Origin: Thermococcus cleftensis
GTDB taxonomy: Archaea; Methanobacteriota_B; Thermococci; Thermococcales; Thermococcaceae
DNA length: 64,000 bases
Assembly (NCBI RefSeq): GCF_000265525.1
Contig: NC_018015.1
Location: 248,001-312,000, forward strand
Direction: 5' to 3'
The notes beneath the pieces were generated by a model that worked only from the letters and a program-made list of their open reading frames with translations, was not told where the DNA came from and did no database searches. The number at the start of each line of letters is the position of its first letter. Within the stretch, counting starts at the first letter, position 1. Shown here piece after piece: positions 1-64,000 of the stretch. Position numbers and translations under genes: made by a program.

Positions 1-1645
1 CCGCGGTCTTCTTGCCGATTCCGGGGAGGTACTGAAGAAGCTTGGGACTCTCGCGGTTGATATCTACCGGAATCGGAATCCCGGTTATGCTCCTGAAGCC
101 ATGATCCACGATGAGGACGTTGTAGAACCTGTTGAGGGGAACTTCCTTTGGAATGCCGACGATGAGGGGATAGCTCCCGATCTGCCTCCCGTAGGTCAGA
201 CCGTTGTCGAAAACTTCCGCGCGAACGTCTATGAGAACCGTCCCGACGGGAACGACGCGCTTCAGCATCGGCAGGTCTATCTCGTGCCTTATCTTGTACC
301 GGTAGTGCTGAATGAGCTTCCCGTGCTTTTCGGTCTTGACCCTGTTCCTCATGTGCCAGAGTGGAGTGCCGGGGAAGACGACGACCTGGCGAATGTTTAT
401 CCTCCTCACCATCAGCCCATCGTCGAGGAGTTTCTTGAGGAACTGGAAGGTCAGCTCGTAGCTCTTCTTCGTCTCACCCGGAAGGCCAAAGATTATGTTT
501 ATCCCCGGCAGGAGCCAGGGCATTCCGTTGGGGCCCCTTCTCGCGCCGACCTCGTTGAGAAGCTTCACCGCCTCGTACGTTTCCTCGGCAGTTGCGTTCA
601 GGTTGTTGAGCTTTGCCACCTTCGGGTCGGCACTCTCAAGGCCAAACGCCACCACGTTGCCCGGCGTCCCATACTTTATGAGGGTCTTCGCTATCCTGAG
701 GCTCTCCTCTGGGTAGTTCGCTATGACAGCTGGATTGGCGTTGTCCACGTGGAGCGTCTTCACGTCAGGCGCGACCGAGCGGATTCCGGCGAAGAGCTTC
801 TCTATTGCCTCGGGGTTTGGAACGGGAACGCGACCGTTCGGTTTCGCCATGTAGGAGAATATACAGCTCTGCCTCCCAACCCTGAAGTGCCTGACGCCCA
901 GCCCGTAGAGGGCCTTAACCTCGGCAACGACATCTTCTATTGGCCTGTCTTCAACGGTTTTATAGCGAACTGGCTCTGTGCAGAAGGAGCAACCGCCTAT
1001 TCCCATCGCCTTGGGGCAACCGCGCTGGGTCTCAATCTCGACGATGACGAAGTCCGGGAAATCCGGGAACTGCCTCACGACCTCGGCCCCAAGAATTGCA
1101 TAATCGCGTAATTCACTATAATCCCTGAACCTGAAAGGGTCGGCGTCTTTAGGGTTCCTCAGGTAGTCGAATAGGAACGCCTCCAGATCACCGTAAACGA
1201 CGTGGTCAAAAACCGACTGGGCAAGGAGGAGCTCGCGGGAGGTTATCCTGGTTCCCCCGGCGTGGGCGGAACCCATGAACGCCGGTCCTCCGAGAACCTT
1301 GATCCCTCCAAAGGGCCTGAGAAACCTCGCGACCTCTTCGACCTGGGACGGAACGGCGGACAGGTACTTACCAGGCGTGTGGAGGCCGCCGATGTAAACG
1401 ATGAGGCTGGCCTTCTCAAGTATTTCACGCGTTTTGGGGAAGTTAGGGGTCTTGTTCCTCGTTGCCACACCTTTCTCGCCCTCGAAGGTGGCCCTCAGGT
1501 CGTCTATCGTCAGGTAAAAGATGCGGGCATCTTTTCTAGCCTTCTTTATCGCGCCGTAGGCGTAGCGGGGGTAGATTCCCATATAGGGCGGTACCCCCAA
1601 GCCCGCGGGCTCGTCGGTGTACCCGTCGATGATGGCGACTATCAT
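1..1645 (-). CDS. Radical SAM protein (C-terminus beyond window)
   Basis: A frame of about 548 codons runs off the left edge. It reads without a stop from an ATG at 1645 and begins MIVAIIDGYTDEPAG. Near residues 208-222 it carries a cysteine cluster (RGCPKAMGIGGCSFC) spaced Cx8Cx2C, wider than the classical CxxxCxxC but typical of archaeal Fe-S oxidoreductases of this type. The N-terminal ~190 residues look like a B12-binding-like Rossmann domain. At the cut end it reads LLQYLPGIGKKTA, a helix-hairpin-helix nucleic-acid-binding motif. It probably acts on RNA or DNA, but its substrate cannot be told. A TATA-like AT stretch lies just upstream and the gene diverges from the ferritin-like gene at 1733. 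Confidence 0.85.
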   Translation of the reverse strand, partial: MIVAIIDGYTDEPAGLGVPPYMGIYPRYAYGAIKKARKDARIFYLTIDDLRATFEGEKGVATRNKTPNFPKTREILEKASLIVYIGGLHTPGKYLSAVPSQVEEVARFLRPFGGIKVLGGPAFMGSAHAGGTRITSRELLLAQSVFDHVVYGDLEAFLFDYLRNPKDADPFRFRDYSELRDYAILGAEVVRQFPDFPDFVIVEIETQRGCPKAMGIGGCSFCTEPVRYKTVEDRPIEDVVAEVKALYGLGVRHFRVGRQSCIFSYMAKPNGRVPVPNPEAIEKLFAGIRSVAPDVKTLHVDNANPAVIANYPEESLRIAKTLIKYGTPGNVVAFGLESADPKVAKLNNLNATAEETYEAVKLLNEVGARRGPNGMPWLLPGINIIFGLPGETKKSYELTFQFLKKLLDDGLMVRRINIRQVVVFPGTPLWHMRNRVKTEKHGKLIQHYRYKIRHEIDLPMLKRVVPVGTVLIDVRAEVFDNGLTYGRQIGSYPLIVGIPKEVPLNRFYNVLIVDHGFRSITGIPIPVDINRESPKLLQYLPGIGKKTA

Positions 1646-1732
1646 GGTTGGGAGTCCAGAAAACCGCTTAAAAATCAATCGATGACGAAAGGTATAAACG
1701 CCCAATCACCGTAATAACAACCGGTGTGAACT

Positions 1733-3705
<1,973 letters not shown>

Positions 3706-3773
3706 TGTCTCTCCCCCAGAAAGTATACCAGCCCGGAGTTTTTATACTTTGTCTAGAGAAAAGGAAAGGGAAT

Positions 3774-4148
3774 TCACTCCTCGGGACGGTAGTCGTCGAG
3801 GAGTTTAACTATCTCGGCCGCCTCCTCTGGCGAGGGCATGTAGTCCTCCTTGGCGAAGATGACGCGAATGTCGAAGTAGTCCTCGGGCATGAGGTCGATG
3901 ATTTTCACGGCCAGCCTCTCGTCTATCCAGTCGAAGAGTTCCATGAGCTTCCCCTTCAGCTCAAGGGCCTGCTCGGGCTTGAGCTTGGCGAAGCGCTCGG
4001 CGTGCTCAAGGCTAACCCTGGCCTCGTAGAACATCGGCTCCTCAGGGTTTTCTTCCATGCCCTCGGCCTTTCGCCTCTCGAGGAGCTCTTTGGTTTCGGC
4101 TATCGTTAAATAGCGCTCCCCGAGCTTCTTCCTGCCTATCATGTTCAT
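3774..4148 (-). CDS. rpoF: RNA polymerase subunit F (Rpb4)
   Basis: The 124-residue product is the archaeal Rpb4 homologue. With Rpb7/RpoE it forms the stalk of RNA polymerase, which contacts nascent RNA and helps open complex formation. Typical features are the N-terminal [11 protein letters not shown]-like strand (here [14 protein letters not shown]) and a helical HRDC-like C-terminal half ending in the acidic LLDDYRPEE. The ATG overlaps the L21e stop by 4 nt (ATGA), so its translation is coupled to L21e, the usual archaeal order. Confidence 0.96.
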
Positions 4149-4441
4149 CCCTTCTGGGCCCTGAGGTGAACCGGGTGTATGAAGAAGGTCTTAACCTTGC
4201 CGCCGTCCCTTACCTGGACGATGTAGGCATCGCCTCTCTTGCCGACGACGGTTCCGGTTCTTCCGTGGAACCTCGGGTCAGGCATGCCCCTGTGGTAGCT
4301 GGGCTCTATAACGATGTGGACCTTCTGCCCGACCTCAAACTCCTGGAGGAACCTGGTGAGCGGAGGCAGGCCTCTTCTCCTCGGCTTCTTGCTGAGCTTT
4401 CCACGGGTCTTCCTCCTGAAGCTGTGGGCCTTCTTAACCAT
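4145..4441 (-). CDS. rpl21e: 50S ribosomal protein L21e
   Basis: This is a small basic large-subunit protein of 98 residues starting [16 protein letters not shown], the standard L21e N-terminus, with the SH3-like barrel core ([18 protein letters not shown]) after it. A GTG nine bases upstream would add three residues. The GAGGTGAT ribosome site overlaps that GTG and sits correctly for the ATG at 4441, so I chose the ATG. It is first of the L21e-rpoF-DUF655-ksgA run. A TATA-like element on the minus strand (ctttataaac, 4564-4573) lies about 125 nt upstream. Confidence 0.96.
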
Positions 4442-4576
4442 TCCAATCACCTCGCGGGGTTTTACTCATCGCGCAATCAACACGTCAAACCGTTCACGTT
4501 TTCGCGCCTCTTCGGCGTACGAACTAAGCCTGTTATGGCTCCGCTATCCAATCGGCTCGAACCGTTTATAAAGTTT

Positions 4577-5737
4577 TCAGTGGTCGAGAACATTCAGGAC
4601 GTCGAGCCTCTCGCACCAGGCCGGCTTTCCAAGTAGCTCGCTCACGCTCGGCCTCGTCCTTCCCCTATCGCCGGAAACTAGCTCCTTTATGTACAGCCCG
4701 CCGTCAGTGACCAGCCGCAACTCAAAGTGCCTATCGTCAATCCACCTGGCCTCTGCCTCGTGGACCTTTTTAACCCTCACCTTGTCCGCCCGGGCATTCC
4801 TCACTCGCCAGGGAGTTCTCTGATGTATTTCAAGACCGGTCAGCTTCCTTGCCACTTCCTCTGCCTCTTCCGGAGTTACGCCTTCCTCAACCAGAACCAG
4901 TGCGAGGTACTCCTTCCGATGGTTCCTTGTGAGAACCTCTCCAGCTTCCTTTGGCGAGACGAATCTCAACCCCAAAACCTCAACCTTGCCGCTCGCGTTT
5001 ATCTCCCTGGCCACCACATCGAGGTCGAATCTTCTTTTCTTTGGCCTCTTCATCTCGACTATGAAGGGCCTGCCATTGCCCAGGGTTCTAACATCGACGT
5101 CTTCCCTGCCGGCACCCTTAAAGATACACTTTCCTCCACTGACCCGTGAAAAGGCACGACAGATTATCGAGGCGACGCTGTCTTCGAAATCGGGAAGGGG
5201 TGTCTGGGGAATCCCCCTGACGAGCTTTCTGTAGCGGCCGTAGACGTATACGGGATTGATTTGAAGTTCAACTTTTCCGGAGAACGGCTCGACGATGAAA
5301 ACGACGTCCGGGTTCTTCGCGGTGTCCTTACCCATCACCCTGCCGAAGGCCTTGCCGAGTTCCCTGTTGAACTCCCTGTTAATCGGCTCGGCTGTTTCGA
5401 TTCCAAACTCCTCCCAGATGGCCTTTTCCCTCTCCCTTATCTCCTCTGGAAAGCGCGAGCCGACGAAGAAGGTCTCGAACTCAAAACCCTCGCTGGCCTC
5501 TCTCATTCTCTCAACAAGCTCTGGAACCCTTTCAAAAACGTTCCAACAGAGCTCACACTCCGCGGGTTCATCAACGGGAGGTAATCCTTTAGCGGAGCGC
5601 TCCATGTTGATGACGAACCTTATCGCCCTTCCACGCTCCTCGTTCGTCCCCTTTCCGAGCTTAGCAAAGAGCCTGCCGAGGCAGTGGTCGCAGAGGTTGT
5701 GAGATTCCAGAACCCTTTCAGCATCTTCGGTTATCAT
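4577..5737 (-). CDS. pus10: tRNA pseudouridine synthase Pus10
   Basis: Archaeal Pus10 makes pseudouridine 55, and in many species 54, in the TPsiC arm of tRNA. The 386-residue product has the N-terminal zinc knuckle built from CDHC (16-19) and CELC (61-64), a THUMP-like region, then the catalytic domain. The active-site aspartate segment is GREDVDVRTLGNGRPF. The C-terminal strand pattern RDRGRTRPSVSELLG matches the family. A GGGTGAG site precedes the ATG. It diverges from the small HTH/zinc-ribbon regulator at 5784 across a 46-base gap that holds a TATA box. Confidence 0.96.
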   Translation of the reverse strand: MITEDAERVLESHNLCDHCLGRLFAKLGKGTNEERGRAIRFVINMERSAKGLPPVDEPAECELCWNVFERVPELVERMREASEGFEFETFFVGSRFPEEIREREKAIWEEFGIETAEPINREFNRELGKAFGRVMGKDTAKNPDVVFIVEPFSGKVELQINPVYVYGRYRKLVRGIPQTPLPDFEDSVASIICRAFSRVSGGKCIFKGAGREDVDVRTLGNGRPFIVEMKRPKKRRFDLDVVAREINASGKVEVLGLRFVSPKEAGEVLTRNHRKEYLALVLVEEGVTPEEAEEVARKLTGLEIHQRTPWRVRNARADKVRVKKVHEAEARWIDDRHFELRLVTDGGLYIKELVSGDRGRTRPSVSELLGKPAWCERLDVLNVLDH

Positions 5738-5783
5738 GCTCTCACCCTAAGATTTATATCCCGCGAACTCGAATGGTCTCGCG

Positions 5784-6077
5784 ATGATGACTCGAAGGCA
5801 GAGGATAATAAAGCTTTTGGAGGAAAGAGATTATTCTCCTGGGGAGCTGGCACTGGCGCTAGAGCTTAAGGGCAGGGGGGCAAGGAGGGCCATCATAGAA
5901 GACCTGAAGGTCGTACAGAAAATCCTCAAGCGCGAGGGCAAGGTGCTTCTCATCAAACCTGCCGAGTGTCGGAAGTGCGGATTCGTTTTTAGGCCCGAAA
6001 TAAACGTTCCCTCCCGCTGTCCCCGTTGCAAGAGTGAGTGGATCGAGGAGCCGAGGTTTAAGATTGAACACAGATAA
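5784..6077 (+). CDS. Small HTH plus zinc-ribbon transcription regulator
   Basis: The 97-residue product has a winged-helix-like N-terminal half (TRRQRIIKLLEERDYSPGEL) with a basic recognition segment (KGRGARRAIIEDL). A C-terminal zinc ribbon follows, with CRKCG and CPRC pairs near residues 64-83. This HTH-Zn-ribbon layout is known in archaeal predicted regulators of COG3357. The start is the first ATG of a double ATG. A TATA box (gatttatatc, 5751-5760) about 25 nt upstream implies a leaderless mRNA. The target is unknown; the neighbours are tRNA-modification and amidotransferase genes. Confidence 0.8.
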   Translation: MMTRRQRIIKLLEERDYSPGELALALELKGRGARRAIIEDLKVVQKILKREGKVLLIKPAECRKCGFVFRPEINVPSRCPRCKSEWIEEPRFKIEHR

Positions 6078-6140
6078 TTGCCATTCCGACAAAATTTTTA
6101 GCCAAGTTGGGGAAATTTTCGTCACCTGTTCAGCCCGAAG

Positions 6141-6150
6141 GTTTATATTT
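6141..6150 (+). promoter_or_regulatory. TATA box for gatD
   Basis: The sequence gtttatattt, preceded by a purine-rich BRE-like cccgaag, lies 33 nt before the gatD ATG. It predicts a transcription start near 6172 and a very short leader containing the GGAGGG ribosome site. Confidence 0.6.
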
Positions 6151-6182
6151 GGTGACCTCCAGTTTAGGGCGGAGGGAGAGCT

Positions 6183-7502
6183 ATGCGCAAAGTCGAGAGG
6201 TTTATGGAGGAGAAAGGCCTTGAAGTCGGAGATTACGTCCGGATAATCGAAAAGGAGAACGGTAACACGAGTGTCTACGAGGGCGTCGTGATGAACCCCT
6301 ACGAGCTCTCCAGCGGTGAAACGCTCACGCTGAAGCTCGACAACGGCTACAACATAGGAATCCTCGTGGACCAGATTCAGGAGATCGAGATAATCGAGAA
6401 GGCCAGACCGCTGGAAAAGGTCAAGTTCGAGGAGGTCTTCCCCAAGAAGCCGGGCCTCCCCAACGTCACCATAATCGGAACCGGCGGGACGATAGCGAGC
6501 AGGATAGATTACAAGACCGGAGCGGTTCACCCGGCTTTCACTGCGGAGGAGCTGGCCAAGGCGGTTCCGGAGATATTCGAGATCGCCAACATAACCCCCA
6601 GACTACTCATGAATATTCTCAGCGAGGACATGAAGCCGGAGTACTGGATAAGGATAGCCCACGAGGTCGCTGGAATGCTGAACAGCGGTGAGGACGGCGT
6701 TGTAATAGCGCACGGAACGGACACTATGGCGTACACCGCCTCGGCATTGAGCTTCATGCTCAGGGACCTCGGCAAGCCTGTTATCCTGGTCGGCGCCCAG
6801 AGGAGCTCGGACAGGCCGAGCAGCGATGCCGCGATGAACCTGACCTGCTCTGTGAGAATAGCAACCGCGGACTTCGGAGAAGTCGCAGTGGTAATGCACG
6901 GCGAGACCGGAGACACCTACTGCCTGGCCCACCGCGGGACCAAGGTACGGAAGATGCACACCAGCAGGAGAGACGCCTTTAGGAGCGTAAATGATATCCC
7001 TATAGCCAAGATATGGCCAGAAGGCGAGATAGAGTTCCTGCGGAAGGATTACCGGCATAGAACCGAAAGCGAGGTCTGGGTGGACGACGAGATGGAGGAG
7101 AAGGTAGCCCTCATCAAGGCATTCCCTGGAATGAGCGCTGAGATAATAGACTTCTTCGTGGACAAGGGCTACAAAGGCATAGTCATAGAGGGAACGGGTC
7201 TCGGCCACGTGCCAACCTATGTGATAGACTCGATAAGGCGCGCCACCGAGGAAGGCGTCACTGTCTGCATGACGAGCCAGTGCCTCTATGGCAGGGTGAA
7301 CCTGAACGTCTATTCCACAGGAAGGAGGCTTCTCAAGGCTGGAGTCATTCCGTGCGAGGACATGCTACCGGAGACGGCCTACGTCAAGCTGATGTGGGTC
7401 CTCGGCCACACCGACGACCCCAGGGAAGTGCGCGAGATGATGCTGACGAACTACGCCGGCGAGATAACCCCCTACACGAGGTTCGATACCTTCCTGAGGT
7501 GA
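6183..7502 (+). CDS. gatD: Glu-tRNA(Gln) amidotransferase subunit D
   Basis: With GatE, GatD converts Glu-tRNA(Gln) to Gln-tRNA(Gln), the archaeal route to glutaminyl-tRNA. The 439-residue product has an N-terminal beta-barrel domain (1-85) and then an L-asparaginase-like glutaminase domain. Its two catalytic segments are visible: GTGGTIAS at 99-106 with the nucleophilic Thr, and AHGTDTM at 176-182. GatD supplies ammonia from glutamine or asparagine. The stop is immediately followed by gatE, so the two subunits are co-translated. Confidence 0.98.
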
Positions 7503-7507
7503 TGACG

Positions 7508-9400
7508 ATGGCTGACAAGTTCAACTATCAGGAACTCGGCCTCAAGGTTGGTCTCGAGATACACAGGCAGCTCGACACCAAGAAGCTGTTCTCACCCGTA
7601 CCGGGCGAGTTCAGCGACGAGGTTGACTTCACTTTCAGGAGGAGACTCAGGCCCACGATAAGCGAGCTGGGAGAGATAGACCCGGCGGCTCTCGAGGAGT
7701 TCAAGAAGGGGAGGACGTACATCTATGAGGGCAACTACGAACTCACCGACCTCGTCTACATGGACGAGGAACCGCCCCACATGCCCGACGAGGAGGCACT
7801 CAAGGTCTCCCTCCAGATAGGCTACCTCCTGAACGCCACTCCCGTTGATGAGGTTCACTTCATGCGCAAGATAGTCATAGACGGCTCCAACGTCTCCGGC
7901 TTCCAGAGGACCGCGATAATAGCCATGAACGGAAGGGTCGATACGCCGTGGGGGAGCGTTGGCATTCCGACGATATGCCTTGAGGAGGACGCCTGCAGGA
8001 TAGTCGAGAGGAAGGACAAGGAGGTAATCTACCGCCTCGACCGCCTCGGGATCCCGCTCGTCGAGATAAGCACCACCCCGGACATACACCACCCCGAGCA
8101 GGCGAAGGTCGTGGCCAAGTACATAGGCGACGCGCTCAGGGCGACGAGGAAGGTGAAGCGCGGCCTCGGAACGATAAGGCAGGACCTCAACGTCTCCATC
8201 AAGGGTGGGGCCAGGGTCGAGATCAAGGGTGTCCAGGAGCTGGACATGATACCGCTCATCATCGAGAGGGAAGTGGAGAGGCAGCTCAACCTCCTCAAAA
8301 TCAGGGACGAGCTTAGGGCAAGGGGAGCAAAGCCCGAGGATATAAAGGAGGAGTTCCACGACGTCACCGATGTCTTCCAGAACACCGGCTCGAAGATAAT
8401 AGCCGGGACGATAAAGAGGGGGGGTAAGGTTCTCGCGGTTAAGCTTCCGAAGTTCCGCGGGCTCATAGGCAGGGAAATCCAGCCGGGAAGAAGGCTCGGC
8501 ACCGAGATGGCCGACAGGGCCAAGAAGTACGTCAGGGGCATCTTCCACATTGACGAATTACCGAACTATGGAATTACAGAATTAGAGGTTAATGCGGTTA
8601 TCGAGAAACTTGGCCTCGGCGAGGAAGACGCGTTCGTTCTCGTTGCTGCAGAGGAGGAAACCGCCAAGAAGGCCCTGCGTGAAGTCATAACGCGCGCCAG
8701 GGAAGCCATCGAGGGCGTTCCCGAGGAGACGAGGAGGGCCCTGCCCGACGGAAACACCCAGTACATGCGCCCGCTCCCGGGCAAGGCGAGAATGTACCCG
8801 GAAACCGACATACCGCCGATACTGATAACGCGTGAGATGAAGGGGGAAATCCTTTCAAACCTGCCCGAACTTCCGCAGGAAAGGATCGAACGCTACGTGA
8901 GGGATTACAAGATAGACAGAAGCCTGGCCGAAACGCTGGTCAGCGACGAGCGCGATGAACTCTTCGAGGAACTCGTGAAGAAGGGCGTCAAGCCCTCGCT
9001 GGCGGCTTCGATACTCGTGGTCGTTCTCAAGGGCCTCAGGAAGGAGGTTCCAATCGAGAACATAACCGACGAGCACATCAGGGAGGCCTTCGAGCTGTAC
9101 CTCAACGGGAAGATAGCCAAGGAGGCCTTCGAGGAGATATTCAAGGAGCTTGCGAAGAACCCGGAGAAGAGCGCCGCCCAGGTCGCTGAGGAGAAGGGCC
9201 TGACGCTCCTCAGCGAGGAGGAGGTCGAGAGGATAATCGATGAGGTAATCCAGCAGAACATCGAGGTCATCAGGGCCAAGGGAATGGGTGCAATGGGAAT
9301 GGTAATGGGAAGAGCGATGGCGAGGCTCCGCGGGAGGGCCGACGGAAAGCTCGTCAGCTCGCTCGTGAGGAAGAAGATTCAGGATTTGGTGACCACGTGA
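7508..9400 (+). CDS. gatE: Glu-tRNA(Gln) amidotransferase subunit E
   Basis: GatE is the tRNA-binding, phosphorylating subunit of the archaeal GatDE complex. The product begins [23 protein letters not shown], the standard family N-terminus, and is 630 residues. The kinase/amidase cradle ([35 protein letters not shown]), the inserted aspartyl-tRNA-synthetase-like domain and the C-terminal YqeY-like helical tail (ending IQDLVTT) all appear present. An ATG two codons upstream overlaps the gatD stop (TGATG). I preferred the second ATG, which matches orthologues. Confidence 0.97.
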
Positions 9401-9410
9401 ATTCTTGGCA

Positions 9411-9422
9411 TTTTCTTTTTAA
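9411..9422 (+). terminator. T-rich stretch after gatE
   Basis: The sequence ttttcttttt begins 11 nt after the gatE stop. Oligo-T tracts are the usual archaeal termination signal, and no hairpin precedes it. Confidence 0.4.
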
Positions 9423-9504
9423 CCTTTCACAAACAGCCGAAGAAAACTGCGTTGATGCGGGAGTAGGAGGAATAAAATGGGTCAGAGCATCGGCTCCTCT
9501 TCAC

Positions 9505-9558
9505 CTTTCAGAGTGAGGGAAATATCTCATCATTCCCAGTCCACCTTTTCATCAACCC
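9505..9558 (-). ncRNA. Candidate C/D-box sRNA
   Basis: In the gene-free gap between convergent gatE and the GTPase gene, the minus strand has C/D-guide-like boxes in order. These are C-like TTGATGA (9555-9549), a 9-nt spacer, D'-like CTGG (9539-9536), perfect C' ATGATGA (9533-9527), a 15-nt spacer, and perfect D CTGA (9511-9508). C' and D fit consensus exactly; C has one deviation and D' ends in G. A TATA-like gtatag lies about 20 nt upstream. Such RNAs guide 2'-O-methylation of rRNA or tRNA. Targets were not searched, so this remains a candidate. Confidence 0.35.
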
Positions 9559-9610
9559 TTTAAAAGGCTGCCCTATACTCCCCTTCAGAGGGGGAGAAGA
9601 GAAGGCGAAC

Positions 9611-10690
9611 TCAAAGTTCCAGCTCCTCCCGGTATTTCCTCAGTTCCCTCTCCATTATCCTCCTCGCCTGCTCCTCGACCATCGGTTTTACAAGCTCTAT
9701 GACGCGCTTCTTGAGTTCATCGAGGCCTTCACCGGTCAGCGCTGAAATTCTCAGCGGTTCCAGCCCCCTGGCCCTTACAAAGTCCTCCACCTGCTTAACC
9801 TTTTCCTCGTCCGCTATGTCCACCTTGTTGAGGACCACAATGAAGGGGAACTCCCCGAACTCTTTGTGTATCTCCTCGAAAAGATGCATCTGTTCCTCTA
9901 TCGGGAAGCCGCAATACTCGCTGGGGTCGAAGATGTAGACGATGACCTTTCCAAGGTGCTTCAAGGCCAGAATCGCCTGCCTCTCGACCTCGTTTCTCTC
10001 GCTCAGCGGCCTGTCGAGAAGGCCGGGGGTGTCTATGACCTGGTACTTTAGGTAGTGCTCCTCGAACTGGCCGACGTTTATACCCTTGGTGGTGAAGGGG
10101 TAGCTCGCCACTTCGGGCCTCGCGTTGGTCAATGCCCTCAAAAGCGTGCTCTTTCCAACGTTGGGGTGTCCGGCTATGACGACGGTCGGAAGCTCCAGAT
10201 CAACGACCGGCAAATCCTTCAGCACGTTCCTGGCCTGGTTGAGGTACTCGAGATCGTCGGATATGTCCCTGAGTACGTCCGCAACACGGCCGTAGAACTG
10301 CCTCCTCAGCCTGGCTATCTCTTCCGGGTCTCGCTCGTACCTTATCTTCTCGACGTAGCGCTGTTCAAGGTTGCGTATCGTCTTTATCGCCCAGTTCACG
10401 TGAGCCAGGGAACGGTGGAACTGGTCCCTGTCCACGAGGGTGTCCACCAAATCCTGGTAGAACCTCGGAAGCGTTGAGACACCAGGGGTCCTATCGAGTA
10501 TCTTTCTCAGGTTGTCGCGTATCACGTTGGAGACAGTCCTTACCCTCAGCTCCTCCCTCTGCCTCGCCTTGGCCCTTGCACTCCCCTTGGGTGTGAATGC
10601 TGAAGCGGCCCTTTCGGCCCTCCGGAAGGCCTTATCGATGAGTTCATCAGCGGTAAGGACTGTTGGCATCTTTTCAAACGGGTTCCTCAT
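9611..10690 (-). CDS. Nog1-type ribosome-assembly GTPase
   Basis: This is a 359-residue TRAFAC GTPase of the Obg/Nog1 group, expected to act in large-subunit assembly. Seen are an N-terminal helical region (1-165), P-loop GHPNVGKST at 174-182, the DTPG switch II at 220-223, NKVD at 288-291 and SALTGEGL (G5) after it. The C-terminal helix is rich in Arg and Glu. A GTG nine bases upstream is in frame, but the GGAGAGGTG ribosome site overlaps that GTG and is spaced for the ATG at 10690. A 6-bp hairpin (ctcccc/ggggag, 9579-9597) lies beyond the stop. Confidence 0.93.
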   Translation of the reverse strand: MRNPFEKMPTVLTADELIDKAFRRAERAASAFTPKGSARAKARQREELRVRTVSNVIRDNLRKILDRTPGVSTLPRFYQDLVDTLVDRDQFHRSLAHVNWAIKTIRNLEQRYVEKIRYERDPEEIARLRRQFYGRVADVLRDISDDLEYLNQARNVLKDLPVVDLELPTVVIAGHPNVGKSTLLRALTNARPEVASYPFTTKGINVGQFEEHYLKYQVIDTPGLLDRPLSERNEVERQAILALKHLGKVIVYIFDPSEYCGFPIEEQMHLFEEIHKEFGEFPFIVVLNKVDIADEEKVKQVEDFVRARGLEPLRISALTGEGLDELKKRVIELVKPMVEEQARRIMERELRKYREELEL

Positions 10691-10751
10691 CTCTCTCACC
10701 TCTCCTTTCTCTCGCGGTGCTTAGCTTTTCAGCCGGGTATTTAAAGGTTCG

Positions 10752-11558
10752 CTAAAGCTCGATGGTCTTGCCGACGTGGAGTGGTTCTATCTTTCCACCA
10801 AGTTTTGCCTTTAAGTAGGCGTAGGAATCGATGCCCGTGCAGTGGCCAGCGTAGAGCTTTTCGACGTCCAGGTTCTCCACAACGTCGTCCAGCAGTTTTC
10901 TATCTGCACCGATGAGATGAAATCCTCCAACGAGGGCTTTGATTGGCTTTCCAGTAATCGTGGAGGCGTGTCTGGTGATGTTCAAAATGCCGGAGTGGCC
11001 GCAGCCCGTAACAACTGCCACGCTTTCGCCGAGGTCTATTATAAGCGCGATATCGTCCGGCACCCTGTCCTTCCGCAGCTCACCGCCCCTTTCAACATAG
11101 CCCACAGCCCTGTCCCACTCGAGCCTGGGAATTTCCCCGGAGCTCCAGAGGCCAGGCGCGAACTCGAACGGCTCGCTTTTCAGGACGAACTCTGCCCCGA
11201 GTTCCTCCAGCTCTTCCCTGGTGAAAGGTATTCCAATCTGCCTTGGGTGGGGCTTCAGCGCTATTCTTCGCCTAAACATCTCCGGGTGGCCTATTACCCC
11301 TATTCGTCTCCCCCGCGCCCTCAGAAACTCCTTCAGCCCGCCCGTGTGGTCGTAGTGGCCGTGCGTTATGAAAACGTAGTCCATCTCGTCCGGCGCTATC
11401 CCAAGCTTCTCCATGTTGTTCAGTAGAACCCGTCCCTCCGTCCCGGTGTCCACGAGAACTTTAACGGCGTCGTGCTCCACCAGGACGGAGAATCCATGGG
11501 AGCCGAGGAGTCCCTTCCTGAATCCTGAGTGGTTTTCGTAGAGCACGGTTAGCCTCAT
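10752..11558 (-). CDS. MBL-fold hydrolase of the dihydropterin-RFAP synthase (MJ0301) type
   Basis: This 268-residue metallo-beta-lactamase-fold protein has the metal signature THGHYDH with H66, H68, D70 and H71, a further GCGHSG ligand segment near residue 190, and a terminal AGHCTG. The start (LTVLYENHSG) and these segments match the COG1237 family. A methanogen member of that family joins a dihydropterin to ribofuranosylaminobenzene phosphate in methanopterin biosynthesis. Whether this protein does that here is an inference, but an RFAP-synthase-like gene lies at 47.6 kb. It could equally be a general MBL hydrolase. Confidence 0.8.
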   Translation of the reverse strand: MRLTVLYENHSGFRKGLLGSHGFSVLVEHDAVKVLVDTGTEGRVLLNNMEKLGIAPDEMDYVFITHGHYDHTGGLKEFLRARGRRIGVIGHPEMFRRRIALKPHPRQIGIPFTREELEELGAEFVLKSEPFEFAPGLWSSGEIPRLEWDRAVGYVERGGELRKDRVPDDIALIIDLGESVAVVTGCGHSGILNITRHASTITGKPIKALVGGFHLIGADRKLLDDVVENLDVEKLYAGHCTGIDSYAYLKAKLGGKIEPLHVGKTIEL

Positions 11559-11614
11559 CTAAGATCCCTCGAAAAGTTTATGTTTCGGGCCGTTTAAATC
11601 CTTTCGTGATTGCC

Positions 11615-12424
11615 ATGGTATCCCCTGTGGATTATGTTGCACCGCTGATTTCAGGAATCGTCATCGCTCTCACCTCTTGGCTACCTGTGGGGCTGGAAGG
11701 ACAGGTGATCGGCTCTATACTTGACTCAGTGACCCCGGACCATTCCAGCTACCTCGTCCCAGCGTACCTTGGTACCACCTTCGCAGTCTTCTTCTACTTT
11801 AGGGACTACATCGCCTTGGGTTCGGGCAACGCGCTCAGAAAGCGCTTCGATTCTGACATGCTGTACTTCGTCTACGCCTCCCTCTTCACACTCCTCATCG
11901 GTTACCCCCTCCTTCGGACCTTTTCCAATGAAATCAGCCCGGCCGGTTCGGATATGGTGAACGCGTTAGTGGGCCTTTTACTGGTTCTCCTTGGCCTCTT
12001 CACGGGAGAAAAGGTGCCATTTGAGAAGGTGGCGGGCATTATGAGGGAGCGTGAGGACGAAGCAACCCTTGTGGATTCGGTTTTATCGGGCGTAGCCCAG
12101 GGAGTTGCGGTTGTCGGTGGGCTTTCCAGGAGCGGTCTGGTGATGCTCGGCTTGGCGAGCACGGGTGTCAGCTTAAAGAAGGCCCTCGAGCTGAGCTTCC
12201 TCGTGGCCCCGGTTTACATCGTCCTCAAGCTCGCCTTTGTCGGGAACGGGGAACCGGGCCTTTCAGTGGCCTTTTTCTTCACGGCGTTCCTGTCAGCATT
12301 TGCAGTCAGCATAATCACTATGAAGCTTCTCATAAAGCTGGCCGAAGATACGGACAGACGGACGTTCCTGGTCCTGTTTGGGTTGATTGCCATAGCCGTC
12401 TATCTGATGGGGGTGATTGCGTGA
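11615..12424 (+). CDS. UppP/BacA-like polyprenyl diphosphate phosphatase
   Basis: This 269-residue integral membrane protein has about seven hydrophobic segments. It carries the UppP signature arginine motif GLSRSG at 169-174 and an N-terminal acidic/proline segment in the position of the first family motif. The family dephosphorylates undecaprenyl diphosphate; in archaea the lipid carrier would be a dolichol-like polyprenol. A GTG three codons upstream is also possible. No ribosome site is evident and a TATA-like element lies 25-35 nt upstream, so the message may be leaderless. Its stop overlaps the next start (GTGA), forming a three-gene operon. Confidence 0.8.
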   Translation: MVSPVDYVAPLISGIVIALTSWLPVGLEGQVIGSILDSVTPDHSSYLVPAYLGTTFAVFFYFRDYIALGSGNALRKRFDSDMLYFVYASLFTLLIGYPLLRTFSNEISPAGSDMVNALVGLLLVLLGLFTGEKVPFEKVAGIMREREDEATLVDSVLSGVAQGVAVVGGLSRSGLVMLGLASTGVSLKKALELSFLVAPVYIVLKLAFVGNGEPGLSVAFFFTAFLSAFAVSIITMKLLIKLAEDTDRRTFLVLFGLIAIAVYLMGVIA

Positions 12425-13680
12425 AGGGTGTAATCCTCGCTGCCGGAAAGGGTGAAAGGCTTCGTCCGCTTACCGACGACAGGCCTAAGGTCGTACTTAA
12501 GGTCGCCAACAGGCCGATAATCGAGTACGTTCTTGAAAACCTCGACCCCTTCGTGGACGAGTTCATAATCATTGTCCGCTATCAAAAGGAGAGGCTGATT
12601 AGGGTTATTGGCGACGAGTTCAACGGGAAACCAATAACCTACGTGGAGCAACTGCCCGGCGAGGGCACGGCGAAGGCCATCGAGTCCGCCAGGGAGCAGG
12701 TCGGCAACGAGGAGTTCATAGCGGCCAACGGCGACATATACTTTGAAATCGATGGTGTCAAGGAGCTGATAAGCGCCTTCAGGCGAGAGAAGGCGGACGC
12801 AGCGGTTCTTGTCAAGGAGTTCGACGACTTGAGCCACTTCGGCAGGATAGAGGTGGACGGCAACAGGGTGACGGCGGTCAGGGAAAAGCCCGGGAAGGTT
12901 TCTGGCTACGCTAACCTGGGTGTCTACATTTTCAAGCCGGAGGTGTTTGAGTTCATAGAAAGGACCCCCCTAAGCGCCAGGGGGGAGTACGAGATAACCG
13001 ACACCCTCAACCTCATGATCGAGGCCGGGAGAAAGGTAACCTACGCCGTCTACCCCGGCTACTGGAACGACGTCGGCAGGCCGTGGAACCTGCTCGAGCT
13101 CAACGAGTACCTCCTGAAGAACAAGCTGAGGCACGAGATAAGGGGCATCGTGGAGGAGGGGGCAACGATAGTGCCCCCCGTTGAGATAGGAGAGGGTACG
13201 GTGGTGAGGAGTGGGGCCTACATAGTCGGACCGGTGAAGATTGGAAAGAACTCGAGAATCGGCCCGAACTGCTTCATAAGGCCCCACACGAGCATAGGCG
13301 ACAACTGCCACGTCGGCAACGCCGTGGAGATTAAGAACTCCATCATAATGGACAACAGCAACGCACCCCACCTCAACTACGTCGGCGATTCAATAATCGG
13401 CGAGAACACCAACCTGGGGGCTGGAACCATCACCGCCAACCTGAGGCACGACAGGGGCAACGTAAAGGTCGAAATCAAGGGTAAGCTTGAGGACAGCGGC
13501 AGGCACAAGCTCGGTGCGATAATAGGGCACAACGTGAAGGTTGGTATCAACGTCAGCATATACCCTGGCAGGAAGATAGGGAGCGGATCGTTCATAGGGC
13601 CGGGAGTCGTGGTGGACGTGAACGTCCCGCCACGCAGCCTGGTGGTTGTCAAGCAGGATAAGGAGGTACGAAAGCTTTGA
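12421..13680 (+). CDS. Bifunctional sugar-1-phosphate nucleotidylyltransferase / acyltransferase (GlmU-like)
   Basis: The 419-residue product starts at a GTG overlapping the previous stop by 4 nt. The N-terminal domain has the pyrophosphorylase signature LAAGKGERLRPLTDDRPK at residues 6-23. From about residue 235 a left-handed beta-helix of hexapeptide repeats begins (IGEGTVVRSGAYIVGPVKIG) and continues to the end, with His and Asn positions (PHLNYVGD) as in GlmU acetyltransferases. In archaea this family makes UDP-GlcNAc or dTDP-sugars. The exact sugar is uncertain. Its place beside a polyprenyl phosphatase supports a role in glycan precursor supply. Confidence 0.9.
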   Translation: MKGVILAAGKGERLRPLTDDRPKVVLKVANRPIIEYVLENLDPFVDEFIIIVRYQKERLIRVIGDEFNGKPITYVEQLPGEGTAKAIESAREQVGNEEFIAANGDIYFEIDGVKELISAFRREKADAAVLVKEFDDLSHFGRIEVDGNRVTAVREKPGKVSGYANLGVYIFKPEVFEFIERTPLSARGEYEITDTLNLMIEAGRKVTYAVYPGYWNDVGRPWNLLELNEYLLKNKLRHEIRGIVEEGATIVPPVEIGEGTVVRSGAYIVGPVKIGKNSRIGPNCFIRPHTSIGDNCHVGNAVEIKNSIIMDNSNAPHLNYVGDSIIGENTNLGAGTITANLRHDRGNVKVEIKGKLEDSGRHKLGAIIGHNVKVGINVSIYPGRKIGSGSFIGPGVVVDVNVPPRSLVVVKQDKEVRKL

Positions 13681-14783
13681 ACGTGGTCTACGCCATTAAC
13701 CTTGTTTCCCGGCTAATACTCTTGCTCGTAGCCGCATATAAATCAAAGAAGGAAAGCAGCGGGGGCTGGCTTATAATTACTGCATCATTCCTGCTGGCGG
13801 CGTTCAGCACAGAGGAGCTTCTCCTGAAGCCGTTAGGGTTGAATCTCCTCCAGCCAGCGGCGTTTGTACTGGATATGGTAAACACTTCCCTCCAGGGAGT
13901 CCTTCTCATATTGGCCGCCGCTCATCTGGCCCCAACTTCTCCGGAGAGGAGAATGAGGATCTCTGCGATCTCCCTGCTGGCGGGTATGGTTGCCTACCTG
14001 TGGATAGTAATTACCAACGCCAGTCCCATGGACGGCAGCTTTACCATTAAAACCCTTGGCCCCCTTATGATCTATGCAGTCGGCTATATCTACATGGGAT
14101 TAACACTTTACAGACACGTGGTGTCAAGGAGTTCCTGGCAGGTTCTTTTCCCCCTGGGAATGGTTCTCCTGGGACTCTTAAATGCCACCTATCCCGTTAC
14201 TGCCACGTGGGAGTGGTTTGTCCCGTACGGATTCCTCCTGGGAACCATCTTCAGGGGAATCATGGCAGTGGGGGCATTGAACTTTATTGTGTGGCCTAAA
14301 ATATCAATAAAGCCCGCGGGAAACGTTGAAATTCCAAGGGGAGTTTTTATGTATCCCTCAATAACAACGGCCTCTAGGGCCATTGGCAGGCTTGAGGAGA
14401 TCCCAGACCTAGTCCTTGTAACAAGGAGGGGTCTGGACTCTATTAAAACCACAGTCCACAGGGATTCACTTGTCTTCTGGATCACCCGAGTAACCGAAGG
14501 TGAACTGTCTCAGTCACCCATGGTTTATGCGATAGCGCCCACGAAGATAGGAATACTGACGGATCTCATAGCCGGTGCTCTCAACAGGGGATACCGGGTT
14601 GTGATGGTTGAGGCTGTGGAGTACCTTATAATCGAGAACGGCTTTGATAACGTCTTGAAGTTTCTCCTCAATTTGAAGGACCGGGTGATACTGAGTGGGG
14701 GAACAATGATCCTAGTGGTGGATCCAGGAGCGTTAGAAAGGCACCAGCTGAAAATTTTGGAAAGGGAATTCAATATGGGGTGA
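13677..14783 (+). CDS. Membrane protein with C-terminal DUF835 domain
   Basis: The 368-residue product starts at a TTG that overlaps the preceding stop (TTGA). Residues 1-210 contain about six to seven hydrophobic segments. The remainder is a soluble domain (VLVTRRGLDSIK, IGILTDLIAGALNRGYRVVM, VEYLIIENGF) matching DUF835, a P-loop-less RecA/KaiC-like domain common in Thermococcales. It probably senses or signals at the membrane, but no function is established. It is last in the uppP-nucleotidylyltransferase operon and ends three bases before the convergent CBS gene. Confidence 0.8.
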   Translation: MNVVYAINLVSRLILLLVAAYKSKKESSGGWLIITASFLLAAFSTEELLLKPLGLNLLQPAAFVLDMVNTSLQGVLLILAAAHLAPTSPERRMRISAISLLAGMVAYLWIVITNASPMDGSFTIKTLGPLMIYAVGYIYMGLTLYRHVVSRSSWQVLFPLGMVLLGLLNATYPVTATWEWFVPYGFLLGTIFRGIMAVGALNFIVWPKISIKPAGNVEIPRGVFMYPSITTASRAIGRLEEIPDLVLVTRRGLDSIKTTVHRDSLVFWITRVTEGELSQSPMVYAIAPTKIGILTDLIAGALNRGYRVVMVEAVEYLIIENGFDNVLKFLLNLKDRVILSGGTMILVVDPGALERHQLKILEREFNMG

Positions 14784-14785
14784 GT

Positions 14786-15961
14786 TCACCCCAGTCCCAG
14801 TTTTTCTATGAACCTCTTGTAGTAGCGGGTGTCCTTCTCCAGTTCAGCCTTCTGAAGGACCTGCCTCTCTATAGCCCTCAGGGCGTCGTGGACCGCCTGT
14901 ATGGCCCCCCAGGTCTCCCCGGTGGCCACGAATACACCCCTGTCCGTGACAACGCGCATCCTGGCCTGGTAGAGGTGCACGCCCCTGAACTTCTCGGGGA
15001 AGCGCCGTATGTGGAGGTAGATTATGCCCTCCTGGCCGAGAAGGTCCTCGTATCCATCTACGAAGCGCCTGACGTCCTCGATTATCCTCCCCCTCGTGAA
15101 GTCGCTGAGTATGGCCGCGTCGCCGCCGAGCTGCAGGTAGAAGCGGGCCTCCTTCTCGGTCATCTTCGAGATTGGCAGGAGCAGGTCCTTGACCGTGAGG
15201 ATCCCGACTACCTTGTTGTTCTCGTTTACCACCACGAGGCCGTCTATGTCGTTGTCCTTCATCGTCGCGACGGCTTCCCTGACGCTTGCGTCCGGCAGGA
15301 TCGTTATGACGCCCCTTATCATAACGTCCCTGAGGGGCATGCTGAAGGGCGGTATCTTCTCGCCCGCCACCTCACCGGCCTGGGCCCTGAAGCGGGGCTT
15401 GATGAAGCGGATTATCAGGTCGTGGAGCGTGACGAGACCCTCGAGCTTGCCCTCCTCGTTCACTATGGGTATCCTCGATATCGCGTGGTCGCGCATCGTT
15501 GCCAGGGCCTTCGCGACGGTGTCCCCGGGCTTTAGCGTTATGACGTCCTTGGTCATGAACTCCTCGACTTTCTTCTTCCCGAACTCCCCCTCGGCGACCC
15601 TCTCCAGGAGGGCCACGTCGTTTATGACACCGATGATTTCAGCCTTGCTCTCCCCGACGGGGAGGGAGCGGAGATCAACCTCCATCATAAGCTTGGCAGC
15701 CTTGCTAAGGTCCTCGTTAGGCTTGATAACGGGTGCGGGCTTGTAAACGTCCTTAACCTTGGCCTTGGTAGGATCCCACTTGAGGTGGGAGCGTATTATA
15801 AGGTCCTGGGTCAGGACTCCCTTGTACAGGTTCCCATCGAAGACCAGAATTAGGTCAGGGTCCTCCTTCTCGAAGATGCCGATGGCCTCAGAAAGGGGGG
15901 CGTCGATGTCGATTTTCTGGAACCTGTCGGTCATAACTTCCTGCACAAGAATACCGACCAT
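14786..15961 (-). CDS. Four-CBS-domain protein
   Basis: The 391-residue soluble protein is built from four CBS motifs, beginning near residues 6, 69, 136 and 201 (VQEVMTDRF, VKDVYKPAP, VEEFMTKDVITLKPGD, LRDVMIRGVITILPD), i.e. two Bateman modules. A C-terminal domain of about 130 residues follows that I do not recognise (FYLQLGGDAAILSDFTRG onwards). CBS pairs usually bind adenosyl ligands and regulate a partner. The partner is not evident here. The start overlaps nothing; AGGTGAC lies upstream. Confidence 0.9.
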   Translation of the reverse strand: MVGILVQEVMTDRFQKIDIDAPLSEAIGIFEKEDPDLILVFDGNLYKGVLTQDLIIRSHLKWDPTKAKVKDVYKPAPVIKPNEDLSKAAKLMMEVDLRSLPVGESKAEIIGVINDVALLERVAEGEFGKKKVEEFMTKDVITLKPGDTVAKALATMRDHAISRIPIVNEEGKLEGLVTLHDLIIRFIKPRFRAQAGEVAGEKIPPFSMPLRDVMIRGVITILPDASVREAVATMKDNDIDGLVVVNENNKVVGILTVKDLLLPISKMTEKEARFYLQLGGDAAILSDFTRGRIIEDVRRFVDGYEDLLGQEGIIYLHIRRFPEKFRGVHLYQARMRVVTDRGVFVATGETWGAIQAVHDALRAIERQVLQKAELEKDTRYYKRFIEKLGLG

Positions 15962-16060
15962 GCTGTCACCTCCTTCAATTTTAATAGGGCACCCATCAAT
16001 TTAAACCTTTTCAACCCAGGAAGTTTTAGTAACCTTGGCTTAATAAATTTTTCGCGGAAA

Positions 16061-16070
16061 GATTTATAAA
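16061..16070 (+). promoter_or_regulatory. TATA box for tRNA-Ser
   Basis: The sequence gatttataaa, with a purine-rich gcggaaa BRE-like stretch before it, is 25 nt upstream of the tRNA 5' end, the expected archaeal spacing. Confidence 0.7.
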
Positions 16071-16094
16071 ACCGGTGCGCGAACCAAAGACCGC

Positions 16095-16180
16095 GCCGGG
16101 GTAGCCTAGCCTGGGAAGGCGCGGGACTCGAGATCCCGTGCGCTCTGCGCACCAGGGTTCAAATCCCTGCCCCGGCGCCA
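16095..16180 (+). tRNA. tRNA-Ser (anticodon CGA)
   Basis: The acceptor stem pairs GCCGGGG (16095-16101) with CCCCGGC (16170-16176). G is the discriminator and CCA is encoded (16178-16180). The anticodon stem is CGGGA/TCCCG with loop CTCGAGA, giving anticodon CGA at 16129-16131. The T arm is CAGGG/CCCTG with loop TTCAAAT. A long variable arm (tgcgc..gcgca) marks a class II tRNA, agreeing with serine. No intron is present. Confidence 0.95.
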
Positions 16181-16301
16181 TTCAAACTGCCGAGCCCGCG
16201 AGGGGTTCCTACCCTTCCCCACCCTCTCCAAAACTCCACGTAGAAGCGCGGGACTTGAGATACGGTACCATTTTCTGAGGCTGATAAAAGAGAAAGAGAG
16301 A

Positions 16302-17192
<891 letters not shown>

Positions 17193-17284
17193 TTACCACC
17201 ATAACTGGCGGAGCAAACCGGCCCTTAAACCTTTCCACGGGAAAACCTTTTATTTGGTGCAGACCCTAAGCTTACGGTGGGCCT

Positions 17285-18766
17285 ATGCTAGAGCTAGGCA
17301 AGCACATCAATATCTCCGACGATCTCTTCGTGGTCAAGAACCTCATAGGGTCAATTCTCCAGGGCGTTGGCATCGCCTACCTTCTTCCCGTGCTCATAGC
17401 CTGGTTTTATCCCGAAGAGGTAAAGTACGTGGTCTACTTCGCGATCCCTGGAACCTTCAGCGTTCTCCTCGGCGCCTGGCTGGCGAGACACATTGGTAAA
17501 ATCGAGGACGTTAACCTGAGGCAGGCCATGGTATCGGCTGCCTTTACTTGGCTTTTCGCCTCTGCCATAAGCGTCGTCCCCTTCATGTTCATAGCCGACA
17601 TGTCTTTCATTGACTCGTACTTCGAGAGCATGAGTGCATGGACTGGAACAGGCCTCACCATGATGACGAACCTCGAGAGCTACCCCCACATACTCCTCTT
17701 CTGGCGCGCCTGGATGCAGTGGCTGGGTGGAATAGGCATCGTCCTGGTCGCTCTCACGGTTCTCATTCGCCCCGGAGTCGCGGCGGCAAGGCTCTACCGG
17801 GCGGAGGCCAGGAGCGAGAGGATAGTGCCCAACCTCGTCAATACCTCCAAAGTCATTTTTAAGATATACCTTGGTCTTACCCTGGTGGGCGTTTACCTCT
17901 ACTACATCAACGGAATGCCCCTCTTCGATGCTCTGACCCACGCGATGACCGGCCTCGGAACCGGCGGTATGAGCACCCACGACCTCAGCATAGGCTACTT
18001 CAACAGCACGGCCATCGAGGCAGTGACTATATTCCTGATGATACTGGGCGCGGTGAACTTTACAGTGCACTACAAGATGTTCGTGAGCAGGCATCTGAAG
18101 CCCTTCTTCGAGGACATTCAGGTCAGGTACATGTTCCTCTTCCTCGTTCCCGCGGTCGCGATAACGGCCTACAGCCTCTATCAGGTGGGGGATACCCTCG
18201 GAGACTCCCTCCGCCAGTCGGTCTTCCACTCCGTCTCGGCGATAACCTGTACCGGTTTTGGCATAGCGGACCTCAGCAAGTATCCAGAGCTGGGCAAGCT
18301 GATAATAGGAATACTCATGGTCATAGGTGGCGGTGCGGGAAGTACGGCCGGTGGTATAAAGCTCATTCGCGTCACCCTGATGTACGAGAGCCTAAAGTGG
18401 ACCCTTCAGCAGGCCATACTGCCGAGGGGGGCGGTCATAAGGAGGAAGGTCGGCAGCTACGTCTTCACCGAGGAGGACGTTCAGGAGGTAATGAGCTTCA
18501 CCATGACATACATAGCCTTCCTTCTCGTGGGAACCGTGTACACGATGATAAGAATGGGCACCAGCTTCGTGGATTCCTTCTTTGAGGTTGCATCGGCCCA
18601 GGGCAACGTGGGCCTGAGCGTAGGCATAACCTCCGCCAGCATGCCGGTGGACATGAAGATCCTCCTCATACTCCACATGTGGATAGGCAGGCTTGAGATA
18701 TTCTCCACTCTGGTCTTCATAATAAGCGCCTTCTTCCTCGTCCCAAGGGTGGTGAAGAGGAAATGA
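17285..18766 (+). CDS. trkH: TrkH/KtrB-type potassium transporter subunit
   Basis: This 493-residue membrane protein has four repeated M1-P-M2 units. The selectivity-filter regions are recognisable: SAWTGTGLTMM near 118, AMTGLGTGGMSTHD near 220, SAITCTGFGIAD near 320 and ASAQGNVGLSVG near 440. It imports K+ (or Na+) and normally needs a cytosolic NAD/ATP-binding TrkA/KtrA ring. None is encoded nearby. Instead its ATG-overlapping downstream partner is an ABC ATPase. GGTGGG precedes the ATG. Confidence 0.93.
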   Translation: MLELGKHINISDDLFVVKNLIGSILQGVGIAYLLPVLIAWFYPEEVKYVVYFAIPGTFSVLLGAWLARHIGKIEDVNLRQAMVSAAFTWLFASAISVVPFMFIADMSFIDSYFESMSAWTGTGLTMMTNLESYPHILLFWRAWMQWLGGIGIVLVALTVLIRPGVAAARLYRAEARSERIVPNLVNTSKVIFKIYLGLTLVGVYLYYINGMPLFDALTHAMTGLGTGGMSTHDLSIGYFNSTAIEAVTIFLMILGAVNFTVHYKMFVSRHLKPFFEDIQVRYMFLFLVPAVAITAYSLYQVGDTLGDSLRQSVFHSVSAITCTGFGIADLSKYPELGKLIIGILMVIGGGAGSTAGGIKLIRVTLMYESLKWTLQQAILPRGAVIRRKVGSYVFTEEDVQEVMSFTMTYIAFLLVGTVYTMIRMGTSFVDSFFEVASAQGNVGLSVGITSASMPVDMKILLILHMWIGRLEIFSTLVFIISAFFLVPRVVKRK

Positions 18767-19623
18767 AGGTAATCAGCGTCGAAGGGCTGAGCTTCAGGTA
18801 TAGGAGGGCCAAAGATTACTCCCTCAGGGACGTCAGCTTTGAGGTCAAAAAGGGCGAGATGCTCGGCATAATCGGCCCGAGCGGGAGCGGCAAGTCCACC
18901 CTCTGCCTCACCCTCAACGGGATAATCCCCAACTCCATAAAGGGCGACTTCGAGGGGGACGTTATAATCCGCGACCCCCGGACGGGGGAGGAGCACAGCA
19001 CGAGGGAGACGCCCGTGCCCCATCTCTCCACCGTCGTCGGTCTCGTCCTTCAGAACCCGGAGAGCCAGCTCTTCAACATGACGGTTGAGGAAGAGATAGC
19101 CTTCGGCCTCGAGAACCTAGGCCTCGACAGGAACGAGATACTGAGGCGCCTCCGCTGGGTTCTTGAGGTTACTGGTCTCAAGGGACTTGAGAAGGAGTTT
19201 CCCCCAAACCTGAGCGGGGGGCAGCAGCAGAGGCTGGCGATAGCGGCTGTCCTGGCCATGGAGCCGTCAATAATAGTCCTGGACGAGCCGACGAGCCAGC
19301 TCGACCCCGTGGGTAAGAAAGAAGTCCTTGGCTTGATTTCGCTCCTCAACAGGGAGCACGGCATAACGGTGGTTCTCGTCGAGCACCACACCGACTACGT
19401 CCTCCGCTACGCCGACAGGGTGCTGGTGATGGACGGGGGAAGGATAATCCTTGAGGGTCGTCCTGAGGAGATTGCCGAGGAGGCTGAAACTCTGAAGGGG
19501 CTTGGCGTCAAGCTTCCAGCCTCACTTGAGGTCTCCCACGAGCTCAGAAAAAGGGGCCTCCTCGATAGGCCCGCACTCACTCCTGAGGAGCTTCTCTCCA
19601 GGCTAGCACGTCCCTCACGCTGA
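18763..19623 (+). CDS. ECF/cobalt-type ABC transporter ATPase
   Basis: This 286-residue ATPase has Walker A GPSGSGKST (38-46), Q-loop LQNPESQLFNMTVEEE as in EcfA/CbiO proteins, signature LSGGQQQ (150-156) and Walker B IIVLDEPTSQLD. The ECF family energises vitamin or metal uptake with an EcfT membrane protein and an S-component; neither is adjacent. The ATG overlaps the trkH stop by 4 nt. Its 3' end overlaps the convergent gene by 47 bases. The substrate is unknown. Confidence 0.9.
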   Translation: MKVISVEGLSFRYRRAKDYSLRDVSFEVKKGEMLGIIGPSGSGKSTLCLTLNGIIPNSIKGDFEGDVIIRDPRTGEEHSTRETPVPHLSTVVGLVLQNPESQLFNMTVEEEIAFGLENLGLDRNEILRRLRWVLEVTGLKGLEKEFPPNLSGGQQQRLAIAAVLAMEPSIIVLDEPTSQLDPVGKKEVLGLISLLNREHGITVVLVEHHTDYVLRYADRVLVMDGGRIILEGRPEEIAEEAETLKGLGVKLPASLEVSHELRKRGLLDRPALTPEELLSRLARPSR

Positions 19624-20404
19624 AGCCCTCCCCCAGGAGCTCGTGCTTCAGGCCGTAGAGCTTCAGGGACAGCTCAAACCTCGCATCTGGATCCTTGACC
19701 CTCGCGGCCTCTTTAAACGCCTCCTCTACTAGTTTCAGCGCTTTCTCCCGATCCCTCTCCCCCTCAATCGAGGCCATATAATAGAGAGCCATCGCCCTGT
19801 GGAAGGGGCTTGAGACGTGCTCGAGCAGCAGTCTGGCCCTCTTTTCGTCCCCGGCTCGATAAAACGTCTCGACCAGGTGAACCAGCACCACGTCGAGCTT
19901 TTCTGGGTTCCTGACCATCTTCATAGCATAGCCCGCTTTCGCCAGCAGACCCCGCCTTACGAGCTCCATTATGATATCCCTAAGCACACTGGCGTCGTTC
20001 TCGGCCAGGTTTATCGCGGTTTTAAGTGCTAAGTCCCCGTTGAGCTCGTCCCCAAGACGGTAGAAGAGAAGGGCGATTTCCGAGAGGAGAATCGCACGGT
20101 GCCGTTGGACGGAGAGTCCGTTCACGGCCGGGACGAGGTTTCTGACCATTTCCCTGAGTGCTTCGAGGTCAGTCTCCCTCAGCGCCTCGGTCTTTTCCGT
20201 CTCGTCGAGGGTCTCGACTATGGAGCGTACTATCATTCTGAGGGCGAGGAAAAGGTTTGGCTCCTTCTCTAGCTCCTTCGTCAGCTCTATTGCCTCGCCT
20301 ATACCGCCCTCCTTGAGGTACGCCTCTATCTCCTCGAGTACCTCAAGCTCCGAGCGCTTTTTCTCCCGGCTGCGGGATTTGAAGAACTCATCAAGCTTAC
20401 CCAT
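19577..20404 (-). CDS. Helical-repeat protein of unknown function
   Basis: The product is about 275 residues, all alpha, beginning MGKLDEFFKSRSREKKRS. It has recurring helix pairs of TPR-like spacing (LALRMIVRSIVETL, AILLSEIALLFYRLG, RALLEHV-type segments, AMALYYMASIEGERDREKAL). There is no signal peptide, membrane helix or catalytic motif. The GGAGGTG site supports the ATG at 20404 over a start 15 codons upstream. It is probably a scaffold or protein-binding protein. It is co-oriented with cyaB, which ends 2 nt upstream, and overlaps the ABC ATPase tail. Confidence 0.75.
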   Translation of the reverse strand: MGKLDEFFKSRSREKKRSELEVLEEIEAYLKEGGIGEAIELTKELEKEPNLFLALRMIVRSIVETLDETEKTEALRETDLEALREMVRNLVPAVNGLSVQRHRAILLSEIALLFYRLGDELNGDLALKTAINLAENDASVLRDIIMELVRRGLLAKAGYAMKMVRNPEKLDVVLVHLVETFYRAGDEKRARLLLEHVSSPFHRAMALYYMASIEGERDREKALKLVEEAFKEAARVKDPDARFELSLKLYGLKHELLGEGFSVRDVLAWREAPQE

Positions 20405-20405
20405 T

Positions 20406-20939
20406 TCACCTCCCTTCGAGCAGGAGTTCGAGGTACGAGCGCCTCTCAAAGCGCTTCACTCCAAGCTCGCGGAGTATCTCCTTCAGCCGCTCAACGGTCT
20501 CGACAACACTTTTCTCGTCCTCGGCGAGGGCCTCTATCTCCACGAACTTCCCCAGGCCCTCAACCTCGTCAAGGGCTATGACGATGCCCTTGTCCACGTA
20601 GTACTTCTCCCTGACCTTCTCGACGGTTAAAACCTCCCGAAAGCCCAGGCTGGTCAGTATCTCCGTGTGCTTGTCGGGATCGCTGATGGGTACCTCTATC
20701 TCCTTCCTGGTCTTCGAGTCTGGGTCTATCTTGGGTCCCTTGTAGGTTATGAAGGCCTCGAAGTGGCCGTTGAAGCGTCTGATCCTTATGCGGAGGGCCT
20801 CGTCTGTCTCGGAAAAGTCCCTGCAGGGGTGCTGGAAGTAGGTGTCCTCGTGGTATTCCCTCCTTATCATCTCGAAGCTTTCCCTGACCCTCTCGAAGAT
20901 TTCATCGTTGGCGTATCCTTTGACCTCTATCTCGATCAC
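20406..20939 (-). CDS. cyaB: CYTH-domain protein (class IV adenylate cyclase CyaB type)
   Basis: The 177-residue product opens with the CYTH signature EIEVK at residues 3-7, followed by the expected alternating acidic and basic strands (RIRIRRF, FITYKGPK, RKEIEV, VALDEVEGLGKFVEIE). This fold binds triphosphates with metal. Class IV cyclases make cAMP, while relatives are thiamine triphosphatases or polyphosphatases, so activity is not certain. GTG start with GGAGGTGAT four bases before it, placed inside the end of the preceding gene. Confidence 0.88.
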   Translation of the reverse strand: MIEIEVKGYANDEIFERVRESFEMIRREYHEDTYFQHPCRDFSETDEALRIRIRRFNGHFEAFITYKGPKIDPDSKTRKEIEVPISDPDKHTEILTSLGFREVLTVEKVREKYYVDKGIVIALDEVEGLGKFVEIEALAEDEKSVVETVERLKEILRELGVKRFERRSYLELLLEGR

Positions 20940-20943
20940 GCGA

Positions 20944-21330
20944 TCACCTCCCGTGGGAAAGGAACGCTAGAACTTCCTCGATGAACTCCAGGTACTCCCC
21001 CATATCCCTGAAGGCTATCTCGTCGTTTATCAGGTCGTAGTCGTACATCAGAACCTCCCTCAGCCTGACCAGGAATATCGCCTTCTCGGCGATGTGCTCG
21101 GGAAGTATCGACCTCTCTGCCAGGCCCCTCACGGCATCGTCGTAGGAAAGGGCCCTGATGCCCTGCTCCTCGGCCAGCTCGTAAAGCCCGACAAGAACGA
21201 GACCGGTGGCAAATTCGAGTCTCTTGTAAATCCCGTCCTTTGCCAACCCCATCGCCCGGAACTCCTCGAGGGTAGGGGGCAGGGACTTCCTTATCAGCTC
21301 CACGCTCTCCAAAACTTTCTCGCCGTCCAC
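20944..21330 (-). CDS. HepT-like (DUF86) protein lacking the catalytic histidine
   Basis: The 128-residue helical protein aligns with the HepT/DUF86 HEPN family at its second half: ILPEHIAEKAIFLVRLREVLMYDYDLINDE compares with family R-N-x-L-V-H-x-Y-x-x-I-D-D-E. The HEPN motif Rx4HxY reads R-EVLM-Y-D-Y here, with Tyr in place of His. Ribonuclease or AMPylation-target functions of true HepT need that region, so this copy may be inactive or repurposed. There is no MNT nucleotidyltransferase beside it; the neighbour is cyaB. The start is GTG. Confidence 0.7.
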   Translation of the reverse strand: MDGEKVLESVELIRKSLPPTLEEFRAMGLAKDGIYKRLEFATGLVLVGLYELAEEQGIRALSYDDAVRGLAERSILPEHIAEKAIFLVRLREVLMYDYDLINDEIAFRDMGEYLEFIEEVLAFLSHGR

Positions 21331-21434
21331 GCCTTACACCAGTATAATTTTGGGGGTTTGGAGTATAAACTTTTCCCGTGGTCTAACCTGCTCCCGTTCC
21401 GGAAGAAAAAGTGCAAGATGAGAGAAAAAGTAGC

Positions 21435-22472
21435 TCACGGGGTGAGGTCCATCTCGCGAAGCTCCTCGAGGAAGTGCTTGGCGAACTCGATGGTCTTGTC
21501 TATGTCCCTGATGTCAGCTGTCTCGACCTGGCTGTGCATGTAGCGTATCGGTATGCTGAGGACTGCCGTTGCGACGCCCTCGCGGTTTATCTGCATTATG
21601 TTGGCGTCGGTTCCGGTAGGCCTCGGGCTGGCCTCGACCTGGAGCTCTATTCCGTACTTCTTGGCAACCTCGTCGGCGAAGGCGCGAACCTTGGGGTTGA
21701 TGTTCGGCCCGACGTCCATGACCGGCCCACCGCCGAGCTTAGGAACGATTTTGCCCTTGTCGCCGACCTGCTTGGCGAAGGTGACGTCCATAGCTATGCC
21801 TATCTCCGGGTCTATGGCGTAGCTCGCGACGCGAGCGCCTCTCAGCCCGACCTCCTCCTGAACGCTCGCAACGAAGTATATATCAGCCTCGTGGTCCTCG
21901 ACCGCTTTAGCCGCCTCTATCATCGCGTAGAGGCAAACCCTGTCGTCGAGGTAAGGAGTGGCTATCCTGTTCTCGGTGAGCTGGACGAAGGCAGGGGCGA
22001 ACTCTCCAACCGTGCCAACGCGGAAGCCGAGCTCTTCAGCCTCCTCCTTGCTGTCGGCGCCAACGTCTACAACGATGGTGTCCCAGTCCGCTGGTTTTTT
22101 CCTGTCCTCTGGCTTCTGGAGGTGGGGCGGTATGTGACCGACCACTCCAAAGCGCTCGCCCTTCTCGGTGAAGAAGCGAATCCTCTGTGCCACGAGGGTT
22201 CTCGGGTCAACGCCGCCAACGGGGACGACGTGGAGGTAGCCGTTCTTGTCTATGTGGTTCACCATGACGCCTATCTTGTCCATGTGGGCCGCTATCATTA
22301 TCCTCGGCCCGCTTCCCTTCTTGTGCGCTATGACGTTGCCGAGCTTGTCCACTTTAATCTCGTCCACGTGGTCTTTAAGTTCCTCGATGACGACGTCCCT
22401 AATCCCGAGGAACTCGTACCCAGAAACTCCCGGAGCCTCAACGATCTTCCTAAGCAGCTCGATGTTCACCAT
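21435..22472 (-). CDS. M42 family aminopeptidase
   Basis: This is a dinuclear metal (Zn/Co) aminopeptidase of the deblocking/TET type, which forms dodecamers and trims peptides released by the proteasome. The 345-residue product has the metal ligands in order: H63 and D65 (AAHMDKIG), D176/D177 (YLDDRV), catalytic E206 and E207 (QEEVGLRG), D229 (AMDV) and H313 (YMHSQVE). GGAGGCG lies before the ATG. It stands alone between the HepT-like gene and the surface protein gene. Confidence 0.95.
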
Positions 22473-22551
22473 GGCTTTCGCCTCCTTTAGATTTCCGTCT
22501 AAATGTGTTCGGGCACCTTAATAAGGTTTGCGAAACGAAAAAGGCAAAGGA

Positions 22552-24096
22552 TTAGCCGAGGACGACCTGGAGGTAGGCCTCCTCGCCGGGCTCGAGGTGC
22601 TCTATCTCCCAAACCACGCTTCCGTCCCTTATCTCCGCCTTCCCCTTCGTCGCCCTGACCTCAACCGCTGTGACTCCCCTCTCGAAGTGGAAGTTCTCAA
22701 GGGACTTGAGTCTGGGCGCCCTGACCTTGACGAAGTAGTAGCGGTCGAGGGTTTCCTCCTGGACGAGGGGCCTGAAAAAGGCCAGGTACGAAGTTCCGGC
22801 CAGCAGTATGCCAGAGGCAACCAATATGGCCGCGAGGGGACCGTAGTCCTTCGGCGGTTTCGGTGGGGTTGGGGTGGTTGAGGGAGCGGTGGTTGTGGTC
22901 GGGCTTGGGCTGGGGCTTGATGTCGTTGGGGTCGGCTTCGGCGGTTCCGAGGTTCTGGCGTTCACGGACGCCTCAACGTACTCGCTGCTTTCGGCGTTCA
23001 GCATTATGGTCCCGTAACCGGTTTTCTCCAGGTTTATGGCCGCCAGTCCGGAGGAATTGGTGATGGCGTAATCCTGGCCGAGCGGTCCCGATGCCTCTAC
23101 CGTTATGTTGGGCACGGGTCTTCCGGTGGAATCAACCACCCTGACCAGCAGGGTCTCGTTCCTCTGCTCGTAGCTTATGAAGAGCTTTCTAACCTCCACG
23201 AAGGTCGTGACGATCCTGCCGTCGAGGTTGAGGACGATCTCGTAAGTCCCTGGCTCGCTGGTGAGGTACGAGAGGGTGCCCGATTCGTCGGTCGTGAACG
23301 GTATCCCGTTTATCCTCACGGAGATTCCGGGAACGCCGTTTCCGCTCTCGTCGTGGACGAAGACGTGTATTGCCCCGTTTCGGAAGTAGGCCTCGTAGCT
23401 CAGGTTCCTCTGAAACACCCTAAACGTTGCCGTGGTGCTCTTTGCCTTACCGCCGAAGTAGGCCCAGAGCCTGACGCTGTACTCACCGACCTGGGGCTTG
23501 GTCAGCGTGACGTTCTTGATCCAGCTCTCACCGGGGTTGAGGTATGTCGTGGTCGCGAATTCTTCCACCGTCTCCCCGTTGCGGGTTATTGTGTAACCTA
23601 TCCTCCCTATTATGACCCCGTTGGCCTTCGACACCATCTTGAGAATGACGCTCACGTTGCTTCCGTAGGGGTACTCCTTCCCGACCTCTATCCCCAGCTC
23701 GTAGTCCACGAGCGTCTTCACGGTCACCGTGACCTGTGCCTCAGAGTAAACCTGCCCCACCCTGGCGACCAGGGTGAGGTTGTACTTTCCCGGAGCGGCG
23801 TTGAGTATCTTGACCGACAGGGTATCCCTGTAGGTTTCATTTGGGCCTATCGGATCCCTCACGACCTTGCTCTGGTACAGGAACCCCTCCGCCGGTCCGG
23901 TGACGTAGACGCTGACGTTCTCCAGAGTCTGGTTCCCAAGGTTCTCCAGCTGGAATGGAATTATTATCGTGTCTCCTGGAACACCGGAAAAGTCGTCGTT
24001 GAGCGGCGTGATTGAGAGGGCTACCGCGCTGGCGCGGGGCAGGATTGGAACAACCGAGATGAGCAGGAGAATAACGAGCGCGGCTCTAGCCTTCAC
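22552..24096 (-). CDS. Membrane-anchored NEW3-type surface protein
   Basis: The 514-residue product has a signal peptide (1-25, ending PRASA). Extracytoplasmic beta-sandwich domains follow: a NEW3/COG1470-like domain (35-125), a CARDB-like domain (130-225) and two carboxypeptidase-regulatory-like Ig domains (DESGNGVPGISVRING, DSTGRPVPNITVEASG). A Thr/Pro/Ser linker of about 30 residues and one transmembrane helix near 420-445 come next, then a cytoplasmic tail of about 75 residues. Many N-x-S/T sites suggest glycosylation. The ligand is unknown. Its start overlaps the hjc end by 11 nt, so it may share the hjc transcript. Confidence 0.85.
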   Translation of the reverse strand: MKARAALVILLLISVVPILPRASAVALSITPLNDDFSGVPGDTIIIPFQLENLGNQTLENVSVYVTGPAEGFLYQSKVVRDPIGPNETYRDTLSVKILNAAPGKYNLTLVARVGQVYSEAQVTVTVKTLVDYELGIEVGKEYPYGSNVSVILKMVSKANGVIIGRIGYTITRNGETVEEFATTTYLNPGESWIKNVTLTKPQVGEYSVRLWAYFGGKAKSTTATFRVFQRNLSYEAYFRNGAIHVFVHDESGNGVPGISVRINGIPFTTDESGTLSYLTSEPGTYEIVLNLDGRIVTTFVEVRKLFISYEQRNETLLVRVVDSTGRPVPNITVEASGPLGQDYAITNSSGLAAINLEKTGYGTIMLNAESSEYVEASVNARTSEPPKPTPTTSSPSPSPTTTTAPSTTPTPPKPPKDYGPLAAILVASGILLAGTSYLAFFRPLVQEETLDRYYFVKVRAPRLKSLENFHFERGVTAVEVRATKGKAEIRDGSVVWEIEHLEPGEEAYLQVVLG

Positions 24097-24487
24097 CTTT
24101 TATCACCCCTTCAAGGGACCTCTGCCTGCCGACCACCTCATCGAATGTTAGGTAGTTCCTTGTCTGAAGGCTTACCTTATAGTTTTTGCCTCCCTTCTCC
24201 AGGTTCTCTGGATAGAAGAACCTCCAGCCGTTGTTGATGAACTTGACCGCTATGACGGCCTTTCCACCGAAGCGCTCGGCAAAGGCAGTCAGCTTCTCAT
24301 AGTCCTCCTGGCTGAAGTAGAGCTTCTCCCCGTGGGTGCTCTTGACCTCTATGCAGAGGTAGACCCTTCCGTTGCCCGCTATTATATCCACCTTTTTACT
24401 GCCCGCCGAGCGAACCACGGCGAAGCCGGCCTTTTCAAGCATCTTTATGAGTTCTCTCTCGGCGCTCGCTCCTCTTCTGTACCTCAT
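24086..24487 (-). CDS. hjc: Holliday junction resolvase Hjc
   Basis: Archaeal Hjc cuts four-way DNA junctions symmetrically during recombination. The product from the ATG at 24487 is 133 residues and begins MRYRRGASAERELIKMLE. The nuclease residues are visible: E10, D34 in KKVDIIAGN, and E47 and K49 in LCIEVKS, the PD-(D/E)XK order. GGGAGTG supports this ATG over one six codons upstream. The 3' end overlaps the surface protein gene. Confidence 0.94.
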   Translation of the reverse strand: MRYRRGASAERELIKMLEKAGFAVVRSAGSKKVDIIAGNGRVYLCIEVKSTHGEKLYFSQEDYEKLTAFAERFGGKAVIAVKFINNGWRFFYPENLEKGGKNYKVSLQTRNYLTFDEVVGRQRSLEGVIKGEG

Positions 24488-24558
24488 TGCACTCCCTCGA
24501 ACCATCTTGCCCGGTTAGGTTTATAAGTTATGTCGAGGAGTAAAGCCCGGTGATGCTC

Positions 24559-25083
24559 ATGGCGGTTTACGAGCTCGATGGGAAGCGGCCTAAAATTCAC
24601 GAGACTGCCTTCGTCGATGAGAGCGCCTCCGTCATAGGGGACGTCGTCCTCGAGGAGAAGACGAGCGTGTGGCCGAGCGCGGTTCTGAGGGGAGATATAG
24701 AGCAGATTTACGTCGGTCCCTACTCAAACGTCCAGGACAACGTCAGCATACACACCTCCCACGGTCAGCCAACGATAATAGGGAAGTACGTCACCATTGG
24801 TCACAACGCCGTCGTCCACGGCGCCACCATCGACGACTACACCATCATAGGAATGGGTGCCGTCATACTTGACGGGGCAAAGATAGGCAAGCACGTCGTC
24901 ATAGGCGCCGGCGCCCTCGTTCCGCCCGGCAAGGAGATCCCCGACTACAGCCTCGTTGTAGGTGTTCCTGGAAAGGTCGTCAGGCAGCTCAGCGAGGAAG
25001 AGATTGAGTGGACGAAGAAGAACGCCGAAATCTACGTCGAGCTGGCGGAGAAGCACCTTAAGTCAAGGAAGAAGATTGAGTGA
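24559..25083 (+). CDS. Gamma-class carbonic anhydrase-like protein
   Basis: The 174-residue left-handed beta-helix protein has hexapeptide repeats. The metal-binding histidines of the gamma-carbonic anhydrase family are present: IHTSHG (H65, H68) and GHNAVVHG (H82, H87). The trimeric enzyme hydrates CO2, though many YrdA-type members have weak or unknown activity. A GGTGAT site four bases before the ATG at 24559 favours it over GTG and ATG codons just upstream. uppS follows after 6 nt. Confidence 0.92.
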   Translation: MAVYELDGKRPKIHETAFVDESASVIGDVVLEEKTSVWPSAVLRGDIEQIYVGPYSNVQDNVSIHTSHGQPTIIGKYVTIGHNAVVHGATIDDYTIIGMGAVILDGAKIGKHVVIGAGALVPPGKEIPDYSLVVGVPGKVVRQLSEEEIEWTKKNAEIYVELAEKHLKSRKKIE

Positions 25084-25089
25084 TGCTCG

Positions 25090-25884
25090 ATGCTTTCCCG
25101 TCTTGTTTCCCATATTCCCCACATCATTTTCAAGCCCGCATACGATATGTACGAGAACTACCTCCTGGAGAAGGTTAAGGGAGGCCGCATTCCCAGTCAC
25201 GTGGCAATAATAATGGACGGCAACAGGAGATGGGCACGGAAGCTCGAGAAGCCCCCCTGGTATGGCCACCTCTTCGGCTCTCAAAAGCTGGAGGAGATAC
25301 TCGAGTGGTGCCGCGAGCTGGGCATAAGAACCCTCACCGTCTACGCCTTCTCCACCGAGAACTTCCGGAGAACACCTGAGGAAGTGAACGCCCTCATGAA
25401 CCTCTTCGAGGAGAAGTTCAGGGAACTCCTGACGGACGAGAGGGTTCACAAGTACGGCATAAGGGTGAACGTCCTAGGAAGGAAGGAGCTGCTGCCTGAG
25501 AATGTAAGGAAAGCCGCCGAGGAGGCCGAGAGAGCAACGAGGAAGTACACCAACTACACCCTCAACATAGCCCTTGCCTACGGGGGAAGGAGCGAGATAG
25601 CCGATGCGGTGAGGGACATCGTGAAGGACGCCCTGGCCGGAAAGCTCAAGCCCGAGGACATCGACGAGGAGCTGATAAAAGAGTACCTCTACTATCCCAA
25701 TATGCCAGATCCGGACATAGTCATAAGAACCGGCGGAGAGGAGAGGATAAGCAACTTCCTCCTCTACCAGATAGCCTACAGCGAGCTCTTCTTCGTTGAT
25801 GTTTACTTCCCGGAGTTCAGGAAGATAGACTTCCTCAGGATTATCCGCGAGTACCAGAAGAGGCAGAGGCGTTTTGGAAGGTAG
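25090..25884 (+). CDS. uppS: cis-prenyl diphosphate synthase (UppS)
   Basis: This enzyme extends farnesyl/geranylgeranyl diphosphate with cis isoprene units to make the polyprenol carrier for glycosylation. The 264-residue product has the diphosphate-binding signature MDGNRRWA at 42-49 with D43 and R47. FSTENFRR, the C-terminal DPDIVIRTGGEERISNFLL region and a final EYQKRQRRFG are all family hallmarks. Together with the UppP-like gene at 11.6 kb it completes synthesis and recycling of the lipid carrier. Confidence 0.96.
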   Translation: MLSRLVSHIPHIIFKPAYDMYENYLLEKVKGGRIPSHVAIIMDGNRRWARKLEKPPWYGHLFGSQKLEEILEWCRELGIRTLTVYAFSTENFRRTPEEVNALMNLFEEKFRELLTDERVHKYGIRVNVLGRKELLPENVRKAAEEAERATRKYTNYTLNIALAYGGRSEIADAVRDIVKDALAGKLKPEDIDEELIKEYLYYPNMPDPDIVIRTGGEERISNFLLYQIAYSELFFVDVYFPEFRKIDFLRIIREYQKRQRRFGR

Positions 25885-25984
25885 CTTTTCCAAATTGGAA
25901 CCCTCTCCTCCCGGAAAGACCCTTTTTAAAATTTTCCGCTAAAGCTTATTAACGTTGGCTTCTACTTCAGCACGGTGGTGAATA

Positions 25985-26662
25985 ATGGAGTACGGGGAAC
26001 TGAGTCCCAGAATAAAGAGGGTCTACGCTCAGGTGAGGTACCTGGACGATTATCACTGGGAGATAACCGGTGACAGGATAATCGGAATACACAAGAAGAG
26101 CAACGTCCGAATCACCATAGACGTCGCAGACAACAAGGAGCACGCCGAGAAGCTCGCCGAAAACGGGGCTAACGGGATACGGATAATAGCCGTTCCAGAC
26201 AAGAGCGTGTTCTACGTCCACAACGGGGCCTTCATACTAACTTACCGCTACATTAAGGCCACTCTCGCGGACATCAACGACCACATCGTGTGGAGCGGCT
26301 TTAAGGTCGTGGAGGACGGAGAAAGCCTCATTCAGGAGGACTTCTACGAGTACCTTGGGGGCGCGCTCATCAACCACATAAAGAACAACATGCTCGCCGG
26401 TCAGGACTACGTGTTCTGGCAGTTCTACAAGTGCGAAGCCTGCGGCAAGTACGTTGATGTGGAGAGCCTTGAGAGGCACCTCAAGGGACACGGTGTGAAG
26501 CACCACGAAAAGAGCGAGGAGCGCTACGAGGTCTTCGAGATAAACTTCCGGGAAGGCAAGGTCTACGACAAGTACGGTAAGGAGGTCAAGCTCGACCGGT
26601 TCAGTGAGGAGGCAAGGGACTTCCTCGATGAGATACTTGCCGGCAGACCTGCCGGGGAGTGA
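25985..26662 (+). CDS. TBP-interacting protein (TIP26 type)
   Basis: The 225-residue product matches the Thermococcales TBP-interacting protein of 26 kDa, which binds TATA-binding protein and blocks its DNA binding. The N-terminal half is alpha/beta ([25 protein letters not shown]). Near residues 149-173 there is a zinc-finger-like segment with two Cys and several His ([20 protein letters not shown]). A TATA-like stretch (gctaaagcttatta) and GGTGG lie upstream. Confidence 0.88.
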
Positions 26663-26666
26663 CACC

Positions 26667-26690
26667 CTCACCCCCTTTTGGGGTGGGAGC
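26667..26690 (+). promoter_or_regulatory. Hairpin covering the ribosome site of the next gene
   Basis: In the 28-base gap after the TIP26 stop, ctcacccc (26667-26674) pairs with ggggtggg (26680-26687) around a five-base loop. That gives eight pairs, one of them G-T. The 3' arm is the purine-rich ribosome site of the gene at 26691, so folding would hide it. Confidence 0.4.
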
Positions 26691-27425
26691 ATGGAAATGA
26701 ACGTTCTCGACATCTTCAACCGCGACCACCTTCCGGGCTCCATCGCGGCCATAATCTACGACGCTTATTCCTCGGCGTGGAGAATACCCCTTCTGCTCCT
26801 TAACAGGGAGCTGGAGGTTGGCTACTTCGGAGTCGTGTCGAACTACACCGGCCCGCTGACGAGTCTGATCAAGAGGGCCTCCACCGTTGGGCTGGACGTT
26901 GAGAGGGCCCTCGAGAGGGGGGACTTGGCGATAATAGACCTCTTTGGAACCCGATACGGTTCAAGGATAAGCCTCCCGAACGTCTTCTACCTTGACAAGG
27001 TCGAGCCGGAAACCCTTAACCCCAAGATAAGCCACATATACGAGACCCACCTTAAAGAAGCCCTCTCCAGAAGGCCTGCGTTTCGGCTGGTCTACACCCT
27101 GGACGGCGCGGCCCTCATGCTGGGGGAGGAGAACACCCTGAAGCTCCTGAACCAGACGCTGGCCTCTCGAAGCGTTCAGCTTCCCGACTCTATACTGGTT
27201 CTTCCGATAAACAGGGACGTTGTCTCCGAGAAGTTCGTAGCCTGGGTGGCAGGGGTGAGCGACTACGTCATTCTGGCAAGATCAAGCCTCGAGGAGGACG
27301 GGCTGAGGGAGTACCTCTACGTCATCTCCGCACCCTTCGAGGACTTCGAACCGACCGCCTACACCTTCCGGGTTACGAAGATGAGGGGAACGGAAAAACT
27401 GAAGATGAAGAAGATCAGCCCCTGA
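26691..27425 (+). CDS. DUF257/DUF835-like hypothetical protein
   Basis: The 244-residue soluble protein starts at an ATG 28 bases after TIP26. Its pattern of hydrophobic strands and helices ([49 protein letters not shown]) resembles the KaiC/RecA-like families without a P-loop that are frequent in Thermococcales (DUF257, DUF835). No Walker motif is visible. It is probably co-transcribed with TIP26. The 3' end overlaps convergent thrS by 11 nt. Assignment to DUF257 is tentative. Confidence 0.65.
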
Positions 27426-29295
27426 ACTTGGGGCGCTTGCTCAGGAGCAATGGCAGGGGCCTCGGCCTGTAGGGGAAGCCCTCGGTCTGGCTCCTTATCT
27501 CCTTGATTAGGTCCTCGAGCTGCATTTCGACCTGCCTTCCGTCGCTCCTCCTCCTGACGGTCACGGTGTTCTGCTCCTTCTCGTTCCTTCCGACGACGAT
27601 TATGTATGGAACCCACTCCTTCTCGGCCTTCCTTATCTTCTTGTTGAGCCTGTCGTTGGTGTCGTCCACATCGACCCTGATCCTGGCCCCCTCGAGCTTG
27701 CCCGCGACGTAGAGCGCGTAGTCGAGGACTTCGTCACTGACAGGAATAACCCTGACCTGTATCGGGCTGAGCCAGAGCGGGAAGGAAGGTTTAACTCCCC
27801 TGGCCTGGAGCTTGGCCTGCTTCTCGAGGATTGCGTACATAACCCTCTCGATGGCTCCGCTCGGCGAGCAGTGGAGTATGAGCGGGGTTCTCTCTTTGCC
27901 CTCCTCGTCGTAGTAGGTTATGCCGAAGCGCTCGGCGTTCTCCACATCTATCTGAACGGTGCTCAGGGCTGCTGCCTTGTCGAGGTTGTCCACGAAGTTG
28001 AACTCGAACTTGAGTATGAAGTAGAAGAACCTCTGGTCCCACATCTCTATCAGGACGGGCTTGCCGATTATCTTTGCCAGCTCGACGATGAAGTCCCTGT
28101 TTTCATTCCAGAAGTCGCGGGTGAACCTTATGGCGACCTCGTAGTCGTCCGGGGTGAGACCAACTCCCCTGAGAACCTCCATGCTGAGCTTGTACTGCTT
28201 CTTGAACTCGTCCATCGCCTGTTTGAGGTCCTTAGCTACGGTGTGCATATCGGGCATCGTGAAGGCCCTGAGCCTTCTCAGGCCTGAAAGCTCGCCGCTC
28301 TTCTCGCGCCTGAAGGAGTAGCGGGTAAGCTCGTACATTCTGAGCGGCAGGTTGCGGTAGCTTATGGTGGCGTCCTTCTTTATGAGGAACTGGCCGAAGC
28401 AGGCAGCGAAGCGGAGGAAGAACTTCTTGTCGCCGCTCTTTACGACGTACTGCCTCGCCGGGAAGCGGTTGAGGTACTTCTCGAGCGCAGGGTGCTCGAA
28501 GTCGTACATTATCGGCGTCTCGACCTCCATCGCGCCGTACTCTATGACCTTCTCGGTGACGTACTGCTCGAGGAGCCCCTTGATGAGCCTCCCCTTCGGG
28601 TAGTAGCGTAGATTACCGCCGTCGCTTCCCGGTTCGTAATCGACGAGCTCGTGCTCGAGCATGAGCTTAACGTGCGGCGGCTCCCTGTCGGCTATCCTGT
28701 TCTTGGCTATCTCGTAGTTGGCGAACTTCCTGAGGTTTTCATGGCCGGTGAAGTCGAACTTGTCCACCTCAACGAGCTCACCCTCGGGGGTGAGCACGTA
28801 CCAGTAGCTCTTCAGCTCCTCCTCCTTCTCAAGGGCTATGTTGCGCTCCTCCCTGCTGACCGCCTCGCCGCTCGGCACTATCGTCCTGCTGAGTTCAGCG
28901 AGCGGGTGGCCCTTGCAGCTCAGCCTGAACGCCTTGTAGTAGCCGAAGGGCGCGCGCTTGACCTCAAAGCCCTCCTCTCTAAGCCTCTCCTCAATCCTCT
29001 GAAGAACCTTCAGTGCCACGTCGGGCTTTGCCAGCTCACTGCTGAGGTGGGCGAAGGGATAGACGAATATCCTCTCGGCCTTGACTTGCTCTGCAACGCT
29101 CTTTATCTCCTCGACAGCCTTCTCGACGACCTCGTCGGGGTTGGTCTCGTCGATTTTCTCAACGCTCATGAAAACCGCCAGAACCTCATCGAGCCTACCC
29201 TTCCTCTGCTCCTCGCTTATCGGCTCCGGGTTCTTCAGTGCCTTGTCCTTGACCTCGTACTCAAGGTAGTCCGAGTGTATCAGAAGCATTCTCAT
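27415..29295 (-). CDS. thrS: Threonyl-tRNA synthetase (archaeal type)
   Basis: The 626-residue class II synthetase has the archaeal N-terminal editing domain related to D-aminoacyl-tRNA deacylase ([20 protein letters not shown], residues 1-140), which removes mischarged serine. The catalytic core follows with motif 2 ([24 protein letters not shown]), the zinc ligand segment RFAACFGQF and motif 3 ([15 protein letters not shown] through [16 protein letters not shown]). A C-terminal anticodon-binding domain reads [14 protein letters not shown]. It is unlinked to other synthetases. Confidence 0.97.
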
Positions 29296-29400
29296 CTTTA
29301 ACCACCACTGAGAAGGTGTGGCTTGGCATTATTAAGGTTTTCTTCATGTTGTGAAAAACATTTGGTAAAAGAGATAATTAGTAGGCTACTAGCTTTGTTG

Positions 29401-29808
29401 TTAGCATTTCTGCAGTACGTTATAGAATTGAGTGAAATCCTTGGAGGATCTATGTCTCTTTATTGTGATTGTATTGGCTGGAATTTCTTTTTGGGAACCT
29501 CTCTCTTCGTCTACAATTACGATGGTCCCATGCCCCGTGATCTCAATCTGATTGCCCATTAAGGAGACATTGTATGCATTGAACATATTTGGGATCACGG
29601 TTCCAATATAGCCGATCAACGAAAACTTGCCTAGTACTGCGCCGGAAATTCCCTTTTTCTTGAAGTACCTCACGACAATCTTGCAGGCCCTTTTCTCTAG
29701 GTCTACTGCATATTCCAGGACAGCGTATTCATCGTAAGAGTTTCTTGGCACCTTGAGTATGGTATGTCCATCAATTTTTACTTCCAAAATACCCTCAATC
29801 TGTGGCAT
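29401..29808 (-). CDS. Orphan hypothetical protein
   Basis: I do not recognise this 135-residue product. It begins MPQIEGILEVKIDGHTILKV and looks all-beta, with a central hydrophobic stretch (GKFSLIGYIGTVIPNMFNAY) and a basic C-terminus ending in a single cysteine. GGTGAAAGATA before the ATG supports expression. The gene is more AT-rich than its neighbours thrS and csl4 and sits alone, which suggests a lineage-specific or transferred gene. There is no enzyme motif. Confidence 0.6.
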   Translation of the reverse strand: MPQIEGILEVKIDGHTILKVPRNSYDEYAVLEYAVDLEKRACKIVVRYFKKKGISGAVLGKFSLIGYIGTVIPNMFNAYNVSLMGNQIEITGHGTIVIVDEERGSQKEIPANTITIKRHRSSKDFTQFYNVLQKC

Positions 29809-29860
29809 TATCTTTCACCTAGATATTAGTATGATGTAACAACTTTAAAACTTTTTCCCA

Positions 29861-29872
29861 GGCCTTTATAAA
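29861..29872 (+). promoter_or_regulatory. TATA box for the csl4 operon
   Basis: The sequence ggcctttataaa lies about 65 nt before csl4. A second weaker element (ggcttaaaaaat, 29891) is nearer the start, so two initiation points are possible. Confidence 0.45.
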
Positions 29873-29933
29873 TTCTCCTAGAGATAGCAAAGGCTTAAAA
29901 AATCCTGACTGGAACTTTCATGGAGGTGGGAGA

Positions 29934-30524
29934 ATGGACGAGAAGAAAGGAGTCAAGAGCGGTGACCTAGTTCTTCCCGGTGACTACCTGGGCGTGATAG
30001 AGGAGTACTTCCCAGGTGAGGGGGTTAAAGAGGAGAACGGCGAGCTCTACGCCGTCCGGGCGGGGAAGGTTGTAATCGACCAGGACAGAATGGAAATAAG
30101 CATAGAGCCCGTTACTGACACACCCCCTCTCCCCAAGGTGGGCGACATCGTCATAGCGAACGTCATCGAGGTAAAGCCCCAGGCGGCGATAGTCCAGCTG
30201 GTTAAAATCGAGGGCAGGGACGACGACAGGGAGATAGCCACTTCAAAACTGGCTGGAATTCACATCTCTCAAGTTAGGGACGGCTACGTTGAGAGCATGA
30301 CCTCCGAGTTCAAGGTGGGAGACGTCGTTAGGGCGAGGGTCATCGCCACCGAGAAGAGCCCCATACAGCTCTCGACCAAGGGGCCGGACCTCGGTGTTGT
30401 TTACGCCCTCTGCTCCCGCTGCAGAACTCCACTCGTCAGGCGCGGTGACAGGCTGATCTGCCCGAGGTGTGGAAGCGTCGAGACGAGAAAGCTCTCCACT
30501 CTCTACCGGAAGATGAGGGTGTGA
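29934..30524 (+). CDS. csl4: Exosome RNA-binding subunit Csl4
   Basis: Csl4 caps the archaeal exosome and helps select RNA for 3'-5' degradation. The 196-residue product has the N-terminal strand domain (LVLPGDYLGVIEEYFPGEG), an S1 RNA-binding domain (residues 65-145, VGDIVIANVIEVKPQAAIV) and a C-terminal zinc ribbon with CSRC and CPRC pairs near residues 159-180. GGTGGGAG precedes the ATG. It leads the csl4-DUF2067-rpoL operon. Confidence 0.96.
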   Translation: MDEKKGVKSGDLVLPGDYLGVIEEYFPGEGVKEENGELYAVRAGKVVIDQDRMEISIEPVTDTPPLPKVGDIVIANVIEVKPQAAIVQLVKIEGRDDDREIATSKLAGIHISQVRDGYVESMTSEFKVGDVVRARVIATEKSPIQLSTKGPDLGVVYALCSRCRTPLVRRGDRLICPRCGSVETRKLSTLYRKMRV

Positions 30525-30526
30525 CC

Positions 30527-31159
30527 ATGGCGAGGGCTAAGAAGGTCATAACGATTCACGTTCGGGACGACAGGGAGAAGGAGGAGTTCCTCAAGGAACT
30601 CCAGCGGCTCCGCCTTCCTGCCTTCATCTACGTCCACGGCAAGCTCAACGACCTCAAGATCAACGTCCAGGGAACGAAGGACGAGATAAGGGAGGCGATA
30701 AGGAAGATACGGGAGATCCACCACCGCGTCAGGGCCAAGCTCTATCCAGACAAACGTGGCCTCTACCGCTACGTCATTGACGACCTTCTCCGCGAGGCCG
30801 GGGCGAGCGTTTCGACTCCCATACTCGTGAGGACGCTGGAACTGCTCGGGGAGACCGTTGAAGTTAGGGAGGGCGAGCTGATAACGTCCATGCCGTGGGA
30901 AGAGATAGTGGCGCTCGTCCGAACCCTCGGGGATTACCTCGCCGATGTATCCCTCCAGACGACAAGGCAGATAAGGGAGGTCGTCCTTCCGGTGGCGGCC
31001 GCTAAGAACATGGACCCCAGCGAGGTTATGGATATGCTCGTCGAACTCGGCCTCGCCGAGTGGAAGGAGGATAAGTTTAAATACGAACTGGTGAAGAACA
31101 AGGAGCAGGCGCTGGAGATACTGCTCAAGCACTTAGAGGGTGAGGAAAATGAAGATTGA
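30527..31159 (+). CDS. DUF2067 family protein
   Basis: The 210-residue archaeal protein starts [20 protein letters not shown], two bases after the csl4 stop. It is basic in the first half, with an alpha/beta arrangement ([27 protein letters not shown]), and helical in the second. It matches DUF2067, which recurs beside Csl4 and RpoL, so a link to RNA processing or transcription is likely but unproven. Its 3' end overlaps the rpoL start by 11 nt. Confidence 0.85.
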
Positions 31160-31436
31160 GGTCATCAAGCGTGAGGAAAACGTCCTTGAGTTCTACCTTG
31201 AGGGGGAGGATCACACCTTCGCCAACCTGCTCAACGAGGTGCTCCACGAGAACGAGCACGTGACCTTTGCAGGCTACACCATCGAGCACCCCATACTCAT
31301 GGCGAGGAAGCCGAGGTTCAGGGTCGTCACCGACGGAAAAGTAACTCCCGAGAAGGCCCTTGAGGAGGCGGCTCAAAAGATATTCGACCGTGCCAGGGCC
31401 GTTCTCGACGCCTGGAAGAACGCGGTGGGCGAGTGA
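31149..31436 (+). CDS. rpoL: RNA polymerase subunit L
   Basis: RpoL (Rpb11/Rpb13.6-like) pairs with subunit D to nucleate polymerase assembly, like half of the bacterial alpha dimer. The 95-residue product starts [24 protein letters not shown] and has the conserved dimerisation motif [14 protein letters not shown]. An upstream in-frame GTG exists, but GGGTGAGG is spaced for the ATG at 31149. A T-rich tract follows the stop. Confidence 0.96.
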
Positions 31437-31561
31437 TTTTTCTTCCCTTTGTTGCCGAGCTTTCTTCGATTTGTGTCCTCCTAACGGTGTCTTCCGAAAC
31501 CCTTAAATTTCCAGTTCTTCTAACTCAGAGTTGGAACGTCTGCTCGACGAGGGGTGGAATC

Positions 31562-32878
31562 TTGAAACGTCGCGGTTACGGTTTGCTGGCGGTCATCATC
31601 ACGGGCCTCGCGATTCGTCTCCTCCTGGCCCCCTACTCGGCCGGCAGCGACCTGCCCCAGTTCTACGGCTTCGCAGGGACGATGCTCGAACACGGTGCAT
31701 GTTTTTATTCTTACGCGGATTCGTTCGCCTACGCCGGGAAGGGCTGGCCCTACCCGTGGCCCTACGTCTACGGTCCGGTTTTGGCCTATCTGCTGGCCGG
31801 GGTCAGGATTCTGGTTGGGGGTGGCGTTGAGTCCTTTTGGAGCGATGGCGTTTACCACGTCTACGTGGACCCCACGTGGGCCTTCTCGGTCAAGCTGGTG
31901 TTCATAGCCGCTGACACCGCAGTTGCTTTTCTCATCTATCTCCTCCTCAGGGAAACGAGCGAAAGAAAGGCAGTCCTTGGAAGCGCGGTCTACTACCTCA
32001 ACCCCATCGTTATCCATGTTTCAGCTGTTTACGGCATGTTCGACGCCCTGGCCCTGGCCCCGTTCCTTCTCTCCCTCTATCTGGGGAACAGGAAGAACGC
32101 CTCCGCCTTTCTCCAGGGATTTTCCCTTGCAGTTAAGCACACCCTTCTGTTTCCAGCCATCGTTTCTTTGTGGGACTACATTCTACAAGGGGTGGAAGGG
32201 CTCAAAAAAGCCGCGCTCCTTTTCGCAGGGGCCATCGTTCCATTTCTTCCCATGCTACTGCTTTGCCCCCTCAGCCTTCGCTCCCTTCCAGATCTGATGA
32301 GGGGAATTGACATCGGCTACACTCTTCCGATGGCGTACAGTATGAACGGCTTCGTCAGCCTGGCCACGTACCTTCACGAGGTTTACGGAATCGATTCCCT
32401 GCCGTTCATCAGGCATTGGTACGTTCCAGCCTTGTTGCTCCTTTTCCTCACCCTTGTGAGACATTCCTTTGAGAGAAACTTGATAGTTTCCGTCTCGCTT
32501 GCTTACGCAGCCTTTACTGCCACCTACTGGCGCGTTAATCCCCAGTACCTCCTCCCCCTCGTCGCTTTTCTGGTTCTCCTATCCTTCACCACCCGTGGAC
32601 GGATTGGCCTGGTCTCACTCTTTACCGCCTTCTACGCAGGAATCTGGCCGATCCTCCAGCCGAGTGAGTTCTGGTTTCACGTTCACCTGCGGAATCCCAA
32701 CTGGGACGTCGTCAGGCTCGTGGGCCACTTCACGATTGGAGTTGGGGGAGACGCTCCATACGTCGTCTATTCCTTTGGTCTGACCCTCCTTCTCTACACC
32801 CTCGTTCTGGGGAGCACCCTTCCGTACCTCAAAAACCTTAAAGCCTGGCTCTCGGAGAAGTCTGGGGTGAGAGCTTGA
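31562..32878 (+). CDS. Multi-spanning GT-C-like membrane protein
   Basis: The 438-residue protein has about ten hydrophobic segments. After the first helix comes an exposed acidic segment ([17 protein letters not shown]) and an aromatic loop ([12 protein letters not shown]), the layout of GT-C glycosyltransferases that use polyprenyl-phosphate sugars with a catalytic Asp in the first loop. The start is TTG at 31562, with GGGGTGG four bases before it. There is a TATA-like cccttaaat 50 nt upstream. It overlaps the next gene by 4 nt. Mannosyltransferase is possible but not shown. Confidence 0.65.
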
Positions 32879-33261
32879 GGTACGAGAGGGACTTCACCGA
32901 CAGGGGGCTTGCGAAGCTCGGCGACTCGCTGGTTAACTTCGTCTTCTCACTCGCCTTGAGCGAGTATCTGGGCAGGCCCACAGGGGAGAGGGTTCCGAAC
33001 GCGTCGCTCACGATAGCCCTGGAGCTGGCAGGGCTGAGGCACGTGGTTCCGCCGAGAACCGACAAGCACGGAAAGGGCGACATAGCGGAGGCCATTTTCG
33101 CCTACGCGTGGCTCGAGGGGAAGATAACGGTGGAGGAAGCCGTCGAGATCTTGAGGGAGAACTTCACCGAGGACGTCACGCACTTTTCGAGAAAAAAGGA
33201 GGCGATAGGGAGAGCCTTCGCGGAGGTTTTCAGGGTGATAGGGGGGAGGTTGGGGTTGTGA
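32875..33261 (+). CDS. RNase III-fold protein with altered active site
   Basis: The 128-residue single-domain protein resembles Mini-III/RNase III catalytic domains. [17 protein letters not shown] sits where the signature ERLEFLGDAVL would be, and [15 protein letters not shown] where DVFEALIGAIYLD would be. The signature Asp and the later Asp/Glu pair are kept, but both signature glutamates (E38 and E41 in E. coli numbering) are replaced by Arg and Ala. There is no dsRNA-binding domain. TTG start overlapping the previous stop; GGGTGAGAGC before it. Confidence 0.75.
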
Positions 33262-33291
33262 TGGAACACCCCGACCGATAATTTAACCCGG

Positions 33292-33773
33292 TTAATGACG
33301 TTTTTCTTTGAAGTCCCATGCCCCCAATATTGTTTCCGCTGGTATATATTTGGCTTCCAGTTTTCGTCTCGTGGTTTCCAGGAGCAGTAACGTAACCACT
33401 GTAAACGCCGCGTTCACAACGAACAGTTGTAGAGTCCTGAACGTGCTTAACGCCAGCAGGGGAATTGCGATTTCGAAAGTTCTGTACAGGGTTCCTCCCC
33501 ATCTTAGGATCTGGTCAAATCGGGTGAAAATCCTGTAGATGACGTATGTGGCTCCAATTTCCAGCAGAAGAATGCCCGGTTGCTCCGGCGGGTAATACGC
33601 CACTATGGCAAACAATGAGAGTACTAGGCTTAGGATTGGGGCGGTTATCAGCAGGATTTTCTGCCTCTGGGGATTGCCGACAAGGTACTTTGCAGTTATC
33701 GTCGTGGCTACAAGGAAAATGATAAAAACCAAAGGATTTCAAGCACCAGTATGCCCCAGTCACCGCTGTTCAT
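33292..33773 (-). pseudogene. Small membrane protein gene, frameshifted
   Basis: A 146-residue membrane frame (three to four helices) opens at an unlikely TTG at 33732 with a stop just before it. Upstream, an ATG at 33773 has an excellent GGAGGTTGA site and encodes MNSGDWGILVLEILWF before the frame is lost. One extra T in the five-base run at 33724-33728 joins the two into one continuous protein (..EILWFFIIFLVATTITAKY..). I read this as a single gene of about 160 residues broken by a one-base deletion. It is last in the minus-strand accessory train. Function unknown. Confidence 0.6.
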
Positions 33774-33806
33774 ACATTCAACCTCCAGGGCTGTAATCCC
33801 AGTAAA

Positions 33807-34175
33807 CTATTCGTTCGTACCTGCGCGTGGTTTGAGGGGATTTTCTTGACTTTCAATTCTATTTGCCACGGACTCTTCGTTCTTAGGATCTCTCCGCTTT
33901 TTCCGATGCTGTAGTCTCGTTTCCAGCTCTTCGGGGGTCAGGTATTCAATCTCCGGTGGAGTTCCCAATGATGTAGTTCTCTGTACTGATTATCCCCTTG
34001 TTTTATCGTTCCCAGCCAGTTAAAAAAATCCCCAAAGTATTACTATGGGTGATGTGGCAATGGTTGCTAGAATGCCAGCCCATACTACAGACTCCGTTAT
34101 ATAAAACAGGAGGACAAAATAAAACAAAAATATGGCTACAGAAAGTTTGAAAATTCCCTCTTTAGACATGGTCAT
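33807..34175 (-). pseudogene. Remnant of a small membrane protein gene with multiple frameshifts
   Basis: From an ATG at 34175, overlapping the preceding stop (ATGA), the frame encodes MTMSKEGIFKLSVAIF and a transmembrane stretch but stops after about 35 codons. Coherent protein continues in other frames. Adding one base at the GG near 34080 gives WAGILATIATSPIVILWGFF. Removing one A from the seven-A run (34023-34029) gives NWLGTIKQGDNQYRELHHW. Adding one base at 33964-33966 gives GTPPEIEYLTPEELETRL and a hydrophilic tail ending at a TAG (33807). Hand reconstruction; about 118 residues. Confidence 0.5.
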
Positions 34176-34856
34176 TGAACATCATCTCCATACCTATCAT
34201 CTTCAATTAGATACTGGCCGAGCATGCCGATGAAACCGCCGGTTTTCACTCTTCTCTCACTCCCTTGTTCTTCTTTTTTGCTAGATTTGCAGTCGTGATT
34301 GTTGATGGCATTCTTAACCAATTTTAGCTCCGCGCGCATTTTCACGCATGCACCAGAGTTTTTCAACATCTTCATGAAGCCACCAGAGTAGGATTCCATA
34401 GGGTATCGCGAGGGGCGTGCGAAAGAGGACTGCCACTAAAACTGCAGGAAGATACACTAGGACTATCCTCGTTTTTTCGTGGTGGCATACAATGCGAAAA
34501 CCGTACCACAAGCCCAACCACAGGAAAATTCCCACAAAGGCTATTGCTCCATACTTCAGAAGCAATACTGTCAAGATTGGGAGATACCCCAAGGAAGCGA
34601 AGGAACAGGCCGATTCAACTTCTTTTCTATTTATTCCTCTCAAAGACCAAGCGAGGCTTAACAGCGAGAGAGACAGCCAAAGAAGGAATACTGCAATGAA
34701 GGCCAGAATATCATTGTTTCCATGGCTAACCTTGGCGAGATATATAATTGATACAACCACAACACCGGTTCCAATTATTGATTTTTGGTCTGAGATAAGA
34801 GCTCCTATCCCAAGGATAACCCACAAGATAATAGAAATAAAGAGGAAAATGTCCAC
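34172..34856 (-). pseudogene. Membrane protein gene with a 3' frameshift
   Basis: A GTG start at 34856 (GGAGGG seven bases before it) gives about 178 residues with five to six hydrophobic segments, ending prematurely at 34314. A second frame continues as a basic hydrophilic tail (LVKNAINNHDCKSSKK..). It ends in a TGA that overlaps the next gene's ATG, the usual arrangement in this train. Removing one base from TTTT (34322-34325) joins them into a protein of about 228 residues. Segments such as LGYLPILTVLL and GILLWWLHEDV resemble the gene at 34880. Function unknown. Confidence 0.6.
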
Positions 34857-34879
34857 CGTTCATCCCTCCTGCAATGCCT

Positions 34880-35407
34880 TCACTGCTTTGTGTTCTCTCC
34901 CACTGTGAGTTTATACCACCACCAGAGCACCAAGGTATAGGAGAATACATATAAAGATCGGATTATAAAAGCAACAACCACAATTTGAAGTCCCGTTGCT
35001 AACATAAAGACTTTATTCCAGTTGTTCAGGGAGAAACTCCGGGAAATCCTCTCATAGGGCAGAACCAGAATCAACAAAATGTAGAGAAGCCCAGTATATT
35101 GAGCGAATTTATCAGCACTCATTATAAAAAACACGCCCACCAGAGGAAGATATGAAAGAAGAATTGCACTTAGATTATTAATCCTTTTCTCCGGAAACAA
35201 TTTATACCATATTGCCAATCCCAATGCCATCAACCAGAGGAGAATTGACATATATGATACTTGAATACCGAGATAAGTTCTATACTCCAATGACGCTATG
35301 AAAGAAAGCCATGCAACTAAACCGGAGATACTGCCTAGGACGCCACCGAAAAAATAACTAACCACGAAAACAAGAGTCAAAAAGATGAAAATTGATACGT
35401 CGAACAT
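34880..35407 (-). CDS. Multi-spanning membrane protein of the accessory train
   Basis: The 175-residue product has about six hydrophobic helices, with short charged loops (LFPEKRIN, PYERISRSFSLNNWNK) and a short cytoplasm-like tail ending GENTKQ. Motifs SYLPLVGVFF and YTLVLWWWYKL align with the next gene downstream, so the two are probably paralogues. The start is 7 nt after the preceding stop. There is no catalytic residue pattern or known family. Base composition is AT-rich like the rest of this region. Confidence 0.65.
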   Translation of the reverse strand: MFDVSIFIFLTLVFVVSYFFGGVLGSISGLVAWLSFIASLEYRTYLGIQVSYMSILLWLMALGLAIWYKLFPEKRINNLSAILLSYLPLVGVFFIMSADKFAQYTGLLYILLILVLPYERISRSFSLNNWNKVFMLATGLQIVVVAFIIRSLYVFSYTLVLWWWYKLTVGENTKQ

Positions 35408-35413
35408 GCCCCA

Positions 35414-36043
35414 TCACCCTCCAACAACATTGTTGTTATCCTGTTCCTGTGGAAAGTGCTCATTTCCAATAATCTCCTCGAGTATCCACTGAATGTCATT
35501 TTCATGTGTTACTCCATAAACGCCAAGGGTTATTAATATACCTACAGGATCTGAGGATATAGCTGTCCTGACAAAACCACCAATCTCTATGAGAGTCAAT
35601 CCGTGGTTTATAGCATTATCTGTTTCATCTCCGTTATAGGGAATAACCGTTATCACATCTGAAACTGGATAATTCAGTTCGCTAAACTTTGCCTCAATTA
35701 AGTATGAATGACCAGCAAACTCGTCAATATATGTCTTATAAATAGGCTTTCCGAAGTAGTAATTTGCCAAGCTATCATCTATGTCGATAGTTATTGTCAG
35801 GTCCTCCTGCATGTTGGTTGGAGTTAGGGTCACAGTTTGCTTGTTAACAGTGACGCTTTTTGGCCCGTTCGGCCACACTTTCTTACCCCCAAAGTCAACC
35901 TCTTCTAGGTTCAACGTAACCGTGTCAGTACTCTTCAGATCAAAGTGAGCAGTACAAGTGGTTGAACCGTCCCAGGGGATAACCGTAGGTTTGCACTCCA
36001 TACTTGCAATTGTATTGCTCGTGGGCTTCACTTCACCCCTCAC
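35414..36043 (-). CDS. Beta-rich protein of the accessory train
   Basis: From a GTG at 36043, overlapping the previous stop (GTGA), the product is 209 residues. The first ~120 residues look like a beta-sandwich (ECKPTVIPWDGSTTCTAHFDL, TVTLNLEEVDFGGKKVWPNG, KQTVTLTPTNMQEDLTITID) resembling CARDB/Ig-type surface domains. A hydrophobic segment follows near 165-190 (LIEIGGFVRTAISSDPVGILI) and then an acidic tail. No signal peptide is obvious from this start; an upstream start would overlap the neighbour by 85 nt. Unknown function, probably envelope-associated. Confidence 0.6.
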   Translation of the reverse strand: MRGEVKPTSNTIASMECKPTVIPWDGSTTCTAHFDLKSTDTVTLNLEEVDFGGKKVWPNGPKSVTVNKQTVTLTPTNMQEDLTITIDIDDSLANYYFGKPIYKTYIDEFAGHSYLIEAKFSELNYPVSDVITVIPYNGDETDNAINHGLTLIEIGGFVRTAISSDPVGILITLGVYGVTHENDIQWILEEIIGNEHFPQEQDNNNVVGG

Positions 36044-36444
36044 CCCGCTCCAGTGTTCGTCTCTTGGAACGAACAGTAAACAATCATAGTTGTTATTGCA
36101 CTCATGGGCACAATAAAGAGCCAAAATTGGGTTGAAGAATATGCATTGAGCATAAAGAGTGGAGTTGAAATTAGGATAAAAATTGAGAAAAATTGCTTTA
36201 CTTTTCCACTCTTTCCAAGCAAGAACTCATACACAATATCAAAGCCTAACCTGCAGTAAATGCCCTTATAAACGCGCCTACCAAGCTTTCTGACCGATGG
36301 CGCTACTGTGAATACAATGATTAGGCCAAGGACTATTCCAACAAGAGAGTTAATCCCGCTCTTAATACCGTATTTCCAAGATTCCACACCAATAAAAGCA
36401 AAGAGGAACAGGAGCAAATACCGGTATTTCGAGCACAGGGTCAT
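36040..36444 (-). CDS. Small membrane protein of the accessory train
   Basis: The 134-residue product starts MTLCSKYRYLLLFLFAFIG at 36444, with GGGGTGAG four bases before the ATG. It has four hydrophobic segments (two near the N-terminus, two near the C-terminus) and a basic loop in the middle (RKLGRRVYKGIYCRLG). It follows the truncated surface-protein copy by 11 nt and overlaps the next gene by 4 nt. No family is recognised. Confidence 0.6.
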   Translation of the reverse strand: MTLCSKYRYLLLFLFAFIGVESWKYGIKSGINSLVGIVLGLIIVFTVAPSVRKLGRRVYKGIYCRLGFDIVYEFLLGKSGKVKQFFSIFILISTPLFMLNAYSSTQFWLFIVPMSAITTMIVYCSFQETNTGAG

Positions 36445-36455
36445 GAACTCACCCC

Positions 36456-37085
36456 TCAAGTGTGTTCTAATATTCCAGGTTTGATGAACGCATTCCAAAG
36501 GAATGCCAAAGGATCAAAACTTAGCTTTGAGCTAAGTCGTATGCCTGAAATCCTTATTGAGCCCAGCTGAAAGCTAATTGCTGTATTTGGATCTACAATT
36601 GCTGCCGTCCCGCTGAGTATGTAGTCTGCCGCAACGGTTTTGCTGTCCATTTTTACCTTTCCACTTATTTTCAGGTATAAGACAGTATTCTGTGTGACTG
36701 GTTTTGGTTTAGACCACTCACTCAGTGTTTTACCAGCGTAGATTTTTAGTACCCCGTTTGTGATCTCATAGCCTCTCATGCTATCCCCGTACTCCGTGTC
36801 GTTCTCCGGCCACCACTTTGCTCCTGAATCATCGACCAGCTCAATGTTGAAAGGTCCATGCGCACAGTTCGGGTCCAAATTAGTGACGGTAATATAGACA
36901 CTCACGCTGTCCCCCGCCTCAACCCACTTGGGATAAACCTCCAAGTGACCCTCCAGGGGGACACCGCTCAAACAAGTCGAAGTCGGAGGATCTTGTATTG
37001 TTATCTCGCCGCTCCTCGAATCCTCCAGCTTCCCGTCTTCCCAAACCTCAATCCTCCAACCCTTAATGCTTTCAGTTTTCCACCC
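36456..37085 (-). pseudogene. 5'-truncated copy of the large surface protein's C-terminal region
   Basis: An open frame without a good start begins just after a stop near 37087 and runs about 208 codons. Its beginning (WRIEVWEDGKLEDSRSG) is nearly identical to residues about 724-740 of the 1085-residue protein at 39698-42955 (WRIEAWEDGKLEDSRSG). It continues in parallel (LEVYPKWVEAGDSVSVYITV against LEVSPTEMVGEGKVHVKVMA) before diverging. The N-terminal ~720 residues and signal peptide are absent. A TTG at 36971 could start a short product, but without export signal. I read it as a remnant of a second module. Confidence 0.65.
37011..37058. repeat. Partial duplication, copy 1
   Basis: A 48-base segment matching 40715-40762 at 44 of 48 positions in the same orientation, within the truncated surface-protein copy. 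The differences are at positions 7, 34, 35 and 40 of the alignment. Confidence 0.8.
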
Positions 37086-37112
37086 TCAAAGGTTCTGCAG
37101 TTTTTTACAACA

Positions 37113-37334
37113 TTAATCATAGTCTCTAGTTTTTATCGCCTGTTCTAATGATTGAACTCGCCTGTTAATGTTTGACTTCAGTTCATCAACGTCGTCGAAG
37201 AGCGCCCAGGCAAATGCCCACGGTAGCATAAAACCCAAAACTAGAGCAAAAAGTCCCCCGTAAACCCCAGTTCTCAATATCTCCGGGAGGAGTAACACTC
37301 CTAAAATAACAAGAATCACCCGGTAGGCCCTCAT
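37113..37334 (-). CDS. Tiny two-helix membrane protein with coiled-coil tail
   Basis: The 73-residue product has two hydrophobic segments (YRVILVILGVLLLPEIL and GGLFALVLGFMLPWAFAWALF), then a short heptad-like tail (VDELKSNINRRVQSLEQAI). The ATG overlaps the upstream gene's stop (ATGA). It is third of three consecutive tiny genes with membrane helix plus C-terminal coiled-coil layout, suggesting they interact. No database family recognised. Confidence 0.65.
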   Translation of the reverse strand: MRAYRVILVILGVLLLPEILRTGVYGGLFALVLGFMLPWAFAWALFDDVDELKSNINRRVQSLEQAIKTRDYD

Positions 37335-37603
37335 AACTCCCCCTCCAGCATTTTAATCCTCTCCCTGAGGAGTTCTAAGCCTGTCTCCTCTGAATAGGTC
37401 AGACCCCCGTAGGTCAAAAGTGGCACTAAGAGAAGCAGTGAGTAACCAAAGGATATCCAGGAAGTTGCAATCGCTGAAATGCTGTAGAGGGTCATGAAGA
37501 CCGATTCAAAGGCACCAGGGCGCGCTTTTAAGAGTATTCCTCCCGTGACTACCGCGTACACAAGTGCAACGATTGAATTCCAGAGTGGAAGGTAATTAAT
37601 CAT
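37331..37603 (-). CDS. Small membrane protein with coiled-coil C-terminus
   Basis: The 90-residue product has two to three hydrophobic helices (IVALVYAVVTGGILL; FMTLYSISAIATSWISFGYSLLLL) and ends in a short charged amphipathic helix (LELLRERIKMLEGEL). The start ATG at 37603 overlaps the stop of the 49-residue gene; GGAGGGGG lies upstream. Second of the three-gene coupled set. Confidence 0.65.
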   Translation of the reverse strand: MINYLPLWNSIVALVYAVVTGGILLKARPGAFESVFMTLYSISAIATSWISFGYSLLLLVPLLTYGGLTYSEETGLELLRERIKMLEGEL

Positions 37604-37749
37604 GGGTTCCCCCTCCTAAAGCGGTCTTCGAGCTGTATTAGTCGGTGATTGATTTCCTCTAGCTCTTCAAGGAGCCTGTAGCGGAAGGAGTACATTAGGA
37701 AAAAATAGAAAACCCACGGGAGCACCATTAGCAGATACTCTCCTGACAT
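37600..37749 (-). CDS. 49-residue single-helix membrane protein
   Basis: A very short gene reads ATG at 37749 to TGA at 37600, encoding one transmembrane helix (LLMVLPWVFYFFLMYSF) followed by a strongly heptad-patterned helix (LLEELEEINHRLIQLEDRF). It begins 5 nt after the stop of the 38110 gene and overlaps the next start by 4 nt, so coupling on both sides supports it as a real gene despite its size. Function unknown. Confidence 0.6.
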   Translation of the reverse strand: MSGEYLLMVLPWVFYFFLMYSFRYRLLEELEEINHRLIQLEDRFRRGNP

Positions 37750-37753
37750 GTTA

Positions 37754-38110
37754 TCAACCCCCTGGAAGGAACAGAGGCTTTAGGAAATATTCAGCCACTT
37801 TTTTGGCTTTCTCCTTCGCTGACTTATTCGTTGCAACAATTTCAGCTAAATTATACATCCCGATGCTTCCTCCTACAAGCTTGCCATATATTCCAAAGGT
37901 GGCTTCAAATGCAACTTTAGCCTTTCCTGCAAGTGCAAGTTCTACTCCTGTTGACGATTCTACGGTTGCTATCTCTGAAAAAGTGGCCAATCCTGACAAT
38001 AATAACGGTGAGAATGCCATTGCGGTTCCTTTCATAATGCCGGCATTTGCATCGCTGTTCCAGTATTTGCTTCCTGTGTACCTTGCCGTGATAATGCCTT
38101 CAAGGTTCAT
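37754..38110 (-). CDS. Alanine/glycine-rich membrane-associated protein
   Basis: The 118-residue product starts MNLEGIITARYTGSKYW with GGTGA four bases upstream. The centre is rich in small residues and hydrophobics (MKGTAMAFSPLLLSGLATF; YGKLVGGSIGMYNLAEIV), suggesting two membrane-inserting helices with glycine-zipper character. A basic stretch follows (KSAKEKAKKVAEYFLK). I do not recognise it. A pore-forming or assembly role is only a guess from composition. Confidence 0.55.
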   Translation of the reverse strand: MNLEGIITARYTGSKYWNSDANAGIMKGTAMAFSPLLLSGLATFSEIATVESSTGVELALAGKAKVAFEATFGIYGKLVGGSIGMYNLAEIVATNKSAKEKAKKVAEYFLKPLFLPGG

Positions 38111-38159
38111 ATACTCACCTGAGTCCAATCTTATTTTCAGTTTTAGGTAATGTGGAGTA

Positions 38160-38645
38160 TCAACTCTTTTGGTTGATAGCTATCTTGTATCGATTAGGAT
38201 ATTTTTCTTTTAGGCAGTTTTTAACCGCATGTTGAGTGAAATAGGCAGAGATATTCCACAAAATTATGACTATCCAAAATACTGGCTGTCTGTACGCGAT
38301 AAATGCTCCAAAGAATGTGTAAAATGTAGCTAGTGCAATGAACTTTCTGGGGTTAACTGCCCATTCAATAGCATTAATGACCTTTCGAATATTTTGATCC
38401 GATGGGATATATCCAAGTATGCAGTTTTTGATACATGCTTCGATAGAGTATGGATTGTATATTGCCAAAAGGAGAAAGTAAGCAAAAGAAAATTTAAGAG
38501 CACTGGAAATCGCCTCTGAATAGTCGTTAAGCACATGCAAAGAGAAAACGATATTGGAAAGTACAGTCACAGTCCATAGGATCATCAGATGTTTTAGATT
38601 CATTCGTTGAGTTATGGCATGTATCCCCTGTTTTAATGCTTTCAC
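38160..38645 (-). CDS. Four-helix membrane protein with NCILGY motif (paralogue 3)
   Basis: The 161-residue product from a GTG at 38645 (GGGTGA five bases before it; an ATG six codons upstream lacks a ribosome site) has four hydrophobic helices. Between the second and third lies EACIKNCILGYIPSD, which aligns with FIIRNCILGYQVSK in the gene at 39242 and FIIRYCVTGRKPDK at 38763. The three are clearly one family. The lysine-rich tail is probably cytoplasmic. No named family or function. Confidence 0.6.
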   Translation of the reverse strand: MKALKQGIHAITQRMNLKHLMILWTVTVLSNIVFSLHVLNDYSEAISSALKFSFAYFLLLAIYNPYSIEACIKNCILGYIPSDQNIRKVINAIEWAVNPRKFIALATFYTFFGAFIAYRQPVFWIVIILWNISAYFTQHAVKNCLKEKYPNRYKIAINQKS

Positions 38646-38762
38646 AATACTCACCCTTCCCATTTTGTCTATTAGGGAAACTATGTCCTTCTTAATGAGC
38701 TTAACTCAATACTTAGGAATCCAAAGCACTAGTCTGTCATGTTGTGAAATTCCTCACAGACA

Positions 38763-39178
38763 CTAGAGTTTGGCAAAATACGCCGTAAGATATGTCGATG
38801 CTATCCACAGGATGGCACTAATGGCAAATTTTGTATCTTTGTATATCATGGGCAGGCTGAAAAATACATACAATAACGCTATGGACCAGAAGTTTCTTAT
38901 ATCAGTTGCCCTACTAATGGAGCCAAGTACCCGTGAGAGGCTTTTTTTATCAGGCTTTCTCCCGGTAACGCAGTATCTAATAATAAACTCCACGATAGTT
39001 ATCTCATAGAATACAAAAAAGATTCCGAACACAACTGTGATGATAATAATGCCTTCAATTTTCTCCGGGTCAAGCCCCCAGTTTAAAAAACAAAAAGTGG
39101 CATGGAGCAAATAGTAACTACCCACAATACGAGAAGTGCTAGTATGCCCCGACGAGAGATGTACCGTTCACTCTTCAT
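38763..39178 (-). pseudogene. Four-helix membrane protein with NCILGY-like motif (paralogue 2), frameshifted
   Basis: An ATG at 39178 with a GGAGGATGAGG site encodes MKSERYISRRGILALLVLWVV and one helix, then stops at TAA within a six-A run (39085-39090 on the plus strand). The coherent remainder (NWGLDPEKIEG.. to the end, three helices, VEFIIRYCVTGRKPDK motif) is in another frame. One added base in the run rejoins them into about 138 residues matching the layout of its paralogues. A GTG inside the first part could start a 120-residue product but lacks a ribosome site. Confidence 0.6.
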
Positions 39179-39241
39179 AGCCCTCATCCTCCGAATAAGG
39201 ATTTAAGAATCTGATCCAACCATCCGTTCATCGGTTTAACA

Positions 39242-39691
39242 CTATCGGATATTATTTTCAATTGTCATTAGACACTCCTTCGCACAGGATAATGCTGTTC
39301 TCATGGTTATGTACAGATCAACGGTCCATAGGGGTACTAGCAATATCGCTAGTGGGTTCCGGGAGAGGATATACATAACAAATGCAAGCCAGGCATAGAA
39401 TAATATTGGGGCACTGAGGTACTTTAGCTCTAAGCGCTGTTGTGTTGAGATTATGATTTCTTCAAGCTCTTTTTTTGAAACTTGATACCCGAGAATGCAA
39501 TTTCTAATAATGAATCTCACGGCATCGAGGCTGTATAATCCCAGGATTAACAAATATGGGGTAGTCAGCTCAATAGAAGTGATTACACTGTGAGAAAAAA
39601 AGAATAGATAACCGAGAGTTGCCGATAACGTTACTGCAAGAGCCACCCCCACTTTATAAATTTGAAATCTATCTCTGCAGGTTAGTCCCAT
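39242..39691 (-). CDS. Four-helix membrane protein with NCILGY motif (paralogue 1)
   Basis: The 149-residue product begins MGLTCRDRFQIYKVGVAL and has four hydrophobic helices, with the family motif RFIIRNCILGYQVSKKE between helices two and three and a cysteine pair near the end (CAKEC). GGGGTGAT, which overlaps the stop codon of the large surface-protein gene, lies five bases before the ATG, so the two are translationally linked. Intact member of the three-paralogue set. Function unknown. Confidence 0.7.
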   Translation of the reverse strand: MGLTCRDRFQIYKVGVALAVTLSATLGYLFFFSHSVITSIELTTPYLLILGLYSLDAVRFIIRNCILGYQVSKKELEEIIISTQQRLELKYLSAPILFYAWLAFVMYILSRNPLAILLVPLWTVDLYITMRTALSCAKECLMTIENNIR

Positions 39692-39697
39692 AGGAAA

Positions 39698-42600
39698 TCA
39701 CCCCTGATGCTCTGAAATTTTTGATAAGATGAAATTTTTTATGGGCTGTCCGCTAATGAAGCTCAATATTGCATCTCCTCCAGGTATCTTATCTATTACT
39801 GGGAACCACTTTGTGAGTTTACTAGAGACTTTGGGGCCTTCTATGAGTAATAACAAGTCTGCAGTGACGTCTGCATATACAATACCCTGATTGACGCTGA
39901 GGCGTAATGTACTCTCTGCAATTCCTTTCACTACTATTTTGCTGACTCCGTTAATCATGCCTTCCACCGTGTAGTCCAAGTACAACGTGGCGGTGGTTCC
40001 ATCAACTCTGAGGAGCATTTGGCGATCTGTTGTGACGGTCCTGTCCTGTATTTGTATCGTTATGAATTCACCGGGTTTTACATCCTCGTTTACTGAGACT
40101 GTTGTATGATCTGGAACCGCCTCTTCTAAATCAGGTGGACTAACTGAAATTTCAGTGCTTAACTCTGTAATATGTACTGGCACATCGTTGACATTCCTGA
40201 ATTTGAGTGTACATTCCAGTGATGAGACGTAGCTTCCCTGAGTATAAAGTCTGCTGGCTTTAAAGTTAAAGTTGAGACCACTGCAGGAGATTTCGGTCAG
40301 TTCTAGAGAATACTCGAGGGGTGAAACTCTAACACTGACACTGTCAGTTTTGGTTTTAATGTAATCTAAAAGGCCACTGATGTTTTTGATTTTCAATGTG
40401 ATATTGTGATTCCCCACACTCACAGGCCAATCAAACTCATCTATAACCCTCGTCCTACCAACTAACAAGTAATTTCCGTTGGCATTCGTGTCAAATGAGT
40501 GTATTTCCTTGCCGTCCAAGTACACGCTTCCCCCAAGATACAGCAAGTCTATTGTGTCCCCACCCACATCCGGAAGAGCACTGCAGTATGATGCCATTAC
40601 CTTTACATGCACTTTGCCTTCTCCCACCATCTCAGTCGGACTAACCTCCAGCCATGCAGTCCAGTATTCTCCCTCAGGACATGGATCACTCTCTGAGATA
40701 ACACGAATTGTCCCGCTCCTTGAATCCTCCAGCTTCCCGTCTTCCCAGGCCTCGATCCTCCAGTCGTGCTCTCCAGCCTGAGCGGTCCATGTTAATGTGA
40801 CTATCATAGAATCTCCACCATGAAGAGTAACAGTCCTGCTTGATTTTTCAACCCCATCGATGAAAAGCTTTACCGTTACGGTTCTGGACGTTGAGGTGGG
40901 ATTCTTGAGGCTCACATCGAATTCCACACTATCCCCCTCAGTAGGATTATTTGGTGAAAAATCAACGTTCATACTTATAGTTTCTGAATTCACCGTAACG
41001 CTCTTCTTGACACTCTTGGAGTTCCCGTCCCATTTGATTGACGCGCTGGCAACGTAAGTGCCAGCTTCCTCGTAAGTTACCGTCTTCTTAATAATGGTAA
41101 CCTCTTCATTTGCCGGAACATCGACCGTTCCTGAATACTTCCACGAACCCGAATCGGAATAAGGAATGACGACGGAGTAATCCACTCCATTCAGTGCCAC
41201 ATTGTTCTTATTCTCGACTACGACCTTGTAAGTTACACTGTCCCCTTCCGTAATGTCATCACTGGACGTTTCTATCTTAATCCCGACCAAGTTCCAGTCC
41301 ACTGACGAGCTGAGGTCAAAGGTTGCGGAGTACTGCTCTGTGATCGTTCTAGCACTGCAGCTTGATAATATGGGTGCATCTTCTCTAGAACCAAGTGGGG
41401 ATTTATCACATTCTGGGGTGTACGTTATCTCGATTTCCCCCGTCGCGGTTAACTTTCCGTTTTCGTTTCTAATAGACGTACTGAAGGTTTTGCTCTCCCA
41501 ATTATAATCAATGTATGGATCAATCTGCGAGATGGTTTCTGAGTCAGAACGGCCCGTTGAATAGTCATGGAGATTAATCTTAACATTTTTGACAGCGTTG
41601 TTTTCCGTGTGCATGTGGACGATAACACGGTAATTAACGTAGTTTGGACCGCTTGTTAGTGGTTTTACCTCGATGTCATCAACCTTCAGTATGCCCTCTA
41701 AGGAACCCGGATCCGAGGCAATTTTCATTATCTCATCTGCCGGAATGACGGGGATCTGGTTTGAAGAGGACTCCGTAGGAGTAAGCGTTCCACCATCAAC
41801 GCCCTTGATGGAGTTTTTGAGAGGTTCCGGATTTATCGGGTCGATCGGGGTTATAGGGTCACTTGGGGGCAATTTCTTGTAGTCTGGGTTGGTTATGACC
41901 TCGCGGGATACAACGGTGACCTCGAGGGCGTCCTTAAGCTCCGCCACCTTCTGATTGAGCATCTTCGGGAGTTTAGGGTTATTGTTGCCCTGCTTCATCG
42001 CATTCACAAGCACCAGTACGTCGGAAGTTAGTTTGTACGCCTCCAGAGCGCCCGGCCAATAATACGTCGTAAGGTTTATTTCAAATCCATCTCGGTCAAA
42101 ATGTTCCTGCTCAATTCTGAATGCCATCGATCCATCATGGCCCCAAAGGACTCCCCTCAGGTTTCCGGTCGTGATTGTTATGCTCTCACCGTTGAAGAAC
42201 GCCAGCTCCACCTGCTTTGGACTGTTCGAGGAGTAAGTTATGAGTTCGTACATCGACTCTCTCAGCGGAATGATGGAGTCCCTCATTCTCTTGTAGTCAC
42301 CTTCAACGTATGAGCGGTAGAACTCAACCCACCCCCTCAGTAACAGTGGGTGTATTAAAGTTCTGTTGTCCCCTCCAGTGATTCCGGTGGGCTGGGTCCA
42401 TTTCCATTTTTCTAGTGTCCAGGTTTCGTACTCGTTGTACTTGAAGGCAACATCAATGAAGGCCATGGAAAACTCCTCGAGAAAGGCCGTCATGTTGAAG
42501 TCCTCGTTAATCTCGTCTGCATTTCTAACAATGTACTCTTCCAAAGCTTGAATCTGCTCGTCACTCCAGCCTTGAGCCTTCAAAGCCTCTACAGTCTCCT

Positions 42601-42955
42601 GGGGGAGGCCATTCCGGCTGATGTTCCGAGCCATTTCCCTTAACTCTTCGGCAGTGTAGTACGTCTTTACACCAGAAGCCTTCAGTTCCTCCAGAGCCTG
42701 CCAGATTAAGGCTGAAATATTGGCGGCATTTTCAGCACCAAGGCGAGAGTTTTGAATCAACTCCTGGGCGAGGGTGGTGTTCCTGGTGGCGTTGAACTGA
42801 ACCACGAGTTCGGCTTCCTTGTTGAGTATCTCCCAGAATTTCTCGTACGGGTCGTTCTGGGTTTCGAGGCTGGTGGCTTGGGCTGTACTTCCCGCCGCCG
42901 TCACCATCGACCCCAGCAGGAGGATTACCAACAGTACTCCTACCGCCCTCCTCAT
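39698..42955 (-). CDS. Large secreted protein with CARDB-like domains
   Basis: The 1085-residue product has a signal peptide (MRRAVGVLLVILLLGSMVTA, cleavage near 21-27). A helical N-terminal domain (30-340, WEILNKEAELVVQF..) and a Pro-rich linker (PPSDPITPIDPINPEP, near 370) follow. Beta-sandwich domains come next, including two CARDB-like units near 555-655 and 640-745 (TEGDSVTYKVVVENKNN; TEGDSVEFDVSLKNP). More beta domains follow, then a C-terminal amphipathic stretch without clear transmembrane helix or sorting signal. Many N-x-S/T sites. GGTGA before the ATG. It heads the accessory operon. Adhesion or surface-complex scaffold is inferred, not shown. Confidence 0.8.
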   Translation of the reverse strand: MRRAVGVLLVILLLGSMVTAAGSTAQATSLETQNDPYEKFWEILNKEAELVVQFNATRNTTLAQELIQNSRLGAENAANISALIWQALEELKASGVKTYYTAEELREMARNISRNGLPQETVEALKAQGWSDEQIQALEEYIVRNADEINEDFNMTAFLEEFSMAFIDVAFKYNEYETWTLEKWKWTQPTGITGGDNRTLIHPLLLRGWVEFYRSYVEGDYKRMRDSIIPLRESMYELITYSSNSPKQVELAFFNGESITITTGNLRGVLWGHDGSMAFRIEQEHFDRDGFEINLTTYYWPGALEAYKLTSDVLVLVNAMKQGNNNPKLPKMLNQKVAELKDALEVTVVSREVITNPDYKKLPPSDPITPIDPINPEPLKNSIKGVDGGTLTPTESSSNQIPVIPADEIMKIASDPGSLEGILKVDDIEVKPLTSGPNYVNYRVIVHMHTENNAVKNVKINLHDYSTGRSDSETISQIDPYIDYNWESKTFSTSIRNENGKLTATGEIEITYTPECDKSPLGSREDAPILSSCSARTITEQYSATFDLSSSVDWNLVGIKIETSSDDITEGDSVTYKVVVENKNNVALNGVDYSVVIPYSDSGSWKYSGTVDVPANEEVTIIKKTVTYEEAGTYVASASIKWDGNSKSVKKSVTVNSETISMNVDFSPNNPTEGDSVEFDVSLKNPTSTSRTVTVKLFIDGVEKSSRTVTLHGGDSMIVTLTWTAQAGEHDWRIEAWEDGKLEDSRSGTIRVISESDPCPEGEYWTAWLEVSPTEMVGEGKVHVKVMASYCSALPDVGGDTIDLLYLGGSVYLDGKEIHSFDTNANGNYLLVGRTRVIDEFDWPVSVGNHNITLKIKNISGLLDYIKTKTDSVSVRVSPLEYSLELTEISCSGLNFNFKASRLYTQGSYVSSLECTLKFRNVNDVPVHITELSTEISVSPPDLEEAVPDHTTVSVNEDVKPGEFITIQIQDRTVTTDRQMLLRVDGTTATLYLDYTVEGMINGVSKIVVKGIAESTLRLSVNQGIVYADVTADLLLLIEGPKVSSKLTKWFPVIDKIPGGDAILSFISGQPIKNFILSKISEHQG
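40715..40762. repeat. Partial duplication, copy 2
   Basis: A 48-base segment inside the large surface-protein gene matching 37011-37058 at 44 of 48 positions. It lies in the CARDB-like domain at the point where the truncated copy begins. Confidence 0.8.
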
Positions 42956-42987
42956 CGAGATTTCACCGCAGTACTAACTAAAGTTAG

Positions 42988-42997
42988 AACTTAAAGG
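42988..42997 (-). promoter_or_regulatory. Probable TATA box of the accessory operon
   Basis: The minus strand reads cctttaagtt about 35 nt before the start of the large surface-protein gene, inside a 97-base gene-free gap. It is the best promoter candidate for the whole 33.3-43.0 kb train. Confidence 0.45.
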
Positions 42998-43052
42998 ACT
43001 TTCCTATACACATTTTGCACACCACTAAAAATAGTACGCAAAAAACGGAAAA

Positions 43053-43859
43053 TCACAGGCTCGTCAGAAGCTCTATCAACCCCTGCTTCGTTGGAACCTT
43101 CGCGAACTTCTCCGGGTTCTTGACCTTGAGGAGGAGGGGAACCTCGCCGAAGAGCCTCAGCACCTTTCCAAAGGGTATGTTGCCCTCCCCCGGCAGGAGG
43201 TGAAGGTCGCCGACACCGTAGGCGAGGGCATCTTCGGGCTCAACCTGCGGGAAGAGCTTTCCGAAGTTGTCGTGTATCATGAGGATTATCGTCTTGTCAG
43301 TGCCAAGCTTCACATCTTCCAGCAGCTTGTCCGCGTCGCCCTGGGCGCTGAGGAAGGCGTGGGCCACGTCGAGGGCAAAGCCGACGTTCTCCCTGTTCAC
43401 GTTCTCGACGACGTAGAGGGTGTCCTTGACGCTGAAGGTGTTCTCGAGGGCTATCTTTATGTCAAAGGGGTGAACCATGTCGGCAAGCTGTTGAATGGCC
43501 TCTATTTCAAGGTCCAACCTTCCAGTTCTACCGCTCTGCATGACTATTACCTTGGCGCCGAGCTTTATGGCAACGTCCGCTATTGCCCTCGCGACGCGGA
43601 AGTGCCTGGTGTAGTAGATGTGGTCGCGCAGATTGACGGAGGTCGGCATTCTTACGATGTAGTCTATGCCAACGCCCCTGAGCGTGGTCTCGACGTTCCG
43701 GAGCTTCTTCTCAACCACGACGCCGTTCTTTATGAGGCCTAAGGTGTGGGGGAATATCGAGACGAAGTCGTAGTTCTTTATCTTGACGTCCGCCAGAACT
43801 GAGGCGAGGGTCTTGTCCTTCGTGACGAAGTGCGGGTAAACTGTCACTCCTATCTCCAT
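43053..43859 (-). CDS. Sugar phosphate isomerase/epimerase-like TIM-barrel protein
   Basis: The 268-residue product has the xylose-isomerase-like/AP-endonuclease-2 barrel pattern. Features include an N-terminal strand EIGVTVYPHF, then GAKVIVMQSGRTG, a glutamate in ALENTFS, DVAHAFLS (Asp/His metal ligands), MIHDNFG and PGEGNIPFGKVL. These positions carry the metal ligands in the family. The substrate is unknown: isomerase, epimerase or endonuclease IV relative. A TATA box (gcttttatat, 43891-43900 on the minus strand) is 32 nt upstream. Confidence 0.85.
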   Translation of the reverse strand: MEIGVTVYPHFVTKDKTLASVLADVKIKNYDFVSIFPHTLGLIKNGVVVEKKLRNVETTLRGVGIDYIVRMPTSVNLRDHIYYTRHFRVARAIADVAIKLGAKVIVMQSGRTGRLDLEIEAIQQLADMVHPFDIKIALENTFSVKDTLYVVENVNRENVGFALDVAHAFLSAQGDADKLLEDVKLGTDKTIILMIHDNFGKLFPQVEPEDALAYGVGDLHLLPGEGNIPFGKVLRLFGEVPLLLKVKNPEKFAKVPTKQGLIELLTSL

Positions 43860-43953
43860 GATATCACCTAAGAGGAGAGTAGAGTGCCGGATATAAAAGC
43901 TTAGCGAGGGCAGGGTTTAAAAGTCCCGGCCCAAAATTTCTCCGGGTGAGGGA

Positions 43954-44955
43954 ATGAGGGAAAACATATGGAAGTACGTTTCGGCAGTTCTCGTCCTCCT
44001 GCTGGCAGTCTCAAGCGTGGCGGTCGTTCTGTTGTACATGCAGGCCTCCGAGCTGAAGTCGTACACGCCGTCAAACGTAACCCCCGTCGTCGTGGAGACG
44101 TCTCTCAACTCCACATGCAACGAGACCTCCTACCTGCTTCAGATAGACGAACTCCAGCGCCAGGTCGAGTTTCTGAAGGCACAGCTGAGGGAGCTTAACC
44201 GGCCGGAGGGGAACACGACCATCGCCGTGGTTCCTATATTCGGGCTGATAGACGACTACACGGCCCTCCAGGTGGTGCCCCTTCTGAGGAAGGTAGCCGA
44301 GAATGACTCTATAGGCGGTGTGGTTCTCTGGATAGAGAGCCCCGGCGGCTACATAGGGCCTGTCAGGGAAATATACTCCACGGTCAAGAAGCTTAACCTC
44401 ATCAAGCCGGTCGTTGCTTACACCGGCGGCATAGCGGCTTCTGGCGGCTACTACATAGCTGTTGCCGCCGAGAAGATAGTCGCCGATCCCCTGGCAGAGG
44501 TCGGGAGCATTGGGGTTATCTACGTCCACTACGACCTCCAGAAGAACTACGAGATGAACGGCATAAAGGTGGACGTGTTCAAAACGGGGCCTTACAAGGA
44601 CATGGGAGCCGAGTGGCGCGGTTTGAGCGACGACGAGCGCGAGATGATCGCGGACAGCATAGACACATACTTCCAGGCCTTCCTTCAGGTCGTGAGCGAC
44701 GGCAGGGGAATGCCGCTCAACGAGACCCGGCTTTACGCTACCGGGAGAACGTGGTTCGCGATGAACGTTACCGGCTCGCTGGTGGACGAGACCGGCGACA
44801 TCGATAGAGCTATTGCCGTCCTCTCCGAGGAGCTCAACGTGACCAAACCACGCGTGGTTATTTATGGGAGCGGAGGGGCTTCTAACTTTGGGATCTTTGG
44901 AAGCACCGCCCTCCTGCTCGATCCTCGATACGTGAACGCTTACCTAAAGCCCTGA
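43954..44955 (+). CDS. sppA: Signal peptide peptidase SppA (S49)
   Basis: This membrane-bound serine/lysine-dyad protease degrades cleaved signal peptides. The 333-residue product has one N-terminal membrane anchor (9-28) and a coiled-coil linker (60-82). The S49 core carries nucleophile S163 in GIAASGGYY and the general-base lysine K215 in KTGPYKDMG, practically the numbering known for the T. kodakarensis enzyme. A second start context (GGGTGAGG) precedes the ATG and a TATA-like gtttaaaag (43915) lies upstream. It is followed by a small gene and the AI-2E-type transporter. Confidence 0.95.
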   Translation: MRENIWKYVSAVLVLLLAVSSVAVVLLYMQASELKSYTPSNVTPVVVETSLNSTCNETSYLLQIDELQRQVEFLKAQLRELNRPEGNTTIAVVPIFGLIDDYTALQVVPLLRKVAENDSIGGVVLWIESPGGYIGPVREIYSTVKKLNLIKPVVAYTGGIAASGGYYIAVAAEKIVADPLAEVGSIGVIYVHYDLQKNYEMNGIKVDVFKTGPYKDMGAEWRGLSDDEREMIADSIDTYFQAFLQVVSDGRGMPLNETRLYATGRTWFAMNVTGSLVDETGDIDRAIAVLSEELNVTKPRVVIYGSGGASNFGIFGSTALLLDPRYVNAYLKP

Positions 44956-44967
44956 GGGGGTGATAGC

Positions 44968-45447
44968 GTGCTCTGCGAGGAGAGGCTGGAGGTGTTTGAG
45001 AACGGTTTCGAGGACGGGAGATTCAAGCTGAGGGTGGAGTTCTACGGAGGTGATGCTAGAAGGCTTCTCCTCGCCGTAATACGGGAGCTGTATCTGTCGG
45101 ACTACGGGGAGGACTACGTGTACCCCTTCGAGTGCGCCAAGGAGTTCTGGGGCATCTATATGGACCCTTCCGAGATAGCCGCCGGGGACTTCAGGCCGAA
45201 CCCCATAAAGTTCCTCAACAGGGCCGTCCTCGACAGGCTGGAAAAAGCTCTGAGGGAAACGAAGGCCCCTGAAGAAATCGTTGAGAGCATAAACCTCGAG
45301 AGGGCAGAGGTTCACAAGCTCAAGAAAGGTTTATTAGCCTTGGGAAAGAACTTCCTCCTCGACGAGAGAGGATACCTGATAATCTTCAGCAAGCCCAGCG
45401 CGCGGGAGCTGATACTGAAGTACCTGGGGATGCTCGATGGAGATTGA
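44968..45447 (+). CDS. Conserved hypothetical soluble protein
   Basis: The 159-residue product starts at a GTG with GGGGGTGAT three bases before it, 12 nt after sppA. It is mixed alpha/beta, acidic in the middle (YPFECAKEFWGIYMDPSEIAAGDFRPNPIKF) with a lysine-rich helix (EVHKLKKGLLALG). No membrane helix or catalytic motif is visible and I do not recognise the family. Its 3' end overlaps the transporter start by 11 nt, so the three genes form an operon. Confidence 0.7.
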   Translation: MLCEERLEVFENGFEDGRFKLRVEFYGGDARRLLLAVIRELYLSDYGEDYVYPFECAKEFWGIYMDPSEIAAGDFRPNPIKFLNRAVLDRLEKALRETKAPEEIVESINLERAEVHKLKKGLLALGKNFLLDERGYLIIFSKPSARELILKYLGMLDGD

Positions 45448-46432
45448 GGCCGCCGTCTGGATAGTGATTTCAGTTCTCGTCCTCTACCTCGTGTGGGAGA
45501 CGGTTAGCCCTATCCTTTCGCCCCTTATCCTTGCAGTTACCCTCGCATACATTCTCTATCCCTTCCACGAAAGGCTGGCGAGACGGGTCGGTAACAGGAT
45601 TTCTGCCTTTACCATAACCGGGGTTCTAACAGTTCTGACCTTCCTCTTCATCATCGGCTTTGCCCTCTGGATAAACGACGTCAAGCAGTCCCTGGCGTAC
45701 TACATCAACGCCTTCTTCCAGTGGCTCCTCGATTTCCACCTGCCCCTCGCTCTCTACGAGCTTATCCAGCGCCTGGCTGAGGACATACCGAGGCGCTTCG
45801 AGGAGTACGTCCTCGGATACACCTATTCCCTGCCCAAGCTTTCCCTCCAGGCCATCGTCATGGTCTTCGCCTTCTACGGAATCCTCGTCAATACCCGGGC
45901 AATAAGGGAGGAGGTCTACGCTTTACTCCCCAGGGACAACCGGGAGCTTGCCATCAAACTCCTGGAGAGCGCTGGGAGGACGCTCCACAGCATTCTGAGG
46001 GGCTGGCTTGCCGTGAGCGTCCTCAAGGGCGCGGCCATAGCGGTGGGGTTCTACATCTTTGCCGTGGCAGATGCCGGCGGGGCCATAGCGGTGGGTATAT
46101 TTACGATAATCTTCGAGCTCCTTCCGGTCCTGGGTGGCTGGATAACCTGGCTGGCCGGCTCTGTCTATCTCTTCACTATCGGAAACTGGATCTCGGCGGT
46201 GGGTCTTGCCATTTATGGTGCGGCATTCGTGTCCCCCCTCCCCGATTACCTCCTGAGGTCACGGCTGGGGGAAAGAGAAACTGGTGTCAATGCGCTGATA
46301 AGTCTCGTCGGCATCTTCGGGGGCTACATAGCCTTTGGCTTCGTGGGGATAATAATCGGACCCGTTGCCCTTTCGCTCCTCAGCACCCTCCTGGAGGAGT
46401 GGAAGAAGACGAGGGAAGCGACTATGGCCTGA
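45437..46432 (+). CDS. AI-2E/UPF0118 family transporter
   Basis: The 331-residue membrane protein has about eight helices arranged as in the AI-2E (PerM/YdiK) family. These are a first pair, a long extracytoplasmic amphipathic region (70-140, WLLDFHLPLALYELIQRLAEDIP), and the conserved C-terminal helices with AGSVYLFTIGNWISAVGLAIYG and ending FVGIIIGPVALSLLSTLLEEWKK. Members export small molecules or ions; the cargo here is unknown. The 3' end overlaps convergent folP by 11 nt. Confidence 0.9.
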   Translation: MEIEAAVWIVISVLVLYLVWETVSPILSPLILAVTLAYILYPFHERLARRVGNRISAFTITGVLTVLTFLFIIGFALWINDVKQSLAYYINAFFQWLLDFHLPLALYELIQRLAEDIPRRFEEYVLGYTYSLPKLSLQAIVMVFAFYGILVNTRAIREEVYALLPRDNRELAIKLLESAGRTLHSILRGWLAVSVLKGAAIAVGFYIFAVADAGGAIAVGIFTIIFELLPVLGGWITWLAGSVYLFTIGNWISAVGLAIYGAAFVSPLPDYLLRSRLGERETGVNALISLVGIFGGYIAFGFVGIIIGPVALSLLSTLLEEWKKTREATMA

Positions 46433-47240
46433 ACCTCTTGATGAAGGCCGCCATCTTGACAGTGTCCAGCGTTTCCCTCACGTCGTGGGTTCTGATTATG
46501 TGGGCGCCGTTGAAGACGGCTATGGCCGTCGCCGAGAGGCTGCCAGCTAATCTCTCCGCAGGGTCTTTTCTGCCGGTTATGGCCCCGATGAATGATTTCC
46601 TCGAGACGCCTACGAGGATTGGCCTTCCGAAGGTCTTGAGGACGTTCAGGTTGGCCAGAACCCTGGAGTCCCACTCGTACCACGGCGGCCACTCCGGGCG
46701 GAGGAATCCTATCGCGGGGTCGATGGCGATCTCCTCAATCCCGTACTTTTCAGCTATGACGAGGCTTTCCTTGAGGAGGTCCATCACCGTGTGAACGGGG
46801 TCGCTGAGATTCCTCACCTCTCCGTGGGCGCAGACTATTACAGGAGCCCCGTGGTCCTTGGCTATTTCCGCCATTCTCGGGTCGCCTTTGAGCCCGGTAA
46901 CGTCGTTTACGATGTCTGCCCCGGCTTTGAGTGCTTCCTCTGCAACCCTGGCGTTCGTGGTGTCTATGCTTATCGGCACGTCCACATGGTCCCGGATAGC
47001 TTTAACCGCCCAGACGGCTCTCTTTACCTCCTCCTCAACGGGAATCTGGGTCTCAAGGTAGGGGGCGGTCGATTTGGCACCGATGTCTATGAAGGACGCC
47101 CCGTCCTTGACCATCTTCACCGCGGTCTCGATGAGCTTTTCCTCGTCGTTTCTGACGCTCCCCTTGTAGAAACTCTCCGGTGAAACGTTGATGACGCCCA
47201 TTATTCTGGGTTCACTCAAATCAACTCCCGCGAACTTCAT
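46422..47240 (-). CDS. folP: Dihydropteroate synthase-like protein
   Basis: The 272-residue TIM barrel starts MKFAGVDLSEPRIMGVINVSPESF. The pterin-site and loop segments of DHPS are visible: MGVINVSPESF, FIDIGAKSTAPY (in place of DxGGESTRP), PISIDTTNARVAEEAL, GADIVNDVTGL, and GVSRKSFIGAITGR near the end. The family joins pABA to a pterin. In archaea, relatives serve modified-folate or methanopterin routes, so the substrate is open. It overlaps the small membrane gene upstream by 20 nt. Confidence 0.85.
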   Translation of the reverse strand: MKFAGVDLSEPRIMGVINVSPESFYKGSVRNDEEKLIETAVKMVKDGASFIDIGAKSTAPYLETQIPVEEEVKRAVWAVKAIRDHVDVPISIDTTNARVAEEALKAGADIVNDVTGLKGDPRMAEIAKDHGAPVIVCAHGEVRNLSDPVHTVMDLLKESLVIAEKYGIEEIAIDPAIGFLRPEWPPWYEWDSRVLANLNVLKTFGRPILVGVSRKSFIGAITGRKDPAERLAGSLSATAIAVFNGAHIIRTHDVRETLDTVKMAAFIKRFRP

Positions 47241-47538
47241 AGCCAGCACCCGACTCGAGCTTGATTGCCAGAAATAAAAAGGTTAGTGCGGTTATGACCG
47301 TGGGCAGGATCGGGTCGATGTTCGGGTCGCCGGAGTGAACCGTAACCGCGAGGAGGCCGTTGATTGCGCTGAAACCGGCCAGGACGGCCTTGTCGGTCAC
47401 ATTGGCGTCGAGCCTGTCAAGAACGTGGAACAGGTACAGCTCGGCCACGAGGGGTGCTATGGTTATTATCCCGATAAGTCCCGTGAAGATTGTTGTGAGG
47501 TACAGGATAACCCCCAGTGCGTCGTCGCCTTCCGCCAT
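47221..47538 (-). CDS. Small three-helix membrane protein
   Basis: The 105-residue product has three hydrophobic segments (VILYLTTIFTGLIGIITIAPLVAELYLF; AVLAGFSAINGLLAVTV; ILPTVITALTFLFLAI). The charged linker LDRLDANVTDKA lies after the first. It begins MAEGDDALG, with GGTGATAAC before the ATG, and ends within folP. No named family is recognised. Confidence 0.7.
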   Translation of the reverse strand: MAEGDDALGVILYLTTIFTGLIGIITIAPLVAELYLFHVLDRLDANVTDKAVLAGFSAINGLLAVTVHSGDPNIDPILPTVITALTFLFLAIKLESGAGYEVRGS

Positions 47539-47637
47539 GTTATCACCGTGTGGTGTAATTCACTGAATCCTTAAAAGTTTTTGCAGGGCCATCAATGGTT
47601 AAAAAGAGGTCAAAGGAAACGTCTTCGGGTGGTGCTC

Positions 47638-48606
47638 GTGATAATCCGAACCCCGAGGAGGCTTCACCTCGGTCTCATAGACCCGGCCGCCACCTTCGGG
47701 CGGCGCTTTGGGAGCCTCGGCCTTGCGCTCGAGGGTGGCTACGAGGTCAAAATCATCGAGAGCGACTCCTTGGAGATAGTTGCGGAGGGAGAGGACAGGA
47801 AGACCATCGAGTTCGCGGTCAAGAGAATGAACTCCGCCTACGAGACCGGGGTCAATTACCTGGTTGAGGTCAGAAAAGCCATTCCTAGGCATGTTGGCCT
47901 CGGCTCCACGACCCAGCTTAGCCTGGCGGTCGGCACTGCCATAGCAAGACTTAACAACATTAACGTCCCAATCGAAGAGCTCGCCAAGGTTCTTGGAAGG
48001 GGGAGGAACGGCGGTGCTGGAATCTATTCCTTCGCCTATGGCGGGTTTGTCATGGACGGCGGCGTCAGGGACGGCATTCCTCCCCTGATACTCCGCACGG
48101 ACTTTCCAGAGGAGTGGGCCTTTCTGCTGATTATTCCGGAGCTCAAGCCGGGTCTCGACGAGGAGGAGGAAAAGCCCGTGATGGCGAGTCTTGCCGGAAG
48201 GACAGACGTCGCTAGGGAGATAAGCCACAGAATACTGCTTGGCCTCCTGCCCGCTTTGAAGGAGAGGGACGTAAAAACCTTCGGTGAACACCTCTCCGCG
48301 ATACAGCGGCTCGTGGGAAAGCACTTCGAACCGTACCAGGGCGGGGAGTTCAGGGAGGACGTTAAGCTGGTACTCGACTTTCTGGCGGAGAAAACCTACG
48401 GCCACGGCCAGAGCTCCTGGGGGCCAACGGTTTACGGGCTGATCCTCCGGAGTGACTTCGAGAGGCTCAGCGCCGAGGCCCGAGACTACCTCAGGGAGCA
48501 CGGGATAAAGGCGAAGGTCGAGCTCGGCCTTCCGAACAACGCCGGCGCGGAGATAATCGGGGAGAGCGCGTTCCTTGAAAGGTTGATAAGGTCCGTGGGT
48601 GGTTAA
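47638..48606 (+). CDS. Beta-ribofuranosylaminobenzene 5'-phosphate synthase-like (GHMP family)
   Basis: The 322-residue product begins MIIRTPRRLHLGLIDPAATFGRR, typical of RFAP synthase, the first committed step of methanopterin biosynthesis (p-hydroxybenzoate or pABA plus PRPP). The GHMP-type glycine motif IPRHVGLGSTTQLSLAVG is near residues 80-98, and GHGQSSWGPTVYGL near 264-277 matches the family. GGTGGT is four bases before the GTG at 47638; earlier GTGs are less well placed. Presence in a non-methanogen suggests a pterin cofactor of its own. The glycosylase gene starts directly after. Confidence 0.88.
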   Translation: MIIRTPRRLHLGLIDPAATFGRRFGSLGLALEGGYEVKIIESDSLEIVAEGEDRKTIEFAVKRMNSAYETGVNYLVEVRKAIPRHVGLGSTTQLSLAVGTAIARLNNINVPIEELAKVLGRGRNGGAGIYSFAYGGFVMDGGVRDGIPPLILRTDFPEEWAFLLIIPELKPGLDEEEEKPVMASLAGRTDVAREISHRILLGLLPALKERDVKTFGEHLSAIQRLVGKHFEPYQGGEFREDVKLVLDFLAEKTYGHGQSSWGPTVYGLILRSDFERLSAEARDYLREHGIKAKVELGLPNNAGAEIIGESAFLERLIRSVGG

Positions 48607-48607
48607 C

Positions 48608-49399
48608 GTGACCCTCGACAGGTTCATCAGGGTGAGGTACCGGGCCGACGAGGAAAAGGTGAAGGCCCTCCGGGAGATTCTAAGCGAACTCGGCCTCGAC
48701 TGCGCCAGAACCATCGAGGAGCGGGTTGACCTCCAGTTCGATGCGCTGAGAAACCTCCACGGGAACCTGAAAAACGATGAGCTCTTCATCAAGCTCGTCA
48801 TTGCAAACTCCCTCGTGAGCTATCAGCTGACGGCGAAGGGCGAGATGTGGTGGTGGGAGTTCTCTAAGCACTTTTCGGAAAATCCGCCGGGAAGGGGCAT
48901 ATCGGAAGCATACTCCCGATTTCTGCCGAACTCCAGAACCAACCGGAGACTTGTTACAGGGAAGGTCAAAAGACTGAAGAGAATCGAGCCCTTCCTCGAT
49001 TCCCTCTCCCTGGAAGACCTTGGAAACTACTACTTCAGTGGCATGGAACGCCTGCGCGACGAGCTCGCGAAAACGCTTGGCTCGAGGAAAAGTGCCAAGA
49101 CTATCGTCTTCGCCGTCAAGATGTTCGGCTACGCCGGCAGGATAGCCTTTGGGAAATTCGTTCCCTACCCAATGGGCATCGAGATACCCGACGACGTGAG
49201 GATAAACGCCTACACGAAGCGCTTCACGAACGAGCCCCCTGTGAGCTTCTGGAGGGGAATCGCGGAGGAAACCGGTATTCCACCGCTGCACATCGATTCA
49301 ATACTCTGGCCGGTTCTGGGGGGACACGATGAGGTTCTCACGCGGCTGAAAAAGCACTGCACGAAGTGGGAGGACGTTTTGAGACTGGCTTCCCTCTGA
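48608..49399 (+). CDS. Archaeal 8-oxoguanine DNA glycosylase (AGOG)
   Basis: This bifunctional N-glycosylase/DNA lyase removes 8-oxoguanine. The 263-residue helical protein begins at a GTG (GGTGGT four bases before it). It matches AGOG through YSRFLPNSRTNRRL, the lysine/glycine-rich helix-hairpin-helix region (GSRKSAKTIVFAVKMFGYAGRIAFGK) and the acidic IPDDVRINAYTKR. It is not an OGG1/OGG2 sequence. Its start is adjacent to the RFAP-like stop, implying one message. Confidence 0.9.
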   Translation: MTLDRFIRVRYRADEEKVKALREILSELGLDCARTIEERVDLQFDALRNLHGNLKNDELFIKLVIANSLVSYQLTAKGEMWWWEFSKHFSENPPGRGISEAYSRFLPNSRTNRRLVTGKVKRLKRIEPFLDSLSLEDLGNYYFSGMERLRDELAKTLGSRKSAKTIVFAVKMFGYAGRIAFGKFVPYPMGIEIPDDVRINAYTKRFTNEPPVSFWRGIAEETGIPPLHIDSILWPVLGGHDEVLTRLKKHCTKWEDVLRLASL

Positions 49400-49455
49400 T
49401 TATCCCCCCACCCAAAGGGCTTAAATATTCCCCCGGCAGATCATACCTCGGAATT

Positions 49456-49503
49456 CGATGCATCGGGTGAATGGCAGGCTTTGTCCTCTCCCCCTTTGGG
49501 GGG
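49456..49503. promoter_or_regulatory. Palindrome and hairpin upstream of the ABC-2 operon
   Basis: A perfect 10-base palindrome cgatgcatcg (49456-49465) is followed by a ccccc-ttt-ggggg hairpin (49490-49502). Both lie 30-75 nt upstream of the TATA box. They could be an operator and a terminator of the upstream gene; neither use is shown. Confidence 0.3.
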
Positions 49504-49530
49504 AACTGTCAATTCAACCTCGAAAGCAAA

Positions 49531-49540
49531 ACTTTTATAC
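49531..49540 (+). promoter_or_regulatory. TATA box for the ABC-2 operon
   Basis: The sequence acttttatac, preceded by a purine-rich cgaaagcaaa, lies 36 nt before the permease ATG. Confidence 0.6.
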
Positions 49541-49575
49541 TCCTGTTGTTAGTCTAAACTTGGGGGGTATAAGCT

Positions 49576-50445
49576 ATGCTCTGGGGATTTCAGCTTGAGT
49601 TTAAGCAGAGCCTTCGAACTAAGAAACTGTGGGTAATACTCGGTGTGATGATGCTCCTCTACATACCTGGGTTCTACCTTCAGAAGTCGAGTGGCAGGGA
49701 GATTGAAACTGTTCAACAGGCCGTCTCAGTCCTCATCAGCAACATCAACGGACTCGGCGGATTTTTCATTGCAATCCTTGCCCTTCTGATGGGTGCCACG
49801 GCAATAAACAGCGAGATAGAGAAGGGAACGCTCCGCGTTGCAATGAGCAAGCCGATAACGAGGTTGAGCTACATCGGCGGCAAGTTCCTCGCTCACACGG
49901 TGGTCGTGTTAATGGCACTCCTCCTCACGACCCTGGTGGGAATAGCTGGACTTGTCTGGCTGGGCGCCCCCCTCGGCGGCCAGCTCGTCACTGACTCACT
50001 CCTGCTCAACGCCTTATTGCTCCTGGCAATGATGCAGTTAATAGCCCTCGGTTACATAATCTCCACCACCGTGAAGTCCTCCAGCACGGCCCTTGGCGTG
50101 GCCCTCGTGGTGATGTTCGTCTTCTTCATGATAATGCCGGCCATAGTCCAGTTCATGGCCGCCAAGGATACCATAATAAGCGACCACCCCGACTGGGACG
50201 CCTACCGGGAAAAGACCAAGGAGTACCAGACCAAGTATCTTTTCTACGTCCCGACAACCCAGATAGACGTCATCGTGAGCGACGCCACCAAGATTACTGG
50301 CAGCGTGGACAACCCACAGGTAGAGTACATCGGAATAGGCGGTGCCATACGGGAGAACCTCACAAACCTGGGGATACTGGTGAGCCTTACGCTCGTCTAT
50401 CTCGCCCTCGCTTTCTACCGCTTCCTCCGCATGGATCTGAGGTGA
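49576..50445 (+). CDS. ABC-2 type transporter permease
   Basis: The 289-residue membrane protein has six helices in ABC-2 order. An N-terminal helix (LWVILGVMMLLYIPGFYL), then an extracytoplasmic loop, then helices with the cytoplasmic EKGTLRVAMSKPITRLSYIGGK coupling segment. A large loop near 200-250 and a last helix follow. It works with the ATPase encoded after it, usually exporting drugs, lipids or peptides. GGGGGGT precedes the ATG. Confidence 0.9.
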   Translation: MLWGFQLEFKQSLRTKKLWVILGVMMLLYIPGFYLQKSSGREIETVQQAVSVLISNINGLGGFFIAILALLMGATAINSEIEKGTLRVAMSKPITRLSYIGGKFLAHTVVVLMALLLTTLVGIAGLVWLGAPLGGQLVTDSLLLNALLLLAMMQLIALGYIISTTVKSSSTALGVALVVMFVFFMIMPAIVQFMAAKDTIISDHPDWDAYREKTKEYQTKYLFYVPTTQIDVIVSDATKITGSVDNPQVEYIGIGGAIRENLTNLGILVSLTLVYLALAFYRFLRMDLR

Positions 50446-50450
50446 TGTCA

Positions 50451-51368
50451 ATGCTCAGGATTGAGAATCTCGTTAAGGTTTACAAGGACGTTAGGGCTTT
50501 GGACGGTCTTAACCTTGAAGTGAAGCCGGGTCAAGTTTACGGCTTCCTCGGCCCAAACGGTGCTGGCAAGAGCACGACAATCCTCAGCACCCTCGGTCTA
50601 ATCTTTCCTCAGGAAGGGAGGATTGAACTGTTTGGCGAGGAGGTCTTCAGGGGCGGCAAGTTTGACGAGAACCAGCTCGTTGAGGCAAAGAAGAGAATAG
50701 GCTACATGCCGGAGCACGCCACGCTCTGGGATTTTCTGACTCCCGAGCAGACGCTGGACATCATCGCTGACGCTTTCAAAATACCAAAAACCGAGAAGGG
50801 GAAGCGCATCAATGAACTCCTCGAGCTTGTTGGTTTGAAGGAAGCGAGAAAGAGGAAGGTTGGGAAGTTTTCGAAGGGCATGCGGCAGAGACTCCTTTTG
50901 GCCCAGGCGCTCATCAACGACCCGGAGCTTTTGATTCTTGACGAGCCGATGACTGGGTTGGATCCGAGGGGTATTGCTGAGTTCAAGGAGATTATTAGAG
51001 AGCAGAGGAAGGCTGGAAAGACGGTGTTCTTCTCCAGTCATATTCTCGCGCACGTGGAGGAGGTTTGCGACACGGTTGGGGTAATAGTGAAGGGCAAGCT
51101 CCGTGTCGAGGACAGTCTGGAGAACATCAAGCGGGAGTTCCTGAGAAAGGCGGGGTACACTATCATCATTGAGACTAACAAGCCCGTGGACTGGAGTTCG
51201 GTGGAGTGGAATGTGAGTCCGCTCGGTGAGAATAAGTACCGCGTTGTCGCCCCTGAGGACATCAGGGAGGAGCTTCATGACTTTGTGGCGAACCAGGGCG
51301 CGAAGATTCTAACAATGCAGGTCAAGGAGCCAAGCCTCGAGGAGATATTCCTCGAGATGGTGGGGTGA
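50451..51368 (+). CDS. ABC transporter ATP-binding protein
   Basis: The 305-residue ATPase has Walker A GPNGAGKST, the Q-loop region RIGYMPEHATLWDFLTPEQTL, signature FSKGMRQRL, Walker B LLILDEPMTGLDP and H-loop FFSSHIL. These are the CcmA/NatA-type signatures that pair with ABC-2 permeases. A C-terminal domain of about 80 residues follows. GGTGAT overlaps the permease stop and is four bases before the ATG at 50451. Substrate not inferable. Confidence 0.95.
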   Translation: MLRIENLVKVYKDVRALDGLNLEVKPGQVYGFLGPNGAGKSTTILSTLGLIFPQEGRIELFGEEVFRGGKFDENQLVEAKKRIGYMPEHATLWDFLTPEQTLDIIADAFKIPKTEKGKRINELLELVGLKEARKRKVGKFSKGMRQRLLLAQALINDPELLILDEPMTGLDPRGIAEFKEIIREQRKAGKTVFFSSHILAHVEEVCDTVGVIVKGKLRVEDSLENIKREFLRKAGYTIIIETNKPVDWSSVEWNVSPLGENKYRVVAPEDIREELHDFVANQGAKILTMQVKEPSLEEIFLEMVG

Positions 51369-51441
51369 GTTCGACCTTGTGTTATTCATTTTTGTTCAGC
51401 AAACTTTTTATGTTCTCAATCCAAACATGTTTGGTGGTTAA

Positions 51442-52026
51442 ATGCTACTGCCCATGCACATCTTCGTAGCTTACATGGTGGGAGCATGGAGGGACTGGGA
51501 CAGGAAGCTCCTCGGTCTCTTCGTGATTGCCAACTCCGCCCCGGATTACAGCTTCATACAGATGCTCCTTATGACGGGAGACTTCACGAGAACCTTCTTC
51601 AACCACGGGATGGTGTCCTTTCTCTACGTGCTCCCCTTTGGTCCCCTCGGCATCATTGGCAACGGGTTTCATCTCATAGCGGATTTCTTCACGGGCGGGA
51701 TTCCATTTCTCCCCGATGGCGTCTGGTATGGACTTCCCAGAACGGGCTGGCACCTATGGGGCAAGTTCATACTTGTCCCGTGGGAGGTTCCGATAGCCGT
51801 TATCGGCCTGTATGCCGCATACAAGCTCGGAGTTGGGAGGGTCGCCCACTCACTCCTCGCCTTCCTGCTCGGCTACGCCGTCTTCGCGCTCCTCAGCCCG
51901 CTCTACATCGTCAACCCCTACCTCTCCACGGGGGTGAGCTTTCTAGTGCTGTGGTACCTCTACGAGAAAGCCGAGGTTCTGGAGCGGCTGAGGGTTCTTG
52001 GAAAGGGAGAGGGGGTTAAAGCCTAG
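51442..52026 (+). CDS. Membrane protein, YdjM-like
   Basis: The 194-residue protein has five to six hydrophobic segments. Polar residues ([39 protein letters not shown]) sit in positions like the His/Asp motifs of membrane-bound metal-dependent hydrolases of the YdjM/DUF457 type. The full ligand set is not evident, so I call only a membrane protein. GTTAA-type weak leader; a TATA-like element lies near 51405. Its 3' end overlaps convergent ubiD by 11 nt. Confidence 0.65.
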
Positions 52027-53281
52027 CCCTCTCGAACTCCTCCTTCCTGTCAAGTGGCTTGGTGGCGTCGATGCCCCACTTCGCGGTGAGGCTCTTCTCC
52101 GCGGAGGGATCGAGGGAGCTTCCCCTCGCGTTTGGGACTATCACGAGGTCCTTATCGGCCTGGAAGCGCGTCGCTATCGCCCACTCCACCTCCCTGTCGT
52201 CGTATATGTTGACGTCTTCATCGACAACTACCACGTGCTTCAGGCTCGGGTGGCCGGCGAAAGCCGCCAAAATCGCGTTCTTCCCGTCGCCGTCGTGCTG
52301 CTTGGTTATGCTGACAACGGCGTGGAGCCACATTGCACCGCCTTCGGTCAGCCTTACGCCGTGAACCTTGGGGACGACCCTCTTGACGCTGGCGTAAATC
52401 TGTGGCTCCTTCGGCAGGCCCATGAGCATGTAGTGCTCGTAGCCACCCGGGAGAAGGGCGTGGAAGACCGGCTCGTCCACATGGTACATCTTCTCGAAGA
52501 CCACCAGCGGCTGCTTTCTGACGTAGTCGTATGTACCGGTTATGTCCACGAAGGGGCCTTCATCAACGAGCTCCGGCGTGATTCTGGCCTCAAACACGAA
52601 CTCACTCTCGACCGGAACAGGGATTCCACCGAGTTCGACGACATCGATGGGCCTTCCGAAGGCGAGCTCGCTCAGCTTTGACGCTATCTCAAGCTCGCTG
52701 ACGCCGTAGGCTACGCTCGTGGCTCCGGTAAGGAGGAGGTGAACCGGGTTCCCGACGACTATCCTCACCTCAAGCTCCTCTCCGTGTTCCGCCTTGTCCC
52801 TCCACATCGCGTAGAGGTGCCTGGGGACGAGCCTGATTGCGACAGTCTTCTCGTCCCTGACCATCATCCTGTGGAAGGACATATTGGTGAAGCCGTTCTC
52901 GTCCTTCGCTATGACCATCGCCGAAGTGAAGTATGGCCCGCCGTCCTTCGGGTAGTACTTCGGAATCGGAAGCTCGAGGAGCGAGAAATCCTCCGTCGGG
53001 TTTTTCATGAAGGGGGCGTTTTCAACGGTCCTGTATGGTGAGGGATTTTCCATCGCCTCCGCAATCAGGTGAATGAGTTCCTCCCTGCTTGTGTTGAGGA
53101 AACCCGCTATCCTTTCCCGCGTGCTCCAGATGTTGCCCGCAACGGTCCAGCCGTTCACGTTCTCAAACAGGACGGGCCTGTTCCTGTGCTTCAGAAGGTA
53201 GCGCGTTATTTCAAGTTCCTTGGACACGGGTTCTTTGACAACAACGGTATCCTCAAATCTCCCCAGGATTTCCTTCAGCAT
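52016..53281 (-). CDS. UbiD family decarboxylase
   Basis: These enzymes decarboxylate aromatic or unsaturated acids using prenylated FMN. The 421-residue product has the UbiD pattern: [24 protein letters not shown] near the start, [21 protein letters not shown] in the prFMN/metal region, and [17 protein letters not shown]. The conserved catalytic E[18 protein letters not shown] and the late [20 protein letters not shown] also fit. No UbiX flavin prenyltransferase is nearby. The role is unknown; in archaea one relative acts in the modified mevalonate route. Confidence 0.93.
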
Positions 53282-53348
53282 TCCATCACCCTAGTTCCAT
53301 GTTCCAAAAGGCCTATAAAGTCTTTTTCCAAACCTCGGACGATTGGTC

Positions 53349-54749
53349 ATGTCCATGGTGGTCCTCCGCATTCCTGATGGCTCTGCACTGGCCAGAATCG
53401 AGAAGGCAGATCCCCAGGTGTACTTCAAGATATACGACCTTCTCACATACAAGAGGGACTTCGGAAAGTGGGAGAAGCCAGAGAGCTTATACGACCCCTA
53501 CGAGAAGACCTTTCCCGTTGGCCTTCTCCCGAGGGTGAAGAAGTTCCTCAACTGCAAGGGCTACAGGGTCAGAATCAAAGACGAACGCAGAGTTAGGGGA
53601 GTTAAGCTCAACTCGGTCTGGAACGAGGAGTATAAGCTGAGGAAGTATCAGGAACGGGCCGTTAGAAAGGCCCTCAGAGAGAAGATGGGGGTCCTGGCTC
53701 TTCCTGTTGGCAGCGGAAAGACCGTAGTGGGACTCAGGATAATTCACGAGCTTGACCTTTCCGCGCTGATAGTTGTCCACACAAAGGAGCTGCTCTACCA
53801 GTGGGCAGAGAAGGTGAGGGAGGTCCTCGGTTTAGAGCCAGGAATCGTCGGCGACAACAGATGGGAAGAGGGGAACGTCACGGTGGCGATGATACAGACG
53901 CTGCTCTCGAGGGGCGTTGAGAGGCTGGAGAACGACTATGCCATCGTCATGTTTGACGAGTGTCATCGGACCTCGGCCGCCGAAAAGTTCTACCAGCTTG
54001 GAATAAGCCTCCCTCAAGTTTATCGCTTCGGCCTTTCGGCAACTCCCTGGAGAAGGGTTAGGGGGGAGGAGATAAAGATCGAGGCCGTCGTCGGGCCGAC
54101 GATATTCGAGGTCCGCGCCGAGGACCTGATAAGGGAGAAGTTCCTCGCGAAGCCGCGCTTCGAGATAATAACATACGAGTCAAGCATGCCCTCTTTCAGC
54201 GAGCGCTACAAGGAGCTCTACGAGGATATGATTATGAACAACGACGAGAGGAACAGGGTGGTTGTGGAGAAAGCCGTCGAGCTGGCCAGGAAGGGCCACC
54301 GCGTCCTGATAGACGTCAAGCGCATCGAACACGGCAAGATTCTGAAGGAAATGCTCGAAAAGGAGGGAGTGAAGGCAGAGTTCCTCAGCTCAAAGAGTCA
54401 GAACCGCTGGGAAGTCCTGGAAGCCTTCAAGAACGGTGAAATCCCTGTCCTGATTTCGACGCTCCTCAAGGAAGGGGTGGACATACCTGAAATTTCGGCA
54501 ATAATCCTCGCGGGCGGCGGAAAGAGTGACATAATGACGATTCAGACGATAGGCCGTGCTCTGAGGCCCAAGAGTGGAATGAAGGCAGTCATAGTCGATG
54601 TTCAGGACGACGATCCGCTGCTCTTCACCCACTTCATCGAGAGGCAGAAGGCGCTGAAGCAGTACTACGGCAGGTACTACGACCGAGAGATGGCCTCAAA
54701 GCTCGAGCAGAGCGTCGCCAAAAAGCGCCGCCCTCGTCAGAGCTCTTGA
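53349..54749 (+). CDS. XPB/Rad25-like superfamily 2 helicase
   Basis: The 466-residue product from the ATG at 53349 has an N-terminal damage-recognition-like domain (1-95). Helicase motifs follow: Q-like LRKYQERAV, I LPVGSGKTVVG, Ia VVHTKELL, II FDECHRT, III LSATPWRR, then after a thumb-like insert IV-VI (LIDVKRIEHG, LISTLLKEGVDIPE, QTIGRALRPKSG). It would remodel DNA in repair or transcription. The nuclease Bax1, frequent next to archaeal XPB, is absent. TATA at 53311-53320 implies a near-leaderless message. It overlaps truA by 54 nt. Confidence 0.9.
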   Translation: MSMVVLRIPDGSALARIEKADPQVYFKIYDLLTYKRDFGKWEKPESLYDPYEKTFPVGLLPRVKKFLNCKGYRVRIKDERRVRGVKLNSVWNEEYKLRKYQERAVRKALREKMGVLALPVGSGKTVVGLRIIHELDLSALIVVHTKELLYQWAEKVREVLGLEPGIVGDNRWEEGNVTVAMIQTLLSRGVERLENDYAIVMFDECHRTSAAEKFYQLGISLPQVYRFGLSATPWRRVRGEEIKIEAVVGPTIFEVRAEDLIREKFLAKPRFEIITYESSMPSFSERYKELYEDMIMNNDERNRVVVEKAVELARKGHRVLIDVKRIEHGKILKEMLEKEGVKAEFLSSKSQNRWEVLEAFKNGEIPVLISTLLKEGVDIPEISAIILAGGGKSDIMTIQTIGRALRPKSGMKAVIVDVQDDDPLLFTHFIERQKALKQYYGRYYDREMASKLEQSVAKKRRPRQSS

Positions 54750-55499
54750 GTAGCGCTCGAAGAGATCCCTCCGCGCTTTTTTAATTCCCCTCCCATCTCC
54801 CGTGAACTCAATGCCAGGATAGTCTATATGCCACAGGACCAGACCTTCAGCCGGGGCGGGCGGGATTTTTTTCGTGTAGATTCCCTCCAGCATGCTCTTA
54901 ACTTCTCCTACCTCAAGCAATCCCAAACCGCAGAAGCGGAGGGCGTTCACGATTCTACGCACCATCTCCCAGAGGAAGCTCTCGCCCGAGATTTCAACCA
55001 CGTAATAACCCCCTCTCTGGGTCATGACGATTGAGCTTATCGTCCTTACAGGGTCCCTGCCGGGTTCGAGCTTCGCGAAGGCCGAGAAGTCGTGAGTCCC
55101 TTCGAACAGCTTGGCACACTCGAGCATCGTCTCCAGGTCAAAGCCCTCGTCCACCAGATAGTAGCGGTACGTCTTTCCCCGCGCCCAGAAACGCGGGTGA
55201 AACTCATCCGGAACCTCCGCAACGCCGAGAACCCAGACGTCCCTCAGGTGGTGGTTGAGGACCTCTGGCTTGGCCAGATCGGCCCGCTCGCCGGGAACAA
55301 AGGAGACGACGTTGAAGAAGGCCGAGACACCCCTGTCCGTCCGCGAGGCACCCTTGAAGTCGTTCTCCTCGGGATTTTCAATTATCCGGAGCTTGGTCAA
55401 AGCCCTTATCAGCTCCCCCTCTACCGTTCTCACTCCCGGTTGCCTCTGAAAGCCGTAGAAAGCCGTCCCGTCGTAGGCTACCCTGAGGGCGAGCTTCAT
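54696..55499 (-). CDS. truA: tRNA pseudouridine(38-40) synthase TruA
   Basis: The 267-residue product begins MKLALRVAYDGTAFYGFQRQPG. Catalytic D55 is in GASRTDRGVSA, with the later FWARGKTYRYYL and GESFLWEMVRRIV segments typical of TruA, which modifies the anticodon arm. The frame stays open upstream, but TATA tataaaaagc (55521-55530) on the minus strand is about 25 nt before this ATG, so a leaderless start here is most likely. Confidence 0.95.
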   Translation of the reverse strand: MKLALRVAYDGTAFYGFQRQPGVRTVEGELIRALTKLRIIENPEENDFKGASRTDRGVSAFFNVVSFVPGERADLAKPEVLNHHLRDVWVLGVAEVPDEFHPRFWARGKTYRYYLVDEGFDLETMLECAKLFEGTHDFSAFAKLEPGRDPVRTISSIVMTQRGGYYVVEISGESFLWEMVRRIVNALRFCGLGLLEVGEVKSMLEGIYTKKIPPAPAEGLVLWHIDYPGIEFTGDGRGIKKARRDLFERYSRALTRAALFGDALLEL

Positions 55500-55650
55500 G
55501 GTTGCAATTTTGGCGGGGGGTATAAAAAGCCTTGCTCCTGAAAATCCTCCAATTTTCTTTACATTTGCAAGCCAAAAATTTGGAAGGAATACGAAAAAAA
55601 GTCCACAAGATTGATAAAGAGGCAGAGAGAACTGGAACCGGGGTGAGTAT

Positions 55651-55743
55651 ATGGAGAAAGTCTTTGACGTTGAGGTTATATTGAGTGTGATAAACTTCGA
55701 GCTGATGTTCATCGGGCTGGAGAAAAGGGCAAAAGAGGATTAA
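55651..55743 (+). CDS. Possible 30-residue small protein
   Basis: A short frame ATG to TAA encodes MEKVFDVEVILSVINFELM and 11 more residues, ending ERAKED-like (EKRAKED). GGGGTGAG is four bases before the ATG and a TATA-like ttgataaaga is about 40 nt upstream, both better than chance spacing would give. It lies in the gap between divergent truA and pheT and its stop overlaps the pheT stop. Amphipathic single helix; function unknown. Confidence 0.45.
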   Translation: MEKVFDVEVILSVINFELMFIGLEKRAKED

Positions 55744-57446
55744 AGGTACGGCTCCGTGTAAAGGGGCCTCAGGAACAGCTCAAAGCCCGCCACCGGCATC
55801 TCGATTCCCCATTTTTCGAGGACCGCGGGGTGCACTTCGCCTATGACGCCGATGGTTTCTCCGTTGACGATTATCTTCCCGACCCTGCCAGGAATAAAGC
55901 TCGGGTGCTCGGCCTCTTCGAGCTCGTAGGCAAACCCAAGGTGGCGCATCACGCTGTCCAGGATCTCCTTCGCATCGGTGAAGGTCACCCTCGGCTGGGC
56001 CATAACAACGGCCAGCTTGCTCTCGCTGACGGTTTTGGTTTCTCTGCTCTCGTCAATTAGCGTCGCCTTCCCGACCTCGAAGAGCCTCTGCGGGTACTCC
56101 TCGTGGGTGTTCTGGCTCAGGAAGTCGAGAAGGCTCGGCAGGAGCCAGTTCCTGAGGGCCGACCACTTGGGGCTTATCGGGTTCTCAATCTCCACAAGCT
56201 CCGCCGGCGGATTGTTGAAGTGGTTCCTGCCGTATTCGAGGTTCATTCTGTCATACTGGGCCTCCCTGTTGGTCAGGTTGAAGGTCATGACCTCCTGCAG
56301 GCCGAAGCCGACCATCAGCTCCCTGACCGCGTCCTCGAACTCGACGAACTTGTCGCCCCTGCCCTGAACGGCCAGCTTTGGTTCCTCCGGCTCTATCTCG
56401 TTGTAGTCGTAGGCGATGAGGACATCTTCAAGAACGTCGCGAGCGTGCATTATGTCGTCGCGGAAGGCAGGATAGAGGAGCTTGGCCTTACCCCCCTCGA
56501 GCTTCACATCGTACATCATCCTCTCGAGTAGCTCCTTGATCTCCCCGTCGCTCAGCTCTATTCCTGTCAGCTTCCTTATGTAGTCCAGCTCGACCTCGAA
56601 GGGCTTTGGTGTCAAATCCGGCGTCTCGATTTCAAAGTCCGGATAGACCACCCTAACGCTCTTTATCTTTCCTCCGCGCTCGGCCAAAGCTGTAACGACG
56701 ACGTTGAGAGCCAGCATGACCTTGTTCAGGTCCCAGCCGGTAACGTCGACGAAGACGTTTCTGGTTTCGGTCGTCACCCTTCCGGTGGTTTCCGAGTTGA
56801 TGATCGGCGGCATCGAGAGGACTTTTCCCTCGCTGTCCACGAGGAGCGGGTAGTAGGGCTTGTCCCTGATGAGGTGACCGTACTCCTTCCCCTTCTCGTG
56901 CTTCTCGAGGATTTCCTCAAGCGTGAGCTCCTCGTCAAAGCCGAGGGGGACGAACTTCTCGCTCTTCTCGGCGGCGCGGTAGTAGATAGGAGGTTTGACC
57001 TTGTCGAAGTCGAAGATGCCTATTGCCACTTCCCTCCTTCTCCTCCCGAAGGTGAGGGCCACCTTTTCCTGAAGGTTGATCATCTGCTTCAGCGCCTCCT
57101 CGTCGAGGTGCAGGCCCTCAACTATTGCATAGACACCGTAGGGGCGGATATCCTTCAGTTTCTCGTCAACGTAAACGGTGACACCGCTTTTCCCGACTTC
57201 ATACCTCGGCAGGCCCTTATCGAACCCAAGTGCCCAGCGTATCTGCCTCGCTATCCCCTCGGCGCTCCACAGGTCGGGCCTGTTGGTGTCCTTTGAGTCG
57301 GCCTTGAAGTAAACCTCACCGCCCTCCTCCCAGACGTCGTCCAGCTCGCATTTCGCGTAGAGGAATAGGTCCTCCCACTCCTCGACGGTGAAGCTCTTCC
57401 CGATGAGCCTCTCCAAATCCCGCTTTGACACATCGAACTTCGGCAT
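55740..57446 (-). CDS. pheT: Phenylalanyl-tRNA synthetase beta subunit
   Basis: With PheS this forms the (alpha-beta)2 enzyme that charges tRNA-Phe; beta carries the editing site. The 568-residue archaeal/eukaryotic-type beta chain begins MPKFDVSKRDLERLIG. It contains the B3/B4 editing region (YPLLVDSEGKVLSMPPIINSETTGRV), B5 (VRVVYPDFEIETPDLTPKPFEVELDYIRKLTG), and the catalytic-like pseudo-core ending AGFELFLRPL. It lies downstream of pheS, but two small genes intervene. Confidence 0.97.
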   Translation of the reverse strand: MPKFDVSKRDLERLIGKSFTVEEWEDLFLYAKCELDDVWEEGGEVYFKADSKDTNRPDLWSAEGIARQIRWALGFDKGLPRYEVGKSGVTVYVDEKLKDIRPYGVYAIVEGLHLDEEALKQMINLQEKVALTFGRRRREVAIGIFDFDKVKPPIYYRAAEKSEKFVPLGFDEELTLEEILEKHEKGKEYGHLIRDKPYYPLLVDSEGKVLSMPPIINSETTGRVTTETRNVFVDVTGWDLNKVMLALNVVVTALAERGGKIKSVRVVYPDFEIETPDLTPKPFEVELDYIRKLTGIELSDGEIKELLERMMYDVKLEGGKAKLLYPAFRDDIMHARDVLEDVLIAYDYNEIEPEEPKLAVQGRGDKFVEFEDAVRELMVGFGLQEVMTFNLTNREAQYDRMNLEYGRNHFNNPPAELVEIENPISPKWSALRNWLLPSLLDFLSQNTHEEYPQRLFEVGKATLIDESRETKTVSESKLAVVMAQPRVTFTDAKEILDSVMRHLGFAYELEEAEHPSFIPGRVGKIIVNGETIGVIGEVHPAVLEKWGIEMPVAGFELFLRPLYTEPYL

Positions 57447-57450
57447 GCTA

Positions 57451-57894
57451 TCACCTCAACAGGTCTTCAATTGGCAGGGCCTCGTATTGCCCCCTGTTAT
57501 CGAGTATTCCACCATCGTTCGTCACAATTGGAAGTGACAGGGCCAGGGCGAGTGCAACGAACGGCGTGTCCTTTTCATCGAATCCTCTGCAGATCTCGTA
57601 GGCCCGCTTCAGGAAGGGTCGGTACTCGCTTAGGGGGTGAAAAATGATGCGTGATAGTATCTCCTCCCTGAAATGGGCCAGCTCGGCGCTGCTAACGCCC
57701 CTTTTCACGGCCTTCTTTTCGATTACCGGCCAGTACTTTTTAAGCTCCACGAGCAGGTAGTCGGGGGCATGGAGCGGAATCTCGGTCGTGAGCAGGAACT
57801 CCCTCAAACGGGAGCTCCTGGGTAGCAGCGCCGATATGATCACGTTCGTATCAACGATTATCCCAGTCCCAGCTCCCTCTTGAATTCCCGCCAT
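57451..57894 (-). CDS. PIN-domain ribonuclease toxin (VapC-like)
   Basis: The 147-residue PIN protein has its acidic residues in order: D15 in IIVDTNVIIS, E50 in LLVELKKYW, D106/D109 in FDEKDTPFVALAL and D127 in VTNDG. Such proteins cut RNA, often tRNA or rRNA, when freed from their antitoxin. Its ATG lies 37 nt inside the preceding antitoxin-like gene and it ends 4 nt before pheT. The pair sits inside the pheS-pheT operon, so it may be co-transcribed with the synthetase. Confidence 0.88.
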   Translation of the reverse strand: MAGIQEGAGTGIIVDTNVIISALLPRSSRLREFLLTTEIPLHAPDYLLVELKKYWPVIEKKAVKRGVSSAELAHFREEILSRIIFHPLSEYRPFLKRAYEICRGFDEKDTPFVALALALSLPIVTNDGGILDNRGQYEALPIEDLLR

Positions 57895-58070
57895 GCCTCT
57901 TCCCTCAGTGCCTCGATTTCCTCGAGGTCTTCCTCATCGAGGTTAAGCCTCTTTGCAACGTCTTCCACGAAGGCGAGCCTCGCAACCTCGGCCTCAATGG
58001 CCCTCCTAACCTGAAGCTCTATGAAGTCCCTCCTCACCCCAGGGGGGATTTCTATAACGACCTTTGGCAT
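57858..58070 (-). CDS. VapB-like antitoxin
   Basis: The 70-residue product begins MPKVVIEIPPGVRRDFIELQV, a short strand and helix typical of a small DNA-binding antitoxin. It continues as a highly acidic helix (LNLDEEDLEEIEALREEAWREF), the likely toxin-binding arm. Overlap of 37 nt with the PIN gene and 6 nt spacing from pheS support coupled expression. The exact antitoxin class is uncertain. Confidence 0.75.
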   Translation of the reverse strand: MPKVVIEIPPGVRRDFIELQVRRAIEAEVARLAFVEDVAKRLNLDEEDLEEIEALREEAWREFKRELGLG

Positions 58071-58076
58071 TTTGCA

Positions 58077-59579
58077 TCACCACACCAGCTTAGCCTCCCT
58101 GAGCCACCTGAGGTCGTAGCTGAAGAGGTAGCGAATGTCGTCTATTCCGAGCTTGAACATCGCCAGCCTGTCTATTCCTATTCCCCACGCTATGACCGGG
58201 ACGTCTATGCCAAGAGCCTTCGTCATCTCCTCGCGGAAGATTCCGGCGCCGCCAAACTCGACCCAGCCGAGCTCGGGGTGATAGGCGCTCATCTGGACGC
58301 TCGGCTCCGTGAACGGATAGTAGTCGGGCAGGAACTTGACTTTTTTCGCTCCCGCTATCTCCACCGCGAAGCGCTTGAGGATCCCGAGGAGGTGCCTGAA
58401 GTTCAGCTCCTCGCCGACGACGAAGCCGTCAATCTGGTTGAACTCTATGAGGTGCGTCCTGTCGAGGACGTCCGGACGGAAAACGCGCTGGATCGTGAAG
58501 TACTTCCCGGGAATCTCGACGCCCTTTGCCAGCTGTCTCGCGTCCAGGGCAGTTCCATGGGCCCTCGGCATCAGGAGCATCGCCCTCTCCGGCGACCAGA
58601 CGTAGCCCCAGCCACGCGAACCGGCCAAACCGCGCTCGTGGGCCGTCTTTACCATTTCGACGAGCTCTTTCTCAGGAAGGCTTCCGCTCTTCGGGTACCT
58701 GAGCTGGTAGGTGTCGGTCCACTCCCTCGCCGGGTGGTTCTGGGGCTGGAAGAGCGCATCGAAGTTCCAGAACTGGGTTTCTATGAGGCTCTCGACCGTC
58801 ATCTCGATGAAGCCCATCTCGATGAGCCTTCTCCGGATCTTGTCGAGGAAGGCCCTGTAGGGCTGCTTCTTGCCGGGGTAGATCCTCCTGACAGGGGCCC
58901 TTATGTCGAACTTCCTGAACTCGACTTCCTTCCACTTGCCGGACTTGATGAGCTCGGGCGTTAGAACTGAAACTTCCCTCTTCAGCTCGATGCCCTTCCT
59001 CACGAGCTCCTCTCCGGCCGGGGTTATCTCGACTTCCCTCTCGGTAACCGTCTCCTCCTCGCCTATCTTCCGCCTCTTCAGCTCCTTAACCGGGACTAGC
59101 TTCTCAATCTCCTTAACTGGGAGGGCCTCCTTCTCAGCCAAGAGCTTCAATGCCCTGTCTATGGGCCTTTCCTCTGCATTAAGGCCTTTCTCCGTGATCT
59201 CTAGGACGAGCTTCCCGTCCTCTTTCTTAACATTCGCCCAGCCCTCCTTCCTGAGGAGGCCGACTATCGGCTTGAGCTCGTCCTCGCTGAGAACAGTCTT
59301 AAGGTCGTCGAGCGTGACCTTTCCCCTCTCGCGGAGAATCCCCAACGCCCTCCACTCGGGAAGGCCTATCTTCCCGTATCTCCTTCCGGTCTCGGTGATT
59401 CTAACAACGCGCTCGCTCCTCTCGTGGAGCTTTGCAAGGCCTTTCGCCTGCAGGCCGAGGACTGCCCTCATAACCGCTACCTGCTCGATGTTGGCTGCCT
59501 TGACGAGCTCCTCGAATCTGGTCTTTTTGAGTTCACCGAGCTTGATGAGCGTGAGCTTCTCCTGGTAGCTTAGCTCCAT
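58077..59579 (-). CDS. pheS: Phenylalanyl-tRNA synthetase alpha subunit
   Basis: The 500-residue catalytic alpha chain of archaeal/eukaryotic type. The N-terminal ~210 residues are stacked winged-helix DNA/RNA-binding-fold domains ([37 protein letters not shown]). The class II core then has motif 1 near [22 protein letters not shown], motif 2 [26 protein letters not shown], and motif 3 [40 protein letters not shown] precedes the ATG. First gene of the pheS-antitoxin-PIN-pheT run. Confidence 0.97.
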
Positions 59580-59648
59580 GGTGCCACCTCCCTGGTTGAG
59601 TCTGAGGCGAGTTACTTAAGAATTGCGGTGAAAATGGGAGAAGGGGAA

Positions 59649-60701
59649 TCAGCCCTTGTGCGGGAAGAAGACGACCTTGCCGGTCTTTCCGGCACGCATC
59701 AGCTCGAAGGCTTCCTCGAACTTGTCGAAGCCCTTGTACTTGTGGGTGATTATCGGGTCGAGGTTGAGCTTTCCGCTCTGAATCAGGCTCGAAACGGTGT
59801 ACCAGGTCTCCCAGAGGTGCCTTCCGGTTATGCCGTGTATTTCAAGGGCCTTGAAGATCATGAGGTTGTTGAAGTCGAGGGAGACGTCGCGCGGGAAGAG
59901 GCCGAGCAGTGAGACCCTCCCTCCTGGGGTTGTGGCTTTGAGGCCCTGCTCGAGGGCCTTCGGTGCCCCGCTGAACTCGAGGAAAACCTCAACACCGGCG
60001 CCGTCGGTTATGTCCATGACCGCCTTGACCGGGTCCTCCTCGAAGGGGTTGATGACGTAGTCCGCTCCAACCTTCTTCGCGAGCTTCCTCCTGAACTCGC
60101 TCGGCTCGGAGACTATGACCGGATAAGCGCCAGAGGCCTTGGCGACGGTGATTCCAAGGAGTCCGAGCGGGCCGGCTCCGGTTATGAGCGTGCTCCTTCC
60201 GGCTATCGGGCCAGCTAAGACGGTATCGACTGCATTGCCGAGGGGCTCCTGGAGGGCCGCGTACTCCGGCGGCATGTCCTTCGGGTTCTTCCAGGCGTTC
60301 TGGGCGGGAACTATGGCGTACTCTGCGAAGACACCGTCCATATCTACGCCGAAGATCTTGGTGTTCTGGCAGACGTGGTAGCGGTTGTGCTTGCAGGCGT
60401 AGCACTTGCCGCAGACGATGTGGGTCTCGACGCTTATGTAGTCACCCTCCTCCAGTGTATCGACGCCGGGGCCGACCTCGACCACCTCTCCCGCGACCTC
60501 GTGACCCATAATCTGGGGCGGCTTGATCCTGCTCTGCGCCCACTCGTTCCATTCGTAGATGTGCAAATCGGTTCCGCATATGCTCGTCGCGAGAACCTTG
60601 ATGAGAACCTCACCCGGCCCGGGCTTGGGTACATCGACCTCAACGAGCTCGGCGCCGTAAGCGGGCTTGGTTTTCATGATGGCCGGCATCTTCTCGGTCA
60701 T
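59649..60701 (-). CDS. tdh: L-threonine 3-dehydrogenase (zinc type)
   Basis: This enzyme oxidises threonine to 2-amino-3-ketobutyrate with NAD+. The 350-residue medium-chain dehydrogenase has catalytic zinc ligands C42, H67 and E68 (SICGTD; GHEVAGE) and structural zinc cysteines near 97-111 ([15 protein letters not shown]). The Rossmann motif is GAGPLGLLG, with the NAD-selecting SEPSEFRRK. It agrees closely with the T. kodakarensis enzyme. GGAGATGAT is four bases before the ATG at 60701; an ATG nine bases earlier overlaps that site. Confidence 0.97.
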
Positions 60702-60745
60702 GGCAATCATCTCCTTAACTTTACAATGGATATCTGAACGGGGAC

Positions 60746-60755
60746 GATATAAACC
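60746..60755 (-). promoter_or_regulatory. TATA box for tdh
   Basis: The minus strand reads ggtttatatc after a purine-rich gcaaaa, 45 nt before the tdh start. The opposite-strand TATA at 60801-60810 serves the MinD-like gene, making this a divergent promoter pair. Confidence 0.55.
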
Positions 60756-60800
60756 TTTTGCGGGGTTTCTGGGGTTTGGTTTTCCCCTTCACAATCGGAA

Positions 60801-60810
60801 ACCTTATATC
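60801..60810 (+). promoter_or_regulatory. TATA box for the MinD-like/HMG-CoA reductase operon
   Basis: The sequence accttatatc after cggaa lies 33 nt before the ATG of the MinD-like gene, with the GGGGGT ribosome site between. Confidence 0.6.
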
Positions 60811-60842
60811 TTCCTTTGAGTATGTCTCTTGGGGGTCTGGAG

Positions 60843-61586
60843 ATGGCGCTCGTGGTCGTAACGGGCAGGGGAGGCGCGGGGAAGACCACTACCACCGCGA
60901 ACCTGAGCACCTTTCTTGCCATGCGGGAATACCGTGTTCTGGCCGTTGATGGTGATCTGTACCTCCCCAACCTCGGCTTTCACTTTGCCCTTGACACCGT
61001 CAAGTACACGCTTCACTCCCTCCTCAAAAACCCCGACCTGGACCCCGAGTGGGCGATTTACAGGCACCCGCAGACTGGCGTTCACGTGATGCCCGGGAGC
61101 ACTCAGCTTCAGGACGTCCTCGGCATCTCCCCCCGAAAGCTCGTGGACATACTGGAGAGGGTTAAGTACAAGTTCGGGGTCGTTTTCGTGGATTCGCCCA
61201 CGGGGATACCTTTTGACACCTTGCCGACGTTTGAAGTGGCGAACTATCAGATAATAGTCGTCGAGATTGAGCGCTCACCGATTTACTCCTTCGAGACTAT
61301 GGTTAAGAACGAGATTGAAAAGCTCAAGGCACTGGGAGAAAGGTACAATCTCAACATCGGGGTGATTCTCAACAAGGTCCGCGAGTCCTCGGACGTGGTG
61401 GACAAAATCATCGAGGCTGTTGAGGAGGACCTTGATGTTCCCGTCCTTGGCTGGATCCCCTTCGACTACAACGTTCCCGAGTCCATCAACGTTGGAATTC
61501 CCGTCGTCAAGTACGCCCCCCGCAGCGATGCCGCCATAGCCTTTCAGGAGACGGGGGAGGTTATCGAGGAGTGGCTGTTCGGCTGA
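60843..61586 (+). CDS. MinD/ParA-like ATPase
   Basis: The 247-residue deviant-Walker ATPase has VTGRGGAGKTTT at 6-17, where the signature lysine (KGGxGK) is Arg9. Switch I/II-type segments follow (VDGDLYLPNLGF, VFVDSPTGIPFDTL), then the nucleotide-specificity loop VILNKVRE and a C-terminal end WIPFDYNVPESINVGIPVV as in MinD. Such ATPases position membranes, plasmids or enzymes. The target is unknown; co-transcription with HMG-CoA reductase (17 nt apart) is likely. GGGGGT six bases before the ATG favours this start over one nine codons upstream. Confidence 0.9.
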   Translation: MALVVVTGRGGAGKTTTTANLSTFLAMREYRVLAVDGDLYLPNLGFHFALDTVKYTLHSLLKNPDLDPEWAIYRHPQTGVHVMPGSTQLQDVLGISPRKLVDILERVKYKFGVVFVDSPTGIPFDTLPTFEVANYQIIVVEIERSPIYSFETMVKNEIEKLKALGERYNLNIGVILNKVRESSDVVDKIIEAVEEDLDVPVLGWIPFDYNVPESINVGIPVVKYAPRSDAAIAFQETGEVIEEWLFG

Positions 61587-61602
61587 TTTTGGAGGTGTTA
61601 AA

Positions 61603-62823
61603 ATGGACGCGGAAAAGCTCGTTGAAAAAGTTGCAAGTGGGGAGATAAAGCTCCACCAGGTTGAGAAGTACACCGACAAGAGAACCGCAACGGAGGTAAG
61701 GAGGAAGGCCCTAGAGAAGAAGCTCGGCATTAAGCTGGAGCACATTGGACACTACAGCATAGACCCCGAGCAGGTTATAGGAAGGAACATCGAGAACATG
61801 ATAGGCGTCGTCCAGATACCGATGGGGGTTGCCGGGCCGCTCAAAATCAACGGGGAGTACGCGAAGGGCGAGTTCTACATACCCCTTGCCACCACGGAGG
61901 GAGCCCTCGTCGCAAGCGTTAACCGCGGCTGCTCCGCCTTGACAGAGGCGGGTGGGGTGAAGACAACCATAATCGACGACAAGATGACCCGTGCACCGCT
62001 CCTCAAGTGCCCGGACGCGAGAAGGGCCAGGGAAGTTGCAGAGTGGGTTAAGGCCAACATCGACTACCTCCAGGAGAAGGCCGTCAGCAAGGTAACGAGG
62101 CACGGAAAGCTTAGGGACGTTAAACCCTTCATAGTCGGCAACAACCTCTACCTCCGCTTCGAGTTTGAAACAGGCGATGCGATGGGAATGAACATGGTGA
62201 CCATCTCCAGCGAGGAGATAATGAAGGTCATCGAGGAGGAGTTCCCCGATGTCAAATACCTCGCCCTCTCCGGCAACATGTGTGTGGACAAGAAGCCCAA
62301 CGCAATGAACTTCATCAACGGGCGCGGAAAGACGGTGATAGCCGAGGCGATAATCCCGCGTGAGATAGTCGAGAAGAAACTCAAGACCACCCCGGAGCTC
62401 ATTGCCGAGGTGAACTACCGCAAGAACCTCGTCGGCTCCGCCCAGGCAGGCTCCTACGGCTTCAACGCCCACTTCGCCAACATCGTCGGCGCCATATTCC
62501 TCGCCACAGGCCAGGACGAGGCGCAGATTACAGAGGGCTCGCACGGTATAACCCTTGCTGAGGTGACTCCCGAGGGGAACCTTTACATAAGCATCACCAT
62601 GCCGAGCCTTGAGATTGGAACGGTTGGCGGGGGAACGCGCGTCCCGACCCAGAGGGAGGCGCTAAGCATAATGGGCGTCGCCGGTGGTGGCGAACCGGCA
62701 GGAACGAACGCCAAAAAGTTCGCCGAGATCGTTGCGGGAGCCGTCCTGGCCGGGGAACTCTCGCTCCTTGCGGCTATAGCTGCCAAGCACCTCGCCAAGG
62801 CCCACAAGGAGCTGGGGCGCTAG
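61603..62823 (+). CDS. hmgA: HMG-CoA reductase (class I)
   Basis: This is the key step of mevalonate synthesis for archaeal isoprenoid lipids. The 406-residue NADPH-type class I enzyme has ENMIGVVQIPMGVAGPL, ATTEGALVASVNRGC (catalytic Glu), the catalytic lysine region AMNFINGRGKTVIAEA and the aspartate in GQDEAQITEGSHG. The C-terminal catalytic histidine is near HLAKAHKELG. GGAGGTG precedes the ATG. Supplies precursors used by UppS in the same window. Confidence 0.97.
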   Translation: MDAEKLVEKVASGEIKLHQVEKYTDKRTATEVRRKALEKKLGIKLEHIGHYSIDPEQVIGRNIENMIGVVQIPMGVAGPLKINGEYAKGEFYIPLATTEGALVASVNRGCSALTEAGGVKTTIIDDKMTRAPLLKCPDARRAREVAEWVKANIDYLQEKAVSKVTRHGKLRDVKPFIVGNNLYLRFEFETGDAMGMNMVTISSEEIMKVIEEEFPDVKYLALSGNMCVDKKPNAMNFINGRGKTVIAEAIIPREIVEKKLKTTPELIAEVNYRKNLVGSAQAGSYGFNAHFANIVGAIFLATGQDEAQITEGSHGITLAEVTPEGNLYISITMPSLEIGTVGGGTRVPTQREALSIMGVAGGGEPAGTNAKKFAEIVAGAVLAGELSLLAAIAAKHLAKAHKELGR

Positions 62824-63030
62824 AGGGAAACCCTCCCCACGAACCCTTTCTTTTCCGATGCCCTTATCGTTTTCTCCACGAACTTTTCCTCGAGCTCCGC
62901 TATCGCCCCCTTCCCCGCTTTGGGCCGAGGAGGTACTCAACAGGTGCAAAGATCGCACCGAGGAGAAGGGACCCCAAAGGCCGAGATTGAAGTAGTCGCT
63001 TATTGAAACTACCGCAAAGGTGGCACCCCG
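62820..63030 (-). pseudogene. 3' fragment of a membrane-protein gene, two frameshifts
   Basis: The minus strand encodes in pieces a coherent membrane-protein C-terminus. ATFAVVSISDYFNLGLWG (from 63024) is followed, after one added base at a four-base run near 62971, by SLLLGAIFAPVEYLLGPKRG. After one added base at the five-C run (62906-62910) comes AIAELEEKFVEKTIRASEKK to a TAG at 62820-62822, overlapping the hmgA stop. The 5' part of the gene is missing; the sequence changes to the structured segment at about 63030. The family is not recognisable from so short a piece. Confidence 0.45.
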
Positions 63031-63220
63031 CTGACCTCCTCCCCGCCGTGAGGGACGAGGATTCGACTTAACCCCTCGCTAAGGACGGGAAGGTTTGAGG
63101 GTTTCTCATCAGGATAACCCTTGAAACGGGTTCCTCGAACCCGCCCTTCATGGGGCTTCCGCAGACAGGCAAGTTTGAGACTTCAAAGTTCGTAAAGCTT
63201 CTCGACAGATCGGTATCTGC
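63030..63220 (-). mobile_element. Structured remnant resembling an IS200/IS605-family end
   Basis: This gene-free stretch contains three close inverted repeats. These are cctcctccc..gggacgagg (63035-63060, eight pairs with one mismatch), ccctc..gaggg (63073-63101) and a perfect cgggttc-ctc-gaacccg stem (63127-63143). Dense hairpins of this kind mark the right end and omega-RNA region of IS200/IS605 elements, and the segment abuts a truncated gene. No TnpA or TnpB coding remains that I can see. Tentative. Confidence 0.35.
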
Positions 63221-63280
63221 CCCCAAAGTCACCTTTCAGAAAAGACGCCAGGAATCAAGTAAAGTTTAAGGGAAAAGAGT

Positions 63281-63673
63281 TCAGGCACTCTCCTCCTTGA
63301 TAAGGACGGCGTTTACAACTCCGTCCTGGCCGGGCCTGCTGGTGACGATGGCCTTTCCTGCCTCGGTCTCGATGATGGCACCCTTGGTGATGATATTCCT
63401 CCTGACGTACTGCCTGTTGGCCGGGTTCTCGACGACGTTGAGTATCTTGACCTTCTTGCCCTTACCACCGTCGAAGACGTTGGCGTAGAGGGCCTCGATG
63501 AGGCGAACCTTCCTGTTTCCGCCGTAGGTCCTGATTATCTTCTTCTTTTCCCTGTCCTCGCCGACCTTGGTAAAGGCCGGCTCCCTTCCGAGCTCCCTCT
63601 TCCTCTTCTTCCTAGCGAGGATAATCCTTCCACCTGAAGGCTTCTTGAGTGACCTTCCCTGCCAGATAGCCAT
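63281..63673 (-). CDS. rps8e: 30S ribosomal protein S8e
   Basis: The 130-residue product starts [17 protein letters not shown], the standard archaeal S8e N-terminus, and has the basic loop [19 protein letters not shown] and the core [36 protein letters not shown] four to five bases before the ATG fixes the start; an upstream in-frame extension has no support. A TATA box gcttataaac (63733-63742, minus strand) lies 60 nt upstream. Confidence 0.96.
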
Positions 63674-63732
63674 TCTTCTCACCTCATGAGATTGATATTC
63701 TCGTTTACAACCTATCGCCACTTTCGGAGGTT

Positions 63733-63777
63733 CGTTTATAAGCTTTTCTGGCTCGCGGGCTCAAAAAATTTAAAAGG
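63733..63777. promoter_or_regulatory. Divergent promoter pair
   Basis: On the minus strand gcttataaac (63733-63742) faces S8e. On the plus strand aaatttaaaag (about 63766-63776) faces the membrane-protein gene at 63808. Confidence 0.55.
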
Positions 63778-63807
63778 CCTCCACCCATTACTCCAATGGG
63801 TGGTGGA

Positions 63808-64000
63808 ATGGGGGCAATAGACGCGTTCGTAAGGACCTTTTCGCTCATGGTGGAGGCCAAGAAACTCTACATTCCCGCGCTGATATTCTCACTCCTCCTG
63901 GCACCGGTGGCGGCTTACCTGCTGCCGAGTGAACCGTCCTTTGAAATCACCCCGAACCAGACCACCAGCGGGGACGTGATAATAGAGCAGTACGGCGGGG
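63808..64000 (+). CDS. Membrane protein, partial (continues past window)
   Basis: The frame is open to the right edge for 64 codons: MGAIDAFVRTFSLMVEAKKL, then one strong hydrophobic segment (YIPALIFSLLLAPVAAYLL), then a polar, Thr/Asn-containing segment. This looks like an N-terminal cytoplasmic helix, a membrane helix and an exposed domain. GGTGG four bases before the ATG at 63808 favours it over an ATG at 63796. Family not identifiable from this piece. Confidence 0.65.
   Translation, partial: MGAIDAFVRTFSLMVEAKKLYIPALIFSLLLAPVAAYLLPSEPSFEITPNQTTSGDVIIEQYGG

What the first reader, a model, noticed from the sequence alone, without database searches (positions are those of the whole stretch)
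36456..42955. Two tandem modules, the second lacking most of its large protein
The frame at 36456-37085 reproduces the C-terminal part of the 1085-residue protein, starting abruptly at WRIEVWEDGKLEDSRSG, and is again followed by a train of membrane proteins. A 48-base segment (37011-37058 and 40715-40762) matches at 44 positions. This suggests module duplication followed by 5' deletion, or a silent donor cassette for gene conversion.
Basis: seen in the sequence. Interest (0 to 1): 0.6.

Follow-up and report, generated by a model that had tools for sequence, protein, structure and literature searches.

The report
Silent spare tail for archaeal surface protein
A heat-loving archaeon (Thermococcus family) carries a large surface protein gene plus a silent, startless spare tail that shares with it only a 50-base block of near identity; relatives show that this block is where tails are swapped, which places recombination sites that the discoverers of this gene module (VARTIG) could not locate.

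Summary
The 44/48 match is real (46/50, E 7e-16), but 36456-37085 does not reproduce the big protein's C-terminus: similarity stops at the block and the rest is a different tail. The locus is a VARTIG module (Makarova 2021). The fragment lacks a start codon and signal peptide: a silent tail cassette. In relatives the same tail is fused to the main protein exactly at this block (G039, G044), while this genome's main tail is an orphan in G037 and G043.

New: (1) the block ("hinge", last beta-hairpin of an Ig domain) is homogenised within genomes (51 nt: 88% within, 77% between, 0/5000 shuffles), and orthologous orphans of G000 and G013 show a conversion tract confined to it; the original paper saw no recombination within loci. 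(2) Within-locus direct repeats (109 direct, 1 inverted, 69 loci) peak at two joints, about 340 and 220 residues before the main protein's end. (3) The last ~45-65 residues (tip) predict the next membrane gene: 33/33 cognate pairs, whichever Ig domain precedes. This fits effector-tip/immunity pairs; toxicity is untested. Duplication plus 5' deletion is not supported; the silent-cassette reading largely is.

The parts
39698..42955 (-). main VARTIG protein, 1085 aa, hydrophobic N-terminal signal, Ig/CARDB domains, tail type A
   Evidence: CARDB above Pfam cut-off
40763..42955 (-). conserved body (residues 1-731), shared among Thermococcales main proteins with different tails
   Evidence: separate matches to body and tail break at the hinge in nearly all hinge-bearing loci
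40713..40762 (-). hinge (joint 1) in the main gene: WRIEAWEDGKLEDSRSG, last beta-hairpin of an Ig domain
40322..40414 (-). joint 2 equivalent in the main gene (last beta-hairpin of the next Ig-like domain, GNHNITLKIKN...); repeated within other loci, single copy here
39698..40030 (-). tip A of the main protein
39242..39691 (-). membrane partner of tip A
38763..39125 (-). second tip-A partner paralogue (N-terminus appears to lie in another frame)
38160..38663 (-). third tip-A partner paralogue, multi-TM
37754..38128 (-). orphan tip C (its homologue forms the C-terminal end of the main ORF in G047)
37603..37752 (-). small protein following tip C (partner C, first of three)
37331..37603 (-). small membrane protein of the tip C partner set
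37113..37334 (-). small membrane protein of the tip C partner set
36456..37085 (-). orphan tail B cassette: hinge + Ig B + tip B, no start codon or signal peptide
37009..37058 (-). hinge in the orphan: WRIEVWEDGKLEDSRSG
36653..36668 (-). junction inside the orphan: about 450 bp present in G039 and G044 are missing here, with 7-11 bp of overlap at the break
36456..36656 (-). tip B (ends ...WNAFIKPGILEHT)
36040..36444 (-). partner B, predicted helical membrane protein; directly follows tip B in 13 of 16 tip B matches, the other three having a different end segment
35414..36124 (-). orphan tip D (ends DNNNVVGG, the VARTIG DNNxxxGG motif)
   Evidence: motif from PMC8416519
34880..35407 (-). tip D partner 1, about 4 TM
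34314..34856 (-). tip D partner 2, about 5 TM
33881..34260 (-). decayed further tip-plus-partner unit; in G037, G047, G071, G043 and G044 its end lies just upstream of an orphan hinge
33292..33732 (-). another VARTIG membrane gene (follows tip-D-like tails in other loci)
32875..33261 (+). RNase III-like gene bordering the locus (as arCOG05836 in the VARTIG paper)
   Evidence: PF11469, E 1.9e-57
43053..43859 (-). xylose isomerase-like TIM barrel gene, border on the other side in G000, G016, G022, G039, G044, G047, G071

Best explanation
This is a VARTIG locus: one secreted Ig-domain surface protein (fixed body + exchangeable tail + tip) followed by a stack of silent tail and tip cassettes, each with its own membrane partner genes. 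36456-37085 is such a cassette, not a truncated duplicate. Homologous recombination or gene conversion at a ~50-nt hinge, the last beta-hairpin of an Ig domain, moves tails between the main gene and cassettes and, with DNA from other cells, between species; a second joint one Ig domain further on allows tips to be exchanged too. Shown by sequence: cassette anatomy, natural fusions at the hinge, within-genome homogenisation, a conversion tract, tip-partner linkage. Inferred: that switching occurs in living cells. Inferred more weakly: that the tip is an effector acting at the membrane and the adjacent membrane protein its immunity partner, as in polymorphic toxin systems.
For: Hinge: 46/50 nt in G000, with chance-level identity after it. 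25 hinges of 13 genomes: within-genome identity 87.6% against 77.2% between, 0/5000 label shuffles; 60 nt after it 23% within. Codon matches at identical residues 0.75 within and 0.54 between, against about 0.35 expected from codon usage. Conversion tract: G000 and G013 orphans are orthologous (58/60 nt before, 70/79 after), yet at all 4 informative sites inside the hinge G013's orphan carries the main-gene state. Natural fusion: in G044 one gene matches G000's main body (77%) and G000's orphan tail (92%), meeting at the hinge. Swap: tail A is main in G000, G013, G016 but orphan in G037, G043; tail B is main in G039, G044 but orphan in G000, G013, G022, G047, G071. Repeats: 109 direct against 1 inverted in 69 loci, 0 in five control stretches; in main genes all 44 matches lie in the last ~370 residues, peaking at 200-250 and 325-350 from the end. 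Tip-partner: A-A 4, B-B 13, C-C 5, D-D 11, no crossed pair, while Ig A or Ig B may precede the same tip. Of 14 orphan leaders, 10 have no ATG and none looks like a signal peptide. P. furiosus recombines with 40 nt of flanking homology (PMC3462420).
Against: No strain pair or population showing a switch was available; genomes are one per species. This orphan is internally shortened and G013's orphan is broken by stops, so some cassettes are decaying rather than kept as donors. The nearest hinge neighbour is in the same genome in only 13/21 cases for joint 1 and 18/45 for joint 2, so interspecies transfer is also strong. Label shuffles ignore relatedness. Tips have no recognisable toxin fold, are modelled with low confidence, and are mostly not predicted transmembrane.
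Confidence: 0.8

Rival explanations
1. The whole module was duplicated in tandem and the second copy lost its 5' part.
For: Same order (large Ig protein part, then small membrane genes) and a 46/50 shared block.
Against: Tail and partners of the second unit are of another family; no DNA homology outside the hinge; the nearest relatives of the orphan are in other genomes (97% to G039, 92% to G044, 93% to G013 in successive stretches), not the resident main gene.
Confidence: 0.05
2. The hinge is similar only because the protein motif is under constraint; no recombination is involved.
For: It is a beta-hairpin with a conserved motif across the family.
Against: Synonymous codons match far above codon-usage expectation and more within than between genomes; conversion tract in G013; 109 direct against 1 inverted repeats; fusion exactly at the joint.
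Confidence: 0.07
3. Tail switching is real but serves surface variation or kin/mate recognition (pilin- or MHC-like); partners are dedicated anchors, chaperones or export helpers, not immunity proteins.
For: No toxin domain found here or in PMC8416519; Ig, complement-like and alpha-2-macroglobulin-like folds; DNNxxxGG sorting-like ends.
Against: Partner B domains outnumber tip B (27 against 16) and occur in tandem or without a tip, as expected of immunity genes; the partner follows the last ~45-65 residues rather than the Ig domain.
Confidence: 0.4
4. 36456-37085 is a normal small secreted Ig protein expressed on its own.
For: Open frame of 209 codons; the paper describes smaller Ig proteins in these loci.
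Against: No start codon before the hinge and no signal peptide; the orthologue in G013 is interrupted by stops.
Confidence: 0.08

Closest known systems
VARTIG modules of Thermococcales (arCOG07710; Makarova et al. 2021, PMC8416519)
   Same: Large secreted Ig/CARDB protein first, variable C-terminus, small proteins matching its C-terminus, membrane genes behind it, RNase III-like neighbour, DNNxxxGG end on one cassette, Thermococcales.
   Different: The paper found no recombination within loci, expected sites spread over about 600 nt and could not place them; here two discrete joints, within-locus homogenisation, startless cassettes and a tip-partner rule are shown.
Rhs main/orphan toxin loci (Salmonella, PMC3967940)
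   Same: Downstream orphan C-terminus without translation start, own partner gene, stretch of near identity with the main gene (522 bp, 95%) used for switching.
   Different: No sequence relation; here ~50-nt homology, archaeal Ig body, no identified toxin, switching not observed.
Neisseria MafB and mafB-CT silent cassettes (PMC4287609)
   Same: Alternative C-terminal cassettes without start codons next to cognate partner genes; the same C-terminus is main in one strain and cassette in another.
   Different: Unrelated proteins; MafB is a demonstrated toxin.
Pilin silent-cassette gene conversion
   Same: Silent partial copies donate sequence to an expressed surface gene through short shared blocks.
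   Different: Here whole tails with partner genes change, not short variable segments of one fold (comparison from general knowledge).

Membership tests
VARTIG | large (>500 aa) arCOG07710-type protein with N-terminal signal, first gene of the array | tested here: met
   homologues in 53 of 94 Thermococcaceae genomes; hydrophobic segment 4-22. The arCOG number itself was not assigned by a tool.
VARTIG | Ig/CARDB domains in the C-terminal half | tested here: met
   CARDB above Pfam cut-off; serial beta-sandwich domains with complement/alpha-2-macroglobulin matches
VARTIG | smaller proteins in the locus align with the main C-terminal region; membrane genes follow | tested here: met
VARTIG | hypervariable C-terminus by recombination | tested here: met
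VARTIG | RNase III-like arCOG05836 neighbour (several loci) | tested here: met
VARTIG | DNNxxxGG C-terminal motif (31 proteins of the family) | tested here: met
   35414-36124 ends DNNNVVGG; the main protein itself ends SEHQG, without it
VARTIG | GN motif and conserved serine near the Ig region | not tested
   reported in the paper, not examined here
Polymorphic toxin system | conserved N-terminal part with exchangeable C-termini and standalone cassettes | tested here: met
Polymorphic toxin system | cognate partner (immunity) gene directly after each C-terminus | tested here: met
   33/33 recognised pairs cognate, none crossed; immunity function itself not tested
Polymorphic toxin system | recognisable toxin domain | tested here: not met
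   no Pfam or NCBIfam match to tips; tip modelled with low confidence
Polymorphic toxin system | kills or inhibits cells lacking the partner | not testable with these tools
   needs a co-culture experiment

The most novel reading that the evidence does not exclude
VARTIG is an archaeal contact-type antagonism system with a two-joint modular design: body | hinge | Ig adaptor | joint 2 | membrane-acting tip + multi-TM immunity gene. Tails and tips are switched through ~50-nt homology blocks coding for Ig beta-hairpins, from a stack of silent cassettes in the same locus. The absence of nuclease toxins would be explained by tips that act on membranes.
Probability: 0.45. Interest if true: 0.75.

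Novelty: new member of a known kind. Interest (0 to 1): 0.6.

Why it matters
The discoverers of VARTIG stated that recombination sites could not be identified and that no recombination within loci was seen. This locus and its relatives place the sites at two short joints, show within-locus homogenisation and a conversion tract, and give a tip-partner rule that turns the three published hypotheses (toxin, complement-like, recognition) into specific gene-deletion tests in tractable archaea.

Tried and rejected
Pfam and NCBIfam searches of tips and partners: nothing above cut-off; a weak TcdA/TcdB pore match of tip C (E 0.09, below cut-off) is treated as chance. Partner B fold against PDB: no match at E<=0.001; sequence profile against PDB: none. 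Scan of genome contigs gave one MAG relative only; plasmid records gave none. A first HMM run timed out; two alignment calls had wrong coordinates. Duplication plus 5' deletion was rejected because only the hinge is shared. Motif constraint alone was rejected by codon-level comparison.

Full report
Observation. It is the only such direct repeat in the locus, and none occurs in five control stretches of about 10 kb of the same window. The match ends sharply on both sides: 7/30 before and 14/60 after. At the protein level the frame aligns to the main protein at 26% over 183 residues, driven by WRIE[AV]WEDGKLEDSRSG. The orphan frame has no start codon before this block.

What the locus is. Homologues of the 1085-residue protein occur in 53 of 94 Thermococcaceae genomes searched. 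Anatomy and neighbours match the VARTIG module of Makarova et al. 2021 (PMC8416519): large secreted Ig/CARDB protein, small C-terminal homologues, membrane genes, an RNase III-like neighbour at 32875-33261 (PF11469), and a DNNxxxGG end on the cassette at 35414-36124. Seven genomes carry their VARTIG genes between the same two borders, the RNase III-like gene and a TIM-barrel gene, with different cassettes in between.

The orphan is a tail cassette. The same tail (type B) is fused to the main protein in G039 and G044, and is an orphan in G000, G013, G022, G047 and G071; the main tail of this genome (type A) is main in G013 and G016 but orphan in G037 and G043. In G044 a single gene matches G000's main body (76.7%) and G000's orphan tail (92.4%), meeting at the hinge. 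The stretch 36000-38200 is a mosaic: 36000-36660 is 97% like G039, 36653-37058 92% like G044, 36714-38099 93% like G013. Compared with G039 and G044 this orphan lacks about 450 bp inside the tail, so it may be a shortened or decaying cassette.

Recombination at the hinge. Twenty-five hinge copies from 13 genomes were compared. Within-genome DNA identity over 51 nt is 87.6%, between genomes 77.2% (0 of 5000 label shuffles reach it), while the following 60 nt are at chance within genomes. At identical amino acids, codons match 0.75 within and 0.54 between genomes, with 0.35 expected from codon usage. Orphans of G000 and G013 are orthologous on both sides (58/60, 70/79), but inside the hinge all four informative sites of G013's orphan carry the main-gene state, and the orphan state returns at position 51: a conversion tract confined to the hinge. 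The published study reported no indication of recombination within loci and could not identify the sites.

Two joints. Self-comparison of 69 loci gave 109 direct and 1 inverted repeats. In main genes (52 ORFs over 700 aa) all 44 repeat matches lie within about the last 370 residues, with peaks 200-250 and 325-350 residues from the end; 42 of 44 second copies lie downstream. Joint 1 is the hinge, joint 2 the motif FLDNYDGKPNGxGEEHWSEVxVEVK at the end of the next Ig-like domain (within-genome 79.0%, between 71.6%, 0/2000). In the AlphaFold model of the tail (mean pLDDT 72) both fall on the last beta-hairpin of a sandwich domain; the terminal ~60 residues are unresolved. Foldseek matches are complement C5 and alpha-2-macroglobulin-type domains with low TM-scores, in line with the paper.

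Tip and partner. Profiles for tips A-D and for membrane partners were searched separately over all loci. Where a tip is directly followed by a recognised partner, the pair is always cognate: A-A 4, B-B 13, C-C 5, D-D 11, none crossed; 17 tips had no recognised partner, several because their last residues belong to another variant (tip A of G013 and G016 ends differently and lacks partner A). Ig type does not decide: Ig A and Ig B each occur before tip B and before tip D. Partner B is predicted helical, all its hits in the phylum set lie in Thermococcaceae (18 of 115 genomes), and it outnumbers tip B (27 against 16). This is what an effector-tip/immunity arrangement predicts, but toxicity has not been shown, no toxin domain is recognisable, and an anchor or chaperone role is a live rival.

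Mechanism. Most likely tails are exchanged by ordinary homologous recombination or gene conversion through ~50-nt blocks. This is feasible: marker replacement in Pyrococcus furiosus works with as few as 40 nt of flanking homology and the strain is naturally competent (PMC3462420). The logic resembles Rhs orphans (PMC3967940) and mafB-CT silent cassettes (PMC4287609). Switching in live cells is inferred.

Limits. One genome per species; label shuffles do not correct for relatedness; simple hydropathy was used for membrane segments and signal peptides; only ATG was counted as a start in the orphan leaders other than this one; the VARTIG assignment was made by anatomy and neighbours, not by an arCOG profile.

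Noticed in passing
33881-34260: Remains of another tip-plus-partner unit, with stops, between 34314 and 33732; its end (IIGNSTEIEYLTPEELE) recurs just upstream of orphan hinges in G037, G047, G071, G043 and G044.
   Followed up: partly
38763-39178: The N-terminus of the second tip-A partner appears to lie in another frame around a T-rich run, so this gene may be broken or frameshifted.
   Followed up: no
L066 (G000:C1:918000-937000): A second VARTIG locus in the same genome with a 1114-residue main frame, 42-45% identical to this body.
   Followed up: partly
L134 (G000:C1:1080000-1090000): A 1331-residue frame with weak similarity to the Ig region (E 7e-4), probably outside VARTIG.
   Followed up: no
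L071, L072, L074 (orphan hinges at 7285, 6314, 6263): Upstream of several orphan hinges lie remnants of the preceding main-gene sequence broken by stops, suggesting cassettes displaced from a former main gene.
   Followed up: partly
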